This document shows, piece after piece, positions 1 through 64,000 of a DNA stretch of 64,000 bases. The notes beneath the pieces were generated by a model. That model searched no databases and was not told where the DNA came from. It worked only from the letters and a program-made list of their open reading frames with translations. How positions within the stretch are numbered: the first letter of the stretch is position 1; each line of letters opens with the position of its first letter. The position numbers and the translations under genes were made by a program. The stretch comes from Histomonas meleagridis (lineage: Eukaryota > Parabasalia > Tritrichomonadida > Dientamoebidae): the NCBI GenBank assembly GCA_020186115.1, contig WSYJ01000152.1, forward strand, positions 1-64,000. The letters are read 5' to 3'.

Positions 1-327
1 ACGCAATTACGCAACAAAAATATTATTAACAATATAATTACGAACAACATAAGTTTTAAAAAATGTTGTGTAAAAATATATGTATTAAAAGTATGTTATT
101 TTGGTTATTTTTATAGTATTTCTTCAAAGTCCTTGATGTCCCAGTCTGTCCGTAGACATATAACTTCATCTAAAACTTACCCGCAACACGACAATTTACG
201 CAATTACGCAACATAACAACAATAATATATATATATATTGCTTAATATATATTGCTAACAATTATTATAATAATAACCCTTTATAAAAGACATAGACAGA
301 CAATATATATATATATATATTATATTT

Positions 328-480
328 TCAACAATTTATATGTTAACAATTTATATTTCAACAATTTATATTTCAACAATTTATATGTTAATAATTTATA
401 TTTCAACAATTTATATTTCAACAATTTATATGTTAATAATATTATGTTTTCAACGGTTATATTTCAACAATTTATATTTC
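328..480. repeat. 15-bp AT-rich tandem repeat
   Basis: About ten units of a 15-bp repeat (AACAATTTATATTTC, alternating with a variant ending in GTT) follow an AT dinucleotide run. Some units are degenerate. The region is formally open in two frames (as expected for a repeat whose length is a multiple of three), but the translation is pure low complexity and I do not call a gene. Confidence 0.8.
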
Positions 481-502
481 CTGTGTGTGTGTGTGTACAC
501 AG

Positions 503-672
503 CACACATCTTATTTCTTCCCTTCTGGAAGATAGAATTCATGATTATTTTTCGATTTCGATTTTTTTCAGATTATTCATTCTTCCAACAATCTCCTCCG
601 TTTTCTCACAACACAACACACATCTTATTTCTTCCCTTCTGGAAGATAGAATTCATGATTATTTTTTGATTT
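503..672. repeat. Direct repeat pair of about 56 bp
   Basis: Positions 503-558 and 617-672 are near-identical direct repeats (both contain CTTCTGGAAGATAGAATTC) separated by 58 bp, giving a 114-bp offset. The motif ACGCAATTACGCAAC is also repeated at 1-15 and about 195-209. They border the transposase remnant that follows, so they could be eroded element ends, but I cannot show terminal inverted repeats. Confidence 0.7.
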
Positions 673-707
673 AGATCATAAATTTCACTGCTAAATTTTT
701 ATTTATT

Positions 708-2428
708 TCAGTTGATAAATTGCGTTGAAGCAATATTCCTTGCAACAATTGAAGAACCAGAAATACTATTATTATTCTTTTCTCTAAAGTTTAATGAAGG
801 GTCTATAGACAAGCATTTGATCAACGTTCTTAATTGAGTGCCTTTGTATTCATAATTCATATTATTAGCAATTGATGCCCTAAGTTTATCAATTTCCATT
901 TTGCATGCATTTACGTCAAAATTAACATGTTGCACTTCTCTTCCATTTAGGAAAACACCTGCATCTGAAGCTTTTCGGCTTGGGGGTAATTCTATTTTTA
1001 GTTCGTTTAGCAATTGATTTTTCAAAGTGTTTCTAGACAGGGAAGAAATAAAAACATCAACTCCAAGCTTGTTTTGCATTGTTGATCGCGTAATCCCAAA
1101 TGTGTTTTCAATGGGATGCGATGAAATGCGATTCAAGGCTAATTTTTCAGGATAATTTTTTAAGGCATAATACAATCCAATGATTGTATTTATCATTCGC
1201 TTTAATTTATCCTTTGAATAAAATGAAATGCTTCGAACATTCTTTGAGAATTTTTCAGGCAATTCTTGAGAATGGTTAAAGTATAATTGACAATATTCCC
1301 TGAAAAATATGTGTTTAATGATATCTAAAAATTCTTTTTCTTGTGCTTAAATCAATTTCCTTTGAATGAAGAACAGCTCCCCCATAAACTGAATGGTAGT
1401 AAATAATAAAAATGTGAATGCTTTTTATTTTTCATCATTATGTTTAAATTTTTTATTGTAAATGCATTCAATGCAAGTTTGTCATTGTATTTTGACAAAC
1501 TAGTAGTATCAGAAAAAGCTTTGATTCTGTAAATTTCATAAAAACTACCAATTGAAATTATTTCTGTATTAGCCATTAATAAAAAAAAAAAAAAAAGTCT
1601 ACATCGTTGATTCTTAATTATATGTAAGTAATCACTAATAGGCCATTGTTCGAATTGAATATATTGAATTATAGTTTCAAGTTCATAATGTAAATACTTG
1701 AAAAATTTTTGTAAAATGATTTGAATGCCAAATATTTGTTCCTGTATCACCATCTGAACATTTAAATACAATTTTAAATTTTTGAGACAATTCAATTAAT
1801 TGTTGATCAAATATTAATTTCATATCATTGTTCATTTGTCCTCCTTTCGAAGGAATAACAGAAACAGGAATACACTTAAAATCATGACATATTGGCTGAA
1901 TTTGAATTAAAAAAACATTATTAACATTGTCATGAGTAAACAAAGGATGAGGTGATGCAACTGTTGCATCGATAGAGATTGAAACTGGAATTTTTTGTGA
2001 CAGACAAAGCTTTTGAATTAAAATGTATTTTTGATTCAATTCATTTGATAGAAAGGAATTTTTAATATTTGAAATGGTACTGGAAAAGTTTTTTGAATAA
2101 GATTGCTTTGCTTGGAATTTTAATTATTTCTCGAAGTAACTTATAAGCTTTGGGAGATATTATGTATAAAGCTTCACAAAAATTTAATCATTTTATTAGA
2201 ATATCTTCTGTGAGAACTAAGACAATCATTTTTCAAACATTCTGAAAGAAACCAATTTTGCTCAATATTCGAGTACATTTGAACCTCCAGTAATAAATTC
2301 ATCTTTTGGTCTTGCAAAACTTGTAAATCACTTTGTAATTTAGCAATGCTCATCTTGAGGTATTTGTTTTCCTTCATTAAATGCTTATTTTGTTTGCTCA
2401 AATCCATTATTTTGATATTTGCTTGCAT
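708..2428 (-). pseudogene. Decayed DNA-transposon transposase
   Basis: Minus-strand frames run in order as one broken protein. 2428-2174 is a leucine/lysine coiled coil. 2039-1683 holds an acidic core with the motifs SISIDAT and KCSDGDTG, where aspartates would fit DDE/RNase H-type catalytic positions. 1262-708 carries HPIENTFGITRS, which resembles the conserved region of P-element/hAT-like transposases. The frames are separated by stops and frame changes, so no full protein can be made. The coiled coil upstream of the catalytic core matches P-element-like architecture, but the family is not certain. The frame starts in the 1262 and 2039 blocks are not ATG starts I would trust. Confidence 0.5.
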
Positions 2429-3513
2429 TAAATCAAAAGTGGATTTAAACGTTCCTTTAATAAACCATTAAAAATTAAATTTATTTTTAAAATAGATATA
2501 TCTCAAAAACAACACGAAAAATATGAGCATTCTGAGTGTTTGAAATGCTCTATATTGTGATTATTATAATATATTATTAAATAAAGATTGATTCCATGAG
2601 CAATTATTTAGAAAAATGCCTTTTTTTATTTCAACATGTATACAAATAATATTGTTATTATAATGATATAACACATAATTATTTTTAATTTTATGCTCTG
2701 CAATCTATAATATATATTTTAATGTCTATCAAATAACAAGATATTATTGTTTTTGTTTTCACTTTTTGATAATAAATTGAAAGGGTGGTTTTGCTTGACT
2801 AGCTCTATTTAACAGTTAACATTTTATTAACGGCCACTTTGTGGCCTATTAAATAATTATTTTTTAAAAGTAATGATTTTTAACATTACATTATTGTATA
2901 ACACCTTTTGTAAAGTATTAATTCTCTATTAAATATAGTTTTATAACGGATATCTTATAACAATTACAACGAAGGGGACCAGGGGTGTTAGCCCTAAGGG
3001 CCCATGTAGTTGTGATGTGTGTGTACTTTAGTGCTTGATTATTTATATAATCCTTTAAACTGGAATATAGAAGAAATCTGCTTCATGTGAGTTATTTGTA
3101 AGAATGGGAGATAACATCAAATCTCTGTGGAGCTCAATTTCAACAAAAAATTGAAATTTTTGATTTTTTCCAAATATTGAATAATAACCAAACAATTTTT
3201 TTGATATTTATTTCAGAGACCACGGTGTGTTGTATTGTTCAAAAGGATTTTCAAAAATTTTAGAAAAAAGCGAAAAATTGATCAGATCGAGATCTCAAAA
3301 TTCAGCAGTCGAAATTGGCTAAAAATGTATATCTAAACTAAGTACCCGAAATTGTTTATGTATTATGATTTTCATTAAAAAACTATTGAAAAATTTAGAG
3401 TTGAAGCACCTCTTAAACCCCCAAAAATTAACGAAACTTTTTGATAATAACCGTTAATGTAGATTTGTGCAAAATAGGTGAACTGAAATTGAGATGATTG
3501 AAACATTGCAAAA
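2429..3513. other. Intergenic region with two short GC-rich palindromes
   Basis: No convincing gene. GGCCAC-TTT-GTGGCC at 2832-2846 is a perfect hairpin. A GC-rich island at about 2973-3006 (contains GGGGACCAGGGGTGTTAG and the palindrome GCCCTAAGGGC) is out of character for the AT-rich surroundings and could be the edge of the upstream transposon. Just before the TOR gene is an AACCGTT box at about 3449. Confidence 0.5.
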
Positions 3514-6500
3514 ATGGATACATTGGATCAACCCATTAAGGTAAATTATAAGCACTGGAAGCAACAAAGGAAGGAAATATATGAGCAAACAAGAGTAGAA
3601 CTTCTTAATTCATCGGAAAAACATATTGGCCAATATTATCAAAATATTGAAAACAAAATTGAAGAAAAAATTTCTTCTGATTCAATGGAAGATATTCTAT
3701 ATTGCCTTCAGATGGCTTCCGTTCTATTTCATTTTCAAAGAAATCATGATACCTTGGCACCATATTTATCAAATTTTATACAAAAACTTGATACAAATCA
3801 GCCAATACTTATTAATGCTATCACTAAGGTATTTCAATTGATGTTAAAAGACAGTTCATATCAAATTCCTTCAATTAAAGAAAGTTTAAAATTGGCAGAA
3901 AAATGGTTATCAATGAGTGATTATCATGTATATAATAGCCTTATTATCATAAAACATTTGAGGGAATCTTATAAGGAAAATTCGATTTCTTTGATATCAA
4001 ATTCTATCCGAAAACTTTTTGTAATTGCCTCATCGAATGACGAGCTATTAAGTTCTGTTACTATGAAGCTTATTAAATTTTTTGCTGAAAATGCAAAAGC
4101 TTCAATTTTTTCAAAGAGCAAAAATTATTATTCAACAACACTTAAGAATTTCTTTTATTCTAAAGATCCCAATCAAATATCCTGTTGCTTTCACCTTCTT
4201 CCGATTTTCATAAAACGTCAAGATTTTAATTTCCAACCAACGATATCAGATATATTTGAAATTATTTCAGATCAATCAGACGAAATTACTCGTTCAGGGT
4301 TTGACCTTATCTTCTTCATAACTGGGTTAAACAACCTTGAATTTAATGCAGATGAAGTATTTTCATTTTTATTGAATAAGTGTAAAACATGTCCATCCTT
4401 GCATTGCTATATTCCAGAAGCAGTAAAGAACTTTGGTACCAAACTTAATCCTCAACATTTATTTGATTTTATCTCAAAATATTCCAAAAGCACTAAATGT
4501 GAATCATCATTAATATGTCCATTTGAAATTCTTTCTACAGTCCTTGACGTCTTTGGTGATAAAGTTAATGATCTTGATCCTAATCTCTTTTATTTTGATG
4601 AACCATGCGTTCATTATATCAAAGTGACCAAACACCAAAAGTGCTTCTTAACCGAAAAAGTCAAAGAATTTTTCAAAGAGCCTTTGAAATTCAGTGATTC
4701 GAAAGGCTTGATTAAGTCATTAATGATTTATAGTTTTATGCCAGAAGTATTTCCACCCGAAAATGAATTATTTGATCAATTACAAAAAATCTATTTAGCA
4801 TCCAATGACATAGAAGTACGTCAAGAAATTTTAAATATCTATGGTACATCTACATCGCCAAAAGCAACTGATTTATTATTGATGAATTCATTAATAGATC
4901 GAGATAAAAAAGTAAGAGCATATGCATTAACCAAATTGCAACCAAGTCCATATTTAGCAACACATCGATCTGTTACATATTATTTAAATGATTCATCATT
5001 TCTAATTCGACGTCTTGGTATGAAATTATTATCCAAAATAGCTGATTTTAATCCGTTCGAAATCCGACCATTAATTATTGGCTATTTGCATATTTTATTG
5101 GATTTAATATCCACATCCACTGATGCTAAATATTCGGCTAAATATGCATCATTTATGTCCACAATAACGAAATATTGTCATGAATGTACCCGAATTTGTA
5201 GTTTTGGTATTGTTTCAGTCGCATTAAAAGTTATTAGTATATCATTATCAGATAATCAACGTAAAGTTATTGGACATGAAATATATGGACATAATCGAAG
5301 AACTTCATCACATAGTTCTTATCCATCAATAGGAAGTGTTGGACATAGTGAATCATCACATTCACCAATTACAACACCATATTCATCAAATCTTTCAGCA
5401 AGTAAATTAGAAAGCCAATCAATTGAAGAAGATTATGATACATCTGAATTAAATACAATTACAGATAATGAGTCATTTAATTTAATTGATCAATACAAGT
5501 CGAAATATTCATTAGATTTATTAAAGTTACCATCTTTATTATTAACACGAAAAGAATCAACAAAAGAACCAAATCGAGCAAAATTATATTATTTATTTAA
5601 TTCTAAATATATCGACAAAAGAGATGCATTATTATTAAAGTCATTAGCAAACTTAGGTATTCCTTGTGAACCATTTTTAACAGAAATATTTGCTGGTTTT
5701 TCAAGAATATTCGAAACTAGAACTAATGAAAAATTATTAATTAGTGCTGTGGAATCATTAACAAGATTATCAGTTGCAACATTTAATGGATTTAATATTA
5801 GATTAAGATGTCCACAAATTACTGCACCTTTAATACATTTAATTTCTACAACTCAAAACGAAAAATTAACAATTGCAATTTTACAATTATTTGGAAGTGC
5901 TTTTGATTCAATTGATTTAACTTTAACGCAAAGTTTAACAGCTTCAAATGATCAACAAAATATTCAATCTTCTAATGACCCATCATTTTTTACTAAGTTT
6001 GTATTACATAATATAATTAAACATATGAATGATCCATCATTAGTATTATTGAAAACAATTTCTATGATATTTGAAAGTGATCCAATTAATTCTGCACAAT
6101 ATCTACCTGATATAGTACCAATTTTTACTGAAATGATAGAAAAAGCTTCGCCTACACATAGAGATGAAGCATTTCATTATTTCGAAATTATAGTATATTC
6201 AACTCCAAATGATTTTATACCAAATTTACCAAATATTCAGCAATTATTATTGAAACTTTTAGATTCAAGAATATGTATTGAATTTTGTTTATGTTTATCA
6301 ACAACATTAAAAGCAGGATTTACATCGATAGCTAATAATTTATATTATAAATGTTTAGTATACTTAAAATCTAATGATATTAAATACTTTAAGTGTTTAT
6401 TAAAATTTATAGTATCAATGAATATATATCAATATCAGCCTTTTGATGTATTTATTCATACATTAGAATCTATAGATTTTCCTTTAAGACATATGAAATT

Positions 6501-9500
6501 TGTAATTAAAGCTTTAACTGCTGTAATACAATGCTGCGATGTTCAAATGCATTCTGGGCGTTTAATAGTATTCGGTACAAATGCATTTTATAAATATGAT
6601 AAGAAAATTGATTTAACAACATATTTTGCATCATTATGTATTTGTTTCAATATTACATTTTTTAATTTTGAAGAATTTGTTAGAATTAATAATATAAAAT
6701 TTGATTATATCGAAGAATTTAATAAAATAATGTCATCTAAGATACCATCAATTAGAGAAGCTACTTTTCTAAAAAATTTATCACCATCATTTAAAGTGCC
6801 AAAACTTACACCAGAATATAATAAACCGAATTCATTTTTCATTGGATTAAAATTCCCTAATGAATCACATTTGGGTGAATGGTTTTCCACATTCTTTAAT
6901 TTACTTATAAAGAATTCGCCATCATCGTCTATACGTATTTGTTCTGAATGTATATTAACTATTCCATCATTAAAACATTTAATTCATCCTATAGCATTTT
7001 TGTCATGTTGGAAAAATGCAACTGTTGAAGACAGAGAATACTTTTCACAAATTATTAATAAAGTATTACATGAACATCAACATGTTCATAAATTATTCAT
7101 TGATTTAATACAAATAGCAGATCGTGCATTAATACCAATGAAAGTTGACTATTTTAGAGTTGCAGAAATATCTGAATCACGACAATATTCATTTTATTTG
7201 TTACAATGGTTATATATTAATGATCCAACAGATACTAAAGTTATAAACTTATTAATGAAAATATCAATGAAAATGGATCGAATTTCGACTGTTCGAAGTT
7301 TATTTAATCAAACAGAATCATCAATGACACAATTGGAAGTAGCAAAATGGTGTGGTAAATTAGGAGATTGGGAACGCTCATTACAAATATATCAAAAAGA
7401 AGGAGGACACTTATCAAAAATTATTAAATGTTTAGCGATGTTAAATCGTTATGATGATATAGAAGATTTAGAAGGTAAATATCATGAGATGTCTATAGAA
7501 GATCAAGGTAAAGTATCAGAACATTTTTTATGGATGTTTTCATTATTAAGAGAGAATTCTAAAGTTAATGAAATTATGAATTCATTTACTTATTGGTCAA
7601 TTCCACGATTACATTTTGCTATATATAATTCGATATTAACAGGAGATTATGAAAAAGCACAAAAATTAATTGATTTTGCATTTCAATTTACTGCTAAAAA
7701 CAGACCAAATTATGCAACTTGTGATCAAAGAAGAATTGAAGAAGATTTAAATAATGCGCAAATATTAATTGAATGTCAAGAAGTATTAAATTATAAACAA
7801 AACAAAACAGAAAGTAATCAAACATCATTTTGGAAACGAAGAGTTAAATATTTTCAACGTAATAAAATTAATTGGGAAAAAACTATTCGATTACGACAAC
7901 TTGTAATTCCATCATCTACAAATATATCATATTATTTACCTATAGTTTCACAATTAAGAAAAGCAAAATATTTTTCATTAATAGATTTTTATTTTTCACG
8001 ACATTTAAAATATGGGTTAGATCCACATATATTAATTGAACAAATAAAGATATTTTGGGCTATAGGTAATAAAGTAGATGCATATAATGGTTTATATAAT
8101 TTATCGAATTTATTTAAAATTAAAACTGCTGAAGATTATTCCAATTTAATTAGAAAGCATCCGAGTCCATTTCCATTTTCATTTCTACATAAGATGACGA
8201 TATCTCCGATATTTTCAGAAGAATTACAAGAATATTGTTTTATATACTATAATGTTAATTCTATTTCTAATTTCTTAGAAGCTGTAGAAGGTTCTACAAT
8301 TGAACAGCAAAGAACTTTTATTGCAGCTTTAGCTAAACAATATCCACAACAAGTAGTTAAAGTATTATTACATCATTTAAATTCTGGTGTTTATGATAAT
8401 AATTTTTTTTCAAAGTTATACAAGTTACATGGTAAATACTTAGTCAAAGAAAAAAGTCAAAACTTTAAAGCATTAAAAAAGTCTGCTTATTATTTGGATA
8501 AATCATTATCTTATGATTCAACGAAAAAGAAAACTTGGAGACTTTTAGCATATGTTAATTCGATGTTATTTTTAGATTCACGTAAGAGAGGAGAAAACAA
8601 TGAAACATATGGAATAAATGCAATTAATGGCTTTTTACAGTATATGACAATGCAACCAGAGAATGATTTAGAATGCATGTGCCAAATCTTTTCTATTATA
8701 TCAAATGGAACTGAAAATATTATTAATGAAATCAAAGATAAAATTAATTTCATTCCAGTGTCATCAATGGTTAAAGTATTACCACAATTAACTTCTAAAT
8801 TAGAAACTTCGAACTATTTTATACAAAGTTGTATTAATCAAATATTATCTGAGAATCGTAATGATTATTTCCAACAAATTTATTTCGCTTTATGTCCTTA
8901 TATGAATGATGATGATCAATCAACGGTAATATCAGATATCATTAATAAGATTAAACAATTTAACTCTAAATTCATTGAAGATGCTGATATATTTATACAT
9001 GGATTAATCAGATGTGCAATTACTTGGTTTGAGCAATGGTTGCATTCAATAGAAATAGCTGTACAAGAACATAAAAATCAAAATTATTCAAACGTAGACT
9101 TTATATTAAATGAAAGATTTAATGATTTCCAAAACCCGCAATGTGATTTCGATAATATGTTTGTAAGATTATATCAAGATTTAATTGAAGAATCAAGATT
9201 CTATTTCGAAAAAGGTGATGATAAATCAATGAAACAAATGTGGAACAAACTCAGAATTTTATATAATTCTCTCAAAGAGAAAATTGACATGCTGGCGGTT
9301 ATATTCGTCAATAAAATAGCGCCACAATTGGCAGAGAAAAAGAATTTTGAATTGTTTATACCGGGGTACCCTAACGAAATGATTCATTCTGTTGAATCTG
9401 TAATGGATGTTTTAGAAACTCAACAACATCCAAGATGTGTTTATATTATGTCAGAAAGTGGCCAAAGATTTAAATTCTTATTAAAAGGGAATGAGGATTT

Positions 9501-10389
9501 AAGATTTGATGAAAGATTAATGCAATTCTTCCAATTAATTAACGGTATTTTGCCAGCCGGTTTGCCTCAAATAGAAAACGATACATATGTGGCAACATAT
9601 GCTATCGTTCCGCTGGCAAAAAGTGTCGGATTGATTCAATGGTTTACGGGAGCAGATACTTTACATCAGTTAATTAGTGAAAATAGAGATAACCATCAAA
9701 CTGATAGAAATGCTGAAGCTAATATGATAAACGAAATGATTGGATGTAATTTGGTACATCAAACTTTATTACAAAGATATGAATTATTCGAATATATTGC
9801 AAAGAATTTTAAGGCTATGGAATTATTCGAATCTATGTGGTTACGTTCACCTAATGCCGAAACTTGGATGAGAAGGTCTCAAAAGTTTACAGTTTCTTAT
9901 GCTATTATGGCTATGGTCGGATATATTATTGGTCTTGGAGATAGACATCCTTCAAATATAATGATACAAAGGAGTACTGGTAGAGTAGTCCACATTGACT
10001 TTGATGAATCTTTTGATTCGGCTTCTCTAAGAAAATCATTTCCAGAAAAAGTACCATTTAGAATCACAAGAATGATTGTAAATGCTTTTGAAGGATCTAA
10101 ATCCACTGGCCTATTCCAGGACATATGTGTTAAGGTAATGCAATTACTTAGAGATAATAATAGTTTATTAATGGCACATTTAGCAATTTTTGCAGAAGAA
10201 ACGCCCGACGACTTTGACAAAAAGAGCAGAGATCCAAAGTTATTAGAACGATGCGAGAAAAAACTATATGGAAAAGAATTTGGAGATGAAATTTCTACTG
10301 CTGAAGACCAAGTCAAGAAACTGATACAAATAGCGGAAGATCCCATGAATTATTTGCAACACTATCCTGGATGGTGCCCTTATTGGTGA
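3514..10389 (+). CDS. TOR: TOR-type phosphatidylinositol-3-kinase-related protein kinase
   Basis: A 2291-residue Ser/Thr kinase of the PIKK family; TOR is the growth and nutrient regulator acting in TORC1/TORC2. The N-terminal half is HEAT-like helical repeats, with a Ser-rich linker near residues 595-640. A FAT region covers roughly 1190-1750. An FRB-like segment begins near 1830 (IRCAITWFEQW), followed by the kinase domain from about 1970. The catalytic loop GDRHPSN is at 2142-2148 and the metal-binding HIDFD at 2160-2164. A FATC tail ends in GWCPYW. The SESG...FLLKG...DERLMQFF block and the FATC ending are closest to TOR rather than ATM, ATR or DNA-PK. Length is slightly below the usual 2400-2500. 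The frame is uninterrupted from the first ATG and has no introns. Oddities: DFG is DFD, and the FRB serine contacted by rapamycin is valine. TOR identity is fairly sure; partner proteins are not visible here. Confidence 0.93.
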   Translation: MDTLDQPIKVNYKHWKQQRKEIYEQTRVELLNSSEKHIGQYYQNIENKIEEKISSDSMEDILYCLQMASVLFHFQRNHDTLAPYLSNFIQKLDTNQPILINAITKVFQLMLKDSSYQIPSIKESLKLAEKWLSMSDYHVYNSLIIIKHLRESYKENSISLISNSIRKLFVIASSNDELLSSVTMKLIKFFAENAKASIFSKSKNYYSTTLKNFFYSKDPNQISCCFHLLPIFIKRQDFNFQPTISDIFEIISDQSDEITRSGFDLIFFITGLNNLEFNADEVFSFLLNKCKTCPSLHCYIPEAVKNFGTKLNPQHLFDFISKYSKSTKCESSLICPFEILSTVLDVFGDKVNDLDPNLFYFDEPCVHYIKVTKHQKCFLTEKVKEFFKEPLKFSDSKGLIKSLMIYSFMPEVFPPENELFDQLQKIYLASNDIEVRQEILNIYGTSTSPKATDLLLMNSLIDRDKKVRAYALTKLQPSPYLATHRSVTYYLNDSSFLIRRLGMKLLSKIADFNPFEIRPLIIGYLHILLDLISTSTDAKYSAKYASFMSTITKYCHECTRICSFGIVSVALKVISISLSDNQRKVIGHEIYGHNRRTSSHSSYPSIGSVGHSESSHSPITTPYSSNLSASKLESQSIEEDYDTSELNTITDNESFNLIDQYKSKYSLDLLKLPSLLLTRKESTKEPNRAKLYYLFNSKYIDKRDALLLKSLANLGIPCEPFLTEIFAGFSRIFETRTNEKLLISAVESLTRLSVATFNGFNIRLRCPQITAPLIHLISTTQNEKLTIAILQLFGSAFDSIDLTLTQSLTASNDQQNIQSSNDPSFFTKFVLHNIIKHMNDPSLVLLKTISMIFESDPINSAQYLPDIVPIFTEMIEKASPTHRDEAFHYFEIIVYSTPNDFIPNLPNIQQLLLKLLDSRICIEFCLCLSTTLKAGFTSIANNLYYKCLVYLKSNDIKYFKCLLKFIVSMNIYQYQPFDVFIHTLESIDFPLRHMKFVIKALTAVIQCCDVQMHSGRLIVFGTNAFYKYDKKIDLTTYFASLCICFNITFFNFEEFVRINNIKFDYIEEFNKIMSSKIPSIREATFLKNLSPSFKVPKLTPEYNKPNSFFIGLKFPNESHLGEWFSTFFNLLIKNSPSSSIRICSECILTIPSLKHLIHPIAFLSCWKNATVEDREYFSQIINKVLHEHQHVHKLFIDLIQIADRALIPMKVDYFRVAEISESRQYSFYLLQWLYINDPTDTKVINLLMKISMKMDRISTVRSLFNQTESSMTQLEVAKWCGKLGDWERSLQIYQKEGGHLSKIIKCLAMLNRYDDIEDLEGKYHEMSIEDQGKVSEHFLWMFSLLRENSKVNEIMNSFTYWSIPRLHFAIYNSILTGDYEKAQKLIDFAFQFTAKNRPNYATCDQRRIEEDLNNAQILIECQEVLNYKQNKTESNQTSFWKRRVKYFQRNKINWEKTIRLRQLVIPSSTNISYYLPIVSQLRKAKYFSLIDFYFSRHLKYGLDPHILIEQIKIFWAIGNKVDAYNGLYNLSNLFKIKTAEDYSNLIRKHPSPFPFSFLHKMTISPIFSEELQEYCFIYYNVNSISNFLEAVEGSTIEQQRTFIAALAKQYPQQVVKVLLHHLNSGVYDNNFFSKLYKLHGKYLVKEKSQNFKALKKSAYYLDKSLSYDSTKKKTWRLLAYVNSMLFLDSRKRGENNETYGINAINGFLQYMTMQPENDLECMCQIFSIISNGTENIINEIKDKINFIPVSSMVKVLPQLTSKLETSNYFIQSCINQILSENRNDYFQQIYFALCPYMNDDDQSTVISDIINKIKQFNSKFIEDADIFIHGLIRCAITWFEQWLHSIEIAVQEHKNQNYSNVDFILNERFNDFQNPQCDFDNMFVRLYQDLIEESRFYFEKGDDKSMKQMWNKLRILYNSLKEKIDMLAVIFVNKIAPQLAEKKNFELFIPGYPNEMIHSVESVMDVLETQQHPRCVYIMSESGQRFKFLLKGNEDLRFDERLMQFFQLINGILPAGLPQIENDTYVATYAIVPLAKSVGLIQWFTGADTLHQLISENRDNHQTDRNAEANMINEMIGCNLVHQTLLQRYELFEYIAKNFKAMELFESMWLRSPNAETWMRRSQKFTVSYAIMAMVGYIIGLGDRHPSNIMIQRSTGRVVHIDFDESFDSASLRKSFPEKVPFRITRMIVNAFEGSKSTGLFQDICVKVMQLLRDNNSLLMAHLAIFAEETPDDFDKKSRDPKLLERCEKKLYGKEFGDEISTAEDQVKKLIQIAEDPMNYLQHYPGWCPYW

Positions 10390-10967
10390 ACAATTTTTAT
10401 AATTTTAATTATAAAACGTTATGTGAATTCATTTCAATTTGACTGACTCTGTTTGGCGTCGAACATTTTTTCGATTTTTTCGGTTTGTTTCAATTAACTC
10501 AGCGATTGAATACAACCGACGAATTTCTTACGTAAGATGAACCATTGAATTTCTTTCAAAAGTGAAGACGGGAGTTTTAGAAATGGGAAAAAACGATTAA
10601 AATTAACTCAATTGAATGTATCATTGGATTTTTCTAAAAATGGACCATCCCAAACAATAAATGATTTAAAAACACTTGATATTTAATTTTTAGATCATGA
10701 TTTAAAAAACTAAAGTATTTAATAATAAGTAATAAAGACATTTGAATAAAAAAAAATATTCCAATAAAAATAGGTTCCTTTTTAATGATTAAAAAATCGA
10801 TTTTAATCTTTTCTATTCTATATGAAAATATAATTATATTATATTATTATTTTCTACTCAAAATTGTGCATATGCTAATCGAATTATAATTTTCTCACTC
10901 CAATACTTTTCTATGAAATCGCTGTTCTTCTCGCACATTATTCCAAAACACATTGAATTTGAACTTT
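10390..10967. other. Intergenic region between convergent genes
   Basis: AT-rich spacer between the 3' ends of the TOR and metallophosphoesterase genes. I see no coding potential or RNA gene. A/T runs near 10745-10770 may serve as 3'-end signals for either transcript. Confidence 0.6.
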
Positions 10968-12833
10968 TTATGTATAAGTCGCTGACTGAATGAGTGGGAT
11001 TGAAGCCAAAGTTTCCTTTGACACTCCAATCTCATCTTGGTTCTTGAACTTCATTACCAATCTCCAAATTATTATCAATAAATAAAAGTAAATTGGCAAT
11101 ATCACAAACAGAGGGGAAGCTGTAGCCAATCCCAATCCGCCCGCCTCAACGCCGAATCGTAATCCGACATAAGCAGTGAAAGCAATACCAACCAAAGCCA
11201 CAATTCCATCGATTATCATTGGCCATTTTAATGGGAATGATATGGCTAATGATGACATCAACAGAACAACTGGTAACATGACTGCAATGAGGTAAATCAA
11301 TGTCAAGAATGGTCCAAAGCAGCTCATAATCTTATAGTCGCCGCTGATGAGGCCATAGAGCCAAATGATTGACAAGTGTCCGTCGATTTTTTCAAAGAAA
11401 ATTGGGACAAAGAATGGTGCAATAACGCCAAAGAATGCGCTGATTCTAAAGAGCCAATTAAGCTTCGATAACCTGATCTTAACGCCAACAAAGCCCAAGA
11501 AGATAGAGACAACCCATGAATCCTTCTCACTGACGCCATTAATCCAATCCATATATGGGTCGCTCATCTTTTGCGGTAATCCAAGTGGGAATGTGATGAA
11601 TAACAATATCAACCAAACAATTGGTAGCGCGGTAAACATTATATACTCAATAACTGGGAAATATCCGTCTTCGTTATATGCAGGAACTGAATCACCAATG
11701 ACAAAGTCAATGCTCTTGGTGACATCGCCACTTAGTTCAACGTTATATTCGCCAGCTTCTAATGTTTCGATCGGTAATGAGCATAAGTAATATGAGGCCT
11801 TCTTCTCACATTGAAGCGCACCTTTGACTGCGCCACTTGCTGTGATAGATGGTACTTTATCAGAATAAACAATGACACGTAATGAGGTGTGACGCTCATT
11901 AAAGATTTGTTTGCTTGATAATTGTTCTTTTGGCACTGGATGTGTTACAAAGGCTAATTTTGGATTAGTAATATCAACTTCATGATACACTAAACGATCA
12001 TTGTCAATTGTAATAACATTAAATTTCTTATGTTGGAATAAATCACAACCAACAAACTCAAGGTATTTGGTGTATGAGTTATGTTGAATAATTGGATGTT
12101 CTGGATGCTTATGGCCGGTGATGAAATAATCTATCTTACCTTCATTAAAGAGGGCTTGATATGTTTTACCTGAACTTGACTTGCCTCCAAAGTTCCAGAA
12201 AAGTGTTGGATAATGGTTGAACATTATGACACGTGAATCATTTGCTAAATTGTTAAGTGCGTTTTCTATGTTATCAAGTAACTCCTTACGTGGGTGCATC
12301 CAATAACCCAAGGGTGGTGCTGAGGTACGTCTTTCAAATGGATCAAATGAAATTAAAACATAGTTTGGTAATGCTTCAAGTGTTTGAACATTAAATGTTG
12401 GATTGTGGGTATAACGAGCAAAGTTATCATGATTACCTTCCATTTCAATCCTTGGTAAATCACCAATTATTTCTTCATAAAGCTTACGATCCTCTGGTTG
12501 TTGAAGCCCATGTTTTGGAATAGATTCTCCATCCATGTTATCTACAAGATCACCAGTAAGAACAGTTATTTGAGGGTTCATTGATCTTATAATTTCAACA
12601 GCTGTTTTAAGGTTGTCTTGGGTATATTTAAGTAGATGGTTAACGTGTACATCAGTTAAGTGGGCTATAACAACAGGTTCTGACATATCAGACCATGTTT
12701 CTTTAGTAGATTTGGAAATTATATCCCCAGTTGTGTGGGATCCATTAGAGACGGTCAATACAAAGACCATAATAATGTACACTAGCCAAACATATTGGGA
12801 AATTATGTACGCGGCCGAACGAAAATTACCCAT
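10968..12833 (-). CDS. Membrane-bound calcineurin-like metallophosphoesterase (TMEM62-like)
   Basis: A 621-residue membrane protein. Residues 12-29 form a hydrophobic signal anchor. The metallophosphatase domain follows, with the expected metal ligands: LTDVHVNH (Asp61, His63), VLTGDLVDN, EGNHDN and the histidine motif TGHKHPEH. The C-terminal third, from about residue 395, holds five to six hydrophobic segments. Phosphoesterase plus multi-spanning C-terminus is the layout of TMEM62-type proteins; the catalytic face would be lumenal or extracellular if the N-terminus is an anchor. The substrate is not predictable. The start is supported by an initiator TCATTT at 12837-12842, three bases before the ATG. 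The gene is convergent with TOR. Confidence 0.88.
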   Translation of the reverse strand: MGNFRSAAYIISQYVWLVYIIMVFVLTVSNGSHTTGDIISKSTKETWSDMSEPVVIAHLTDVHVNHLLKYTQDNLKTAVEIIRSMNPQITVLTGDLVDNMDGESIPKHGLQQPEDRKLYEEIIGDLPRIEMEGNHDNFARYTHNPTFNVQTLEALPNYVLISFDPFERRTSAPPLGYWMHPRKELLDNIENALNNLANDSRVIMFNHYPTLFWNFGGKSSSGKTYQALFNEGKIDYFITGHKHPEHPIIQHNSYTKYLEFVGCDLFQHKKFNVITIDNDRLVYHEVDITNPKLAFVTHPVPKEQLSSKQIFNERHTSLRVIVYSDKVPSITASGAVKGALQCEKKASYYLCSLPIETLEAGEYNVELSGDVTKSIDFVIGDSVPAYNEDGYFPVIEYIMFTALPIVWLILLFITFPLGLPQKMSDPYMDWINGVSEKDSWVVSIFLGFVGVKIRLSKLNWLFRISAFFGVIAPFFVPIFFEKIDGHLSIIWLYGLISGDYKIMSCFGPFLTLIYLIAVMLPVVLLMSSLAISFPLKWPMIIDGIVALVGIAFTAYVGLRFGVEAGGLGLATASPLFVILPIYFYLLIIIWRLVMKFKNQDEIGVSKETLASIPLIQSATYT

Positions 12834-13027
12834 GTAAAATGAGAAAAGTGGTTGAACACATTCAAAATTGATAAAGAAATTTCAATGTTGTAAAGAACAA
12901 TACGTTCAATTGATAGAATGGCTATTTCAATTCCCTTGAAGGGACGTTTGAAAGTAAACTTGTCAAATAGCACGTCGATACAAAAGGGCTATTTGACCGT
13001 AACGAATACAGAATGCCAACATTTTTT

Positions 13028-13750
13028 TTACTCAGACCAACGGCAGTTTGTGATTGATTCTTCACTGCTATTCCTAGAAAATAGCCCGGTCCTATGTTGT
13101 ATGAGATGGATTCGATCTAAATCAACATCATCAAGGTCATATTTGTCTCTCATTTCATTCATGGTATCCATTGGAACTTCAACAAATCCATGTGATGGAA
13201 AGTTGCCTTGACGATGAAAGAGGCCACCGTCAATAGATGAAATCCCTAAAAGTCTACCAAAGACGTATTTGTCAACTTTGAAAATTATATCCGTAATCCA
13301 TTTAACACCCACAAGGTTCCACATAGATTGGTTGTTTTCAACAATGGCAAGGGCGTTGTATAACTTGTGAGGGAAACGACAATTTGAGTTATTTTTCCTT
13401 TGGAAAAATTTTGTAATTAATTCATCAAATGTGGTTTGATCTTTCACCCAGTAAGATGCCGGAAGGAACCCTAACTTTTGAGCTGAAAAAGTTAGGTTTG
13501 GGTCGTTTTTAGCTGTGTTATAAGCTTCATTAGAGCAAGGTGAATCATCATCAAGGATAGGTGGTAAAGTTTTTTGTTGTTGTGCTCTTTCTTTACGTTG
13601 TTTTTTCTCTGATCGGAAAGTTGTGGGTGGGATATATTGAAAAAGTTTAGGGTCAAATACTGTTTGATCAGCTGTTTCTTGGGGAGCCTCTCCAGTTGCA
13701 GGCGTTTCGGTCCAACGATTCGCAATTTGCTGAGGTGCTGACTCGTTCAT
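13028..13750 (-). CDS. Initiator-binding-domain (IBP39-type) DNA-binding protein
   Basis: A 240-residue protein counted from the ATG at 13750; the frame is open further upstream but without ATG. Residues about 120-200 contain RFPHKL, GVKWITD, a K-rich strand and LLGI. This matches, in order and spacing, the winged-helix initiator-binding domain of Trichomonas vaginalis IBP39, which recognises the TCA initiator of nearly all genes (family knowledge). The N-terminal 100 residues are Q/T/P-rich and probably disordered. No second RNA-polymerase-CTD-binding domain is evident, and the protein is shorter than IBP39 (about 340 residues), so it is a paralogue rather than IBP39 itself. The start is supported by an AACGGTT box (13772-13778) and two TCACAA initiators (13752-13758, 13761-13766). 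Confidence 0.75.
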   Translation of the reverse strand: MNESAPQQIANRWTETPATGEAPQETADQTVFDPKLFQYIPPTTFRSEKKQRKERAQQQKTLPPILDDDSPCSNEAYNTAKNDPNLTFSAQKLGFLPASYWVKDQTTFDELITKFFQRKNNSNCRFPHKLYNALAIVENNQSMWNLVGVKWITDIIFKVDKYVFGRLLGISSIDGGLFHRQGNFPSHGFVEVPMDTMNEMRDKYDLDDVDLDRIHLIQHRTGLFSRNSSEESITNCRWSE

Positions 13751-13778
13751 GTTTGTGAAATTGTGAACGCCAACCGTT
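13751..13778 (-). promoter_or_regulatory. Myb-type box plus initiator of the initiator-binding-domain gene
   Basis: Reading toward the gene: AACGGTT, 5 bases, TCACAATT, TCACAAAC, then ATG. The TCA units fit the trichomonad initiator, and AACGG fits the AACNG core bound by Myb domains. The same arrangement recurs before other genes in this window. Confidence 0.6.
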
Positions 13779-14686
13779 TTCGCGCCTTTTTTAAATTTTC
13801 TCTCAATTTGGTTATGGTTATTCAGTTGTTCGACTCTAACCGTCAATAATAAAAATCTAATATCTCATGTTCTGAAACTCAATGATATAAATTATTAATG
13901 TATCAAATGAGAATCGTCATAATGAATATTTATTTGTCCATTTTGATAAAATTGATTTTTTATTAATGTTTCTATATCAAAAATAATATAATGTCACAAT
14001 AATTTCCTTTTCCTATATATTAAAGTGAAAGCTGTTTCATATTTTATATTTGGAAATGATTTCTTCTCATGGTTTTTGAGAAAAATTTGTTTTATATGAT
14101 CAATTATATCGTATTATCATTAAAAAAACCGGTGTAAATATCAGAAATTAATAACTTTTTCAATATTTTATTTCGAAAAAACGCTAAAAGATTTTCTTAT
14201 CGTTGAAATGATTAACAAAGGTAAAAATGGATCAAAAAATAAATAATATAAGTACAGCAATATTCATTAATGTAAATTAAGGAAAGTTTACAATAAATAA
14301 AAAGGTGAAAAAATGAAAGTGATCAATTCTCGAAAAGAAAAAAGGACAATCAATAATTCAATTACTTTCGATGGAATTTTTTTTGAAAAAACATAATTTT
14401 GGGTTTGAATGGTTTACAATGTATAATTGTTATGTTTATCTCCAAAAATTGCCAGGCAGTTTTTTGGCTGAAGCAGACCATAGGCGAAAATTCAATAATA
14501 TAAGCAAAGGAAAAACCCAAATATCTGTGGTATTATCCAATTTTATATTAATTATGAAATATTTTATATTTAATTTACTCTGCATAAAATCATCAAAAAT
14601 ATGAAGAGTACGTTTATTATATTTAATAACTTTACTTAATTTAATTTTCAATTAATATTTAGTCGGAACCACTCTGTTAATGGTCT
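13779..14686. other. Intergenic, no gene seen
   Basis: AT-rich sequence with only short chance frames on both strands. I see no RNA gene or repeat apart from poly-A/T tracts. Confidence 0.5.
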
Positions 14687-15082
14687 AAAGATATTTATTT
14701 GTTTTATATGAAAATTAATTTAATAATTTAGGAGATCATAATAATATTTGAAAATTATTTATCTTATTTCAGGCAGCATTTATTTATGCATCTGGAAATG
14801 GTCAAATAGAAATTGTTGAATTACTTCTTGAACAAAAAGGAATTGATATTGATGCGAAAAATATATATTTGTTTTATTTAAAATCTGTTTTAATAGTTTA
14901 ATATTTCAAAATAATATGTGGAAATTATTATTGTCATTTTATACAGCACTTATGTTGGCATCTGTATATGGTCATATAGAAATAGTTGAAATACTTCTTG
15001 AACAAAAAGGAATTGATATTAATGCTAAAAATATCATTTTGTTTTATTTCATATTTATTTTAATGATTTAACATTTTAAAAT
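14687..15082 (+). pseudogene. Fragment of an interrupted ankyrin-repeat gene
   Basis: Two complete ankyrin modules of exactly 90 nt (14773-14862 and 14943-15032) encode the T/A-A-x-x-x-A-S...IEIVE.LLEQKGIDI.AKN pattern. Each is preceded by an 80-nt AT-rich spacer (14693-14772, 14863-14942). A third spacer starts at 15033 and loses similarity near 15082. An AAAGAT codon pair at 14687-14692 marks the end of an otherwise lost upstream module. No start codon, N-terminus or C-terminus is present. Spacer length and position are the same as in the minus-strand array at 62342-64000, so the two derive from one gene family. Confidence 0.75.
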
Positions 15083-15168
15083 GACCTGCAAGTCACAAGT
15101 TAGCCTAAATTTTACATAAAATTTAAAATAGAATGTCAACAAAGATAAAATAATTGTTTTTTGTTTTG

Positions 15169-15513
15169 TCAAAGGTATCTAATCGTTTCATTCTGTTTTA
15201 CGATTGTTTGTCTATTGCATTCACCAAATCCACCAGCAACAATGAATTCATCAAGCATTACATACACTTTATGGGAGCCAATTAGTAAATCTATTTCACC
15301 AACTTTCCCGAAGTATGTGTACATGATTTCGACAAAGAGATCAATTGTTTCTAGAATAGCAAATTCATTATTGGTAGCATCAATGCACATGCACATGAAC
15401 AAAACAGCGTATGGACGGTAAATGATTTTGTAATTCTTATATAAGAACATTGGCAAGATTGATTTGCTGTTCTTCTGGAAATTAAACGATGAAGTTATGT
15501 ACTTTTCATCAGT
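15169..15513 (-). pseudogene. N-terminally truncated adaptor-complex sigma subunit
   Basis: The frame encodes the small (sigma) chain of an AP vesicle-coat adaptor. It contains YKNYKIIYRPYAVLF, NNEFAILETIDLFVEIM and IDLLIGSHKVYVMLDEF, all typical sigma signatures in the right order, and ends where sigma chains end. The first 35-40 residues (the initial longin strands with N.QG..R) are missing: a stop codon lies just upstream at about 15516, and nothing matching is found further upstream. I therefore call a 5'-truncated copy. Which AP complex it came from cannot be decided. Confidence 0.7.
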
Positions 15514-15699
15514 TTATGTCTAAATGAAATATTTTTTTGACTGATATTTTTTGTATGTTCATGCTATTGTAAAACTATTAATTGTTTTTAACACATCAAC
15601 ATCATATTTATTTTCAAGAAGTTAGGATTTTTAATGTTATTACAATATTTTTATAAATAATGTTTTATAAGTATAACACTTGAATATTAAAAAAGTATA

Positions 15700-16660
15700 A
15701 TCTCTATTATGTGACATTTTATGCCATCAATTTGATTTTGTATTTCTTTGATTTCTTCTTTACTTTCATTAATATTTCTCATCAATTCATTAATTTGTTC
15801 TTGTTTCTCATTTATTATTTATGTATGACACGTGTTTCTCTTCAAGCTTTTGTTGCATCTTCTGTTGGTACAACTAATCCAAGTCTTTCATCCATTTCTT
15901 TCATTATCAAAATAAGTTTTTCTCATTTTTCTTGATTCGTTTTAATTAATTCTTGTGCTTTTGGATAATGTGAATCAAGCATTTGCTTTTCTTGTTTAAA
16001 CATAAAAACAGATTTATTGATATTTCTGAATTTCAATTTGGAGCATTTGCTCAATTTCTTTCGTCTTTTGTTTATTTTTTCTTATTTTACTTTTTATTTC
16101 AACAATTCTTTATTTTTTATTTGTTCGAGATTTTGCACTCTTTGGTTTATAATTTTATGTGCTTATTGCTGTTTAATTCTTTATTTCTCTATGAAATGTT
16201 TCTGCTGCTTTATAGAATGTTCGATTGATGCGCACAAAGATTTTAATTTTTCTTCAATTTCATTCATTTCGTCATCTTCTTCTTTTTGAGGAATTTCTTT
16301 ATTTTCTTCTTCAATTTTTTATTTATTTCCAAAAGTATTTGCTCTAAAATTAAATTCGTTTCTTGAAGTTTATTAATTATTTCTTTGTTTTCATTTTTCG
16401 TTTGGTTCATATCTATCCATAATGTTTTATATAAATTAATTTCATTTTTTTAATTCTTTAATTTCTTGTTTTATGTTTTCAATATTGTTTTTACAGTCAG
16501 AAATTTCTTTAGTGTTTTTATTAAAGTTTTGTTCGATTTTTATTTTTGCATCAATTTATAATTTGATTTTCATTTCTTCTTCATTTTGTGCTATTTCCAT
16601 TACTTTTTGTTGTAATAATTCATTAAAGTTATTATATAGTTCTTGTTTTACTTACTGTTC
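15700..16660 (-). pseudogene. Degenerate coiled-coil gene
   Basis: The plus strand is T-rich with TTC/TTT/ATT triplets; read on the minus strand it gives E/K/N/I-rich heptad-like segments, for example EIKELKK and QEIKEL. They are interrupted by several stops and frame changes. This looks like the remains of a long coiled-coil protein. No domain beyond the coiled coil is recognisable. Confidence 0.4.
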
Positions 16661-16734
16661 CTAATACGTTAAGTATCACATCACTATTTTACAACAGACG
16701 ACTTCATTATTTATAGCGATTATTAAAATGCGAG

Positions 16735-17175
16735 TTACTTTGGAAATATCTTTTTAAAACATAAGTTCCCGGTGAGTAATAGTGTGCTGATTCTTCCTCA
16801 AAAGAAATTGCGTGATCACGCAATGGCAGAAAGTTGCTTGTATTGACAAGAACAACATACACAACAATTATCAACGACAACTTTCTCGACAAGGTGTTCA
16901 ATAAACCTTTTTCTGTCTTTAAATTTTTCTAGATATAGGAACCTAAATCCATGCAAACCCAAATGTTCAAGAGCAATGTATTTGTTTTCAAATGTTTGGC
17001 CAAACACAAAGTAAACATTCAGTAACAAAAATATCATGACAATCACATCCTTCAATTGCAATATCAATATCATCATTTTATTTACCCAAAATTTTTCTCA
17101 ATAAATCAATAACATTTTAAGTATCTATTAATATTAATACTATATATTAAACTCAACTTGCGATTTTACTAATAC
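16735..17175 (-). pseudogene. Cys-rich repeat family, copy 1 (diverged)
   Basis: One of three copies in this window of an unrecognised coding repeat; the others are 21298-21746 and 23133-23595. Shared residues include TFENKYIALE, LHGFRF, DRKRFIEHLVEK and DNCCVCCSC. This copy carries a frame break at the palindrome (16807-16824) and a stop further on. Its upstream part, 17039-17175, is a close match to 22108-22275, including the putative start region. The CxxCxC-type cluster suggests metal binding, but I know no family. Confidence 0.55.
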
Positions 17176-17206
17176 GTATACATTCCAACCGATTTGAATT
17201 ATTTTC

Positions 17207-17680
17207 TTAGGTTATTTGGATGTTCCTCACAAATCTTGCGGAACTATTCATTTGATTTCTTATAGCTACGCGTTTTATCATAAAGGTCTTTTGGTGTTCT
17301 TCCATTTTCATGAAATACTTGAAACTCTGACCGTATTTTTGCCCATGCTCTGCACCCATATTTTTTAATTCCATTTTTAAGACAATCAATCTCCTTTTCG
17401 TTCCAAAGAATGGCAACTCTTTTGCCTGATACAATTTCACGCTTTATTGAATTTTTGTCATTTTTTCTGCAGATTTTCCAGGAAGTTTTACATTCTGTTC
17501 CTTGGTTTGATCTTCAGGTTTCTTTTGAATTATTTCATTAGATTCTGTTGTTGAAAAATCATCTTCTTCTCTGTTAGCCCATCTATAACCAACTATATAA
17601 GCATATGCCTCGCATACATCTTTATACTGAACTTTTTTAACCTCTAAGCTTTCGATAAAAGAATAGATGTCTTGCTCCAT
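17207..17680 (-). pseudogene. Frameshifted SANT/Myb (telobox-like) DNA-binding protein
   Basis: The N-terminal part (17680-17444) is acidic and ends in stop. Downstream, in another frame, lies a Myb/SANT helix set: VAILWNEKEIDCLKNGIKKY, W-AKIRSEF, and a third helix PKDLYDKTRSYKK resembling the telobox VDLKDKWRN signature of telomere-repeat-binding factors. Continuous translation needs one frame change between them, near 17450-17480, and the second frame stops right after the third helix. It could be a decayed Myb gene or a single-base assembly error. Confidence 0.55.
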
Positions 17681-18780
17681 TTTTGGAGAGATTCAGATAT
17701 CTTAACCTCCTTCTTACAACATGATTCTATAGTTTATAAAAAGCGTTATTTTAAACGTGCAATTTGGATGAATGAATTTTGAGCTAAAATTCAAGTAATT
17801 ATTCATCCAAACTCACAACAAGAATATGAAGAAGCCACCAAACTTTAGTTTTTTGTAGAGAACAAAATTTACAATTTTTTCTTGAATTGATTTTTTTCAT
17901 CATGAATCAATTCAAATAGACATGTTACTTTCAATTCTGGCCTGCCAATCAATTAGTTAGAATAAGGTAAAAATATCAAAACCGCTTTCTGCTGCTGTAC
18001 CTCTTAAAAAAGAAAGAGTGCTAAAAAATTCAAATTTTCAAAAACAAAAGAAAATATCAAAAACATGATGCGAGCAGGCTATGAAATGCCTAAAAATATG
18101 AACACTATTTAATAGAAACTATGATAAAGAGAACGTTAATAACGGTTGCCGAAGCGCTGGATGGTTCCTTGGGCTCAAAGCAATTTTAATCAAGTAAAAC
18201 ACTTTGCAGAAACATTTGTTATTGTTCGTTCTAGGAAACGAAGCAATGGTAAAAGCATTCTCGCCTCAAAGCTGTTGAATTTTTTTAATTACTCAAGCCA
18301 TCAGGCAAAGGAGTTTCAATCGAAGCATCTGTGACCCGAGCCAAACCTGAAATCTATGCATAATTTCGTAGTCATCAAACAATTCCAAGCACATTTTGTA
18401 TGCAGATAGTTCCATACGAATTGTATTTAATAATTAGCGCATCAACGTGTTTATATGCACATCAATTCCATCTCTTTTTTCTGATCTTGTATTCAAACCA
18501 GAAGTATAAGAACTTAATAATTTCAGAAGCTTATACTATCAATCACACATACGAATTCTTCAACATACTTAAGGTTTTCAAATAGTGTATTAAACACTGG
18601 CAAATGGTTTAAAATACATTTTAGACGCATATGAATTCACAACAAAAAGCTTCATATACCATTCATTTCATAGTTTAACCGAACTATTTCGCAATCAAAA
18701 ATTATAGGTGTTACAAAATGCCCAAAAAGCCTCACCCACTTTTGGAGGCTCATTTCCATGATATCTAAATCTGAATGTAT
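17681..18780. other. Unassigned sequence
   Basis: Less AT-rich than normal intergenic sequence, and probably old coding DNA. 18660-18780 on the minus strand may continue the exostosin remnant (a segment after MPFELL). The plus-strand frame 18146-18334 shows no recognisable domain. Confidence 0.35.
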
Positions 18781-19340
18781 TCATTTTCTGGAATTCACAC
18801 AGAGAATTTTGAGTAATTCAAATGGCATTGTCATTGGATCTGAAATCAAAACAGGAATACACCCGAAATAAGTTGTATCGAAAACTCTTTTGTTTTGAAG
18901 AATAAGGTCACCTCTTGGGCAAACACAAAGTCTGAACTCATATAATATTGTGGAAGTAATTTAACAGTATCTATGATGGATGATTTACTTCTACGAAAAA
19001 GTAATACTTTACCGCGCGTCATGTTTTGTATAAGAGAAGTTGCCTTTGACGAACAACTTTACTTGTTTTACTGGCAACACCATAAGTCTGTGCAATAAAA
19101 GCAATGTAATTTCGTTTGCGAGTCCAATTGATTTTGTCTGGATGATAATCTCGAAAATATGAAATGAATGGAATGACAATATAGTGACCATTCCATGTTG
19201 TACCAGAATTATGAGATTGAGGATTTGGACGAACGATGAAAAAGTTGTGATGATAAACAGACTGATGACGAGCATTATTACCGTAACAAGTTTCGAAAGA
19301 TGTGTCAACAACGTGATCAGAGCCATTCTTGCGATCATAC
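18781..19340 (-). pseudogene. Exostosin-like (GT47) glycosyltransferase remnant
   Basis: Two blocks in different frames match the exostosin family in order. The first, at about 19340-19015, includes NGSDHVV, YIVIPFI and RKRNYIAFIAQ...VVRQRQLL, corresponding to the G-DH, D-V-I-P-P and R-FF-G...R-L motifs. The second, at about 18955-18781, contains FRLCVCPRGD, KRVFDTTYFGCIPVLISD and MPFELL, the nucleotide-sugar-binding signature of the C-terminal half. Stops and frame changes separate them, so the gene is dead here. Exostosin-like enzymes are Golgi glycosyltransferases; trichomonads use such enzymes for surface glycoconjugates (general inference). Confidence 0.65.
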
Positions 19341-19732
19341 CATATGAGTTATATATGTAAATTATTAAAAAAAAATAAACGAAAAACTGTTTAGACGAAT
19401 CAATGACGTAAAATCAGATTATTTGGTTTAATATTTTCTCATATTGGCAAAACTCATAATGATCCATGGTGCTTGAAGATTTTTTGTTTTGTTAATACAG
19501 AAAGGCGAAACTCTTGAGCGTTAATTTCCGTACGAAAAGTTTCAAACACCAGCAAAAACCACATTTTGATAAGAAGCGCAATCTCAATTTACTTTTGTTC
19601 GAGCTAACCAAATATTCGTCCATTAATATCCAACGTAAAATTGAGTGGTTTTTTATCGTCCAAATGCGAGTAATGATCAGAATTAAAAATTATGCTCTCC
19701 AAAGAAGAGGAACAAAAATATGAATCATATTC

Positions 19733-21250
19733 TATTTCATGATGCTATTAATCATCTCTTTTTCACTTGTGTAACCAACCAGATTTTGTAATAACAATCA
19801 AAATTTTAACTGTTATTAGAGATATTCTAACTGATAATAATATCCAACAATTACACCAAGTAACCAAGTTGTTACATGTTACAAATCCATTTTTCAATAT
19901 TATGACAATATCAATTGATCCAATATATCAAGTATTATCTTGGATCCCTCCAATCTCCATATTTCCTTCATTGTTGTGGGTTTTGTGGTGTTTTGTCTTT
20001 CAACATTCTTTATCCATTTTTATCTTGGTTGAAATATTTCAAAATTCAAATTTTTTGTTGTGATGTTGGCTACCCATCAAACTGTATCCAGTTATCGAAC
20101 CCAAAAGACCATTCAAATTTTCTTTTGATCATATTTATTGATATCCAAATATTTTGTAATCAACACGATGTCCGTCTTCCTTTATCAATTGTATCAACAC
20201 TGCACCCTTTGTTTCCTAACACCAAGTGATGATCATAGTTTTGTCATGTGAACATTTATGGAAGCTATGTTGCACCGACCACTTTCCAGAAAAAAGCACA
20301 TAATTTTTTAAATGAATGTTCTGGAATTTATGGTCACAAAAAAATTGTAACGAAATACGTCAACCGCAAATTTCAAACAAAAGTTGGAATTTTCACAGGT
20401 ATTATTTTTACATTATCAAAAAGTTATCGGAGACTTTTTTGCTTTTTAAGAAAATTGTATTAAAATCATCTGCATGGCCATCATCACCTCATTATCTAAT
20501 AAGCATGACTGCTGCGAATTACCAGCCCCTCGTCAACTTCTGTCTTGGGATCATTCTTGATGGCAACGAATATCCGGATCAAATCATAAATTACATAAGC
20601 AGCTGCTTGACAACTATCATACAGCAACAGGAAAACACAGAAGCAGCAATAAACTACATCAATTTGTTTCCAATGGGCAACTTAGCTCTCATTCGCCTCA
20701 ACGAGATCTTAAGTTGCAGAAACCAGCCACCACTTCCAGTTGAAGGCGACATCTTCAAGTGTAACTCTGGGGGTCGACAAGTTACACGTCACTGGAAGTA
20801 TGCCGAAGACAATCGCTTGCTATGCGGCATTTACTTGTACGGTACAGAATGGAGCCTGATCGCCACATTTGTCGGGGAACGGAAGAGATAATTCGCAATG
20901 CCAACAAAGATGGCAAAGGGTTCTTTACCCAGGCATACGAAACAAGCAATGGACACTGAACGATTACATAAAGCTTGCCAAGTTGCATAGTACCTATGGT
21001 AACAAATGGGCGCAAATTGCTCGGGAAATAGGCGATACTTCGGACGCACAGTGCCGTTATCGCTACAATTCAATGTTGACGTCACTGTTTCGCTTCTAAA
21101 GAAGATGAAGAATAAGGTAATTCATTACCTTTGGATTTAATAAACAAATCCAAACACAAAATTTTAAGAGTTTTTACTGATATTTATACGCACAATGTGT
21201 TGTACCTCGCCAGGGAAACTCATCAACTTCCACTCGATGCGATGTTATTT
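19733..21250 (+). repeat. Left arm of 1.52-kb inverted duplication
   Basis: Nearly identical, in opposite orientation, to 28024-29542. Similarity starts near 19733 (ATGATGCTATTAATCATCTC) and ends abruptly after GATGCGATGTTATTT at 21250. The arm contains the Myb gene plus about 570 bp (19767-20463) of open but unrecognised, probably decayed sequence. No terminal inverted repeats or target-site duplication are evident. Confidence 0.9.
20504..21099 (+). pseudogene. R2R3 Myb-like protein, frameshifted copy
   Basis: Same gene as 28175-28768, but a G run at 20874-20877 (four Gs against three in the partner) shifts the frame within the first Myb repeat, just after WSLIATFVG. The second repeat (WTLNDYIKL...WAQIAREI...QCRYRYNSML) continues in another frame to 21099. 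Given the otherwise near-perfect identity, the break is either very recent or an uncorrected homopolymer error in duplicated sequence. Confidence 0.75.
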
Positions 21251-21297
21251 GTACCTTTTATATTTGCCAATTGTTCAAATCTGGTGGCAAATTATTC

Positions 21298-21746
21298 GAA
21301 AATTGACGGTTATGATGATAAAGACAGCGATTTTATTTCATTCATCGGACATAAGCGCATTTCATCATTTTCATCAATGCATTGGTTGTACTCACAAACA
21401 CAAGCTCCCAGTGAGTAATAATCTGGTAATTCTTCCTTAAAAGAAATTACGTGATCACGCATGGAAGAAAGTTTCTTGAATTGACAAGAACAACATACAC
21501 AACAATTATCAACAATAACTTTCTCGACAAGGTGTTCAATAAACCTTTTTCTATCTTTAAGTTTTTCTAGATATGAAAACCTAAATCCATGCAAACTCAA
21601 ATATTCAAGAGCAATATATTTGTTTTCAAATGTTTGGCCACAACGAAATATTTAGTAACCAAAATATCATGACATTGAGAATCATCAAATTCACCATCAT
21701 CATCTTCCTCTTCAATGATTACTTGATGATTGTGTTCAGCAGCTCA
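21298..21746 (-). pseudogene. Cys-rich repeat family, copy 2
   Basis: Inverted, very similar copy of 23133-23595. The frame 21600-21310 is open through DNCCVCCSC and on through RDHVISFKEELPDY to the end. Here the palindrome is altered (one base shorter), so the frame is not broken as it is in copies 1 and 3. Upstream, the frame DAKK-stop-AAEHNH shares a TGA stop with copy 3, preceded by KKAEQAEED. The stop predates the duplication or both inherited it. Function unknown. Confidence 0.55.
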
Positions 21747-23132
21747 TTTCTTGGCGTCTTCTTCTGCTTGTTCTGCTTTTTTGGCTAACAATTTTACAAG
21801 ATTTAATTTTGGTTGCTGGTTTTAAATTTCAGTGTTGTTGTTAGAACGCACATGACAATTGTTACAAGGGAGTCCGCTCATTAAAATCAAGCAAGAAATA
21901 TAAAATATATTTTCAAAACCATATGTATATCGCATCGGATAATGGTTTTCCAAGTGAATTTGTATCTGAATAAGCAAAATCATCAGTCTTAAAGAACAAA
22001 TATCAATCCAAAATTCATTATTAATAAAATGTGTTCAATTGTGATATGTTTTTACATATCAGTATTTTTGTATTGGAAATATTTCATTTTATTTTTCATT
22101 AAAAGCACGACAATCAAATCCTTCTATTGCAATATCAATATCATCATTTTATTTACCCAAAATTTTTCTCAATAAATCAATAATATATTAAGTATATTAA
22201 TCTTTAATTTTAGAAATAATTATGTTTCTATTAATACGATATATAAAACTCAACTTGCGATTTTGTACCATCGCATATAGCGTTCATCCTACGATCTTGA
22301 TATTATGAATATATAATATATATACAATGTTGCATCTATGATTAATGAATAACTAAGGATAATGTCATGATTAGCACAAAATAAATTTATTCTTTCACTC
22401 AAAAAAGTGCCAAATTCGACTTTTGCATAGTTTACAGGTTATGAACCCATCCAACTATTCTTGATCGAAATGGGTTTAACCGTTTTTAAGAAAAAGTGAT
22501 GCTTTTGTAAATATGTTTATTATGAAAATAGCTCGATAATTTTATATTGAAATATTATATTTAGAATTTAAAGAGAGAATCAAAAAATTAGAAAAATTTA
22601 GTATTTATAATTTCGGGCTTTTCCTTCTTGCTTAAAAAATGTTGATCAAAATTATTTTTCAGATTTCCTTCAATAATTTCTATTATTTTGTTTTCATTAT
22701 TTTTGATTTTGTGCGGAAATATTTTTGTTTCAAAAATAAAACCTGTATTCCATTCCATTGCAGAATATATGATAAATTTTTTTTATAAATATGTTTCAAA
22801 TATTTCAATATTTTTTGAAGAAATTTTATATTTAACTTATTGTTATCATAAGATTTATGTTTTAGCAAAAATCTCAATATGTTTTTGCAAGGTCAAAAAG
22901 TTTCGCAAAAATGTAATTCACCAAAATGGTAAAAAAGTTTTTTTAATAATTCCTTGTAACTAAAGTTGATAATGTAAGGACCAAAAGAAAACAACGTAAA
23001 GGTCAATGCTTTTGTAATCTTTATTTGCTAAAGATTTAGAAATATGTTATTAAAATAGACTCTTTCAACAGGGGGGAATCGTGACATTTTGCGATATGGC
23101 AACGATCATTTTTCATATTACAATTCTCTATA
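21747..23132. other. Spacer of the nested inverted repeat
   Basis: Separates Cys-rich copies 2 and 3. 22108-22275 is a partial copy of the upstream flank of copy 1 (17039-17175). The rest is AT-rich with only chance frames. Confidence 0.5.
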
Positions 23133-23595
23133 GACGCCAAGAAATGAGCTGCTGAACACAATCATCAAGTAATCATTGAAGAGGAAGATGATGATGGTGA
23201 ATTTGATGATTCTCAATGTCATGATATTTTGGTTACTAAATATTTCGTTGTGGCTAAAACATTTGAAAACAAATATATTGCTCTTGAATATTTGAGTTTG
23301 CATGGATTTAGGTTTTCATATCTAGAAAAACTTAAAGATAGAAAAAGGTTTATTGAACACCTTGTCGAGAAAGTTATTGTTGATAATTGTTGTGTATGTT
23401 GTTCTTGTCAATTCAAGAAACTTTCTTCCATTGCGTGATCACGCAATTTCTTTTAAGGAAGAATTACCAGATTATTACTCACTGGGAGCTTGTGTTTGTG
23501 AGTACAACCAATGCATTGATGAAAATGATGAAATGCGCTTATGTCCGATGAATGAAATAAAATCGCTGTCTTTATCATCATAACCGTCAATTTTC
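23133..23595 (+). pseudogene. Cys-rich repeat family, copy 3
   Basis: Mirror image of 21298-21746. The frame runs EEEDDDGEFDDSQCHD, then LHGFRFSYLEKLKDRKRFIE and DNCCVCCSCQFKKL, and stops at the palindrome (23430-23447). There an extra T relative to copy 2 breaks the frame; the remaining C-terminus follows in another frame to 23583. Function unknown; possible zinc-binding cluster. Confidence 0.55.
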
Positions 23596-23895
23596 AAAAC
23601 GAATTTTATTCAAACGGTTGGTAGTAAATTTTTATTCATTTTAATGATCTGAATAAATTAAAAAGCTTAATTAATATGTATAGCTCAAATGAGAAAAAAA
23701 TAACCAAAGAAATATAATTAAAACAATAACAGGTACCTAAAGCTGTGATATGTTCATATTATGATAATATTTTCTTTTAAATTTCGGATTATATATTTCT
23801 TCAAATTCTAATAGGCAATTCGAATAACAAAAATAGCTCACTAATGAGATTTACTTTTAAAAGTATGGATGGATCCATCGTTTGTGAAAGAGATT

Positions 23896-24603
23896 TCATT
23901 CATATTTTTGAATATCTTCATTATAAAATGCATCTTCATAAAAATAAAGTGGTTCATATGTATTTAAGTTCGATCTTCTAGTATTTTCTTTTTTTGAACC
24001 TTTCTTTTCTTTTTTCATTTGGTTTATTCCTTTCTTTTGCTCATATTGTTCACTATCACATGATTCTTCGTTCTCAATACATTCCTTCTGACTTTTAGAA
24101 GTTTTTTTTGGATTCTTTCTTTTTTCAATGGGTGAAATTGGTTTTGATATTTTTTTTGTTTTAACTTTTGTTATCTTTTTTGTTCTTGTTTTGATAGATC
24201 TGTTAAATGTTTTAAATTCAAGTGTTAACAATCCTACCACGTTCTTGCTTTTATTTATTGTTGATTGCTTCAAATAAAAGTTTTTAATAATTTTTTTGTT
24301 TATTTTGTTTAATTTTGATATTGAAAATATTATTGTGTCTACAATCTTAATCTTATGATATTCATCAATGAATTGATATATATCAATAAATAATGAATCT
24401 AATTTAGGCTCTTTACATTTAAAAAAGAATTCATCATTCCATATAGGATTTTGCGTTTTTTCTTGAATAGAAGAAACAAAACAATTGGTTGGGAATTGAC
24501 TTCTTAGACATAAAGCAACAAATGTATTAGGTAGTGTCTCATTTTCTCCATCATAATTTAAATATTGTGCTTTGGATACTTTCACATGAATTAATGCTGC
24601 CAT
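23896..24603 (-). CDS. C2-domain protein with basic tail
   Basis: A 235-residue protein from the ATG at 24603. Residues 1-130 form a C2-like beta sandwich: LIHVKVSKAQYL, NTFVALCL, KTQNPIWNDEFFF, LFIDIYQF. This layout is common in trichomonad and Entamoeba C2 proteins that dock to membranes. The loop aspartates needed for calcium are only partly present, so calcium dependence is uncertain. The rest is Lys/Ser-rich, then ends in an aromatic, acidic tail (YEPLYFYEDAFY). It is one of few intact frames in a region of dead genes. Confidence 0.72.
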   Translation of the reverse strand: MAALIHVKVSKAQYLNYDGENETLPNTFVALCLRSQFPTNCFVSSIQEKTQNPIWNDEFFFKCKEPKLDSLFIDIYQFIDEYHKIKIVDTIIFSISKLNKINKKIIKNFYLKQSTINKSKNVVGLLTLEFKTFNRSIKTRTKKITKVKTKKISKPISPIEKRKNPKKTSKSQKECIENEESCDSEQYEQKKGINQMKKEKKGSKKENTRRSNLNTYEPLYFYEDAFYNEDIQKYE

Positions 24604-25800
24604 GGACAACAATAAAATAATAAAAAATTTTATGTTAACTTATTTATAAAAAGTAAAATTATACATAATAATGATAAAATAGTTTTTTGTTTTTGTCTTC
24701 TAAATTTTTTACAATAATGAAATAAAATACGTCTTCTTGTTGTATTCATAACTATCGTAAAAAAGTACATATGTACAGCCAGACATATTACAACAAAATT
24801 ACAAAATTGACTCTTGCAAGAAGAAGTTACAATCCGAAGATAGTGCCGCCCTATAACTCCTCCTTTTAGATCATATTACATATAAATTTCTTCTTTCCAA
24901 AATGAACCAAAGATGGAAAGAATCTGTAAATAAAAAAAAAAAAAATAGGGAGACACCCTATTTTTCCTTAGCACAACCAAATTTTTGACATTGATATACG
25001 AACAGAATCAATCATTTCAAAAAAAAAGAAAAAATTAATCAAATATTTCAATTTCCAGACAAGACAAAACAGTTAATTTTATTCTCCAAGGACAAAAAAT
25101 CAGTAATTATTTTTGTTTATGAAAATCAAGATTAATTACCAAAATTCAAAAATAAACGAAACAAAAATCATAAAAACTTCAATCACTTCACTCTGTTCTT
25201 CCATATTTAATCAAAAAACTTCATAATTTAGTTTCGAAACAAGCTTCAGTTGAAACAATTTTAGAAGCCAAAGGAGCATAAGAACGAATTTAATAAAAAT
25301 ATACAAAACACAAAAACGAGAAAATCAGCAACTTCGCAAACTAGTTAAAAAAACAGAAAACAAAAGAATCTCAACTCTCAATGAAGAACAAAACGAATTA
25401 ATTCAAAATATTTTGGAATTAGAAATTGAATAATTATTTCAAATTAATTACAAAAAAATAAAAAGTTAAATGATGAAATATCAGAAAAAAAATTAAAAAA
25501 ATGTATATGTGGAACTAAATAAACAGTTAAAAAACGATTTCCTCTTCCTTCAACTTTCCATTTTCTTGTGCACAAAATTTTTGAATAATTTTACTTAATC
25601 TAACAGAAATAAAGCATAATGCAACATTTATAAAGACGGAATTGAAACATCCTAAAGGGATTCACCAGAAATTAACCAATTTTTCTAACCCACCACTTTT
25701 TTTTAATTATGTTTTGTTTTATGTATCAATTTTTTTCAACCGATTTTAGCAGGGATAATATTTTATCATTTCTGTGCACCAATAAAAACAGCTTTTTTTA
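24604..25800. other. Intergenic, with a possible coiled-coil remnant
   Basis: Mostly AT-rich. 25295-25432 on the plus strand gives a short K/E/N/L-rich coiled coil ending in ILELEIE-stop, in the style of the remnant at 15700-16660. Nothing else is recognised. Confidence 0.35.
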
Positions 25801-26529
25801 ATATAAGCAAAATTGGAGAGAATAAAGGAAAAAAGAAAAACATTGCTTATGTTTCATCTTTTTATTATTTTCTTGAATCAAAACTTCAAAGACATCCAAC
25901 AAACAAAAAGCAATATGTTGAAATTGCACAAAAAAATTATTATAAGTGAAAACCTTGACTCCATATGGAATTCCAAAATATGTTTACTTGAAGATGTAAG
26001 TAATTTTCCGTATGATTATAAATACATATTTTGGATTGATGTCGGGATAAATAAAAAGACGAATTTCACAGGACTTCAAATACCATCTCAAAAACGCGTT
26101 GAGAAAATATTTGAAACACATCCACAATTTTTAATCGAACTTAATGAGATACAATATCTTTCTGGCAAAGAATATGAACCACTAAAAGAACTTGATCCGA
26201 ATTTTGCTAATTTTGTAATTGGGGGATTTTTTGGTGGTCGAAGAGAATCCATTAAAAAAACAAAAGAATTGTTCTTTAAAGTTCACGACTTATACCTTTC
26301 ACAATGTAAAAATGTTGTCAGAGAAGAAAATGTTTTTAATGCATTGTTTATGTATTATCCAGATTACTTTATGGGATTGTACATAAAGTCTAAATGCTAT
26401 AAGTGTGACGGCGGAATTTCATTCGTTTCGAATATAAATAGATGCGAATTATATAATCAAATAATTTTCTCCAGAGTTGAAAACAATAAATTTGTATTAA
26501 AGAAAGAGAATTTGGGAAGATGGTTATAA
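25801..26529 (+). pseudogene. HtrL/YibB-like glycosyltransferase, frameshifted
   Basis: Two frames give one protein. The N-terminus (25801-25960) reads KNIAYVSSFYYF...KKQYVEIAQKNYYK, the typical start of the HtrL_YibB family. The rest, in another frame to 26529, contains YKYIFWIDVGI, IGGFFGGRRESI and REENVFNALFMYYPDYF, the family core with its D-G motif and conserved EE. The frame change lies in an A run at about 25934-25940. The family is annotated as putative glycosyltransferases and is bacterial-like. Either a dead gene or a homopolymer error. Confidence 0.6.
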
Positions 26530-26906
26530 ATAAAGAGAGAGGTAGTCAACTTGGTGTTACTTTTTGATGCTTTTTTTATGTGTGTTTTTTAATGTATAGC
26601 TATAGATTAGATTAATGCTATTGGAATTTTAAAATAAGAATATTTTTATTGATCATCTTATCTAAATTAATAATAATATTATATTAAGCTTCTTTATTTA
26701 TAAATTGATTCACGCCCTGATTTATTAATCTCTACTCAATTCTTCATATTTGAAGGAATTTTGTTTTTATTTTTATATTATAACAATTTGATTACATTAA
26801 ATTCTTTCTCTTTAACTCGACATAGTTTAGAAAATCTTAAATCAGGGAAATAATAATGAACTGTATTATCATTAACGGCAAAAGTCTTTTGGACCTTTCT
26901 ATTAAT
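26530..26906. other. Intergenic between convergent remnants
   Basis: AT-rich; no coding or RNA feature seen. Confidence 0.5.
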
Positions 26907-27690
26907 TTATCTACATCCATACCATACATAGTGTTGAAAGAAATAAACTCTATCAAGTGGACCACGAAAAGATCCACAAAGCTCTATATCTTGTGGATAC
27001 TTTTCTTCAGGACATAAAGTCAAATTAGTAAAATCACTATTATATATTTTCTGCAAATCTTCATTGTCAAATGAATATTCCAAAAAGTTAAATGATGTTG
27101 CATCAACAATACTAATGTTTAATCTATGTAAGAATTCATTATGACAAACATCTTCGGCTAATTTACAATGAAATATAACATTTTTATAAATCGGAAGCAT
27201 TAATTCGACCGCTTTCCTAGAATAAAGATATCCAGAACCACCTTGAAGAAACTCTTTGGTTGAAGGAGTCTTAACACAAGAGCCTAAAATCACTGGTTCT
27301 GTATGTGGATCATATTTCATCTCTAGTGATTTAAAGTATGATTCTTTATGTTTTACATTAATAACATTATCATCAGCACCTCTATGAAGCCATTTATAAT
27401 CTGTTTCGTATAAAAAATATGAAAGACCAAAATACGTCTTAGGAAAAATATCAATGCTTTTAAAATCATATTCTCCAAAATTTTTAATTTTAGATGTTAT
27501 GTCACCATAATATTGGGGAACTTTAAGATTTATTATATCTTGTTGGTTTTCTTGTGTTGTTTTATAGATATTTTTCCAATCGATATATATATATATATAT
27601 ATACATAGCTTTATAACCAGACAATTGATTTAGATCATTAACAAAGAATTTTGACATAGCTAAATGTCTATTACTCTTTGCTATTGATAC
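26907..27690 (-). pseudogene. GT31 (fringe/core-1-like) glycosyltransferase remnant
   Basis: The C-terminal frame (27320-26907) contains GGSGYLYSRKAVELM and KLAEDVCHNEFLHRLNIS, matching the acceptor-side motifs of fringe/C1GALT-type enzymes (GGAG-Y and EDV). In another frame upstream are YFLYETDYKWLHRGADDNVI, where the DXD-type metal site would sit, and further N-terminal sequence. The junction is at a T run near 27324, where removing one T would make the frame continuous. A TA microsatellite (27580-27604) interrupts the N-terminal part. Type II Golgi enzyme by family; dead as written. Confidence 0.55.
27580..27604. repeat. TA dinucleotide microsatellite
   Basis: About eleven TA units within the GT31-like remnant. 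Confidence 0.85.
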
Positions 27691-27704
27691 ATTATAAACA
27701 ACAC

Positions 27705-28023
27705 GTCAAATTAATGTTTTCGAAAATTGCAATACACATTGAAATACATCTGATCTAGGGTTGGAATCAGCACCCTTAAAACATATTAAACAAGATTGCC
27801 CAAGATCTTCAAGGTTAACATTTTGTGCAAATTTGTTAAAGATAATTATACATTCAATAGCATCAATTGTATCCCTTCCAAATTTACATGGATTTGGTGT
27901 TATACTAACAGATATGTGTAACAACAATAGTGTTAATGATTTTCCTTATTTTATGAAATCACTTACAATAGTATTAAAACACATTCACGAACTGGTTCAT
28001 GCGCTTTATATTGTAAACGTGAT
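27705..28023. other. Unassigned, possibly decayed coding sequence
   Basis: A plus-strand frame (27761-28051) runs into the inverted-repeat arm and ends there, so it cannot be a whole native gene. It has hydrophobic helices and no recognised domain. An overlapping minus-strand frame is equally weak. Confidence 0.3.
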
Positions 28024-29542
28024 AAATAACATCGCATCGAGTGGAAGTTGATGAGTTTCCCTGGCGAGGTACAACACATTGTGCGTATAAATATCAGTAA
28101 AAACTCTTAAAATTTTGTGTTTGGATTTGTTTATTAAATCCAAAGGTAATGAATTACCTTATTCTTCATCTTCTTTAGAAGCGAAACAGTGACGTCAACA
28201 TTGAATTGTAGCGATAACGGCACTGTGCGTCCGAAGTATCGCCTATTTCCCGAGCAATTTGCGCCCATTTGTTACCATAGGTACTATGCAACTTGGCAAG
28301 CTTTATGTAATCGTTCAGTGTCCATTGCTTGTTTCGTATGCCTGGGTAAAGAACCCTTTGCCATCTTTGTTGGCATTGCGAATTATCTCTTCCGTTCCCG
28401 ACAAATGTGGCGATCAGGCTCCATTCTGTACCGTACAAGTAAATGCCGCATAGCAAGCGATTGTCTTCGGCATACTTCCAGTGACGTGTAACTTGTCGAC
28501 CCCCAGAGTTACACTTGAAGATGTCGCCTTCAACTGGAAGTGGTGGCTGGTTTCTGCAACTTAAGATCTCGTTGAGGCGAATGAGAGCTAAGTTGCCCAT
28601 TGGAAACAAATTGATGTAGTTTATTGCTGCTTCTGTGTTTTCCTGTTGCTGTATGATAGTTGTCAAGCAGCTGCTTATGTAATTTATGATTTGATCCGGA
28701 TATTCGTTGCCATCAAGAATGATCCCAAGACAGAAGTTGACGAGGGGCTGGTAATTCGCAGCAGTCATGCTTATTAGATAATGAGGTGATGATGGCCATG
28801 CAGATGATTTTAATACAATTTTCTTAAAAAGCAAAAAAGTCTCCGATAACTTTTTGATAATGTAAAAATAATACCTGTGAAAATTCCAACTTTTGTTTGA
28901 AATTTGCGGTTGACGTATTTCGTTACAATTTTTTTGTGACCATAAATTCCAGAACATTCATTTAAAAATTATGTGCTTTTTTCTGGAAAGTGGTCGGTGC
29001 AACATAGCTTCCATAAATGTTCACATGACAAAACTATGATCATCACTTGGTGTTAGGAAACAAAGGGTGCAGTGTTGATACAATTGATAAAGGAAGACGG
29101 ACATCGTGTTGATTACAAAATATTTGGATATCAATAAATATGATCAAAAGAAAATTTGAATGGTCTTTTGGGTTCGATAACTGGATACAGTTTGATGGGT
29201 AGCCAACATCACAACAAAAAATTTGAATTTTGAAATATTTCAACCAAGATAAAAATGGATAAAGAATGTTGAAAGACAAAACACCACAAAACCCACAACA
29301 ATGAAGGAAATATGGAGATTGGAGGGATCCAAGATAATACTTGATATATTGGATCAATTGATATTGTCATAATATTGAAAAATGGATTTGTAACATGTAA
29401 CAACTTGGTTACTTGGTGTAATTGTTGGATATTATTATCAGTTAGAATATCTCTAATAACAGTTAAAATTTTGATTGTTATTACAAAATCTGGTTGGTTA
29501 CACAAGTGAAAAAGAGATGATTAATAGCATCATAAAATAGGA
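28024..29542 (-). repeat. Right arm of 1.52-kb inverted duplication
   Basis: Inverted copy of 19733-21250, about 6.8 kb apart. Boundaries are sharp on the inner side (28024) and within about 20 bp on the outer side (29542). Confidence 0.9.
28175..28768 (-). CDS. R2R3 Myb-like DNA-binding protein
   Basis: A 197-residue protein from the ATG at 28768. I chose this start over the upstream one because an initiator TCATTA (28779-28784) lies 10 bases before it and upstream codons read as non-coding. The N-terminal half is helical and unrecognised. Two Myb repeats occupy about residues 100-195: RHWKYAEDNRLLCG...W...CQQRWQRVL and QWTLNDYIKL...WAQIAREI...QCRYRYNSML. Small two-repeat Mybs are numerous in trichomonads and bind AACNG-type promoter boxes; several such boxes occur in this window, but a link to this protein is only inference. 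The duplicate at 20504-21099 is frameshifted. Confidence 0.82.
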   Translation of the reverse strand: MTAANYQPLVNFCLGIILDGNEYPDQIINYISSCLTTIIQQQENTEAAINYINLFPMGNLALIRLNEILSCRNQPPLPVEGDIFKCNSGGRQVTRHWKYAEDNRLLCGIYLYGTEWSLIATFVGNGRDNSQCQQRWQRVLYPGIRNKQWTLNDYIKLAKLHSTYGNKWAQIAREIGDTSDAQCRYRYNSMLTSLFRF

Positions 29543-30526
29543 TATGATGGTTTACTTCCAGTCATATCATATCATGGATTCCTCTAAAACACCTCGGATG
29601 GCATTGGCGGGCTTATGATTTTACTTATGTTCTGAAAATTTTCTAGATTTTTAATTGCTCAACGATAGTTTTTTTCTGTGAAGAACGTGATCGACTTATG
29701 ATTAAAAAGTGTCAAATTAACGTTTTACTATCGTTAAATTCCACTTTTTGAGAAGATCGGCGTGTGATTTTAAAAAATAAAAATATCTTTTACAGATGAA
29801 AAGTTTTTGATTTCTTAACCTATGAAATATAAAGCCCGTGCGATAGCTATTTTATTTGAAATATTAAATCTATTAGATCAATATTTTTTTTGTGACAGAT
29901 GGTTGACCAACTAATGAATAACATTATATTTTTTATATGACATAGAATCCATATAAGGAAATGGACCAAATATTTTATATTTTTTATATAAAAATGTCTT
30001 CAAATTTAAAATCAATATAACTTTAAATCTTCATTATATTTTAAAAAACCCGTATATAAAAAGTTTCAAATATTTATCTATGGTAAGATTATCAGATCAA
30101 AATTAAACAAATTTATTATGTTGTTGTGATTTTTTTCATTTGCTGAAAAAAATATATTCTGAGATTTATTTAATTTTCAGAACACTCTGTATCTATCTAT
30201 TCATATCTATAGTATAGATTATATACATATAATAACTTCTCAAATCAATCATTCTCTGTTCATACTAATGTATATCAATATTTAAAGGAAATAAAAATTT
30301 TTATATTCAATTTTGAAATATTTTACATATATCAATGGCTAGAGCGTAATTATTATATTATTGTAATCAATGATCACAAGATTAATACAATTCTCTGTTA
30401 TACAAATTTAATTAAACACAAAATCTAATTTCAAACAATATGAAGATAACGGTAAATCGATTTACTGAGATATCACGTACCACAATATCACATAAAATTG
30501 ACAGGAGTTTTCTATTTATTTTGACC
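29543..30526. other. Intergenic, no gene seen
   Basis: AT-rich; I see no frame, RNA gene or repeat worth naming. Confidence 0.5.
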
Positions 30527-31582
30527 TTACACTTGATTATTTTCGCTTTTTTCTTCTCCTCTATCCTCTTTAGCATCTATTTCTTTTTCATTCGATTCTT
30601 CCTCCGAATAATCCGACTTTTCTTTTTGGTCCTCTTCGCCAGATAAAAGCGTTTCAAGTTCTTCTTTTGTGCTTTCTTCTTTGTCCTTTAAGTTGAAGTA
30701 TGTGTACAATATTACGCCTGTCATTGAAATTATCAGCCCGCTAACTTTCTTTATGAACATTGCTCTTGTTTCATTTTCGTCAGGTGGGAACATTAAGAGT
30801 CCGAAAATGAAAATTAAAATTGTTTTAACATGACCAACAACTTGATATGTAATTGGAGATGTCTTACCAATCAGACCAAACGAACAAACATTTACACCAC
30901 ATGAAATGATGCCGGTCAAAATAATTAAAATTATTTCCGATTTTTGAAATTGATGAGAAATAATGTTGTGCTTTCCACTGGTCTCGATTAAACAAGCAAC
31001 AAAAAGACAAATAACAAATTGCTCAAATGCGGTGGCATGTTGAACTGATGGCCCATTACATTGATATTCTTTTTGCATTGTGCCCATCTTTGTTTGCTGA
31101 ATAGATACAGAAATAACTGCAAGAACTGCAATTATTGAGCCAGGGATATTGACTTGGACATCATTGACTGTGAATAAAGAAATTCCAACAAGTAATATAA
31201 ATAAGGAAAATAAGATTTTTGGAGGTGTGGTCTTGCCTAAGAAGAAAAAGTTATATACAACTAGAAATGGAATGCAGCATAATTTGGAAAGTTGGTAAAA
31301 ACCAACAGAATTCATATTAAGATTAAAATTCATAAATACAACACCTGCGACTGAAATACAAGCCATACCCCATCTAGCAGATGAAGGAATATTTGTTGCT
31401 CGAGGGAAAAGCTTCATACGACACATAATTTCTAATAAACAGAATGTCATTATAAAATGATAAGCTGTAAGAAATGTTGGAGAGGCAAACTTATATGTAC
31501 TGAATACATACTTGTTTACAATAATGATTGATGTTGATGAGCAAATGCTCCCAAGAATCCAAAGGATGGTGGTAAAGTCCAT
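30527..31582 (-). CDS. Nucleotide-sugar / triose-phosphate transporter family protein (SLC35E-like)
   Basis: A 351-residue protein with about ten transmembrane helices. Family marks: NKYVFSTYKFASPTFLTAYH near the start, GFYQLSKLCCIPFLV in the middle, and SPITYQVVGHVKTILIFIFG in helix 9, the TPT/NST signature. The tail from about residue 300 is acidic, Glu/Lys-rich and cytosolic. Likely a Golgi or ER antiporter importing a nucleotide sugar; the substrate cannot be read from sequence. The length matches the family (about 310) plus the tail. Confidence 0.85.
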   Translation of the reverse strand: MDFTTILWILGSICSSTSIIIVNKYVFSTYKFASPTFLTAYHFIMTFCLLEIMCRMKLFPRATNIPSSARWGMACISVAGVVFMNFNLNMNSVGFYQLSKLCCIPFLVVYNFFFLGKTTPPKILFSLFILLVGISLFTVNDVQVNIPGSIIAVLAVISVSIQQTKMGTMQKEYQCNGPSVQHATAFEQFVICLFVACLIETSGKHNIISHQFQKSEIILIILTGIISCGVNVCSFGLIGKTSPITYQVVGHVKTILIFIFGLLMFPPDENETRAMFIKKVSGLIISMTGVILYTYFNLKDKEESTKEELETLLSGEEDQKEKSDYSEEESNEKEIDAKEDRGEEKSENNQV

Positions 31583-31856
31583 TGGTATTTTAAAAACTTT
31601 ACATCACTGAATTTCGTGGCGGTTTTTCTGCCCGACCAGTTCCTTCAAAAGCGATTTTTCTGACAGGGAACGTTATTGCTTTTTTTTAGATTTGCCAACA
31701 AAAATTAAATGAAGATTTAAAAAACAAAGCACTGCTATAACAAATATTAATAATGTTTTGTGTTTTTTTGGAATAATTTATCATTTGAAGGATAATATGA
31801 AACAGCATTTGAAATTTTGAGCAAATTTATGAAAATAAAAAATATAAGTATTTTTA

Positions 31857-32357
31857 TTATAAATTGATTCCATTAAGCCAATGTTCAACTTCTGATCTTT
31901 GGAATTGTCTCACCCAGCGCTTATCTCCAAATGCTGCCCCACCTAAAACTTTTGCGCCTGGAGCATATTTCTTTATATCATTAACTGTAAATGCAATACC
32001 ACTTCCGCCATGAGTGACAAAAGGAATAATAATTTTTCCACTGAAATTTGATGATTTCAAAAATGTTGCAACAGGGCATGAAAGCCTGCTCCACCAACAT
32101 GGGGAGCCAACAAATATTACACCATAGTTTGCTATATCACCTTTTGAAACAATTTCTGGAAAATTTTCATTTTTGAGTTCTTTTTTCACTTGGCCAATTA
32201 ACATATCATGATCATCTGGATATGGGGTTAAAGTTTGAATTTGAAATATGTCACCATCAATGTTTTCTTTGATGATATCTGCAACTTGTTTTGTTGTTCC
32301 TGTTTTTGTATAAAAAGCAACAAGCACTTTCTTTCCTTCAAGAGAAGAGATTCTCAT
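31857..32357 (-). CDS. Flavodoxin (bacterial type)
   Basis: A 166-residue flavodoxin-like fold. The FMN phosphate loop TKTGTTKQVA follows strand 1 (VLVAFY); IFVGSPCWWSRLSCP and FVTHGGSG are the ring-binding loops, and the set matches the Flavodoxin_4 family of bacteria. I chose the ATG at 32357 because an initiator TCACTT (32358-32363) directly abuts it, although the frame is open eight codons further with another ATG at 32381. It is probably a low-potential electron carrier; trichomonads acquired several such genes from bacteria (established for the group; for this gene inference). An AACGGTT box lies about 150 bp upstream. Confidence 0.85.
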   Translation of the reverse strand: MRISSLEGKKVLVAFYTKTGTTKQVADIIKENIDGDIFQIQTLTPYPDDHDMLIGQVKKELKNENFPEIVSKGDIANYGVIFVGSPCWWSRLSCPVATFLKSSNFSGKIIIPFVTHGGSGIAFTVNDIKKYAPGAKVLGGAAFGDKRWVRQFQRSEVEHWLNGINL

Positions 32358-32606
32358 AAGTGAGGTAATTAAAAAAATCATAATTTATGAAATGAAGATC
32401 ATTCATCCAGAATCTTTGAAAATTTATCGGAATTTTATCGGTTTTTTCACGAAAATTTTGAATTTAAAATCAAATGTAAACTTCCCAATTATTTTATGGC
32501 TTTAATAAACCGTTTTTTGCACAATCAATTAACTCATTTCATATGAGGGCAAAAAATAGCAAAAGCAACAGTTACTCAGTTCTATAAAGATTTAACTCTA
32601 TTTTTC

Positions 32607-33608
32607 CTACCTTTCATCACCCTCATCATAGTAAATCTCACCATTTTCGGCAATGATATTCATCACGGTGTCGAAATCCATCATTTCCATTGAAGGTGAT
32701 TCCTCGATTTCTATAGACTTGAGGCTACTGTCTGACTCGTCTCTGTCGAAAAACAGATCGACTTGTTGCAGAGAAATCATATTGTTAACATACGTCGGCA
32801 TCAGAAGCGGTACCTGACATCCTCGTATCCATGGGTGCGCAAGAGCAAGGTCAACCGTGAGGCGGCGTGTGCAATCGACCGTCATTAATCCTTGGATAAA
32901 ATTTCTGCATTGTTCACTAAGGTAGTTAGGAATGATGTACTCCCCACGGCGTATTTGCTCAAAGAGCTGTTGTTGATTGCGTTTTGTCCATGGAAGTTGG
33001 CCAGTAAGCATAGCATATGATATGACACCAATACTCCATATATCACTCTTGCGACCGTCGTATGGCTTCCCTGAGACACACTCAGGAGAGGCATAGCATG
33101 GAGAGCCACAGGGGGTGTCAACAAGGCCATTTTTATCAACAAATCGAGAGAGACCAAAGTCACTGATTTTGACTCGGCCATACTCGTCAATCAGAAGGTT
33201 CTCGGGCTTAAGGTCTCTGTGACATATTCCAAGGGAATGTACATATTTGATTCCTTCCAAAATTTGAGTAAGAAAAATCTTAGCTTCGTACTCCTTGAGA
33301 CGCGTTTGAGAGATTACGTATCGGAAAAGTTCTCCATTCGGACAAAATTCCATAATAATGTAGTAATACTTTTCATCTTTTTGTAAATCAATTAGCTGAA
33401 CAATGTTTGGATGGTGAAGTTGTTGGTTAATACGGATTTCGTTTTCAAACCTTATGTCCAGGTTGTTAATCATCAGCCTGGATCTTGGGATAATTTTACA
33501 AGCACAAAACTTCTGAGTGGTTTGATTCAAAGCAAGCCTCACGATTGAAAAGGCCCCTTCTCCAATGGCGCCTCGTAATTCATAATTCCCAATAAAATCA
33601 AGCGCCAT
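32607..33608 (-). CDS. CAMK-like serine/threonine protein kinase
   Basis: A 333-residue protein, nearly all kinase domain. The P-loop GEGAFSIV, the lysine in CACKII, HRDLKPENLL, DFGLSRF, CGSPCYASPE and the SDIWSIGVISYAMLTG block are all intact, so it should be active. The APE-region spelling and the short C-terminal acidic tail (ESDSSLKSIEIEES) fit the SNF1/MARK-like and CAMK groups common in trichomonads. Two ATGs are possible; I use 33608 because the initiator TCATTC (33609-33614) abuts it and an AACGGT box sits 17 bases further up. The first ATG (33620) would place the initiator inside the frame. Confidence 0.88.
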   Translation of the reverse strand: MALDFIGNYELRGAIGEGAFSIVRLALNQTTQKFCACKIIPRSRLMINNLDIRFENEIRINQQLHHPNIVQLIDLQKDEKYYYIIMEFCPNGELFRYVISQTRLKEYEAKIFLTQILEGIKYVHSLGICHRDLKPENLLIDEYGRVKISDFGLSRFVDKNGLVDTPCGSPCYASPECVSGKPYDGRKSDIWSIGVISYAMLTGQLPWTKRNQQQLFEQIRRGEYIIPNYLSEQCRNFIQGLMTVDCTRRLTVDLALAHPWIRGCQVPLLMPTYVNNMISLQQVDLFFDRDESDSSLKSIEIEESPSMEMMDFDTVMNIIAENGEIYYDEGDER

Positions 33609-33636
33609 GAATGATGCCATTCCAACTGAAACCGTT
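33609..33636 (-). promoter_or_regulatory. Myb-type box plus initiator of the kinase gene
   Basis: AACGGT (33631-33636) followed 17 bases later by TCATTC, directly before the ATG. Matches the arrangement before the initiator-binding-domain and Rab genes. Confidence 0.55.
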
Positions 33637-33988
33637 AACTTAAAATTATAATAAAAACTTAAGCAAAAAATGGTGTGGCCCAAAAATTGAATGAATTACA
33701 CTCACAAACAAATCAATCAATTTTATATCCATAAAGTATTGAAATTTAAGAGACTGTACGCAGAGCAGATGATTTCAGAAGGATTTTTTTGTCTTTCAAT
33801 ACATAAAAAATAAATGTCTTTTTATTATTTTCATGTATTTTTTGATGTTAAGCTAAAAAAACATTAATTACCTACGTTGTTATTTTCATTTCTTAAAAAA
33901 AATGAAGATTTTACATTTCAATTATAAAGATGACGCTGAAACTATTGTTTAAAAATATAGAAAAATTTTTGGCAAGAAAAATCTTCAT

Positions 33989-35100
33989 TCAATCTCCAAG
34001 ACTTTCGCTATCAGAAAATTCGCTTTCATCGGTGATTTCAGTCATAGTTTCTTCACTGTTTTCACTTTCTGTTTCTTCGGTATTTACGTTTTCATTAACG
34101 TTTTCGGTACTTTTGACTTCCTTTTCATTTTGTTCAATGTCTTCATCTTCTTCAATTTCTTTGTTATTTATGTTTTCACTTTCTGTTTCTTCGGTATTAA
34201 CGTTTTCAGTACTTTTGACTTCTTTGTCATCTTCTTCAATTTCTTTGTTATTTATGTTTTCACTTTCTGTTTCTTCAGTGTTTGCATTTTCACTAATTTC
34301 TTTATCATTTGTGTTTTCACTATTTTCATTTTCTGCTTCTTCATTTTCATTACTTTTGATTTCTTCGTCACTTTGTTCGATGTTTTCTGTTATTTGTTCT
34401 TCTTCTGCATTTTCATTTTCAGATGTTTTGTTCTCTTTAGTTTGTACAACTTCATTTTCTTCATCGCCTTCCTTTGCGATCTCTTTGTTGTTTTCGTTAT
34501 CACTGTTATCAATGTTATCGTTTTCACTTTCTTCATCACTTTCATTGTTAATGATTTCGTTTTCCTTTATTTCTTCGTTTTCGTTGCTTTTGATATCTTC
34601 ATCATTCGCAAATTCATTTTCTTTTGTTTTTGGCTCTTCATAATTTTCATCATTAATTATTGTAATTTCATTTTCATTTGTTTCATTGTTTTCGTTTTCT
34701 TTATTATTATTAATCTCAATTAATTTTTCGTTATTTTCATCATTGATTGTTGTGATTTCATTTTCTTCTTTCTCATTAAATGTATTTTCACTTTCGCTGG
34801 TTTGAATGTTTTTATCAGATTTATTTTGCATTTCATTTGTTTCATCATTTTCACTACTTTTATCATTTTTTTCTTTTCCATTCGTTTTTTCATCATTTTC
34901 ATCATTAATCGAATCAATTTCTTTTTCATTATCATTTGTGCTACTCGAAATGTCTTTAGTTTTATCATTTTCTTCTTTTTCATCATTAATTGTTTCAATT
35001 TCATTTTTTTCGCTATCATTTTTGCTACTCTTAATGTCATTAGTGTTATCATTTTCATTTTCTTCTTTTTCATCATTTTCATCATTAATTATTTCAATTT
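33989..35100 (-). repeat. Glu/Asn-rich coding repeat region
   Basis: Imperfect tandem units within the acidic tail. The clearest is a block with TEETESENINNKEIEED, repeated at about 34046-34280. It produces long T/C-rich pseudo-frames on the plus strand that are not genes. Confidence 0.75.
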
Positions 35101-36895
35101 CATTTTCTTTCATTTGTTCATTATCGAATATACTTTTTGTTTCTTCACTGATACTTACTGTATCATTTTGCAATATATTCATCGCCACTTGATCATATTT
35201 ATCTGCTTCACTCTTTGCGCTATCATTATCATTAAACACCAAAAGTTTCTTATCACTTTCATTTAGATCTTCGCTTTTTGAAGTTTCATAACCTTCCACC
35301 GCGTCACTAAACCTTACATGTTTTCTTGTTTTGCCTTCGTTTCCTCTATGTCTTCTTTCTTTACTTCTATGTGATTTTTCTAAATTAACATTTTGATCAA
35401 AACCAATTTCATTAGCAACGAAATGTGAACGAAAATGTTTCGGGTTCATACTTTGTCTATTTCTCATTTTATCTCCGTGAATTCTTTTCTTCCTAAGTCT
35501 ATCTGCATTTAATTGTACATCATTAGATGCATCTGATTTTCTTCTTGTATATAAATTAATTCGTTTTCCAATGTCTTTAAACTCGGAGAATAAATTTGAT
35601 AAGTTTTGTATTTTCTTATTAAATGTATCAAATTCATCTAAGATATCAACTGTTTCGATATTATCATAATCTTCTTTATCACAATATTTGTCTAATAGTT
35701 CCGAAAGTTGTGAATTCATTTTTAATTCTTCCGTTTCTTCAAATGTTATATTTTCGGGTCCATATATTGAATATATTTTATATTCTTTTTCTGTCTTCTC
35801 TGCTAAATATATTGTGTCATCTTTGATCCTTATGATGTTATTAGCTTTAGGTGGAACACAAAATACTATGGAATAAAACATTAACAAATATGAAACAAAT
35901 TTCATTTCTGACATTTGATTAATTGATTTTGGAAAAAGTAAATCTGTAAGAATACATATAACTTCTCGCCTCGTTCTCTCATTACTTAAAATACCACCAT
36001 ATATTTGTGATAATTCAAGTAATATAAAATAGGTGCAGATTGGCATATATGAGGTGATGACCGTTATGAATTCAATGCGCTCTATGTCGGTTTCCCTCTC
36101 AATTGCTTCAATTGAAAGTTTGTGAAGACGATCACCCATTAACGGTTTCTCTGATGATGAAAGTAACATAAATGCAAATGAATTAAGATCGTCAGGCGAT
36201 ATGCGTGACATGTCCTTCTCTCCCATATATAAAGAAAATATTTCTTTAGTCTTTTTCTTGGTAAGTTTTGATATGTGAAATGGAGTATTAGAACGTGAGT
36301 TAAGAAGATCAAGAATGTTGCGGAATGACTTAGAAAAAAAGACGCTTGAAAGGCACTGGAAAACTAAAAACGTATTCTCTTTTTGACTTGGAAATGTATT
36401 AGGTGTAAATAAAATTCCTGGTAAAAAAACAAAAAATGGCATTAAAATAATGGAGTCTGTATCTTTGATTGGCTGGTCATATGGCAAAATATTACTTGTT
36501 TTGGCATCGATAGCTAGAAAATAATCTACGCCAATATCAATTGACAAGCAATTGACTGCAATGGAAATTAACTCTGAAAGTTGCGCTATTGGATTATACT
36601 CAATTTTTGCAACCTTATTTTCAAAGTATATCTTAACAATTGTAAAATCAATGTTTTGAAGAAGAAATGAATCATATGGTGATGCAAATAATGTGTAACA
36701 AAGGCTGTCGTTTGGTATGGCTTGTAAATTTATTTTTTTTCCAAAGAGTTGAAAATTTGAAAATTCTTTGATTCCTAATTCAAGAAGTACTCGACTAATT
36801 AAATCAGAAACTTTTTCGCTGAATGAAATATCTGTCATGATGGTTTTGCTCAAGCATGGGATTGTAATAAAAATGTGTGACGAACAATTTTCCAT
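33989..36895 (-). CDS. RhoGAP-like protein with long acidic low-complexity tail
   Basis: A 968-residue protein. Residues 1-180 look like a ubiquitin/FERM-type N-terminal region (strands such as FTIVKIYFE, LPGILFTP). Residues about 190-350 are helical and resemble the RhoGAP fold: DDLNSFAFMLLSSSEKPLMG, SYMPICTYFILLELSQIYGG and REVICILTDLLFPK correspond to the helix with P-x-P-L, the L-x-x-L helix and the N-x-A-x-x-F/P-L end. The arginine finger motif (GIFR) is not visible, so GAP activity is doubtful. From about residue 540 the protein is an extremely acidic Glu/Asn/Asp/Ser array with repeated NEKEEN-, TEETESEN- and NNKEIEED-type units. An initiator TCACTG (36896-36901) touches the start. Confidence 0.55.
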   Translation of the reverse strand: MENCSSHIFITIPCLSKTIMTDISFSEKVSDLISRVLLELGIKEFSNFQLFGKKINLQAIPNDSLCYTLFASPYDSFLLQNIDFTIVKIYFENKVAKIEYNPIAQLSELISIAVNCLSIDIGVDYFLAIDAKTSNILPYDQPIKDTDSIILMPFFVFLPGILFTPNTFPSQKENTFLVFQCLSSVFFSKSFRNILDLLNSRSNTPFHISKLTKKKTKEIFSLYMGEKDMSRISPDDLNSFAFMLLSSSEKPLMGDRLHKLSIEAIERETDIERIEFITVITSYMPICTYFILLELSQIYGGILSNERTRREVICILTDLLFPKSINQMSEMKFVSYLLMFYSIVFCVPPKANNIIRIKDDTIYLAEKTEKEYKIYSIYGPENITFEETEELKMNSQLSELLDKYCDKEDYDNIETVDILDEFDTFNKKIQNLSNLFSEFKDIGKRINLYTRRKSDASNDVQLNADRLRKKRIHGDKMRNRQSMNPKHFRSHFVANEIGFDQNVNLEKSHRSKERRHRGNEGKTRKHVRFSDAVEGYETSKSEDLNESDKKLLVFNDNDSAKSEADKYDQVAMNILQNDTVSISEETKSIFDNEQMKENEIEIINDENDEKEENENDNTNDIKSSKNDSEKNEIETINDEKEENDKTKDISSSTNDNEKEIDSINDENDEKTNGKEKNDKSSENDETNEMQNKSDKNIQTSESENTFNEKEENEITTINDENNEKLIEINNNKENENNETNENEITIINDENYEEPKTKENEFANDEDIKSNENEEIKENEIINNESDEESENDNIDNSDNENNKEIAKEGDEENEVVQTKENKTSENENAEEEQITENIEQSDEEIKSNENEEAENENSENTNDKEISENANTEETESENINNKEIEEDDKEVKSTENVNTEETESENINNKEIEEDEDIEQNEKEVKSTENVNENVNTEETESENSEETMTEITDESEFSDSESLGD

Positions 36896-36901
36896 CAGTG
36901 A

Positions 36902-38222
36902 TAGCGTTTTTCGCCCAGCTGTCTTTTTTCCACTTTTTCATTTAAGAAACCACAATTTCTTTTATGGATATTTCAATAGACTTTTCTATGAAAAAACAGA
37001 AAAAGTCATGAAGACACCGTTTATTTCTATGAAACCCTGCTAAAAAACCGAAATAACGCCAACAATATAAAATTAGAATTATAATTCTATTGAAGCCGAT
37101 TAAAATTACCATAAATTTTTTTCTTCCAAGTTACTGTTAAACTTTAAGTTTCAATGTGTCTTAATTTATGCCAATGTTGCTAAAGAAATTTCTTCTCTGA
37201 ATTAATTTTTTAACATGACGTCTGGAGACCAATTTCTTAACATAAAATTTTATGCTTCCTTTCTAATTTTGGAGAAAATGGGTTTCATTAAGTGACCAAT
37301 TGATCAAAATCTTTTATTGTAAAGTATTCAAATATTGAGAGATGCAGACGTTAATACGATAAAGGATGTAATTTATCCATAACAAAAAAATATGGCTATC
37401 ATATCATACTACAGTAAAAGAAATTTGGTATCTAATCTTAATGTTCCCATAAAAGTTCATATTCTATTTTTGGGAAAATTTAATACATTTTTAATACGTT
37501 TTAATTTTATGTATATTTTGATTTATCATTTGTAATAATAATGTTAATATATTACATATATACACAAAGGAAAATTATAAGGTGTTTCAAGAATATTGAG
37601 AAAAAGATAATAATTATTACTTATGACATGACATTCTCACTTATAATTAAATATATCAAAACAAAAAGTATCACACTCTTCATTAAAAAATTAACTCGTT
37701 TTAGATTGTTTTGTCTATGAATTTTGCACTGTTATCCTTCACGATTGAGCTTTTTTAAACTTATCACATTATTTAGATATCAGGTATAAGCTTCCTTTGA
37801 GATTTAAATACAGTTTGATAATTCATTACTTGCGATTTCTTGATCTGTTTTCTGTATTGTTAATTCCATAAAGCATTGACAGAATTCCTATATCTCTAGA
37901 GTACAGAAAGATCTATTGCTTGTTGGATTATTTTGGTCATTCTTGTAAAAGAAACACTGTCTGATTCATTGGTAACCCAATGTGTTACATTCGGAGCTCA
38001 AGAAGAATTACACCATAGGTAAAAACGGACGATTAATTTAATATTGTATTACGAATATTTGAAATAGAGAGTTTAGAAACATATCGTTCTTTCATACTAA
38101 GCTCTTTTATTACAATTACAATTTAAATTTGTTTTTTCTGTGAAAAGTAAACGATCTACTATTAAAAAATCGTTGTCAATTTTTTTCAAAAGTTTATTTA
38201 TTTTTAAAGTTTTGACTTCAAA
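36902..38222. other. Intergenic, no gene seen
   Basis: 1.3 kb of AT-rich DNA without convincing frames; probably upstream region plus degraded sequence. Confidence 0.5.
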
Positions 38223-38853
38223 TTGTCGGCTCTTTATTCTCTTGTATGCATATCAATAAAAAAAAACATTTCCATAGTTACTACAGCTGAAAACACTGAA
38301 TATGTTTCATTTGACTATTGTATGAGTTTGAAATATCTTTCCTTAGCAAATGCTTTGAGTTTTGAATCATATCTATTTTCAAGGTGTCCAGATCTGATTT
38401 CCGTTGAAGCTCTTTCCTTAAAATATATTGGTGAAAGTGTTTTTCAAAATTGCATGAACCTAGAAAGAATTACATTTCCAAATGTTACAGAAATTTCCGA
38501 GTATGCATTTTCATGTTGTTCGAGATTAGAACTTGTTGATTTTCCTCTACTCAAATATTGTGGATCTCATTCAATATTGTACGTCATTAAAGTCAATTAA
38601 TTTTCCTCGATTAAATAAAATTAGTGATTACGCATTCTTGGGATGTATTAATTTATGTAATGTTTCATTACAAAGAATTGATACATTTCCGTCATATTGT
38701 TTTAAGGATTGTATATCATTAAGAAACATTAAATTGCAAAACGTCGGAACATTTGAAGGCGATGGACAATTCTCTATCATTAATAAAATCGAGTCAAAAA
38801 TTTTTATTTGTAATATAGGCACCTTAATAAATATAATTTTGTATAATAAATAA
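38223..38853 (+). pseudogene. BspA-like leucine-rich-repeat fragment, frameshifted
   Basis: Several 23-residue BspA/TpLRR units are present (C.SLKYLSLANAL, FQNCMNLERITFPNVTEI, AFSCCSRLELVDFPLL, AFLGCINLCNVSLQRI). The frame changes near 38565-38572 between the unit ending CGSHS and the next one starting QYCTSLKSINF. No signal peptide, transmembrane segment or proper start is present, so this is a broken internal piece. BspA-like proteins are a huge trichomonad surface family. Confidence 0.7.
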
Positions 38854-39255
38854 AAAAAATTGAAATTTTCTTAAATCTTAAAATATTGATATATTTTATC
38901 ATAATATTGATCAAATAATAATAAAATTAAAATTTAATAGTTTTCACATAAAATCTTGTATCATGTTTAATTTTCATATGACACCATTTCTTCATTTTTT
39001 AGTGAAGAGGTGTAATTAATGTAAACTTTAATAGAAATTTATGTTAATACATCAGCAACTACAATTTATAAGCATATTTTGATTAATTTCTGCATGAAAC
39101 ATCAGTTAAATCATCAAAAATAAACAAAAAATTGAAACACATTTATCATTAATTGAATTTTAAAATAAAAATATCCAAAAATAGAAGAATGAATCCTTAA
39201 AAACAAAAGGTTTACTCTATGTTTATTAATATTTTTGAGATGTATAGAAACTCCA
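38854..39255. other. Intergenic
   Basis: AT-rich; nothing recognised. Confidence 0.5.
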
Positions 39256-40578
39256 TCATTCTGCGATCCATCCGTTTCCGACCATGTAATCGTAGATTTC
39301 TTCCAACTGCTTCAGCGTCAGGTCCTTATTCGTTATCATCTTTAATTTTTCTCGATCAAAATGTCCATCAACGGAGTATTCCCTAATCATAAACTCCTTT
39401 ATTGCCAGGTACATGTCCTGGTTTACTCTTATGCTCGCGCAAAGGATTTTTTCTTCAGGCGAAAGGAATTGTGTTTCGACAGTCTGACTTTTAGTGTTGC
39501 CATATTTCCGTATTAAGTCGTTCCATTTGTCGATGTCAGTGATCTTTTCATTGACGTAGTTACTCAGTGCCTTAAACATATGACCTTCGTGAAGAGATGT
39601 GATGTGATACGATTGCCATGTCCGAAGCGTTTTGATATGGAAGTCATTCTGTATGTTCTTGTCGACAGCCTGCACAAGTTGTAAAGTTTTTCTGTGCCCA
39701 ATATAAGGGGCAAGTGGAAGGATTTTGGAATTGATCTCTCTTAACTCACTAGTGGCTGGATCTAGAAGACGAACAAGTTCAATATCTTTGCCAACTATAG
39801 TATGTTTCATCTTAGAATCGGTTTTGACTTCGATATCTTGAATTCGCCAATCTTCAATAATCTTTGTTCGGAATCGACGCTCCTGTAAAATGAAATTATA
39901 CGACTGGAGGCGTTCGACTTTGGATTGGAAACTGGATTCAGTTTCGTCGCTACAGAATTTGAGAGATCCGACAATTGATTCGGCAGAATTTTGATACTCT
40001 TTATCGAATTCATGGCGATACGGCATGTAATCTGAGTATTCACCTGTGGTTGTTGGGCGTGTTTTGTTCCTTTTTTTTAGATTATCTTTATGACCTATTG
40101 ATGGTTTGGATTCTGTATCACGTATTTGATAGCTAAGTGGTATTGGCTCTGGATCAACTCTTGGGAGGACTTTTCGGACAGGAAATGGGGCTTTTGGGGA
40201 TTTTATATAAGTATTAATGTAATGATCTTGACATTGTAGAGCTGATTTTGTTGCAATGATTTTTTCTATTTCATGCCAATTCCCAAAGCCAAGCATTTTT
40301 ATTCCAAAAAGTAAAAGGATTTCTTCTTCTTTATCCCAATCTTCCCTAAAAAGTGGTTTTGATTTTTTGTAAACAGAATAAAACATATGAGAAATATCAT
40401 GTGATCTTGAGGTACGACCATTTGATAGACAAGTTAAGCATTGAATAAAATCAGGACAACGTGTACATCGAATATGCCTTTTGCCTGTTAAAACTCTATC
40501 ACACGTACAACACTTTATTTCCTTATTCACTTCATCTTGATGTGCTGCATCTGCCTTAGTCTTTTTTGACGTTTTCAT
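39256..40578 (-). CDS. ADA2: Transcriptional adaptor ADA2 (ZZ-SANT-SWIRM)
   Basis: A 440-residue adaptor. A ZZ zinc finger (residues about 22-66, Cys pairs in CCTCDRV, CTRCPDFIQCLTC and the SHDISH histidines) is followed by a SANT domain (about 79-125, WDKEEEILLLFGIKMLGFGNWHEI) and a C-terminal SWIRM domain (about 355-440, ending in DLTLKQLEEIYDYMVGNGWI). This order and length are diagnostic of ADA2, which partners the GCN5 histone acetyltransferase in SAGA/ADA complexes in the nucleus. The frame is complete from ATG to stop. Confidence 0.93.
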   Translation of the reverse strand: MKTSKKTKADAAHQDEVNKEIKCCTCDRVLTGKRHIRCTRCPDFIQCLTCLSNGRTSRSHDISHMFYSVYKKSKPLFREDWDKEEEILLLFGIKMLGFGNWHEIEKIIATKSALQCQDHYINTYIKSPKAPFPVRKVLPRVDPEPIPLSYQIRDTESKPSIGHKDNLKKRNKTRPTTTGEYSDYMPYRHEFDKEYQNSAESIVGSLKFCSDETESSFQSKVERLQSYNFILQERRFRTKIIEDWRIQDIEVKTDSKMKHTIVGKDIELVRLLDPATSELREINSKILPLAPYIGHRKTLQLVQAVDKNIQNDFHIKTLRTWQSYHITSLHEGHMFKALSNYVNEKITDIDKWNDLIRKYGNTKSQTVETQFLSPEEKILCASIRVNQDMYLAIKEFMIREYSVDGHFDREKLKMITNKDLTLKQLEEIYDYMVGNGWIAE

Positions 40579-40970
40579 TGGAACAAATGCTCACAATAAA
40601 GAAATAAAATAATGTGATTTTGAATAGTTTATAATGCCCAAAAGTGGCACCGAAACAAGAAGTTCTTCAATTTGGTCGAATGTTTGATATTTATTATTCA
40701 ATGTTAATCTTATTCTTTAATTTTGTTCATAAATTTTTCAATAAGTCTATATTTATGGGAAATATTTTTCAAATTGTACGGAAAACATTTCACTAATTAG
40801 TTGAACAAAATTATCAAATACATCTTATAGATTAATTTATATAATATGGAACAATTAAATAATGGTTTCCTTATGCAAAAAATTTGTAGTTTCTTCTGAA
40901 AACGAAATGTTATAAAAATTCATTTTCTCATAAAACCGTCCAATGAAACGGTTATCTTTCAAAAAAACAA
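40579..40970. other. Divergent intergenic region of ADA2 and the SNAP gene
   Basis: Contains AACCGTC at about 40934 and AACGGTT at 40947-40953, then TCAAAA at 40959-40964, before the SNAP start codon. No gene. Confidence 0.55.
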
Positions 40971-41915
40971 ATGAACGATCCAAAGCAAATCAAGGAAGCA
41001 GATAACTTTATGAAAGCTGGCGTCAGCGCCAATAAAAAGTCTTTCTTCCACAAGCCAGACTATGTTACAGCTTCGTCATCATTTTCAAAAGCAGGAGATG
41101 CTTATTCAAATCTCAACATGTTTGCAGAAGCTAAAGAAGCTTATGAACAAGCTGCCATTGCATATGATAATAGTGGACTTCAAGGAAAATCCGGTGAATG
41201 CTATGTTTCAGCAGCAAAAGCAGCTCTCAATCATAATGAATCCAATGAAGTTCTTCGTCTCCTCCAAGAAGCAAAGGTCAGGTTCTTTGAATGCGATCAG
41301 CCACTCCAAGGAATTCGTCGTATGAAAGAAATGGCTCAAAGACTTAAACAAACAGATCCAGAAGTTGCTTACGTTCTTTACGACACTCTTCTTGATGTCA
41401 TTGAGAACACCGAAAAGTATCATTGGGAGAAAGACTCTTTTGTTGATTTTGCCATATTAGCAAATGATATGGAAAAATATCCGGAGACTTTCCAAGTATG
41501 GGACCGTGCCAAAAAGGCATTTTTGTTTCTCAAGAACTACGACAACGCAGCACATTGTGTTGTATCTGCAATTGTTATTCATCTCAAACGAAATGATATT
41601 GTCGCTGCCGAAAATCTCTTCAACGAAGCACTTCAACAAGATTGGTTCACTAAGACAGAGGACTTCTCGATGATAGATATGCTCCTTCGTGGCGTCAAAA
41701 ACAGAGATGGAGATTTAATTGCAATTGCTCAAAAGAATGTAATTCTCAGCTTCTTGAAACCAGAGATCTCTAGAATCATATACAGCTTCAAGGCGCCTTC
41801 CAAAGCGGCCGAAAAACCAACGCCAGCTGCAAATGTTCCCGAAAATTCAAATAATGAGAACAATGAAAAAGCTGAAGAAGAAAACGAAGAAGAAGAGGAA
41901 AAGTGGCTCCTTTAA
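40971..41915 (+). CDS. SNAP-family (gamma-SNAP-like) vesicle-fusion adaptor
   Basis: A 314-residue helical TPR-type protein. The N-terminus KPDYVTASSSFSKAGDAY with following helices (KEAYEQAAIAYDNSG, ECYVSAAKAAL) is the SNAP pattern, closest to gamma-SNAP in the KPDY segment. SNAPs link the NSF ATPase to SNARE bundles for membrane-fusion recycling. The C-terminal helix is followed by an acidic run (EEENEEEEEKW) ending in two leucines; the penultimate leucine is important for NSF activation in alpha-SNAP (family knowledge). Alpha versus gamma is not fully settled. Confidence 0.78.
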   Translation: MNDPKQIKEADNFMKAGVSANKKSFFHKPDYVTASSSFSKAGDAYSNLNMFAEAKEAYEQAAIAYDNSGLQGKSGECYVSAAKAALNHNESNEVLRLLQEAKVRFFECDQPLQGIRRMKEMAQRLKQTDPEVAYVLYDTLLDVIENTEKYHWEKDSFVDFAILANDMEKYPETFQVWDRAKKAFLFLKNYDNAAHCVVSAIVIHLKRNDIVAAENLFNEALQQDWFTKTEDFSMIDMLLRGVKNRDGDLIAIAQKNVILSFLKPEISRIIYSFKAPSKAAEKPTPAANVPENSNNENNEKAEEENEEEEEKWLL

Positions 41916-41973
41916 GAAACAGAATAAAAATCTCTTTTTAAATTCGATCCAGCCTTGAGAAAAATCAGATGAT

Positions 41974-42357
41974 TTATTTATGGCGGCGAACATTGTCTCT
42001 AACAACAACACCTTCCATCTTTTCAAGACCAATGGAAGCAAGCATAGCTTTGGTGTCTGGATCGACACTGATTGTTGGTTGTTCGAGTTGTGAAATTTTT
42101 GGCATCCAGTTGTCACGCTTTTCACGTTCTTCTTCCTGAAGTTTGAATGAAATACCACGAACTGGACCGCGCTCGAGACGACGCATTAAATGTGTAACAT
42201 AGCCAGCAATCTTATTCCTCATTCTTTTAGATGGGATGGTGGCAACTTCATCACAAACACGCTTGTTGTCTTGGAAGTCAAAACTGAGTTGTCCGTAGAA
42301 ACGTTCAATGATAAGACGTGAGGCTCTTTTCGTTGTCTTGGTTCTGATGCGACCCAT
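41974..42357 (-). CDS. RPS17: 40S ribosomal protein eS17
   Basis: 127 residues beginning [19 protein letters not shown], with [18 protein letters not shown] and [20 protein letters not shown], the invariant core of eS17, and the [10 protein letters not shown]-terminal motif. Length is normal. It is transcribed divergently from eL43 across about 106 bp. Confidence 0.97.
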
Positions 42358-42463
42358 TGGTAAAAGGGCCGACCATTGACGGTTAGACTAACGGGCAACT
42401 TGTTTAATTGGACATGTGATGTGAAATAAGCGTCAAAAACGGTTTTGGCCTGCCTTTTTGAAA
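42358..42463. promoter_or_regulatory. Bidirectional promoter of two ribosomal protein genes
   Basis: Only 106 bp separate the eS17 and eL43 start codons. It holds TGACGGTTAG (about 42379-42388), TAACGGGC (about 42392) and AACGGTT (42438-42444), so each gene has an AACGG-type box within 35 bases of its start. Sharing suggests co-regulation (inference). Confidence 0.55.
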
Positions 42464-42742
42464 ATGGCTCGCAGAACAAAGAAAGTTGGTATTGTTGGTA
42501 AATATGGTGTTCGCTATGGTGCTTCCCTTCGTAAGACAATAAAAAAGATTGAGATTTCACAACGTAAGAAATATCCATGTCCATTCTGTGGAAAGACATC
42601 TGTTAGAAGAACAGTTGTTGGTATTTGGAAATGCCAAAAATGTGGTAAGGCAACTACAGGTGGTGCTTATATTCCATCAACACCAGCAGCTCTCACAGCC
42701 CGCGCTGCAATCAAACGTCTCCGTGAAGCACAAGCCAAATAA
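42464..42742 (+). CDS. RPL37A: 60S ribosomal protein eL43 (L37A)
   Basis: 92 residues from the ATG at 42464 ([20 protein letters not shown]). The zinc ribbon CPFCGK...[15 protein letters not shown] is intact, with four cysteines. The C-terminus [17 protein letters not shown] matches the family. The in-frame TTG two codons upstream is not used. Confidence 0.97.
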
Positions 42743-42902
42743 ATTAGAATGTAATCCTTTAAACATTTATATAACTTACCTTTTAATAACAAAAATCTGT
42801 GGAATTGAACAGTCTAATTGCTGGGCGAAAATTTGATTGTATGGGTTCATTTATTCGAACGTTTAAACCCCTATAATTGAAAAAATTATTTTTTTTAGGC
42901 AA

Positions 42903-43529
42903 ATGCAAATCGAATTAAAATTCACCACTCCACTAGCAAAAGAATATTCTTTACTTCTTCCTCCGAAAACTACAGTTCGTGATATGCGGGTTGCTCTTGC
43001 TAAAAAGTATAATTTAGATATTCCATCCCATCAACTTGTTTATATGTCAAGACTTATTTCAGATGATAATATGACTATTGATTTTTTCAAGAATGAAAAC
43101 GAAGAAAATATACCAATCATAATTTTTAAAAAACCAACAGAAAAAGATCCTCCACCCAGGTGTAAAACGCCAGATCCTATTCTAGAGGCGCCACCTATAA
43201 TCACCAGCAATAGTAATAATAATTTTGACATCCAAAAATTAAAAGAAAATCTTATTGGAATGGGTTATGCAATTCCATGTATAGACTATGCTATTACAGT
43301 TAAAGGAAATGATGAAGGTGACATCGTAGACTTTTTTGAATCTGCTGAATTCTATCAAAATTTCCCTGCATCAACTCAATTTCAAGAAATGGTTCATACA
43401 ATTGTTGACATATATCCTGTTACCACAGAAGAAGCTGCCCAAATTCTTATTGCCAATAAATTCGACATTAACCTATCAATTTTAAAGACAGAAGAACTCC
43501 TCTACCAAATGCAAGAGGAACTCTTCTAA
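42903..43529 (+). CDS. Ubiquitin-like/UBA-domain protein
   Basis: A 208-residue protein. Residues 1-76 form a ubiquitin-like domain (MQIELKFTTPLAKEYSLLLP, VRDMRVALAKKYN, HQLVYMSRLISDDNMTI). After a proline-rich linker come two UBA-like three-helix segments: about 110-145 (LKENLIGMGYAIPCIDYAI) and about 160-195 (TEEAAQILIANKFDINLSI). UBL-UBA proteins such as Rad23, Dsk2 and Ddi1 shuttle ubiquitinated cargo to the proteasome. No STI1 or XPC-binding region is obvious, so the exact orthologue is open. Confidence 0.7.
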   Translation: MQIELKFTTPLAKEYSLLLPPKTTVRDMRVALAKKYNLDIPSHQLVYMSRLISDDNMTIDFFKNENEENIPIIIFKKPTEKDPPPRCKTPDPILEAPPIITSNSNNNFDIQKLKENLIGMGYAIPCIDYAITVKGNDEGDIVDFFESAEFYQNFPASTQFQEMVHTIVDIYPVTTEEAAQILIANKFDINLSILKTEELLYQMQEELF

Positions 43530-43804
43530 GGCAAGCCCATAATTTAATGTGTGCGTTCGATATGATTTTAACAATAAGATAAACAAAATTGGTAAACAAT
43601 ATTTTTCCTATTTTTAATCTTCTTCATGGTTTAATTAATTCATTCATAATTAGATAACCTAAGAGCATTAAGCAATAACTATAAAAATGCAAATATTAAA
43701 GTATAAAATGTGTAAATCTCAGAAATTTTCACTTTTTAAATTCGAAAAGGCGGTTTTCGGGGTTGTTTTACTTGATGTTGGTGAATTTCACCCCAAAATT
43801 CACT
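43530..43804. other. Short intergenic region between convergent genes
   Basis: AT-rich; no feature seen. Confidence 0.5.
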
Positions 43805-44575
43805 TTACCACATTGGTGGTTGCCAAAATTGTGGCTGCATTTCGTAACCTGGCTGCATGAAATCATTTTGCTGATAGAACATGTCGTAGTATGGATCCTG
43901 TGGTGGTAGAGGAGGAGGTGGCGGTGGTGGTGGAGGTGGCATGTGTTTTCCATATTTCATATGCTTCATTTCTTTCCTGCAGCAACGGCCTCTCATAAAT
44001 CGTGGTGGAGGAGGTGGTGGCATCATATGCTTGCAGAAATGCCATGGTGGAGGAGGTGGCATCATGCCAAATCTCCTGAGGAAACGCTTCCTCATTAACC
44101 ATGGTGGTGGCATACTGCATTTCTTAAAGCAAGGATCTTTACAGCAGCGATGGCCCCACATTTTGTCATGGAAATGTCGTGGTGGCCTTTCTTTATCGCT
44201 TTCACTTGATTCATCATCAGAAGATGAGGATTCAAAATGCTTCCTCTTGCATGGCCTTTCGTCGCCAGATTCGCTTGAAGATGAATCACTTTCAAAATGC
44301 TTGCGATGACCTTTCTTACAAGGTTTTTCTTCTTTATCACTGGTTTCCTTTTGTTTGTCACATGGTGATTGCTTTGACTTGCGGCTTGACCTCTTTTGGA
44401 TGATTTGATCAATATAACTTCTCATATTTTGAAGAATGTCAAGGATTTCATCATCGTCTTCAGAGCTATCGACTGTCTCTTCCTCATTCTTTTTTTCAGT
44501 CTTTATTTCAGCTTCATCTTCGACTTTTATTTCCTCCTTATTTGGCTTTTCTCCAAAGATATTTTTTTCTTCCAT
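43805..44575 (-). CDS. Proline-rich, Met/His/Cys-containing low-complexity protein
   Basis: A 256-residue protein with an acidic N-terminus (1-65), then Ser/Asp/Glu and RPCKRKHFESSSS-type repeats (two copies of K/R-KHFES-S), and then a C-terminal half of polyproline blocks (up to ten prolines) separated by basic, Met-, His- and Cys-containing segments such as RFGMMPPPPPWHF and HMKYGKHMPPPP. The end is Q/F/M/W-rich. Polyproline suits profilin or SH3/WW binding, and the Cys/His/Met clusters could hold metal; both are inference. I recognise no named family. The start is well supported by an initiator TCACTT (44578-44583) two bases before ATG. Confidence 0.7.
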   Translation of the reverse strand: MEEKNIFGEKPNKEEIKVEDEAEIKTEKKNEEETVDSSEDDDEILDILQNMRSYIDQIIQKRSSRKSKQSPCDKQKETSDKEEKPCKKGHRKHFESDSSSSESGDERPCKRKHFESSSSDDESSESDKERPPRHFHDKMWGHRCCKDPCFKKCSMPPPWLMRKRFLRRFGMMPPPPPWHFCKHMMPPPPPPRFMRGRCCRKEMKHMKYGKHMPPPPPPPPPPLPPQDPYYDMFYQQNDFMQPGYEMQPQFWQPPMW

Positions 44576-44583
44576 ACAAGTGA

Positions 44584-45155
44584 CAAATTTTTCCCGATAT
44601 TTGAATAATTTACGTAATTGTTCAGATCACTTCTTGTAATAAACCATTTAATACCAAAATTTTAACTGTAAATTTTTATTGAAATAAAATGAAGTTTTAT
44701 TATAAGATAATCATAGAATCGCAACGTTTCTTCATTATGTTTAAAAATGAGACCTTCTTTTTGGAGGATTTTTGTTGTTAAAGAAATGCCCGGAAATATT
44801 TGATAAAAATAATTAATTTAAAAATATTCTGCATTTAAAAAGCATTACCATTAATGCGGTTTTGTGGCTAATTAGTATTGTTTTTTGTGATATTCATGAA
44901 ATTTGCATAATTATTAGCAAAAAAAGATTAATGATCAATTTCTATTTAAATGATGAATTAATCTTATACACTTTTTATTTTCGCGATCTTACAAAAAATG
45001 TTTTAAAATATGAATTGATATAATTTATTTACTTCAAAACAAGCAAGAAATTTCAAAAATAGTGCATCTGTGCGATTAACGGTTTTTTTTTGCAATAAAC
45101 CGTTTGGAGACAGAATAAAATTCAATAAATGTAAAGTATTTAAAAATATTATCAA
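44584..45155. other. Divergent intergenic region
   Basis: AT-rich. TTAACGGTTT at about 45078 and AAACCGTTTG at about 45098 form an inverted pair of Myb-type boxes about 50-75 bases upstream of the next start codon. Confidence 0.5.
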
Positions 45156-48100
45156 ATGGATGAAATCGAAGAATACCTTAAAAAATTAGAAGATGTATCA
45201 GATAAAAACTACATAGAAAGAGCTACAAAAAATGTATATCATATTACTTCTCGAATGAAACTTACATATTTTAATGATCCAAAAACTGTTGTTCATATCT
45301 TCGAACACATCTTTCCCCTTACAAAAAACACAAATGTAAAACTACGTAGTAGAGCAGAAAGATTTGTTTTGCATTGGCTAAGTCTTTATGAGCTTACTCA
45401 TAAGGAAGATTTTTATAATACAATAAAATCATTTCCAATTGGTATTCTTTCCTCTATCCTTCCCATTCTTTCATATTCCATTCCCACTCTATCAGAAGCA
45501 GAACAAAGTAAGTGGAATATGTTTTTCATATGTGTATTCAATGCTCTTAGTCTTTCTGATTACGTTCATATCACCAATGAAACATGGCATTATCTCTGCA
45601 AAATCAGCAATGAAGAACAAGTCCATAAGTTAATTTTAAAAATGTGCAAAAATATCAAATATGTTAATCCAACAATAATTTTACTTAAAAAGAACTACAA
45701 GTTATACATGAACTTAATTTTTACTGAAAGTTCCTTTGAATTTATTAATCTTATTTTAGCTAATTCCAAACCGTTAAATGACGTTGATTTTCTTCCGATT
45801 ATTGTTCGAATTTCTGATTATTTATATAATGAAAATGAAAATCTTGAACGTGTTATACAACTTATTCCATTTATATGTCGTAAGAAGTTAACATTTGATG
45901 AGCAAACTTCATTATTACCGATATATACGTTTTTATATGAATCATGTAAAAACATTGAAAGTTATTATTATTTAGATGCATTAAATTCATTAACAAAATG
46001 TTGTAATATCAAACAAAATGTATTATTTCCATATTTAAAGTTTGCTAAGACTTATGACATTAAAATTCGATTAGCATCACTTCGAATATTATTTAATTTA
46101 ATTGATGATGGAGAACATAAAAACATTGTCTTAAATACATTTGAGTTATTATTAAGTGAGAAAAATGGACCAATTTTTTGTTGTTTAATTGATTACATGG
46201 AATATTATTTTCCAAAGTTAATTAAATGTAATGAAGAATTTGCTTATAAAGCAATTAATACTTTATTAAATCCGATACCGAAACAACCAATTTTACCTTA
46301 TTATGTATTAAAGTTATTAAATTCTTTACCCGATTTAAATGATAAACGATTTAAATTTAATGTTAAAGAAATAATTTATTTCTATTTGAAGTTAAATAAT
46401 GTTTTAAACTTCGATTTGTTTTTACATGAATTTAAAAAATTATTAAATAAATATCCAATTGATTTATATGTATATAATTTCGATTGGTTTAATAATTGTA
46501 CTGAATTAACATTAAATTTGATAAATGAACCAGAAATAATTATCGAATTACTTGACTTTAATTATTTAATACCAAAGTTATTTTGTATCGCTATAAATAA
46601 TTTAACTAAATTAAAATATGAAAATTGTTTTAATAAAGTTATTGATACTATTTTTGTAATAACAAATGGTTTAAATATATCGAAAAATAATTTCGGTTCT
46701 AATATTTGGTTAAATGAAAATGAACTTTTTAAACTTATAAAACATTATAATACAAATTTATCGAACACAATGATTGGTCATATGTTAATATCATTAATAA
46801 ATTATATATCGAAATTATATGAAAAAATCGAAATTTCGAATGAAATTAAAGAAGAATTAACAAATATATTAATGAAATTATTAAATTATATTCCAATTCC
46901 TTCATTACGTTTATTAAACTTGATTAAAAATGATAAAGAATTTATCGAAAATCAACTTCAAAAATATGAAAATTCAAATGATTTCGGAGAATTTGTTATC
47001 GAATTTTATGGTCCTGAAATAGCAATTCAAAAATATCATTCGAAATTAAAACATATAATTTCCACGAATTATGAAATTGCTCAAAAGATTGCGCCTTATG
47101 TTAATCAACCACTTGAAAAGATTCCAACATTTTTAGCATTTTCTAATATCGAAAAGCATCAAAAATGGGTTGAAGAATGTAAAAATTCGATACCAAACAA
47201 ATACTGGATCATTCCAAATGATCAAAACATAAAATCCGAATATAAAACAGTAAACTATAATTATAATGAACCAATTATTAAAGAAGGAATTAAGAATTTA
47301 TTTGATGGTACATTAATATCAATTATAAACTTTTTCTATTTCTCGAATAAAACTTTAACTATTCCGATAAATGAAGTCGAAGATTTTATTTTAAATAATA
47401 ATATTAATGATGTTCGACTTATTATTGGTTTCTTTTATTATTCATATAAACATCGATATTCAACTGAACGTATTGAAGAATGGTCTAAAAAATTAATATA
47501 TGATGGAACTGATATTTCATTATATTCGATTTCTTTGTTTTTAACAACTATAACTTGTAATTTATTAAAGTTACCAAACGAATTAGAGAAATTAATTGAA
47601 AATGTTTTAATAAGTTTTGGTTATTTCGGTGTTTCAATACGTAATTTAAATTACGCATTTACCGCCGAAAAAGGAATGAAATGGTTCTTCATTCGTTCTG
47701 TTGTATCTTTAGATCTTTCTGCGTTTTCGAATAACTTTCAAATAAAATCTGAATTTTCTAAATGTGATAAACTCAATGAAATTGTTGAGAATTTGTTTGA
47801 TAAAAAGGTAAATAATTCATTATTAACATTATCTACTTCATTAATTAACAAATGTTTTAAACCTAAAAATGAATATTTAATAAATAATAAAAATTATCCA
47901 TTGATACATAATAAATTGTTTTCAATGAAATATAATAACGAAATCGATAATAAAATAGAAATTGATAATAATTTAATTGATTTATTAATAAAATTATTAC
48001 AGAAAAAGAATTCATTTCAATATTATGTTATAAATATATTATCATATTGTAAATTAAATGTCGAACAAAACGAAAAATTAAAAAATTTGATTCTAAATGA

Positions 48101-48770
48101 CGAAATTTATAAATATATAATTCCATCAATTAGATGTATTGAACAAAATGATATTAAATCAAATGATATAATTTACTTCTTTTCGATTTTGCCGCCTTCG
48201 CAATTTAGAGCATTTTATCGATCGTTATTCATCGAATTTGCGCCAATTATAAAACAAAATTTAATCGACGAAATAATTTGCGTTTCTCCTCTTGTTAATC
48301 CTTTGTTTTCTTATGGTGTGATTAATGTGTATAATGAAAATGATTTATATTCAAACGTGATAATGAAAAAATATCCTGAGAACTTAAATGAGATGTTTAA
48401 CATGAGAAATAATGAAATTTTAATGTTTTATAATATTTTATGTAATGATCAAAAGTTTAATAAAATTGATGAGATTTCGAATTTGTTGTTTAAATTGGCA
48501 ATTTCAAATAACACAAATGTGAATTTTGCACAAAGTGTTTATTTGTTATTGAAGAAAAATAATTTCAAATTCGAAGAAATGTTATTAACTGATGAAGTTA
48601 TTAATAATTCGAATTTTTTGATATTTTGTTATTATTGTAAATTAGTTGCAAATGAAAATTCGTCGTTTAAAGAAATGGTTTGTGATAAGTTAAATGATGA
48701 AAATAGAAAAAAGTTCATACAAAAGGTTGAAAATTTCGATGACTTGCTCAAATATTGTAGTAACCAATAG
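45156..48770 (+). CDS. Large helical-repeat protein of unknown function
   Basis: 1204 residues, intact, with very high Asn/Ile/Leu/Lys content. The sequence is almost entirely amphipathic helices in HEAT/ARM-like pairs, for example KLRSRAERFVLHWLSLYE and DIKIRLASLRILFNLID. No transmembrane segment, signal peptide or catalytic motif is visible. Scaffold or transport adaptor is the natural reading, but I do not recognise the family. Codon use becomes more AT-rich after the first 250 residues. Confidence 0.75.
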   Translation: MDEIEEYLKKLEDVSDKNYIERATKNVYHITSRMKLTYFNDPKTVVHIFEHIFPLTKNTNVKLRSRAERFVLHWLSLYELTHKEDFYNTIKSFPIGILSSILPILSYSIPTLSEAEQSKWNMFFICVFNALSLSDYVHITNETWHYLCKISNEEQVHKLILKMCKNIKYVNPTIILLKKNYKLYMNLIFTESSFEFINLILANSKPLNDVDFLPIIVRISDYLYNENENLERVIQLIPFICRKKLTFDEQTSLLPIYTFLYESCKNIESYYYLDALNSLTKCCNIKQNVLFPYLKFAKTYDIKIRLASLRILFNLIDDGEHKNIVLNTFELLLSEKNGPIFCCLIDYMEYYFPKLIKCNEEFAYKAINTLLNPIPKQPILPYYVLKLLNSLPDLNDKRFKFNVKEIIYFYLKLNNVLNFDLFLHEFKKLLNKYPIDLYVYNFDWFNNCTELTLNLINEPEIIIELLDFNYLIPKLFCIAINNLTKLKYENCFNKVIDTIFVITNGLNISKNNFGSNIWLNENELFKLIKHYNTNLSNTMIGHMLISLINYISKLYEKIEISNEIKEELTNILMKLLNYIPIPSLRLLNLIKNDKEFIENQLQKYENSNDFGEFVIEFYGPEIAIQKYHSKLKHIISTNYEIAQKIAPYVNQPLEKIPTFLAFSNIEKHQKWVEECKNSIPNKYWIIPNDQNIKSEYKTVNYNYNEPIIKEGIKNLFDGTLISIINFFYFSNKTLTIPINEVEDFILNNNINDVRLIIGFFYYSYKHRYSTERIEEWSKKLIYDGTDISLYSISLFLTTITCNLLKLPNELEKLIENVLISFGYFGVSIRNLNYAFTAEKGMKWFFIRSVVSLDLSAFSNNFQIKSEFSKCDKLNEIVENLFDKKVNNSLLTLSTSLINKCFKPKNEYLINNKNYPLIHNKLFSMKYNNEIDNKIEIDNNLIDLLIKLLQKKNSFQYYVINILSYCKLNVEQNEKLKNLILNDEIYKYIIPSIRCIEQNDIKSNDIIYFFSILPPSQFRAFYRSLFIEFAPIIKQNLIDEIICVSPLVNPLFSYGVINVYNENDLYSNVIMKKYPENLNEMFNMRNNEILMFYNILCNDQKFNKIDEISNLLFKLAISNNTNVNFAQSVYLLLKKNNFKFEEMLLTDEVINNSNFLIFCYYCKLVANENSSFKEMVCDKLNDENRKKFIQKVENFDDLLKYCSNQ

Positions 48771-49336
48771 ATGTAAATGATATTTTTAGTAAACATTTTC
48801 ATTAAATATTTTTTGTATCAGAAGTCTAAATTCAAATTATATAAAAATGAATTTTATCAATGAGACTCTTAACTAAAATTTGTTTTGAACTTATTATTGA
48901 TTATGCTATTATAGAATTAATAATATCTTTGCGATTTGCAATATGAAAACATATTTTGTTCGAACTTCTCATATATTATTTTTATTTTCACCAATGTTTT
49001 GACATTAAAATATACTCAGAGTCAAAGAATATTCTTTTACATTAATTTTTATTAATCTTCAGCATATGCAATAAATAATCAGAACTCAACTAATATAATA
49101 CTCATTAAAATATTTTGAAAAAAAAACATTAAATATTCTTGTTTAGGCATCTGTTATAAGGTCTGCTATCTAGCGATATATTTTGAATAGTTCAAACTTT
49201 TTTATGAATTTGTGAAGGATTTGGATGGAAAGCATTTAAAAAACCGTCATAACCACCAAAGCGCATAGAATCCCCGATAAAATTTGATAAGGCATTTTAT
49301 CGGGCGCATGAAGTTAGAAATTGATTTCACTTCTTA
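48771..49336. other. Intergenic with an upstream hairpin
   Basis: AT-rich. Contains AAACCGTC at about 49242, a perfect 11-bp stem with a 10-base loop at 49273-49304, and the initiator TCACTT at 49327-49332. Confidence 0.55.
49273..49304. promoter_or_regulatory. Perfect inverted repeat upstream of the OYE-family gene
   Basis: CCCGATAAAAT and ATTTTATCGGG are exact complements around the loop TTGATAAGGC, 33 bases before the start codon. It could be a dimeric operator-like site or an RNA hairpin if transcription begins upstream; the initiator position argues that it is promoter DNA. Confidence 0.6.
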
Positions 49337-50488
49337 TTGTCTCAAGCAGGCTCTATTCTCTTTACTCCCAAACGAATTGGTCCCCTTACCATTCCCAATC
49401 ATTTCATGCGTTCTGCTACTTGGGAAGGTTTAGCAAATCCAGATGGCACAGCCACCAAGAGATTTTTTGATTGTTTTGAAGATCTTTCTAAAGGCGGTAT
49501 TGGACTTATAGTTACCAGTGGTTTTTCAGTCACGAACAAAGCCTTTGCTGTACCAAAACAAGGTGCCATGTTCACTAAAAAACATTCAGATGATTGGAAG
49601 CCAGTTATCGAACGTATTCATAAAAACGGCACCAAATTTGTCATTCAAATTGTCCATGGCGGTCCAGGTTCCATTGATCCTACAATGAAAGATCATGTAC
49701 CATATGTACCCACAGCCCTTACACCTGATCAACATGAACTTACAATCCCCGAAGTAGAAAGTATTGTTGACGAATATGCAAATTCAGCATATCTTTCATA
49801 TCTTGCAGGTGCTGATGGAATCCAAGTTCATGCCGCGCACTACGAACTTCTTTCATTCTTCCTCTCTCCAGCTAAGAATCATCGTACTGATAAATATGGC
49901 CAAAATCGTGCACGTATTATTGATGAAATTGTTACTGCGATTCGTGCCAAAGTTCCTGAATCATTTTCTATCTCAGTGAAACTTAATGTTAATGACTTTA
50001 TACCAAATGGTGTTACACCTAATATTGCATCTAAATACATTGCAACGCTCAAGAACAAAGTCGACTTCTTCGAACTTTCATGTGGAATGGAAGCGAGATA
50101 CTTCATGATGTCTGACTACAATGAGAAGTGCGCTGTACGCGGTGTTAAAAAGAACAAAAGAGAAGAGATGAAGAACATCATCAAGAAGGCTTACGAAGGT
50201 GTACCGTTCAGAAGGATGTACAACTTGGAGGCATATAGGCAATTGAAGAAGGATCATCCGGAAGTGCACTACGCTTTAGTAGGTGGAAATAGAATATTCA
50301 GCGAAATGGAAAATTTGGTCAAAAACGAAGGCGTAGACTTGATATCAATGTCAAGGCCATTCATATGTAACCCACACATCATCAACGATTTCAAGGATGG
50401 AAAGTTGGATAGGGCCGACTGCATCAACTGCGGATCTTGCTTGTTCAATGGTGACAACGGCGTATACTGCCACATGCCACGAGTTTAA
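49337..50488 (+). CDS. NADH:flavin oxidoreductase / Old Yellow Enzyme family
   Basis: A 383-residue TIM-barrel flavoenzyme. The start of the domain is SILFTPKRIGPLTIPNHFMRSAT; the substrate-binding pair appears in VHAAHYELLSFFLSP (the H-A-A-H motif) and the FMN phosphate site near VGGNR...ISMSRPF. A cysteine cluster at the end (DCINCGSCLF...YCHMP) resembles the iron-sulfur ligand segment of 2,4-dienoyl-CoA reductase-like OYEs, but the long C-terminal FAD/NAD domain is absent. Such enzymes reduce activated double bonds and in anaerobes are of bacterial type. The start is odd: no in-frame ATG exists between the upstream stop (49322-49324) and codon 24, so TTG at 49337, five bases after the initiator, stands where the start should be. 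Confidence 0.88.
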   Translation: MSQAGSILFTPKRIGPLTIPNHFMRSATWEGLANPDGTATKRFFDCFEDLSKGGIGLIVTSGFSVTNKAFAVPKQGAMFTKKHSDDWKPVIERIHKNGTKFVIQIVHGGPGSIDPTMKDHVPYVPTALTPDQHELTIPEVESIVDEYANSAYLSYLAGADGIQVHAAHYELLSFFLSPAKNHRTDKYGQNRARIIDEIVTAIRAKVPESFSISVKLNVNDFIPNGVTPNIASKYIATLKNKVDFFELSCGMEARYFMMSDYNEKCAVRGVKKNKREEMKNIIKKAYEGVPFRRMYNLEAYRQLKKDHPEVHYALVGGNRIFSEMENLVKNEGVDLISMSRPFICNPHIINDFKDGKLDRADCINCGSCLFNGDNGVYCHMPRV

Positions 50489-52550
50489 GTAAAACAAAAA
50501 CTCATTCATTCGTATGACTTTTGTTTTGTTTTATACATAAGTTGTAATGAAATAAAATGCGTTTCTTTGGTTGTTATCATCAAATTTAATGTTATGTTAA
50601 ATTGGTATTAGGGGAATATCAAAAAAAATTATACAAAATCTATTTAACATTTCTGAATTTAAATAATATTAATAATTTGATTCTGATGGAAGTATACTTC
50701 CGAAGTATAGTTGAATATTCTATTTTTATCTTCTTCATTAGAAAAAGTTATTTCAGAAGATTCTAGTGATGATTATTTTACTGACGAAGTTTCTACTGAT
50801 GATGATATTTCGGATGAAGTTTCAGGAAATAAAATCTTGGAGAATCAGTCACGCATTGGATATTGCCTAGAGGATAATTGATCACTTTTTAATATTCAAC
50901 TGTTTCTCCATATTGATAAAAATATTTTGGACTCAAAATTTTCCGTCCAATTCCATCTTTATGTTTTCTAATGTATACCCATTATTTGACTCTTTAACTT
51001 TTAATGCACGCAGAAAAACTTCAACACTTGTATACAATTTGTTTGGACTAAATGGGATTTCCTTCATCAACACCATTTATAGAAGCATATAATTTAATTT
51101 GTTAACTTAATTGCTTTAACAGTTGTTTAAAAGCACCTTCAATTATTTTTGTAAAAACAGAACCTTTCCATGATTTAGAAAATTGAACAAAATCTCTATC
51201 AGTGACAACTTTAAAGTTACTGTTTAATTTTATGGAATTTATATTTGAACTTTCATCAAAATCGATTTCGAAGTCATTAATTTTATCAGTATCGTTATAA
51301 GTAATTAATTACATATTATTTCTTAATTTTATATATGTTATACAATTTGCTTCTTCTTTAACTATACACTTTCTTACAAAAGTATAATCCTTTAATATAT
51401 TATCACTTAAAGTATAGAAATAATCTCCATCAGAATCTTTAGAAAGATTAATAATTCCATCAATAACAGAAATAGTTAATGATTCTTCTATCTGGTTCAC
51501 ATTATTTTCGATTACATATCCATCTTGAGTATAAACAGTATATTTATTTCTATAACAATCTTACTCATCTATATTATAAGACGAATGAATACCCTATTTA
51601 GTTATTGTATTTCATGAAATTCAATGCGTCTTTCTAAAATAGATATTCTTTTGATATATCTGCTGCCGCCGATTTATAATGATATAATATCAAAATGTTA
51701 AAAAAAAAACTCCAGTTTCATGTTTTTTTTTTAAGTTTATTAGTGGTGTAATCTTTCGTGTTAATTAAAATTAGTGTTTTGATAATAATTCATTTTTTAC
51801 ATTCAAACATGTGATAATTCAAATTTATTTCAATTATTGCTATAGGTTACACCGCTAATGATTGACAAACTTTAAACAAAAATAAAATAATAAATAAACA
51901 TCATTATATTCAATGAAACAAGTTTTTGATTAGAAAATCTTGATATCAATTCCGAGTATTTAGTGACCGTAATTCCCTTCTTATTTTTTGTAAGCGAATA
52001 CAATTTGAGAATCCTATTTTACAGTTAAATACAATAGGCTGTTAAATTTAAGCCATGACGAGTTCATAGAAAACCATTTCAACAAAAAATGTTATGATAC
52101 AATTTTGGTATGAACGCACAAATATCGAATGACTATTCAATTGAAACTTCTTCATAAAAAGTTGGTTGTTTTTTGTCGTTTTCCCTTAAATACATTCAAA
52201 TGTCAATTCTACACTTGTGAGCAAGTAAATGAAATCTTCTCATGTCACCTAATGTTACATGTGGCTTTCATAACATCCATAATAAATTCGAAGAAAACTC
52301 ACAACGTATCACATTGAACAACAGTTGTTACACACATTTCTGATTAAAAATTTGAGGATATTTGTTAAAGCTAAATCTATGACCAATATTATAAAGGCAT
52401 ATATCAAAACAATGAAATGTGATGTCCATTCCCAATTGATGATAACATTTATTCACATTGGCACTTTCATCCTCCTCGTAAATATCAACAACAATGTTTT
52501 TATTCAAAATAATTATTATTTAAATTCTCTCACTGAGAATAAAACAAGCA
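50489..52550. other. Long gene-poor stretch with a decayed frame
   Basis: Minus-strand 51560-50890 reads as a continuous but stop-ridden protein: NQIEESLTISVIDGIINL, then DSDGDYFYTLSDNIL, a TAA at about 51312, then FEIDFDESSNINSIKL and FSKSWKGSVFTKIIEGAF. It is an eroded gene of unknown family. 50700-50880 plus strand gives a short acidic S/D/E stretch. The rest, to 52550, shows only chance frames. Confidence 0.45.
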
Positions 52551-53001
52551 TATGCATAACAAAAGCATTCATTACATGCCAAGTAACAAGAGAGAACTCA
52601 TAAAGAGTAAAATATATTTACAAAAAATTCAAACAGCAAACAACATAAATCATTTACTGCAATGCGCTTCACTCAAAAATTCTATAAATAACAATATAAT
52701 AGGTTTTAAGCATTTTGTTTCTTCAAATTTAATAATTTCGTATTTTTATTCCAAAATAACTGCAATCTTTCATATCTCGCATAATATATATCATTTTAAT
52801 GAAAGTTTTCCATGTAATTTATCAATGAATTGCAGCAATAATATTCTTGAAAATCTACCAAAGATATTTAATGCATTAATTACTTCTATATATCCAAATA
52901 TAACTTTGTTCGTATTCATATTTTTTGTTTTTACTTTCTTTTTCGAAATTTATTTTAATCAGAAAAGCATTCATCAAAAAAACGAAGTTATTCCGATTTT
53001 A

Positions 53002-54510
53002 ATGATTATATTTTTTGTTAACACAAAGCAATCATATGACGAAGAGACAAAAACACTCACAATATCTGATTCCATTGATTATTCAAAAGATTATATGAAT
53101 GATACAGAACGTGTTATAATTATTGATGTTGGCGAGATTGAAAATAATGCATTCAGAGAATGGCCTTTATTAACAACAGTAATAATTGGAGAAACAGTTG
53201 GAAATATCGGTAGTGGAGCATTTGCATCATGTACAAAGTTAGAATATGTCCAATTTCCAGATAAATTAATGAGTGGAATTGGAGGTGGTGCATTTGCAGA
53301 ATGTATTTCATAAAATAATATTACAATTCATTGTAATATCATTAGTGATAATGCATTTTGTCAATGTATAGTACTTGAAACGATAACATTATATGAAGGC
53401 GTCCGAAGTATTGGCTCAGATGCATTTAGAGAATGTACAAATCTTGTGAATATTTATATACCAAGTTCAGTTACTTCAATTGGGAATGCATTTTTAGAAT
53501 GTACGAAACTTCAATTTATTAATGTCTCAGAAGAAAATTTTAAATATTCGAATTATGAAAATGTTGGGGTTTTATATGATAAAGAAATTACATATATTAT
53601 TAGTTATCCGAATATGAAAAGTAAAACATTTACAATTCCAAATTCAGTCATTTCTATTATGAATTATTCTTTTGCTTATTGTAATAATTTAGAAAGAATT
53701 TTTATTGATGAAAATGTTCAATATATTAATTCATGTGCATTTTTTAATTGTACATCACTTCAATGTATTTATTTTAATGGCGAAATTTCACCAGAAATAC
53801 AAAATGATGCATTTGTTAATATAAATACAACAACAGTTATGACAATAGAAACATATCAAAATGAAACATTTGGAAATATGAATATTACTAAGGGAACAAC
53901 ACTTGACGAATGTCTCCCGCCAACACTCACATTCACTAACTCAAATACATTTACAAAATCAAAAAATAATTTTGATTCAAATACTTATGTTAATACATTA
54001 TCGATGAATTTTTCTTTGGTTAATACTTATACTTTAACTTATTCTTTATCGTTTATAAAAACTTTATCAAATTATTACACATTCATAAAATCTTATTCAG
54101 TTACTTTCATTGAATCTGAAACTAAATATATTTATAGCGATTTCATATATTATAATTATACAATTATATATTATCCAGAATATTTTACGTATTATTCAAA
54201 TTTCTTTTATATTTCTTATATCGAAGATGTAATAATGAACAATGATGATAATAATACATTAATTATCATTATAATTGTTATTGTAATTGTAATAATTATT
54301 GTATTTATAATGATAATAATAATTTTTATGATTAAATATCAAAATAAGAAGCGAAAACAAAATGAAGAAGAAATGAATGTTTCAGATGAAAATAATAATA
54401 AAATCAATGAAATCGATAATACATTTTCAGTTGGTATTAATAATTCAAATATTGAAGAAGATCCATTTGCAGACGATTTCAAAGAAGAAAAATTTATCAG
54501 TCAGATATAA
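53002..54510 (+). pseudogene. BspA-like LRR surface protein with one nonsense codon
   Basis: Type I membrane protein design: a probable signal segment (MIIFFVN, from the ATG at 53002), BspA-type 23-residue LRRs (TTVIIGETVGNIGSGAFASC, YIPSSVTSIGNAFLEC, TIPNSVISIMNYSFAYCNNL), a Ser/Thr/Tyr-rich stalk, one strong transmembrane helix (about 54258-54339), and a basic then acidic cytosolic tail with EEDPFADDF. A single TAA at 53311-53313 interrupts the frame where the repeat normally has leucine; both sides are in the same frame. Trichomonad BspA proteins are candidate adhesion or signalling surface proteins. The frame is open upstream to 52552, but that part looks non-coding. Confidence 0.75.
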
Positions 54511-55221
54511 ATAAACATATTTTAAGAACAAAATATTTTAATTTGTTTATTAATTTAATAAATACGAACATTTTTGTCATTTAGCAAATTTTATGTTTCT
54601 TCTATTATATGATTATTATAGTAAATCCAATTTATCCAAATCATAAACACTAAAAGTAAATGATAAATTATATTAATAAAAAATTGGAAATTTAGAGATA
54701 TTATGGTAAAAATGCATTATTTTTTCAAAAATCAAAAGAAAGATATTTCAATTTCAAATAAGTGTTTGTCTTGAGTAGTTCTGCTTTTATCTGTGATAAA
54801 TTAAGTTTGAACAAAAAGTAAATTATTATGAAAATAACAAATATATCGTTAATTCATTGTATATAATTAACGATTTTTTAACATATTTATGAAGTTTAAA
54901 ATCATTATGTAAAAGTTTATCATAATTTTCTTGTTGTTTTCCTAAAATGATGAGCGTTCATCAATCAAACAATGTATAAAATAAAAATTTTTTTTTTAAT
55001 ATAGACCATAGTCAGCTGGATGTATGAAAGCTTACAATTTTACTTGAAAAATGAAAGAAAAAAGTTGTATGCATCCACCGCCACTTCAAGGAACTTTTAG
55101 ATACGATTTAAAATAAAGTAATTATAAAATGAAGAAAATTGAAAATAATCATCCTTAAGATTTCAAGAACTACCATTTATAAAATATAATATATATTAAA
55201 ACATTTAAAAATAATATTTGA
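54511..55221. other. Intergenic
   Basis: AT-rich, with no gene seen, up to the outer edge of the TBC inverted duplication. Confidence 0.5.
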
Positions 55222-57245
55222 AAGTTTCACAAGGAACTTTGTTGTGACAGCCCTGCCAACGAATTGTCTGATAAGGAAAGTGACAGTTGATTAAAACAAT
55301 AATAATCATTCACAACTTGATATTTCGGAGAACAAAACAGAAATTTTATTGAACAAATTTATTTTTTGATGGCATTAAACCATTAAAATCATTTTAAAAA
55401 ATAATATTTTTGATTAAATATTTTTGATTAAATATTTTTTATTTATTTTTTATTTTTTATTTTCTCGTGTTGTTTTACATGGACCTGTCCATTCAGTTTC
55501 AAAGAATAAGAATTCTTTATTATCATCAATTTCTTCATTCCGATTAACAATTGTTGGTGGAACTTTATCTGCCAACCAAAGTGATGTTTTCCCAATTTTA
55601 TGGAATGGGATATTAGACATAATTTTTGGGAACTTATCCATCATCGTAGTAATATTAACATCTGTAATTTGTGCCAATTCATTAAATCCTTGAACAATTA
55701 TCGCTGCCACAAAGTATGCTAACCACGTTTGCGGACATGGCGAACAATTTAATTGTAACCAAACTGACCAAATGTCACTAAATGATCGTTTAAATAATAA
55801 AACAAAATCGGAATAACACCATAAAAGTTCTTTAAGTGAATTACGTCGCATCCAAATAGCTGCAAGTGGTGATACTTTACAAATAATTTGAAAAATAGTT
55901 TCTGCTTGTTTTTTACATTGTTCTGTAACATTAGCTAATAATTTTAAATGATCAATATTATGTAACATAGCATCAAAACACCAAAAAATTGATGGATAAT
56001 ATTCTTCATATTCAATACGTTCATTATTTTTCATTAATTGGATATCCTTTTTCATCCCAACGTGGTAAAAAATGCTAATAATATTGGAACAAATAAATCA
56101 TTCATACCTTGAAGATATCCAATCGGTGGATTAAATATACAATATGTACGTAATAGTTGTGTAACCATTTTAAGTCCTTCTGCATCATTATCTTTAAATG
56201 CTAATAATTGGCGATCGGTACGACTAACATCATGTTTAATAACTCGAAATGCAGATGAAATTCGTTTATTATTATTAATTTGATCGGGTGTAAGTTTTTC
56301 AACTTGATTAACTAATTGTTTATATTCTTTACTTAATTCTTTATCAAGTTTTTCTCGTTCAATAGTAGTACTATTAGATGGATAAACTCCAAATGCAAAT
56401 GGTAATGCTTTATTTAATATTTCAGTATCAATACCTGCATGAAATAAACGTAATTTAAATTCTTCAAAATTTTTAATTCGTCCTTCTTCATCAAATAAAT
56501 TACCCCATTCTTCACTCGTAATTTTTTGATATTCTTGCCCAATATGATCTGAATATTCATCAATTTCTTCTAAAATTCGTTTATGATTAGCTCGTGCTGC
56601 TTCAGCTAATGGAAATTGTGGATCTCGTGGTAATGTATCACTATTATCTAAATGAATAATTAACGTTAAAAAGAAACTATGTAAACAATCCCAAAAATTT
56701 TTTTAAGATCTTCTGGAAAAATTTTTTGTAGAAGGTTCTGATGAAGTATCAAAACCCTAATTGAATATGTGGTGGTGTATATGGATAAACTCCTCGATGA
56801 CATCGTTTATAAAATTGTAATGAATATGATTTATCTGCTGATGGAACTGCAATACCATTAATTAAAAGTTGTTCAACTAACTCTGTAACTGAGATAAATT
56901 CCATCGGTTCATATGAAAATCGTCGTTCTTCACCTTCATTATATCCATAAATTGTTAATGAAAAATCTTCATGAAGTTGTAAAAGTTTAATATGAACACA
57001 CTCTTGTTTAAAACTTTTGTTAAATTCCCATGATTCTTCTGATTCTGTATTTTGTGTTTGTTGCATAACTGCTAAATGATGCATAGGTGAACCACTAATG
57101 GGTGTCCAACTAATCATAAAAATTTCATCAAAACGTGATAAAACTAACGTACCATTAGATCCTCCTGTTTGTCCATTGGTTTTATCAATGGTTGGTTCAA
57201 TAGTACAAAGTTGAAATCGCCTTGCTCCACCTGCAAAAGTCATCT
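55222..57245 (-). repeat. Left arm of 2.02-kb inverted duplication
   Basis: Matches 59103-61125 in inverted orientation. The outer edge lies at AAAGTTTCACAAGG and the inner edge at AGATGACTTTTGC, i.e. two bases before the TBC start codon. Confidence 0.9.
55450..57243 (-). pseudogene. TBC-domain Rab GTPase-activating protein, copy 1 (frame-broken)
   Basis: A TBC1D15/Gyp7-like Rab-GAP: an N-terminal region (MTFAGGARRFQL...) and a catalytic TBC domain with the arginine finger in IKHDVSRTDR and the glutamine finger in GYLQGMNDL, followed by SIFWCFDAML and WSVWLQL. The frame opens at the ATG 57243 but shifts at extra bases near 56755 (G run), 56700-56720 (A/T runs) and about 56028 (A run), each absent from the other copy. 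It retains what looks like the native promoter, AACGGTT (57259-57265, opposite strand to the gene) and TCAAAT. It may be an intact gene with assembly indels. Confidence 0.75.
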
Positions 57246-59102
57246 AAAATTTGATTATAACGGTTGAATCGCTTCAAATCTCAACCGAAAACGATAAATG
57301 ACCAACCGTCCGAATGATGATTTTTCGTTTTTCGATAACTCGTTCGTATTATGATCAAACTGGACGTATATATCTAAACAAAGGTTAGCAAGTAAATAAA
57401 TTTTTAATTTTTTAGTAAACTTATAGAAAAATAAATTTATACTTTAAACATCATTTTGTCCTTTCATATTATGTTTAAAAATGTATATACAGCAAAATAT
57501 ATTCAAATATTAATCAAAGCATTATCCAAAAATCTATGATTTAGATAAATAAAAACAAACTTTTATTGTACCGGATTTAGGTTTGATTCCGAATAAATTT
57601 GATCTGTATATGTTATATGAATTAACTCATTATCATATTGCACATTTACAGATGCATTAATATCCTTTTCGCAATACTTTGTACGCAAGTCATCTTTTGT
57701 TGACGCATTTTTTATACATTTTATTTGGACAAAATCGGATTGTACCCAATAGATAAGGTTCAAAAGGAAATCAAATGAAAACAACAATGAAATCAAATAA
57801 TCAATTCGTATATATTTTTGTTAAGTAATTCAAAAGTTTTATCATTTCCATTCATTAAAATCATTGGTTCATATTCCGCATCAACATTAGTAACAATTTT
57901 ATAAGTTGTTTGTCCTATGCGATGATTAACAGTGAATTATAATTAAACATAACTTGTTGATTCAATTGAAAAGCATGTAAAAATCGGAACATTGGACGGA
58001 TGTTGAATGTCTGAACCTTCTTCTTACCACGTCAGTTATTCCAATTCATAAGTTTTCACATTTGCACCTTTAACTAAAAATGCTGGCAGTGCCATTCTTA
58101 CTTTAGTTATAGCATGTTGGAGCTGTTCAAGTGTGACAGCTTTAGGACGAATTAAAAAATTGGTTGGTAAATATGGCGACTTGTATGAGTCAGCAAATGG
58201 ATAACGAAGAAAAAGCTTAAACAGAAAAATCATGATATATATACAGAAAAAAGTAAAAAACATTGTAGAGCCTAATGTTAAATAACAAATTAATTGTGAT
58301 ATCACAATGTTGTCGCGCTTAAATAAAATAGAGATACAAGGGAAAAGGAAAAGAGAATGTACATTCGAGAAAAAGGAAAGTTTTTGAGGATTTGCTGCTT
58401 ATGATAACAATAATAAAGTATAAAAAATATATATGGAATAACAAAAATGGACCCAGTGATAAAAATCATTCCTACATTGCTTCCAGTGTTATGACACTAA
58501 ACTGAAAATTGTGTCGGATAACATATTGAATGATTTGATGAAACAGACCCATTATGAAATCTATCTACAGAATTGGGCAAAGACCATTACACATGACATC
58601 ACCACAAAGAAATTTAGACCCCACATGATTTTCAAGAGGAGACAAAGGAAACATATATTTTGAACTGGTTGTTTCCTTTGGCTTTAAATAAGCTGTTGTT
58701 TTCATGAGCCTTTTTCCAAATATGTTTTATATTTAAAATAATGTTAATTAATGATAACACTTACCTTAGCTTAAACTTTTTTAATAATTTTTTCTAATAA
58801 AAAAAATTTTGTTGAAGAAATTAGAAAAAACTATTTACCAAAATATTACTAAGTCTTTCATCAATAGCTGTGTTATTGATAATATTTAAAATTCCCGCTC
58901 TAATTTAGACAGATTGAGCAAATTGTTAACATCGTCATATCAGAAAAGAGTAATGAAATTCGTAATTTTATTATGTTAACCTTTGTGGTTAGGTTTTAGA
59001 AAAATGTGATATACATACTAAATTGGAAAACAGGAGGAACATCCGATTGTGACAGATAATAACTGCCGTTAGCAATTTTTCCACCGATAGCCAAACCAAA
59101 CA
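57246..59102. other. Spacer between TBC copies
   Basis: 1.86 kb of unique sequence containing the membrane-protein remnant at 57563-58305. The rest (58306-59102) has no gene I can support. Confidence 0.55.
57563..58305 (-). pseudogene. Decayed membrane protein of unknown family
   Basis: Pieces in several frames: an N-terminal transmembrane helix (MFFTFFCIYIMIFLFKLFL), then PYLPTNFLIRPKAVTLEQLQ and ALPAFLVKGANVKTYELE, then after stops TYKIVTNVDAEYEPMILMNG, a second hydrophobic segment, and a Cys/Lys ending at 57563. No ATG starts the first piece. Unrecognised. Confidence 0.4.
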
Positions 59103-61125
59103 AGATGACTTTTGCAGGTGGAGCAAGGCGATTTCAACTTTGTACTATTGAACCAACCATTGATAAAACCAATGGACAAACAGGAGGATCTAATGGTACG
59201 TTAGTTTTATCACGTTTTGATGAAATTTTTATGATTAGTTGGACACCCATTAGTGGTTCACCTATGCATCATGTAGCAGTTATGCAAAAAAAAAAAAATA
59301 CAGAATCAGAAGAATCATGGGAATTTAACAAAAGTTTTAAACAAGAGTGTGTTCATGATTAAACTTTTACAACTTCATGAAGATTTTTCATTAACAATTT
59401 ATGGATATAATGAAGGTGAAGAACGACGATTTTCATATGAACCGATGGAATTTATCTCAGTTACAGAGTTAGTTGAACAACTTTTAATTAATGGTATTGC
59501 AGTTCCATCAGCAGATAAATCATATTCATTACAATTTTATAAACGATGTCATCGAGGAGTTTATCCATATACACCACCACATATTCAATTAGGTTTTGAT
59601 ACTTCATCAGAACCTTCTACAAAAAATTTTCCAGAAGATCTTAAAAAATTTTGGGATTGTTTACATAGTTTCTTTTTAACGTTAATTATTCATTTAGATA
59701 ATAGTGATACATTACCACGAGATCCACAATTTCCATTAGCTGAAGCAGCACGAGCTAATCATAAACGAATTTTAGAAGAAATTGATGAATATTCAGATCA
59801 TATTGGGCAAGAATATCAAAAAATTACGAGTGAAGAATGGGGTAATTTATTTGATGAAGAAGGACGAATTAAAAATTTTGAAGAATTTAAATTACGTTTA
59901 TTTCATGCAGGTATTGATACTGAAATATTAAATAAAAGCATTACCATTTGCATTTGGAGTTTATCCATCTAATAGTACTACTATTGAACGAGAAAAAACT
60001 TGATAAAGAATTAAGTAAAGAATATAAACAATTAGTTAATCAAGTTGAAAAACTTACACCCGATCAAATTAATAATAATAAACGAATTTCATCTGCATTT
60101 CGAGTTATTAAACATGATGTTAGTCGTACCGATCGCCAATTATTAGCATTTAAAGATAATGATGCAGAAGGACTTAAAATGGTTACACAACTATTACGTA
60201 CATATTGTATATTTAATCCACCGATTGGATATCTTCAAGGTATGAATGATTTATTTGTTCCAATATTATTAGCATTTTTACCACGTTGGGATGAAAAAGG
60301 ATATCCAATTAATGAAAATAATGAACGTATTGAATATGAAGAATATTATCCATCAATTTTTTGGTGTTTTGATGCTATGTTACATAATATTGATCATTTA
60401 AAATTATTAGCTAATGTTACAGAACAATGTAAAAAACAAGCAGAAACTATTTTTCAAATTATTTGTAAAGTATCACCACTTGCAGCTATTTGGATGCGAC
60501 GTAATTCACTTAAAGAACTTTTATGGTGTTATTCCGATTTTGTTTTATTATTTAAACGATCATTTAGTGACATTTGGTCAGTTTGGTTACAATTAAATTG
60601 TTCGCCATGTCCGCAAACGTGGTTAGCATACTTTGTGGCAGCGATAATTGTTCAAGGATTTAATGAATTGGCACAAATTACAGATGTTAATATTACTACG
60701 ATGATGGATAAGTTCCCAAAAAATTATGTCTAATATCCCATTCCATAAAATTGGGAAAACATCACTTTGGTTGGCAGATAAAGTTCCACCAACAATTGTT
60801 AATCGGAATGAAGAAATTGATGATAATAAAGAATTCTTATTCTTTGAAACTGAATGGACAGGTCCATGTAAAACAACACGAGAAAATAAAAAATAAAAAA
60901 TAAATAAAAAATATTTAATCAAAAATATTTAATCAAAAATATTATTTTTTAAAATGATTTTAATGGTTTAATGCCATCAAAAAATAAATTTGTTCAATAA
61001 AATTTCTGTTTTGTTCTCCGAAATATCAAGTTGTGAATGATTATTATTGTTTTAATCAACTGTCACTTTCCTTATCAGACAATTCGTTGGCAGGGCTGTC
61101 ACAACAAAGTTCCTTGTGAAACTTT
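59103..61125 (+). repeat. Right arm of 2.02-kb inverted duplication
   Basis: Inverted copy of 55222-57245, extending about 230 bp past the TBC stop codon with no poly-A tail, which points to DNA-level duplication rather than a retrocopy. Confidence 0.9.
59105..60896 (+). pseudogene. TBC-domain Rab GTPase-activating protein, copy 2 (frame-broken)
   Basis: Same gene as copy 1, with both TBC catalytic fingers encoded. Relative to copy 1 it has an extra G at 59357 and extra A's at about 59935, 59994-59999 and 60718-60723. A second difference near 59287 turns QQTQ into QKKK without changing the frame. Its upstream sequence is unrelated to copy 1 and lacks the AACGGTT box, so it may be promoterless. 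Confidence 0.75.
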
Positions 61126-61250
61126 ACGTCCATTAAAAAAACAGTGAACAATAAATCAAGAAAAACAATCAAAAATTTGATATTTTGTTTAATGACAGTT
61201 TAGAATCTGTTTTTCATTCTGAAAATTTTGGCGTTTGAAGTGAGAAACAT

Positions 61251-61826
61251 TTAACAGCACTTGTTGCCCTCTTCTGGTCTAGTAACTGGCGTTTGGGTTT
61301 GAATAACGATATCTTGGGTAAAATCTAATTGAGCAATTTTACCAAAGATTTCATTAATGCCATCACCTGTCACTGCAGACGTTTCACCGTATATAGTTGC
61401 GCCGAGTTGATTGGCAATTTCTTTTCCTTGTTGAAATGATATGCATCTTTCTTTTTCTAAATCATTCTTATTTCCTATAACAACTAATTTAATATTGGGC
61501 GGGGCTTTATCTGCAATTTCAGCTGACCAATCTTCCAGAGCTTCCAGAGTTGATTTTGATGTTATATCATAAACTAGAACTGCAACATCTGCTGATCGGT
61601 AGTACATAGGAGAAAGTGCTCTGAACTTTTCTTGGCCAGCTGTGTCCCATAGTTGAAGGCGAACTGATCCATTTGGTGTCTGGATAACTTTTGTAAGAAG
61701 AGCTGCGCCGACTGTCGCTGGTAAATTCTTATCAAATGTACCCTGAACGTATTTGCTAAGTATACAACTTTTCCCTACTTTTGTATCTCCTACAATGACG
61801 ACCTTCACCTGGGTCATTTTAGTCAT
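61251..61826 (-). CDS. Rab-family small GTPase
   Basis: A 191-residue GTPase. P-loop GDTKVGKS, switch-I threonine in LPATVGAA, WDTAGQEKF, GNKNDLEKE and ETSAVTG are all present; the C-terminal CC is the prenylation site for membrane attachment. Switch and Rab-family motifs (YYRSADVAVLVYDIT) place it among Rab5/21-like endosomal Rabs, but the subclass is not certain. The effector threonine follows a GTP-binding consensus, so it should be active. Start at 61826 because AACGGT (61854-61859) and an initiator TCATCG (61835-61840) precede it; a second ATG three codons on is possible. Confidence 0.92.
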   Translation of the reverse strand: MTKMTQVKVVIVGDTKVGKSCILSKYVQGTFDKNLPATVGAALLTKVIQTPNGSVRLQLWDTAGQEKFRALSPMYYRSADVAVLVYDITSKSTLEALEDWSAEIADKAPPNIKLVVIGNKNDLEKERCISFQQGKEIANQLGATIYGETSAVTGDGINEIFGKIAQLDFTQDIVIQTQTPVTRPEEGNKCC

Positions 61827-61859
61827 TGGCAAAACGATGAATTATTTTTGGAGACCGTT
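61827..61859 (-). promoter_or_regulatory. Myb-type box plus initiator of the Rab gene
   Basis: AACGGT, 13 bases, TCATCG, 8 bases, ATG. Same layout as the kinase and initiator-binding-domain genes. Confidence 0.5.
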
Positions 61860-62341
61860 TTATCCAATTTCGTCACTTTTATATTCAAAACTTTCCCGAT
61901 AATTCAAAAAATCCAAAAATTACATTTTCCCAATAGTTAATTACTTTTGGATTAAATTTCTTTTCGCTAATTTATTAGCTTTTTACAGCTTCTGTATTTA
62001 ACAAAGTAAAAAAAATTGTTCAGAAAAAATTATTAATCAATATTTGTTTCATTATTATTTTTTTGATTTAAATTTTTTAAATACAATTTCTTTTAGCTAG
62101 GGAAGAAGCTTTCATGCAAAGTTATCAAGTTTTACCAATTAATGGTTTTCAAAATTGGTTAAATACTCAATTTGTTTAATGTAATTTTAACTGTTGTTTG
62201 TTTGTTTTTAATATGTATTTAAAGAAAATATTGTCTATAGCTTTCGAAACCTAATTGGTTTTCAGTAAAGCTATTATTCATGAAATTGAAATTTAATTTT
62301 ATTTATTATATAATAGGAAAAGTTTTGTAAAATTATTGTTT
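61860..62341. other. Intergenic
   Basis: AT-rich; no gene seen. Confidence 0.5.
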
Positions 62342-64000
62342 TTAAAAGCCTTTATTAAAACCAAAGCCAAATCCATAGTTCATTGGATTTACCTTGCGAA
62401 CTTCATTAAGTTTATCTTCATTGTATTTAATTCCCTTTTGTCTTTTAAGAAGTTTAACCACATCATTTTTATTATATTCGGAAGCCCTTAATATTGCAGT
62501 CATTTCTTGATTGTCTTGTGCGTTAATATCAATTCCTTTTTGTTTTAGAAGAATTTTAACAACATCTTTTTTTCCAATTTTAGATGCTTTGATAAGTGCT
62601 GTTTGAAATCATTTAAATAATTACCAAATAATATATTAAAACAGAAAATTATTAATATAAATTTTAAATTTAATAAAAAAATATCTTTAGCATTTACATC
62701 AATATCTTTTTGTTGAAGGAGTAATTGTAATATTTCGATACGTAGTTTTTTAACATCACTTGAAAATATAATCATTCTGAATTTATCATCTTGAAATGCA
62801 TACATTAGTGCTGTTTCAAATATTTTTAATGATTTCCATATAATATTTTAAATCATTAAATTATTAAAATATACATTAAACAAAATAAATTTACATCTTT
62901 AGCATTAATATCAATTCCTTCTTGTTTAAGAAGTAATGTTACTATTTCTTTTTTACAAAATGTTGCATACATTAAAACTGTTTTAAATTATTTGTATAAA
63001 TTCCATATTTTATAAATAAAATTCAAATTAATAAAAATATATTTAAATAAAATAAAAAAATATCTTGTGCATTGATATCAATTCCTTCTTGTTCAAGAAG
63101 TAATTTGACCATTTCCGTTTTGCCATATTCACATGCTAAAATAAGTGCTGTTTTAAATCATTTGAATGAAAACCATATTTTATGAAGAAATTTTAAATTA
63201 TTTATAAAATCATTATGTGAATTCAAGAAATATCTTTTTCATTTAAATCAATTTTCGCATTTTCAAGAAGTAACTTAACTATTTCCGTATAACCATTTCT
63301 TGATGCATACATAAATGGTGTTTCATATATTAGTTAAAATATCCAAATATTAATATGAAATATCAAATTATTGATATAAACATTATCTTTAGCATATATA
63401 TCAAATTTATTACTTTCAAGAAATTCCTTAAAGATTTCAATTTTTTCATTTGTAGCTCCCATTCCATAATAAAGAGCTGTATGAATTAATTTTTATATAT
63501 TCCAAAAAATATTTTCAATTATTATAACAATGAAATAAACATTAATTAAAAACAATAAAAATCTTTAATGTTGACATCAATTCCTTTATTTTTAAGAAGC
63601 AATTTAACAATTTCTTTTTTATTAAATTCAGTCTTATTAATTTTAATATGAGATAAAGCATCCATTAGTATTGTTTGAAAAAATTAAAGCAATTTCCAAA
63701 TATTATATTGAAATTGAATATTTGTTAAATAGACTTTAAATAAATAAAATAAGCGTTTTTATCATTTAGATTTATTCCTTTTTGCTCAAGAAGTAATTTA
63801 AATACGTTGATTTGATTTGTTGATAAAGATACTGATATAGCTGTTTGAATTATAATGAAAAAACATGAAATATTTTAAGGAAATATTATATTATCTAAAA
63901 AAATTAATTATAAAATAAATAAATATCCACAGCATTAATATCGATTCCTTTATTAATAAGTAATTTAACAAGTTCGATACCTTTTGTTACTGCAAAGATT
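62342..64000 (-). CDS. Ankyrin-repeat gene interrupted by fixed-length spacers (5' end beyond window)
   Basis: Minus-strand modules with the ankyrin pattern T-A-L-x-x-A...V-K-L-L-L-E-Q-K-G-I-D-I-N-A-K-D, in order: 64000-63925 (partial), 63844-63755, 63674-63561, 63480-63385, 63321-63232, 63151-63062, 62981-62895, 62814-62683 and 62602-62342. Every complete internal module is a multiple of three and free of stops. The last holds two repeats without interruption and ends FGFGFNKGF-stop. Between modules lie AT-rich spacers with stops. Reading straight through is impossible, because most spacers change the frame, so the mature product would need their removal. I treat it as a probable gene because the modules keep their frame; a young pseudogene is the alternative. 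Ankyrin proteins are a very large trichomonad family with scaffold roles. Confidence 0.6.
62603..63924 (-). repeat. Eight conserved AT-rich spacers inside ankyrin repeats
   Basis: Spacers between the D/N codon of one module and the T codon of the next: 62603-62682, 62815-62894, 62982-63061, 63152-63231, 63322-63384, 63481-63560, 63675-63754, 63845-63924. Seven are exactly 80 nt and one is 63. Shared marks in the gene sense are ATTTATTTTATTTAAA-like sequence in the first 20 nt, a TGG (usually TATGGA or TTTGGA) near positions 56-60 and ATTT-x-AA just before ACA. The terminal repeat has 12 nt at this place, so 68 nt is inserted in each. Confidence 0.85.

What the first reader, a model, noticed from the sequence alone, without database searches (positions are those of the whole stretch)
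62342..64000. Ankyrin modules separated by exact-length 80-nt non-coding spacers
Seven of eight spacers are exactly 80 nt although their sequences have drifted, and all eight complete modules between spacers keep a multiple-of-three length (87, 90, 96, 114, 132) without stops. Coding modules under frame constraint alternating with length-constrained non-coding segments is not how random decay looks. The uninterrupted last repeat shows that 68 nt is inserted at one fixed point and that excision would give a 34-residue repeat. This suggests a repeated intron-like element copied together with its exon.
Basis: seen in the sequence. Interest (0 to 1): 0.87.

Follow-up and report, generated by a model that had tools for sequence, protein, structure and literature searches.

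The report
Tiny 17-base inserts splitting ankyrin loops
In a single-celled poultry parasite, a large family of ankyrin-repeat genes is cut between single codons by thousands of 17-base AT-rich inserts that lack normal splice signals, so the cell seems to need an unknown way of skipping them.

Summary
In detail: the window carries the 3' part of a minus-strand ankyrin gene whose stop-free modules alternate with spacers of 80 nt (7 of 8) or 63 nt. The genome is Histomonas meleagridis (a named protein matches at 100% over 506 aa). Each 80-nt spacer parses as four 17-nt AT-rich elements (A[TA]TT...ATTT, no GT-AG) alternating with four codons: the x-x-G-x of the ankyrin beta-turn D-x-x-G-x-T. In 165 distinct spacers slot 3 is Gly in 148; no slot ever holds a stop (33 expected); slots 1, 2 and 4 have diversity 0.48 per site against 0.14 in the elements. 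Distinct modules hold 1 stop in 148 against 36-51 expected. The genome has about 1,850 exact-motif spacers against 2 uninterrupted junctions; an annotated protein simply ends at its first spacer. Coding pieces are under protein-level selection while split, so the elements are probably skipped, most likely in RNA. No transcript or peptide was available, so removal is inferred. Precise single losses are common only for the first element, and homogenisation also keeps modules open.

The parts
62342..64000 (-). 3' part of an ankyrin-repeat gene with split beta-turns; the gene goes on to about C87:65559 (N-terminal DUF3447/ankyrin-type ORF, no stops)
63925..64000 (-). module (continues beyond the window to 64008)
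63845..63924 (-). 80-nt spacer: four 17-nt elements and four codons TTA AAT CAT CAA (L N H Q)
63755..63844 (-). ankyrin module, 90 nt
63675..63754 (-). 80-nt spacer: codons AAA TCA GGA CAA (K S G Q)
63561..63674 (-). ankyrin module, 114 nt
63481..63560 (-). 80-nt spacer: codons in strict 20-nt register AAT AAT GGA CAT (N N G H); the free parse shifts one element here
63385..63480 (-). ankyrin module, 96 nt
63322..63384 (-). 63-nt spacer: codon AAT, then three 17-nt elements and codons GAT GGA GAA (N D G E); first element absent
63232..63321 (-). ankyrin module, 90 nt (Pfam Ank E=2.6e-7, profile positions 4-32 of 33)
63152..63231 (-). 80-nt spacer: codons AAT AAA GGT AAA (N K G K)
63062..63151 (-). 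ankyrin module, 90 nt (Pfam Ank E=1e-8, profile positions 4-32 of 33)
62982..63061 (-). 80-nt spacer: codons AAA GAA GGA AAA (K E G K)
62895..62981 (-). ankyrin module, 87 nt
62815..62894 (-). 80-nt spacer: codons in strict 20-nt register AAT AAT GGA GAA (N N G E); the free parse shifts one element here
62683..62814 (-). ankyrin module with an in-frame insertion, 132 nt
62603..62682 (-). 80-nt spacer: codons AAA TCT GGT CAA (K S G Q)
62342..62602 (-). terminal exon: module, uninterrupted junction D-NQEM-T, last repeat, C-terminal tail and stop
14693..14772 (+). spacer of a second, fragmentary array: codons GAA AGG GAA CAG (E R E Q)
14773..14862 (+). module of the fragmentary array (AAFIYASGNGQIEIVELLLEQKGIDIDAKN)
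14863..14942 (+). spacer of the fragmentary array: codons AAA AAT GGA TAT (K N G Y)
14943..15032 (+). last module of the fragmentary array, followed by a truncated spacer

Best explanation
A large family of real ankyrin genes has the beta-turn of nearly every repeat (D-x-x-G-x-T) interrupted between successive codons by 17-nt AT-rich elements, normally four per repeat. The cell makes the full ankyrin protein by skipping each 17-nt element, most likely by excising it from the RNA as an ultra-short intron-like element without GT-AG, which leaves exons one codon long. Shown: the anatomy, the codon nature of the slots, coding constraint on modules and slots, and the genome-wide distribution. Inferred: that the arrays are transcribed, that the elements are skipped at all, that this happens in RNA, and what recognises them (probably the shared ends A[TA]TT...ATTT and the fixed length).
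For: 80 nt in 200 of 248 spacers in 20 loci. In 165 distinct 80-nt spacers the triplets at 18-20, 38-40, 58-60 and 78-80 never hold a stop; 33.1 expected when columns are shuffled, minimum 20 in 5000. Residues are ankyrin-like: slot 1 K/N/D/E, slot 2 Y/D/N, slot 3 Gly 148 of 165, slot 4 E/K/N/Y/Q/R. Two window modules cover Pfam Ank positions 4-32 of 33, so four positions are missing, as many as there are slots. Length rule in the 48 non-80 spacers: 17 of 18 63-nt ones parse as codon + 3 elements with 3 codons, 9 of 9 83-nt ones have the extra codon in slot 2 (5 from one array), 100 and 140 nt parse as 5 and 7 units of 20. Diversity per site: slots 1, 2 and 4 0.481, elements 0.140, four-fold sites 0.078. 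Stops in distinct 90-nt modules: 1 of 148 against 51.4, 48.9, 36.5 or 49.8 expected. Shared ends: A 92% at position 1, ATTT 92-94% at 14-17; in old arrays positions 3, 4 and 14-17 stay the most conserved. 1610 gapped (66-96 nt) against 2 uninterrupted motif matches, controls 0; of the two, one is a terminal repeat of this family and one another ankyrin family. In the window gene slot 3 is Gly in 10 of 11 spacers, with synonymous GGA/GGT/GGG. P0013, annotated as ending ...GIDINAQNI, is followed at once by an 80-nt spacer and further modules.
Against: No transcript, peptide or reverse-transcription evidence was available. No machinery known to me removes 17-nt elements lacking GT-AG with 3-nt exons between them. 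No conserved RNA fold (alifold energy 0.0; column-shuffled controls also 0.0, so the test has little power). Precise loss with the codon kept is common only for the first element (63-nt type; most listed matches); exact patterns for loss of the second, third and fourth gave 0, 1 and 0. Element sequence is less conserved than four-fold sites (0.140 against 0.078). One array with a decayed N-terminal region (L019, 7 and 3 stops in the two aligned pieces) still has open modules, so homogenisation contributes. Gaps of 67-79 nt show no mod-3 preference (11, 11 and 13 of 35, my count from the listing). Some 81-84-nt gaps in the capped listing have elements lengthened by runs of A or T, so 17 is not absolute.
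Confidence: 0.55

Rival explanations
1. The arrays are not expressed beyond the N-terminal domain. They are relics or a silent archive whose modules stay open because units are constantly re-copied (unequal crossing-over, gene conversion) from a few good units or from expressed genes.
For: Some arrays are strongly homogenised (L012, L019, L022). L019 has a decayed N-terminal region but open modules. The NCBI protein P0013 and 6 of the 14 ENA relatives that I read (P0002, P0003, P0004, P0006, P0009, P0014) end within a residue of the spacer start. By my reading, 5 of 20 loci have a frame change in or after the N-terminal region (L012, L013, L014, L015, L021) and 6 are partial or decayed.
Against: No uninterrupted recipient array of this family was found: 2 uninterrupted junctions against 1610. 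Old, diverged arrays have no stops (23 spacer-bounded modules in L011, L026 and L027). Slot codons vary 3.4 times more than the elements and 6 times more than four-fold sites, as expected from selection on protein. 9 of 20 loci keep an unbroken N-terminal frame into the first spacer, and 0 of their 87 modules are broken against 2 of 111 elsewhere.
Confidence: 0.22
2. The elements stay in the mRNA and are skipped by the ribosome (serial translational bypass or another recoding).
For: Near-constant length, AT-rich sequence and no splice signals; bypass elements of tens of nucleotides are known from phage T4 and yeast mitochondria (recalled).
Against: Bypass needs the peptidyl-tRNA to re-pair with a landing triplet like its take-off codon (recalled). 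The triplet before each resume codon is mostly TTT (92-94% T at positions 15-17), while the take-off codon is GAT or any slot codon. An array like L019, with 33 module hits, would need over 100 hops.
Confidence: 0.1
3. One conventional or nonconventional intron of about 68-77 nt per repeat; the variable triplets inside it are accidental.
For: Spacer length is tightly constrained and it is not read through: 97 of 165 80-nt spacers hold a stop if read straight on from D.
Against: It does not predict stop-free, ankyrin-like, hypervariable triplets every 20 nt, a conserved Gly codon, extra codons placed in a slot, or the 63-nt form that keeps the first codon. No GT-AG at element ends and no conserved fold.
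Confidence: 0.06
4. The elements are removed from DNA in another nucleus, cell type or life stage, like ciliate IESs.
For: Short AT-rich elements with ATTT at both ends resemble IES boundaries in form (recalled); such removal would need no splice signals.
Against: The assembly shows the uninterrupted motif at only 2 junctions. Excision that leaves one ATTT copy per element would break the frame (reasoned). No nuclear dimorphism is known to me in parabasalids (recalled).
Confidence: 0.04

Closest known systems
Trichomonad spliceosomal introns (Trichomonas type A 56-196 nt, type B 23-25 nt)
   Same: Same phylum; AT-rich; very short introns exist.
   Different: Those have GT/AG, extended 5' motifs and a fused branch-site/3' motif (PMC12316389, passages read); the 17-mers have none. 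H. meleagridis is reported to have 573-638 introns, at most one per gene (PMC8529796, passages read).
Ciliate tiny introns (Stentor 15 nt; Blepharisma 15-16 bp) and the 18-nt nucleomorph intron of Bigelowiella
   Same: Size class of 15-18 nt.
   Different: The Blepharisma ones are called spliceosomal (PMC9942806, passages); sizes of the others from PMC12316389 (passages); their GT-AG ends are recalled. Here four elements flank exons of one codon and GT-AG is absent.
Nonconventional introns of euglenids and hemistasiid diplonemids
   Same: No GT-AG, mechanism of removal unknown, many per genome.
   Different: Marked by variable borders and pairing of intron ends (PMC12621601, passages; PMC6221363 and PMC4770533, start of abstract in the listing). 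Here length is near-constant, ends are conserved and no conserved pairing was found.
Translational bypass elements (phage T4 gene 60, Magnusiomyces byps; properties recalled)
   Same: Short untranslated insertions inside reading frames, many copies.
   Different: No matching take-off and landing codons; nuclear genes; four in a row per repeat.
Ankyrin/DUF3447 gene families of Trichomonas and Tritrichomonas
   Same: Protein family: DUF3447 plus ankyrin repeats.
   Different: I saw no description of split beta-turns in them in the listings and passages; a T. foetus and a T. musculus protein (P0022, P0028) end near such a loop, not followed up.

Membership tests
U2-type spliceosomal intron (trichomonad kind) | GT at the 5' end and AG at the 3' end, with extended motifs | tested here: not met
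   0 of 660 elements have both; 32 begin with GT, 0 end with AG. The genome does have GTATGT...CTAACACA sites (13 against 4 control).
U2-type spliceosomal intron (trichomonad kind) | Absence from mature mRNA | not testable with these tools
   No RNA reads at hand.
Euglenozoan nonconventional intron | Pairing that brings the intron ends together | tested here: inconclusive
   RNAalifold on 87 thinned spacers with flanks gives 0.0, but so do column-shuffled controls, and single 17-mers were not tested.
Tiny spliceosomal intron of heterotrich ciliates | Length of 15-16 nt with GT-AG | tested here: not met
   Length is near (17), GT-AG absent.
Translational bypass element | Take-off codon matched by the landing triplet before the resume codon | tested here: not met
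   Landing triplet is mostly TTT; take-off codons are GAT, K/N/D/E, Y/D/N, Gly.
Internal eliminated sequence | Element-free copy in a somatic genome | tested here: inconclusive
   2 uninterrupted junctions against 1610 in the one assembly held; one is a terminal repeat, the other another ankyrin family.
Ankyrin repeat (PF00023) | Profile match of the modules | tested here: met
   E=1e-8 and 2.6e-7 for two window modules alone, profile positions 4-32 of 33; 1.2e-8 for the terminal exon; 0.0095, below the curated cut-off, for the 132-nt module (4 window pieces tested).
Pseudogene array | Stops and frameshifts accumulate with divergence | tested here: not met
   1 stop in 148 distinct modules against 36.5-51.4 expected; 2 truly broken of 198 spacer-bounded modules. 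Some loci do have broken N-terminal regions.

The most novel reading that the evidence does not exclude
H. meleagridis has an unknown RNA-processing (or decoding) system that removes perhaps ten thousand or more 17-nt elements with the shared ends A[TA]TT...ATTT, down to single-codon exons, in a large ankyrin family under diversifying selection; the loop codons between the elements are among the most variable positions.
Probability: 0.45. Interest if true: 0.97.

Novelty: categorically new. Interest (0 to 1): 0.88.

Why it matters
If the elements are removed from RNA, they would be among the shortest introns known, without GT-AG, with exons of three nucleotides, and far more numerous than all annotated introns of the species (573-638, PMC8529796). 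That would challenge what the smallest functional intron and exon can be and point to unknown machinery in a parabasalid. It also suggests that the repeat arrays are missing from the annotation: the annotated protein P0013 ends exactly at its first spacer although modules follow. The claim can be tested with data that a paper says exist (an RNA assembly, PRJNA935845, and TMT proteomics, PMC10063853, passages read).

Tried and rejected
Canonical intron borders inside the spacer: by eye I found no conserved GT and no donor-acceptor pair that keeps the frame. RNA structure: none conserved. Rfam at gathering threshold: nothing in the window. tRNA scan: nothing. Elements elsewhere in the gene: the N-terminal region was aligned in 20 loci; the breaks whose coordinates I compared are shifts of a few nucleotides, and I saw no 17-nt insert there. 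Independent precise loss of every element: looked for with exact patterns and not found for elements 2 and 4, one candidate for element 3. Length rule modulo 3 for altered spacers: suggestive in 20 loci (33 of 48 non-80 lengths divisible by 3, duplicates included) but not in the genome-wide 67-79 range, so not used. Relatives in public contigs: viral contigs pattern 0 and 139 stretches with 0 relatives; genome contigs gave 2 loci without arrays. Literature: 'Histomonas meleagridis' with 'ankyrin' gives 2 papers; 'Histomonas' with 'transcriptome' and 'splicing' gives 8; searches on short and non-canonical introns and bypass showed nothing like this in the titles and abstract starts listed. Recalled, from no call: bypass mechanics, Pfam Ank position 2 being Gly, IES biology, ankyrin surface positions.

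Dropped rows and choices: selection and diversity tests used distinct sequences only (165 of 200 80-nt spacers; 148 distinct 90-nt modules of 189). Spacers were counted only between modules whose HMM match reached the relevant end. Of 198 spacer-bounded modules 4 have lengths not divisible by 3 (85, 89, 91, 110); I read 85, 89 and 110 as boundary effects of odd spacers and 91 as a real frameshift. The six 'surface' codons were picked because one search showed them variable, so their high value is not an independent test. In one search I labelled L014 and L018 as intact; on re-reading, L014 changes frame at the junction and L018's intact N-terminus belongs to its plus-strand gene, so the strict count is 9 loci with 87 modules.

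Full report
Where it is. The window is contig C87:1-64000 of a 43.28-Mb, 121-contig, AT-rich eukaryotic genome. A protein named by NCBI as Histomonas meleagridis is encoded there at 100% over 506 aa, and size and GC agree with the published genome (43.4 Mb, 28.66% GC; PMC8529796, passages read). That paper reports 573-638 introns and at most one intron per gene.

The observation. On the minus strand, 62342-64000 holds the 3' part of an ankyrin gene: seven complete modules of 87-132 nt, all divisible by three and stop-free, and a terminal exon, separated by eight spacers, seven of 80 nt and one of 63 nt. The gene runs on beyond the window to an N-terminal ORF without stops that aligns with a DUF3447/ankyrin-type ORF of another locus. 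Two modules alone match Pfam Ank at profile positions 4-32 of 33.

It is a genome-wide family. A DNA search found 168 matches, with 40 of 1548 first-look candidates scored. An exact motif (GATATTAATGCNAARRAT, gap, ACAGC) gave 1610 matches with gaps of 66-96 nt, 251 with 36-66 nt, 137 with 81-110 nt and 35 with 67-79 nt (the ranges overlap), but only 2 with 0-30 nt; the reversed pattern gave 0 each time. Of the two uninterrupted matches one is the terminal repeat of a gene of this family, like the window's own last repeat, and the other is a different ankyrin family. I fetched 20 of the 40 clusters that I grouped; in them 139 of 248 spacers carry the exact motif. My rough extrapolation from that is about 3,300 spacers and some 13,000 elements; it assumes that the fetched loci, which are among the best matches, are typical. 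An N-terminal search found 164 matches with 85 of 3822 candidates scored.

The anatomy. In 20 loci (L011-L030), 200 of 248 spacers are 80 nt. Aligning 165 distinct ones shows a 20-nt period: 17 conserved nucleotides, then three, four times over: ATTTATTTGTTTTATTT-xxx-ATTTATTTTAATAATTT-xxx-ATTTCAAAATAATATTT-GGA-AATTATTTAAATTATTT-xxx, then ACA GCA CTT (T-A-L). The triplets are codons. None of the four slots holds a stop in 165 spacers, against 33.1 expected by column shuffling with a minimum of 20 in 5000; slot 3 alone is not significant (0.9 expected). Slot 3 encodes Gly in 148 of 165; slots 1, 2 and 4 are mostly K/N/D/E, Y/D/N/K and E/K/N/Y/Q/R. This is the ankyrin beta-turn D-x-x-G-x-T, whose four middle residues are what the modules lack. 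Uninterrupted loops of the same genome read D-NDGK-T and the like, but only 9 were available; the residue profiles agree moderately (cosine 0.78, 0.79 and 0.48 for slots 1, 2 and 4).

The length rule. 80 = 12 + 4x17. Of 18 63-nt spacers 17 parse as 12 + 3x17: a codon K/N/E/M stands directly after D and the first element is absent. All nine 83-nt spacers have their extra codon in slot 2 (such as TGG ACT), five of them from one array. The 100- and 140-nt ones parse as five and seven units of 20. The 66-, 75-, 78-, 79-, 81-, 82- and 84-nt ones, 14 in all, parse only with an altered element or poorly. In the capped genome-wide listing some 83-nt gaps instead have an extra codon before the first element or elements lengthened by runs of A or T.

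The ends. Over 660 elements, position 1 is A in 92%, positions 3-4 TT in 93-95% and positions 14-17 ATTT in 92-94%; in old, drifted arrays (128 elements) positions 3, 4 and 14-17 remain the best conserved. No element has GT-AG. GT-AG-like introns of the trichomonad kind seem to exist in the genome (13 matches against 4 for the reversed control), so the normal machinery has a different signal.

Selection. 1 of 148 distinct modules has a stop, against 51.4, 48.9, 36.5 or 49.8 expected under four versions of blind drift. Of 198 modules bounded by spacers on both sides, two are truly broken, in L012 and L015; none of 87 is broken in the nine loci with an unbroken N-terminal frame, against 2 of 111 elsewhere (my regrouping). 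Diversity per site is 0.48 in slots 1, 2 and 4, 0.14 in the elements, 0.08 at four-fold sites and 0.08 at framework positions. It is 0.375 at first and second positions of the six most variable module codons, which were picked after and sit where I recall ankyrin surface residues. Slot codons thus vary more than non-coding or silent sites, as expected if the encoded protein is under diversifying selection. In the window gene slot 3 is still Gly in 10 of 11 spacers, with synonymous GGA, GGT and GGG, although the elements have drifted.

Annotation and relatives. The annotated H. meleagridis protein P0013 ends ...GIDINAQNI; in the genome its D/N codon is followed by an 80-nt spacer with a GGA slot and by further modules. 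Of 14 ENA proteins of the family that I read (37-59% identity), six end within a residue of the same point (P0002, P0003, P0004, P0006, P0009, P0014), and P0007 reads on through a stretch of the same length as the H. meleagridis spacer before ending (counted by eye on the amino acids). A near-identical sequence to P0002 lies next to a transposase-like ORF in a MAG contig, so at least that one is DNA. The split is therefore probably older than the species, but no relative's spacer was read as DNA.

What it most likely does. Modules and slot codons are kept and diversified as one protein while being separated by non-coding elements. The simplest account is that the 17-mers are skipped when the gene is expressed, most likely by excision from RNA, recognising ends and length rather than a fold. 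This last step is inference. Results against it: no RNA or peptide data; no exact losses of elements 2 and 4 and one possible case for element 3; an array with a decayed N-terminal region but open modules (L019), which shows that homogenisation also keeps modules open; element sequence less conserved than silent sites; and a fold test that found nothing but has little power. If read straight on from D, 97 of 165 80-nt spacers and 6 of 14 distinct 63-nt spacers meet a stop, so simple read-through fails.

Comparison with the known. Trichomonas introns are GT-AG with extended motifs, 23 nt or longer (PMC12316389, passages). Ciliate introns reach 15-16 bp (PMC9942806 and PMC12316389, passages). 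Euglenozoan nonconventional introns lack GT-AG but pair their ends (PMC12621601, passages; PMC6221363 and PMC4770533, abstract starts). Bypass elements need matching take-off and landing codons (recalled); here they do not match. The anatomy fits none of these as a whole, hence 'categorically new' for the kind, while the mechanism stays open.

Noticed in passing
window 14679-15090 (+): A second, fragmentary array: two modules, two complete 80-nt spacers and a truncated third.
   Followed up: partly
L011-L030, module codons 5, 8, 9, 11, 12, 22 and slots 1, 2, 4: Hypervariable codons sit at what I recall as ankyrin surface/recognition positions, above silent sites; suggests diversifying selection on a repertoire of binding proteins.
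   Followed up: partly
L019 (C86:189000-198900): Array with 33 module hits, highly homogenised, behind an N-terminal region with several stops.
   Followed up: partly
L045 (C55:646600-649600), minus strand: Terminal exon that looks homologous to the window's (TAIL..., uninterrupted N-NDEM-T), followed in frame by a cysteine/histidine-rich region that may be a further domain.
   Followed up: no
G000, 13 sites listed: Probable GTATGT...CTAACACA introns of about 45-60 nt; several contain what looks like an internal hairpin.
   Followed up: no
window 59349-60733 (+): Rab-GAP/TBC gene split over two frames by what look like single-base shifts next to A runs: assembly errors or decay.
   Followed up: partly
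L046, CALUSQ010000040.1: A contig binned as a Candidatus Gastranaerophilales MAG encodes a parabasalid-type DUF3447/ankyrin protein (48% identity) and a transposase-like ORF: probably contamination by a relative of Histomonas.
   Followed up: partly
P0022 (Tritrichomonas foetus) and P0028 (T. musculus): Predicted proteins end shortly after a DIN... ankyrin loop; might be missed short introns or related elements in other trichomonads.
   Followed up: no
L018 (+), C57 about 472300-472630: Spacers of 100 and 140 nt built of similar 20-nt units, as if tandem duplication of (17-mer + codon) were under way.
   Followed up: partly
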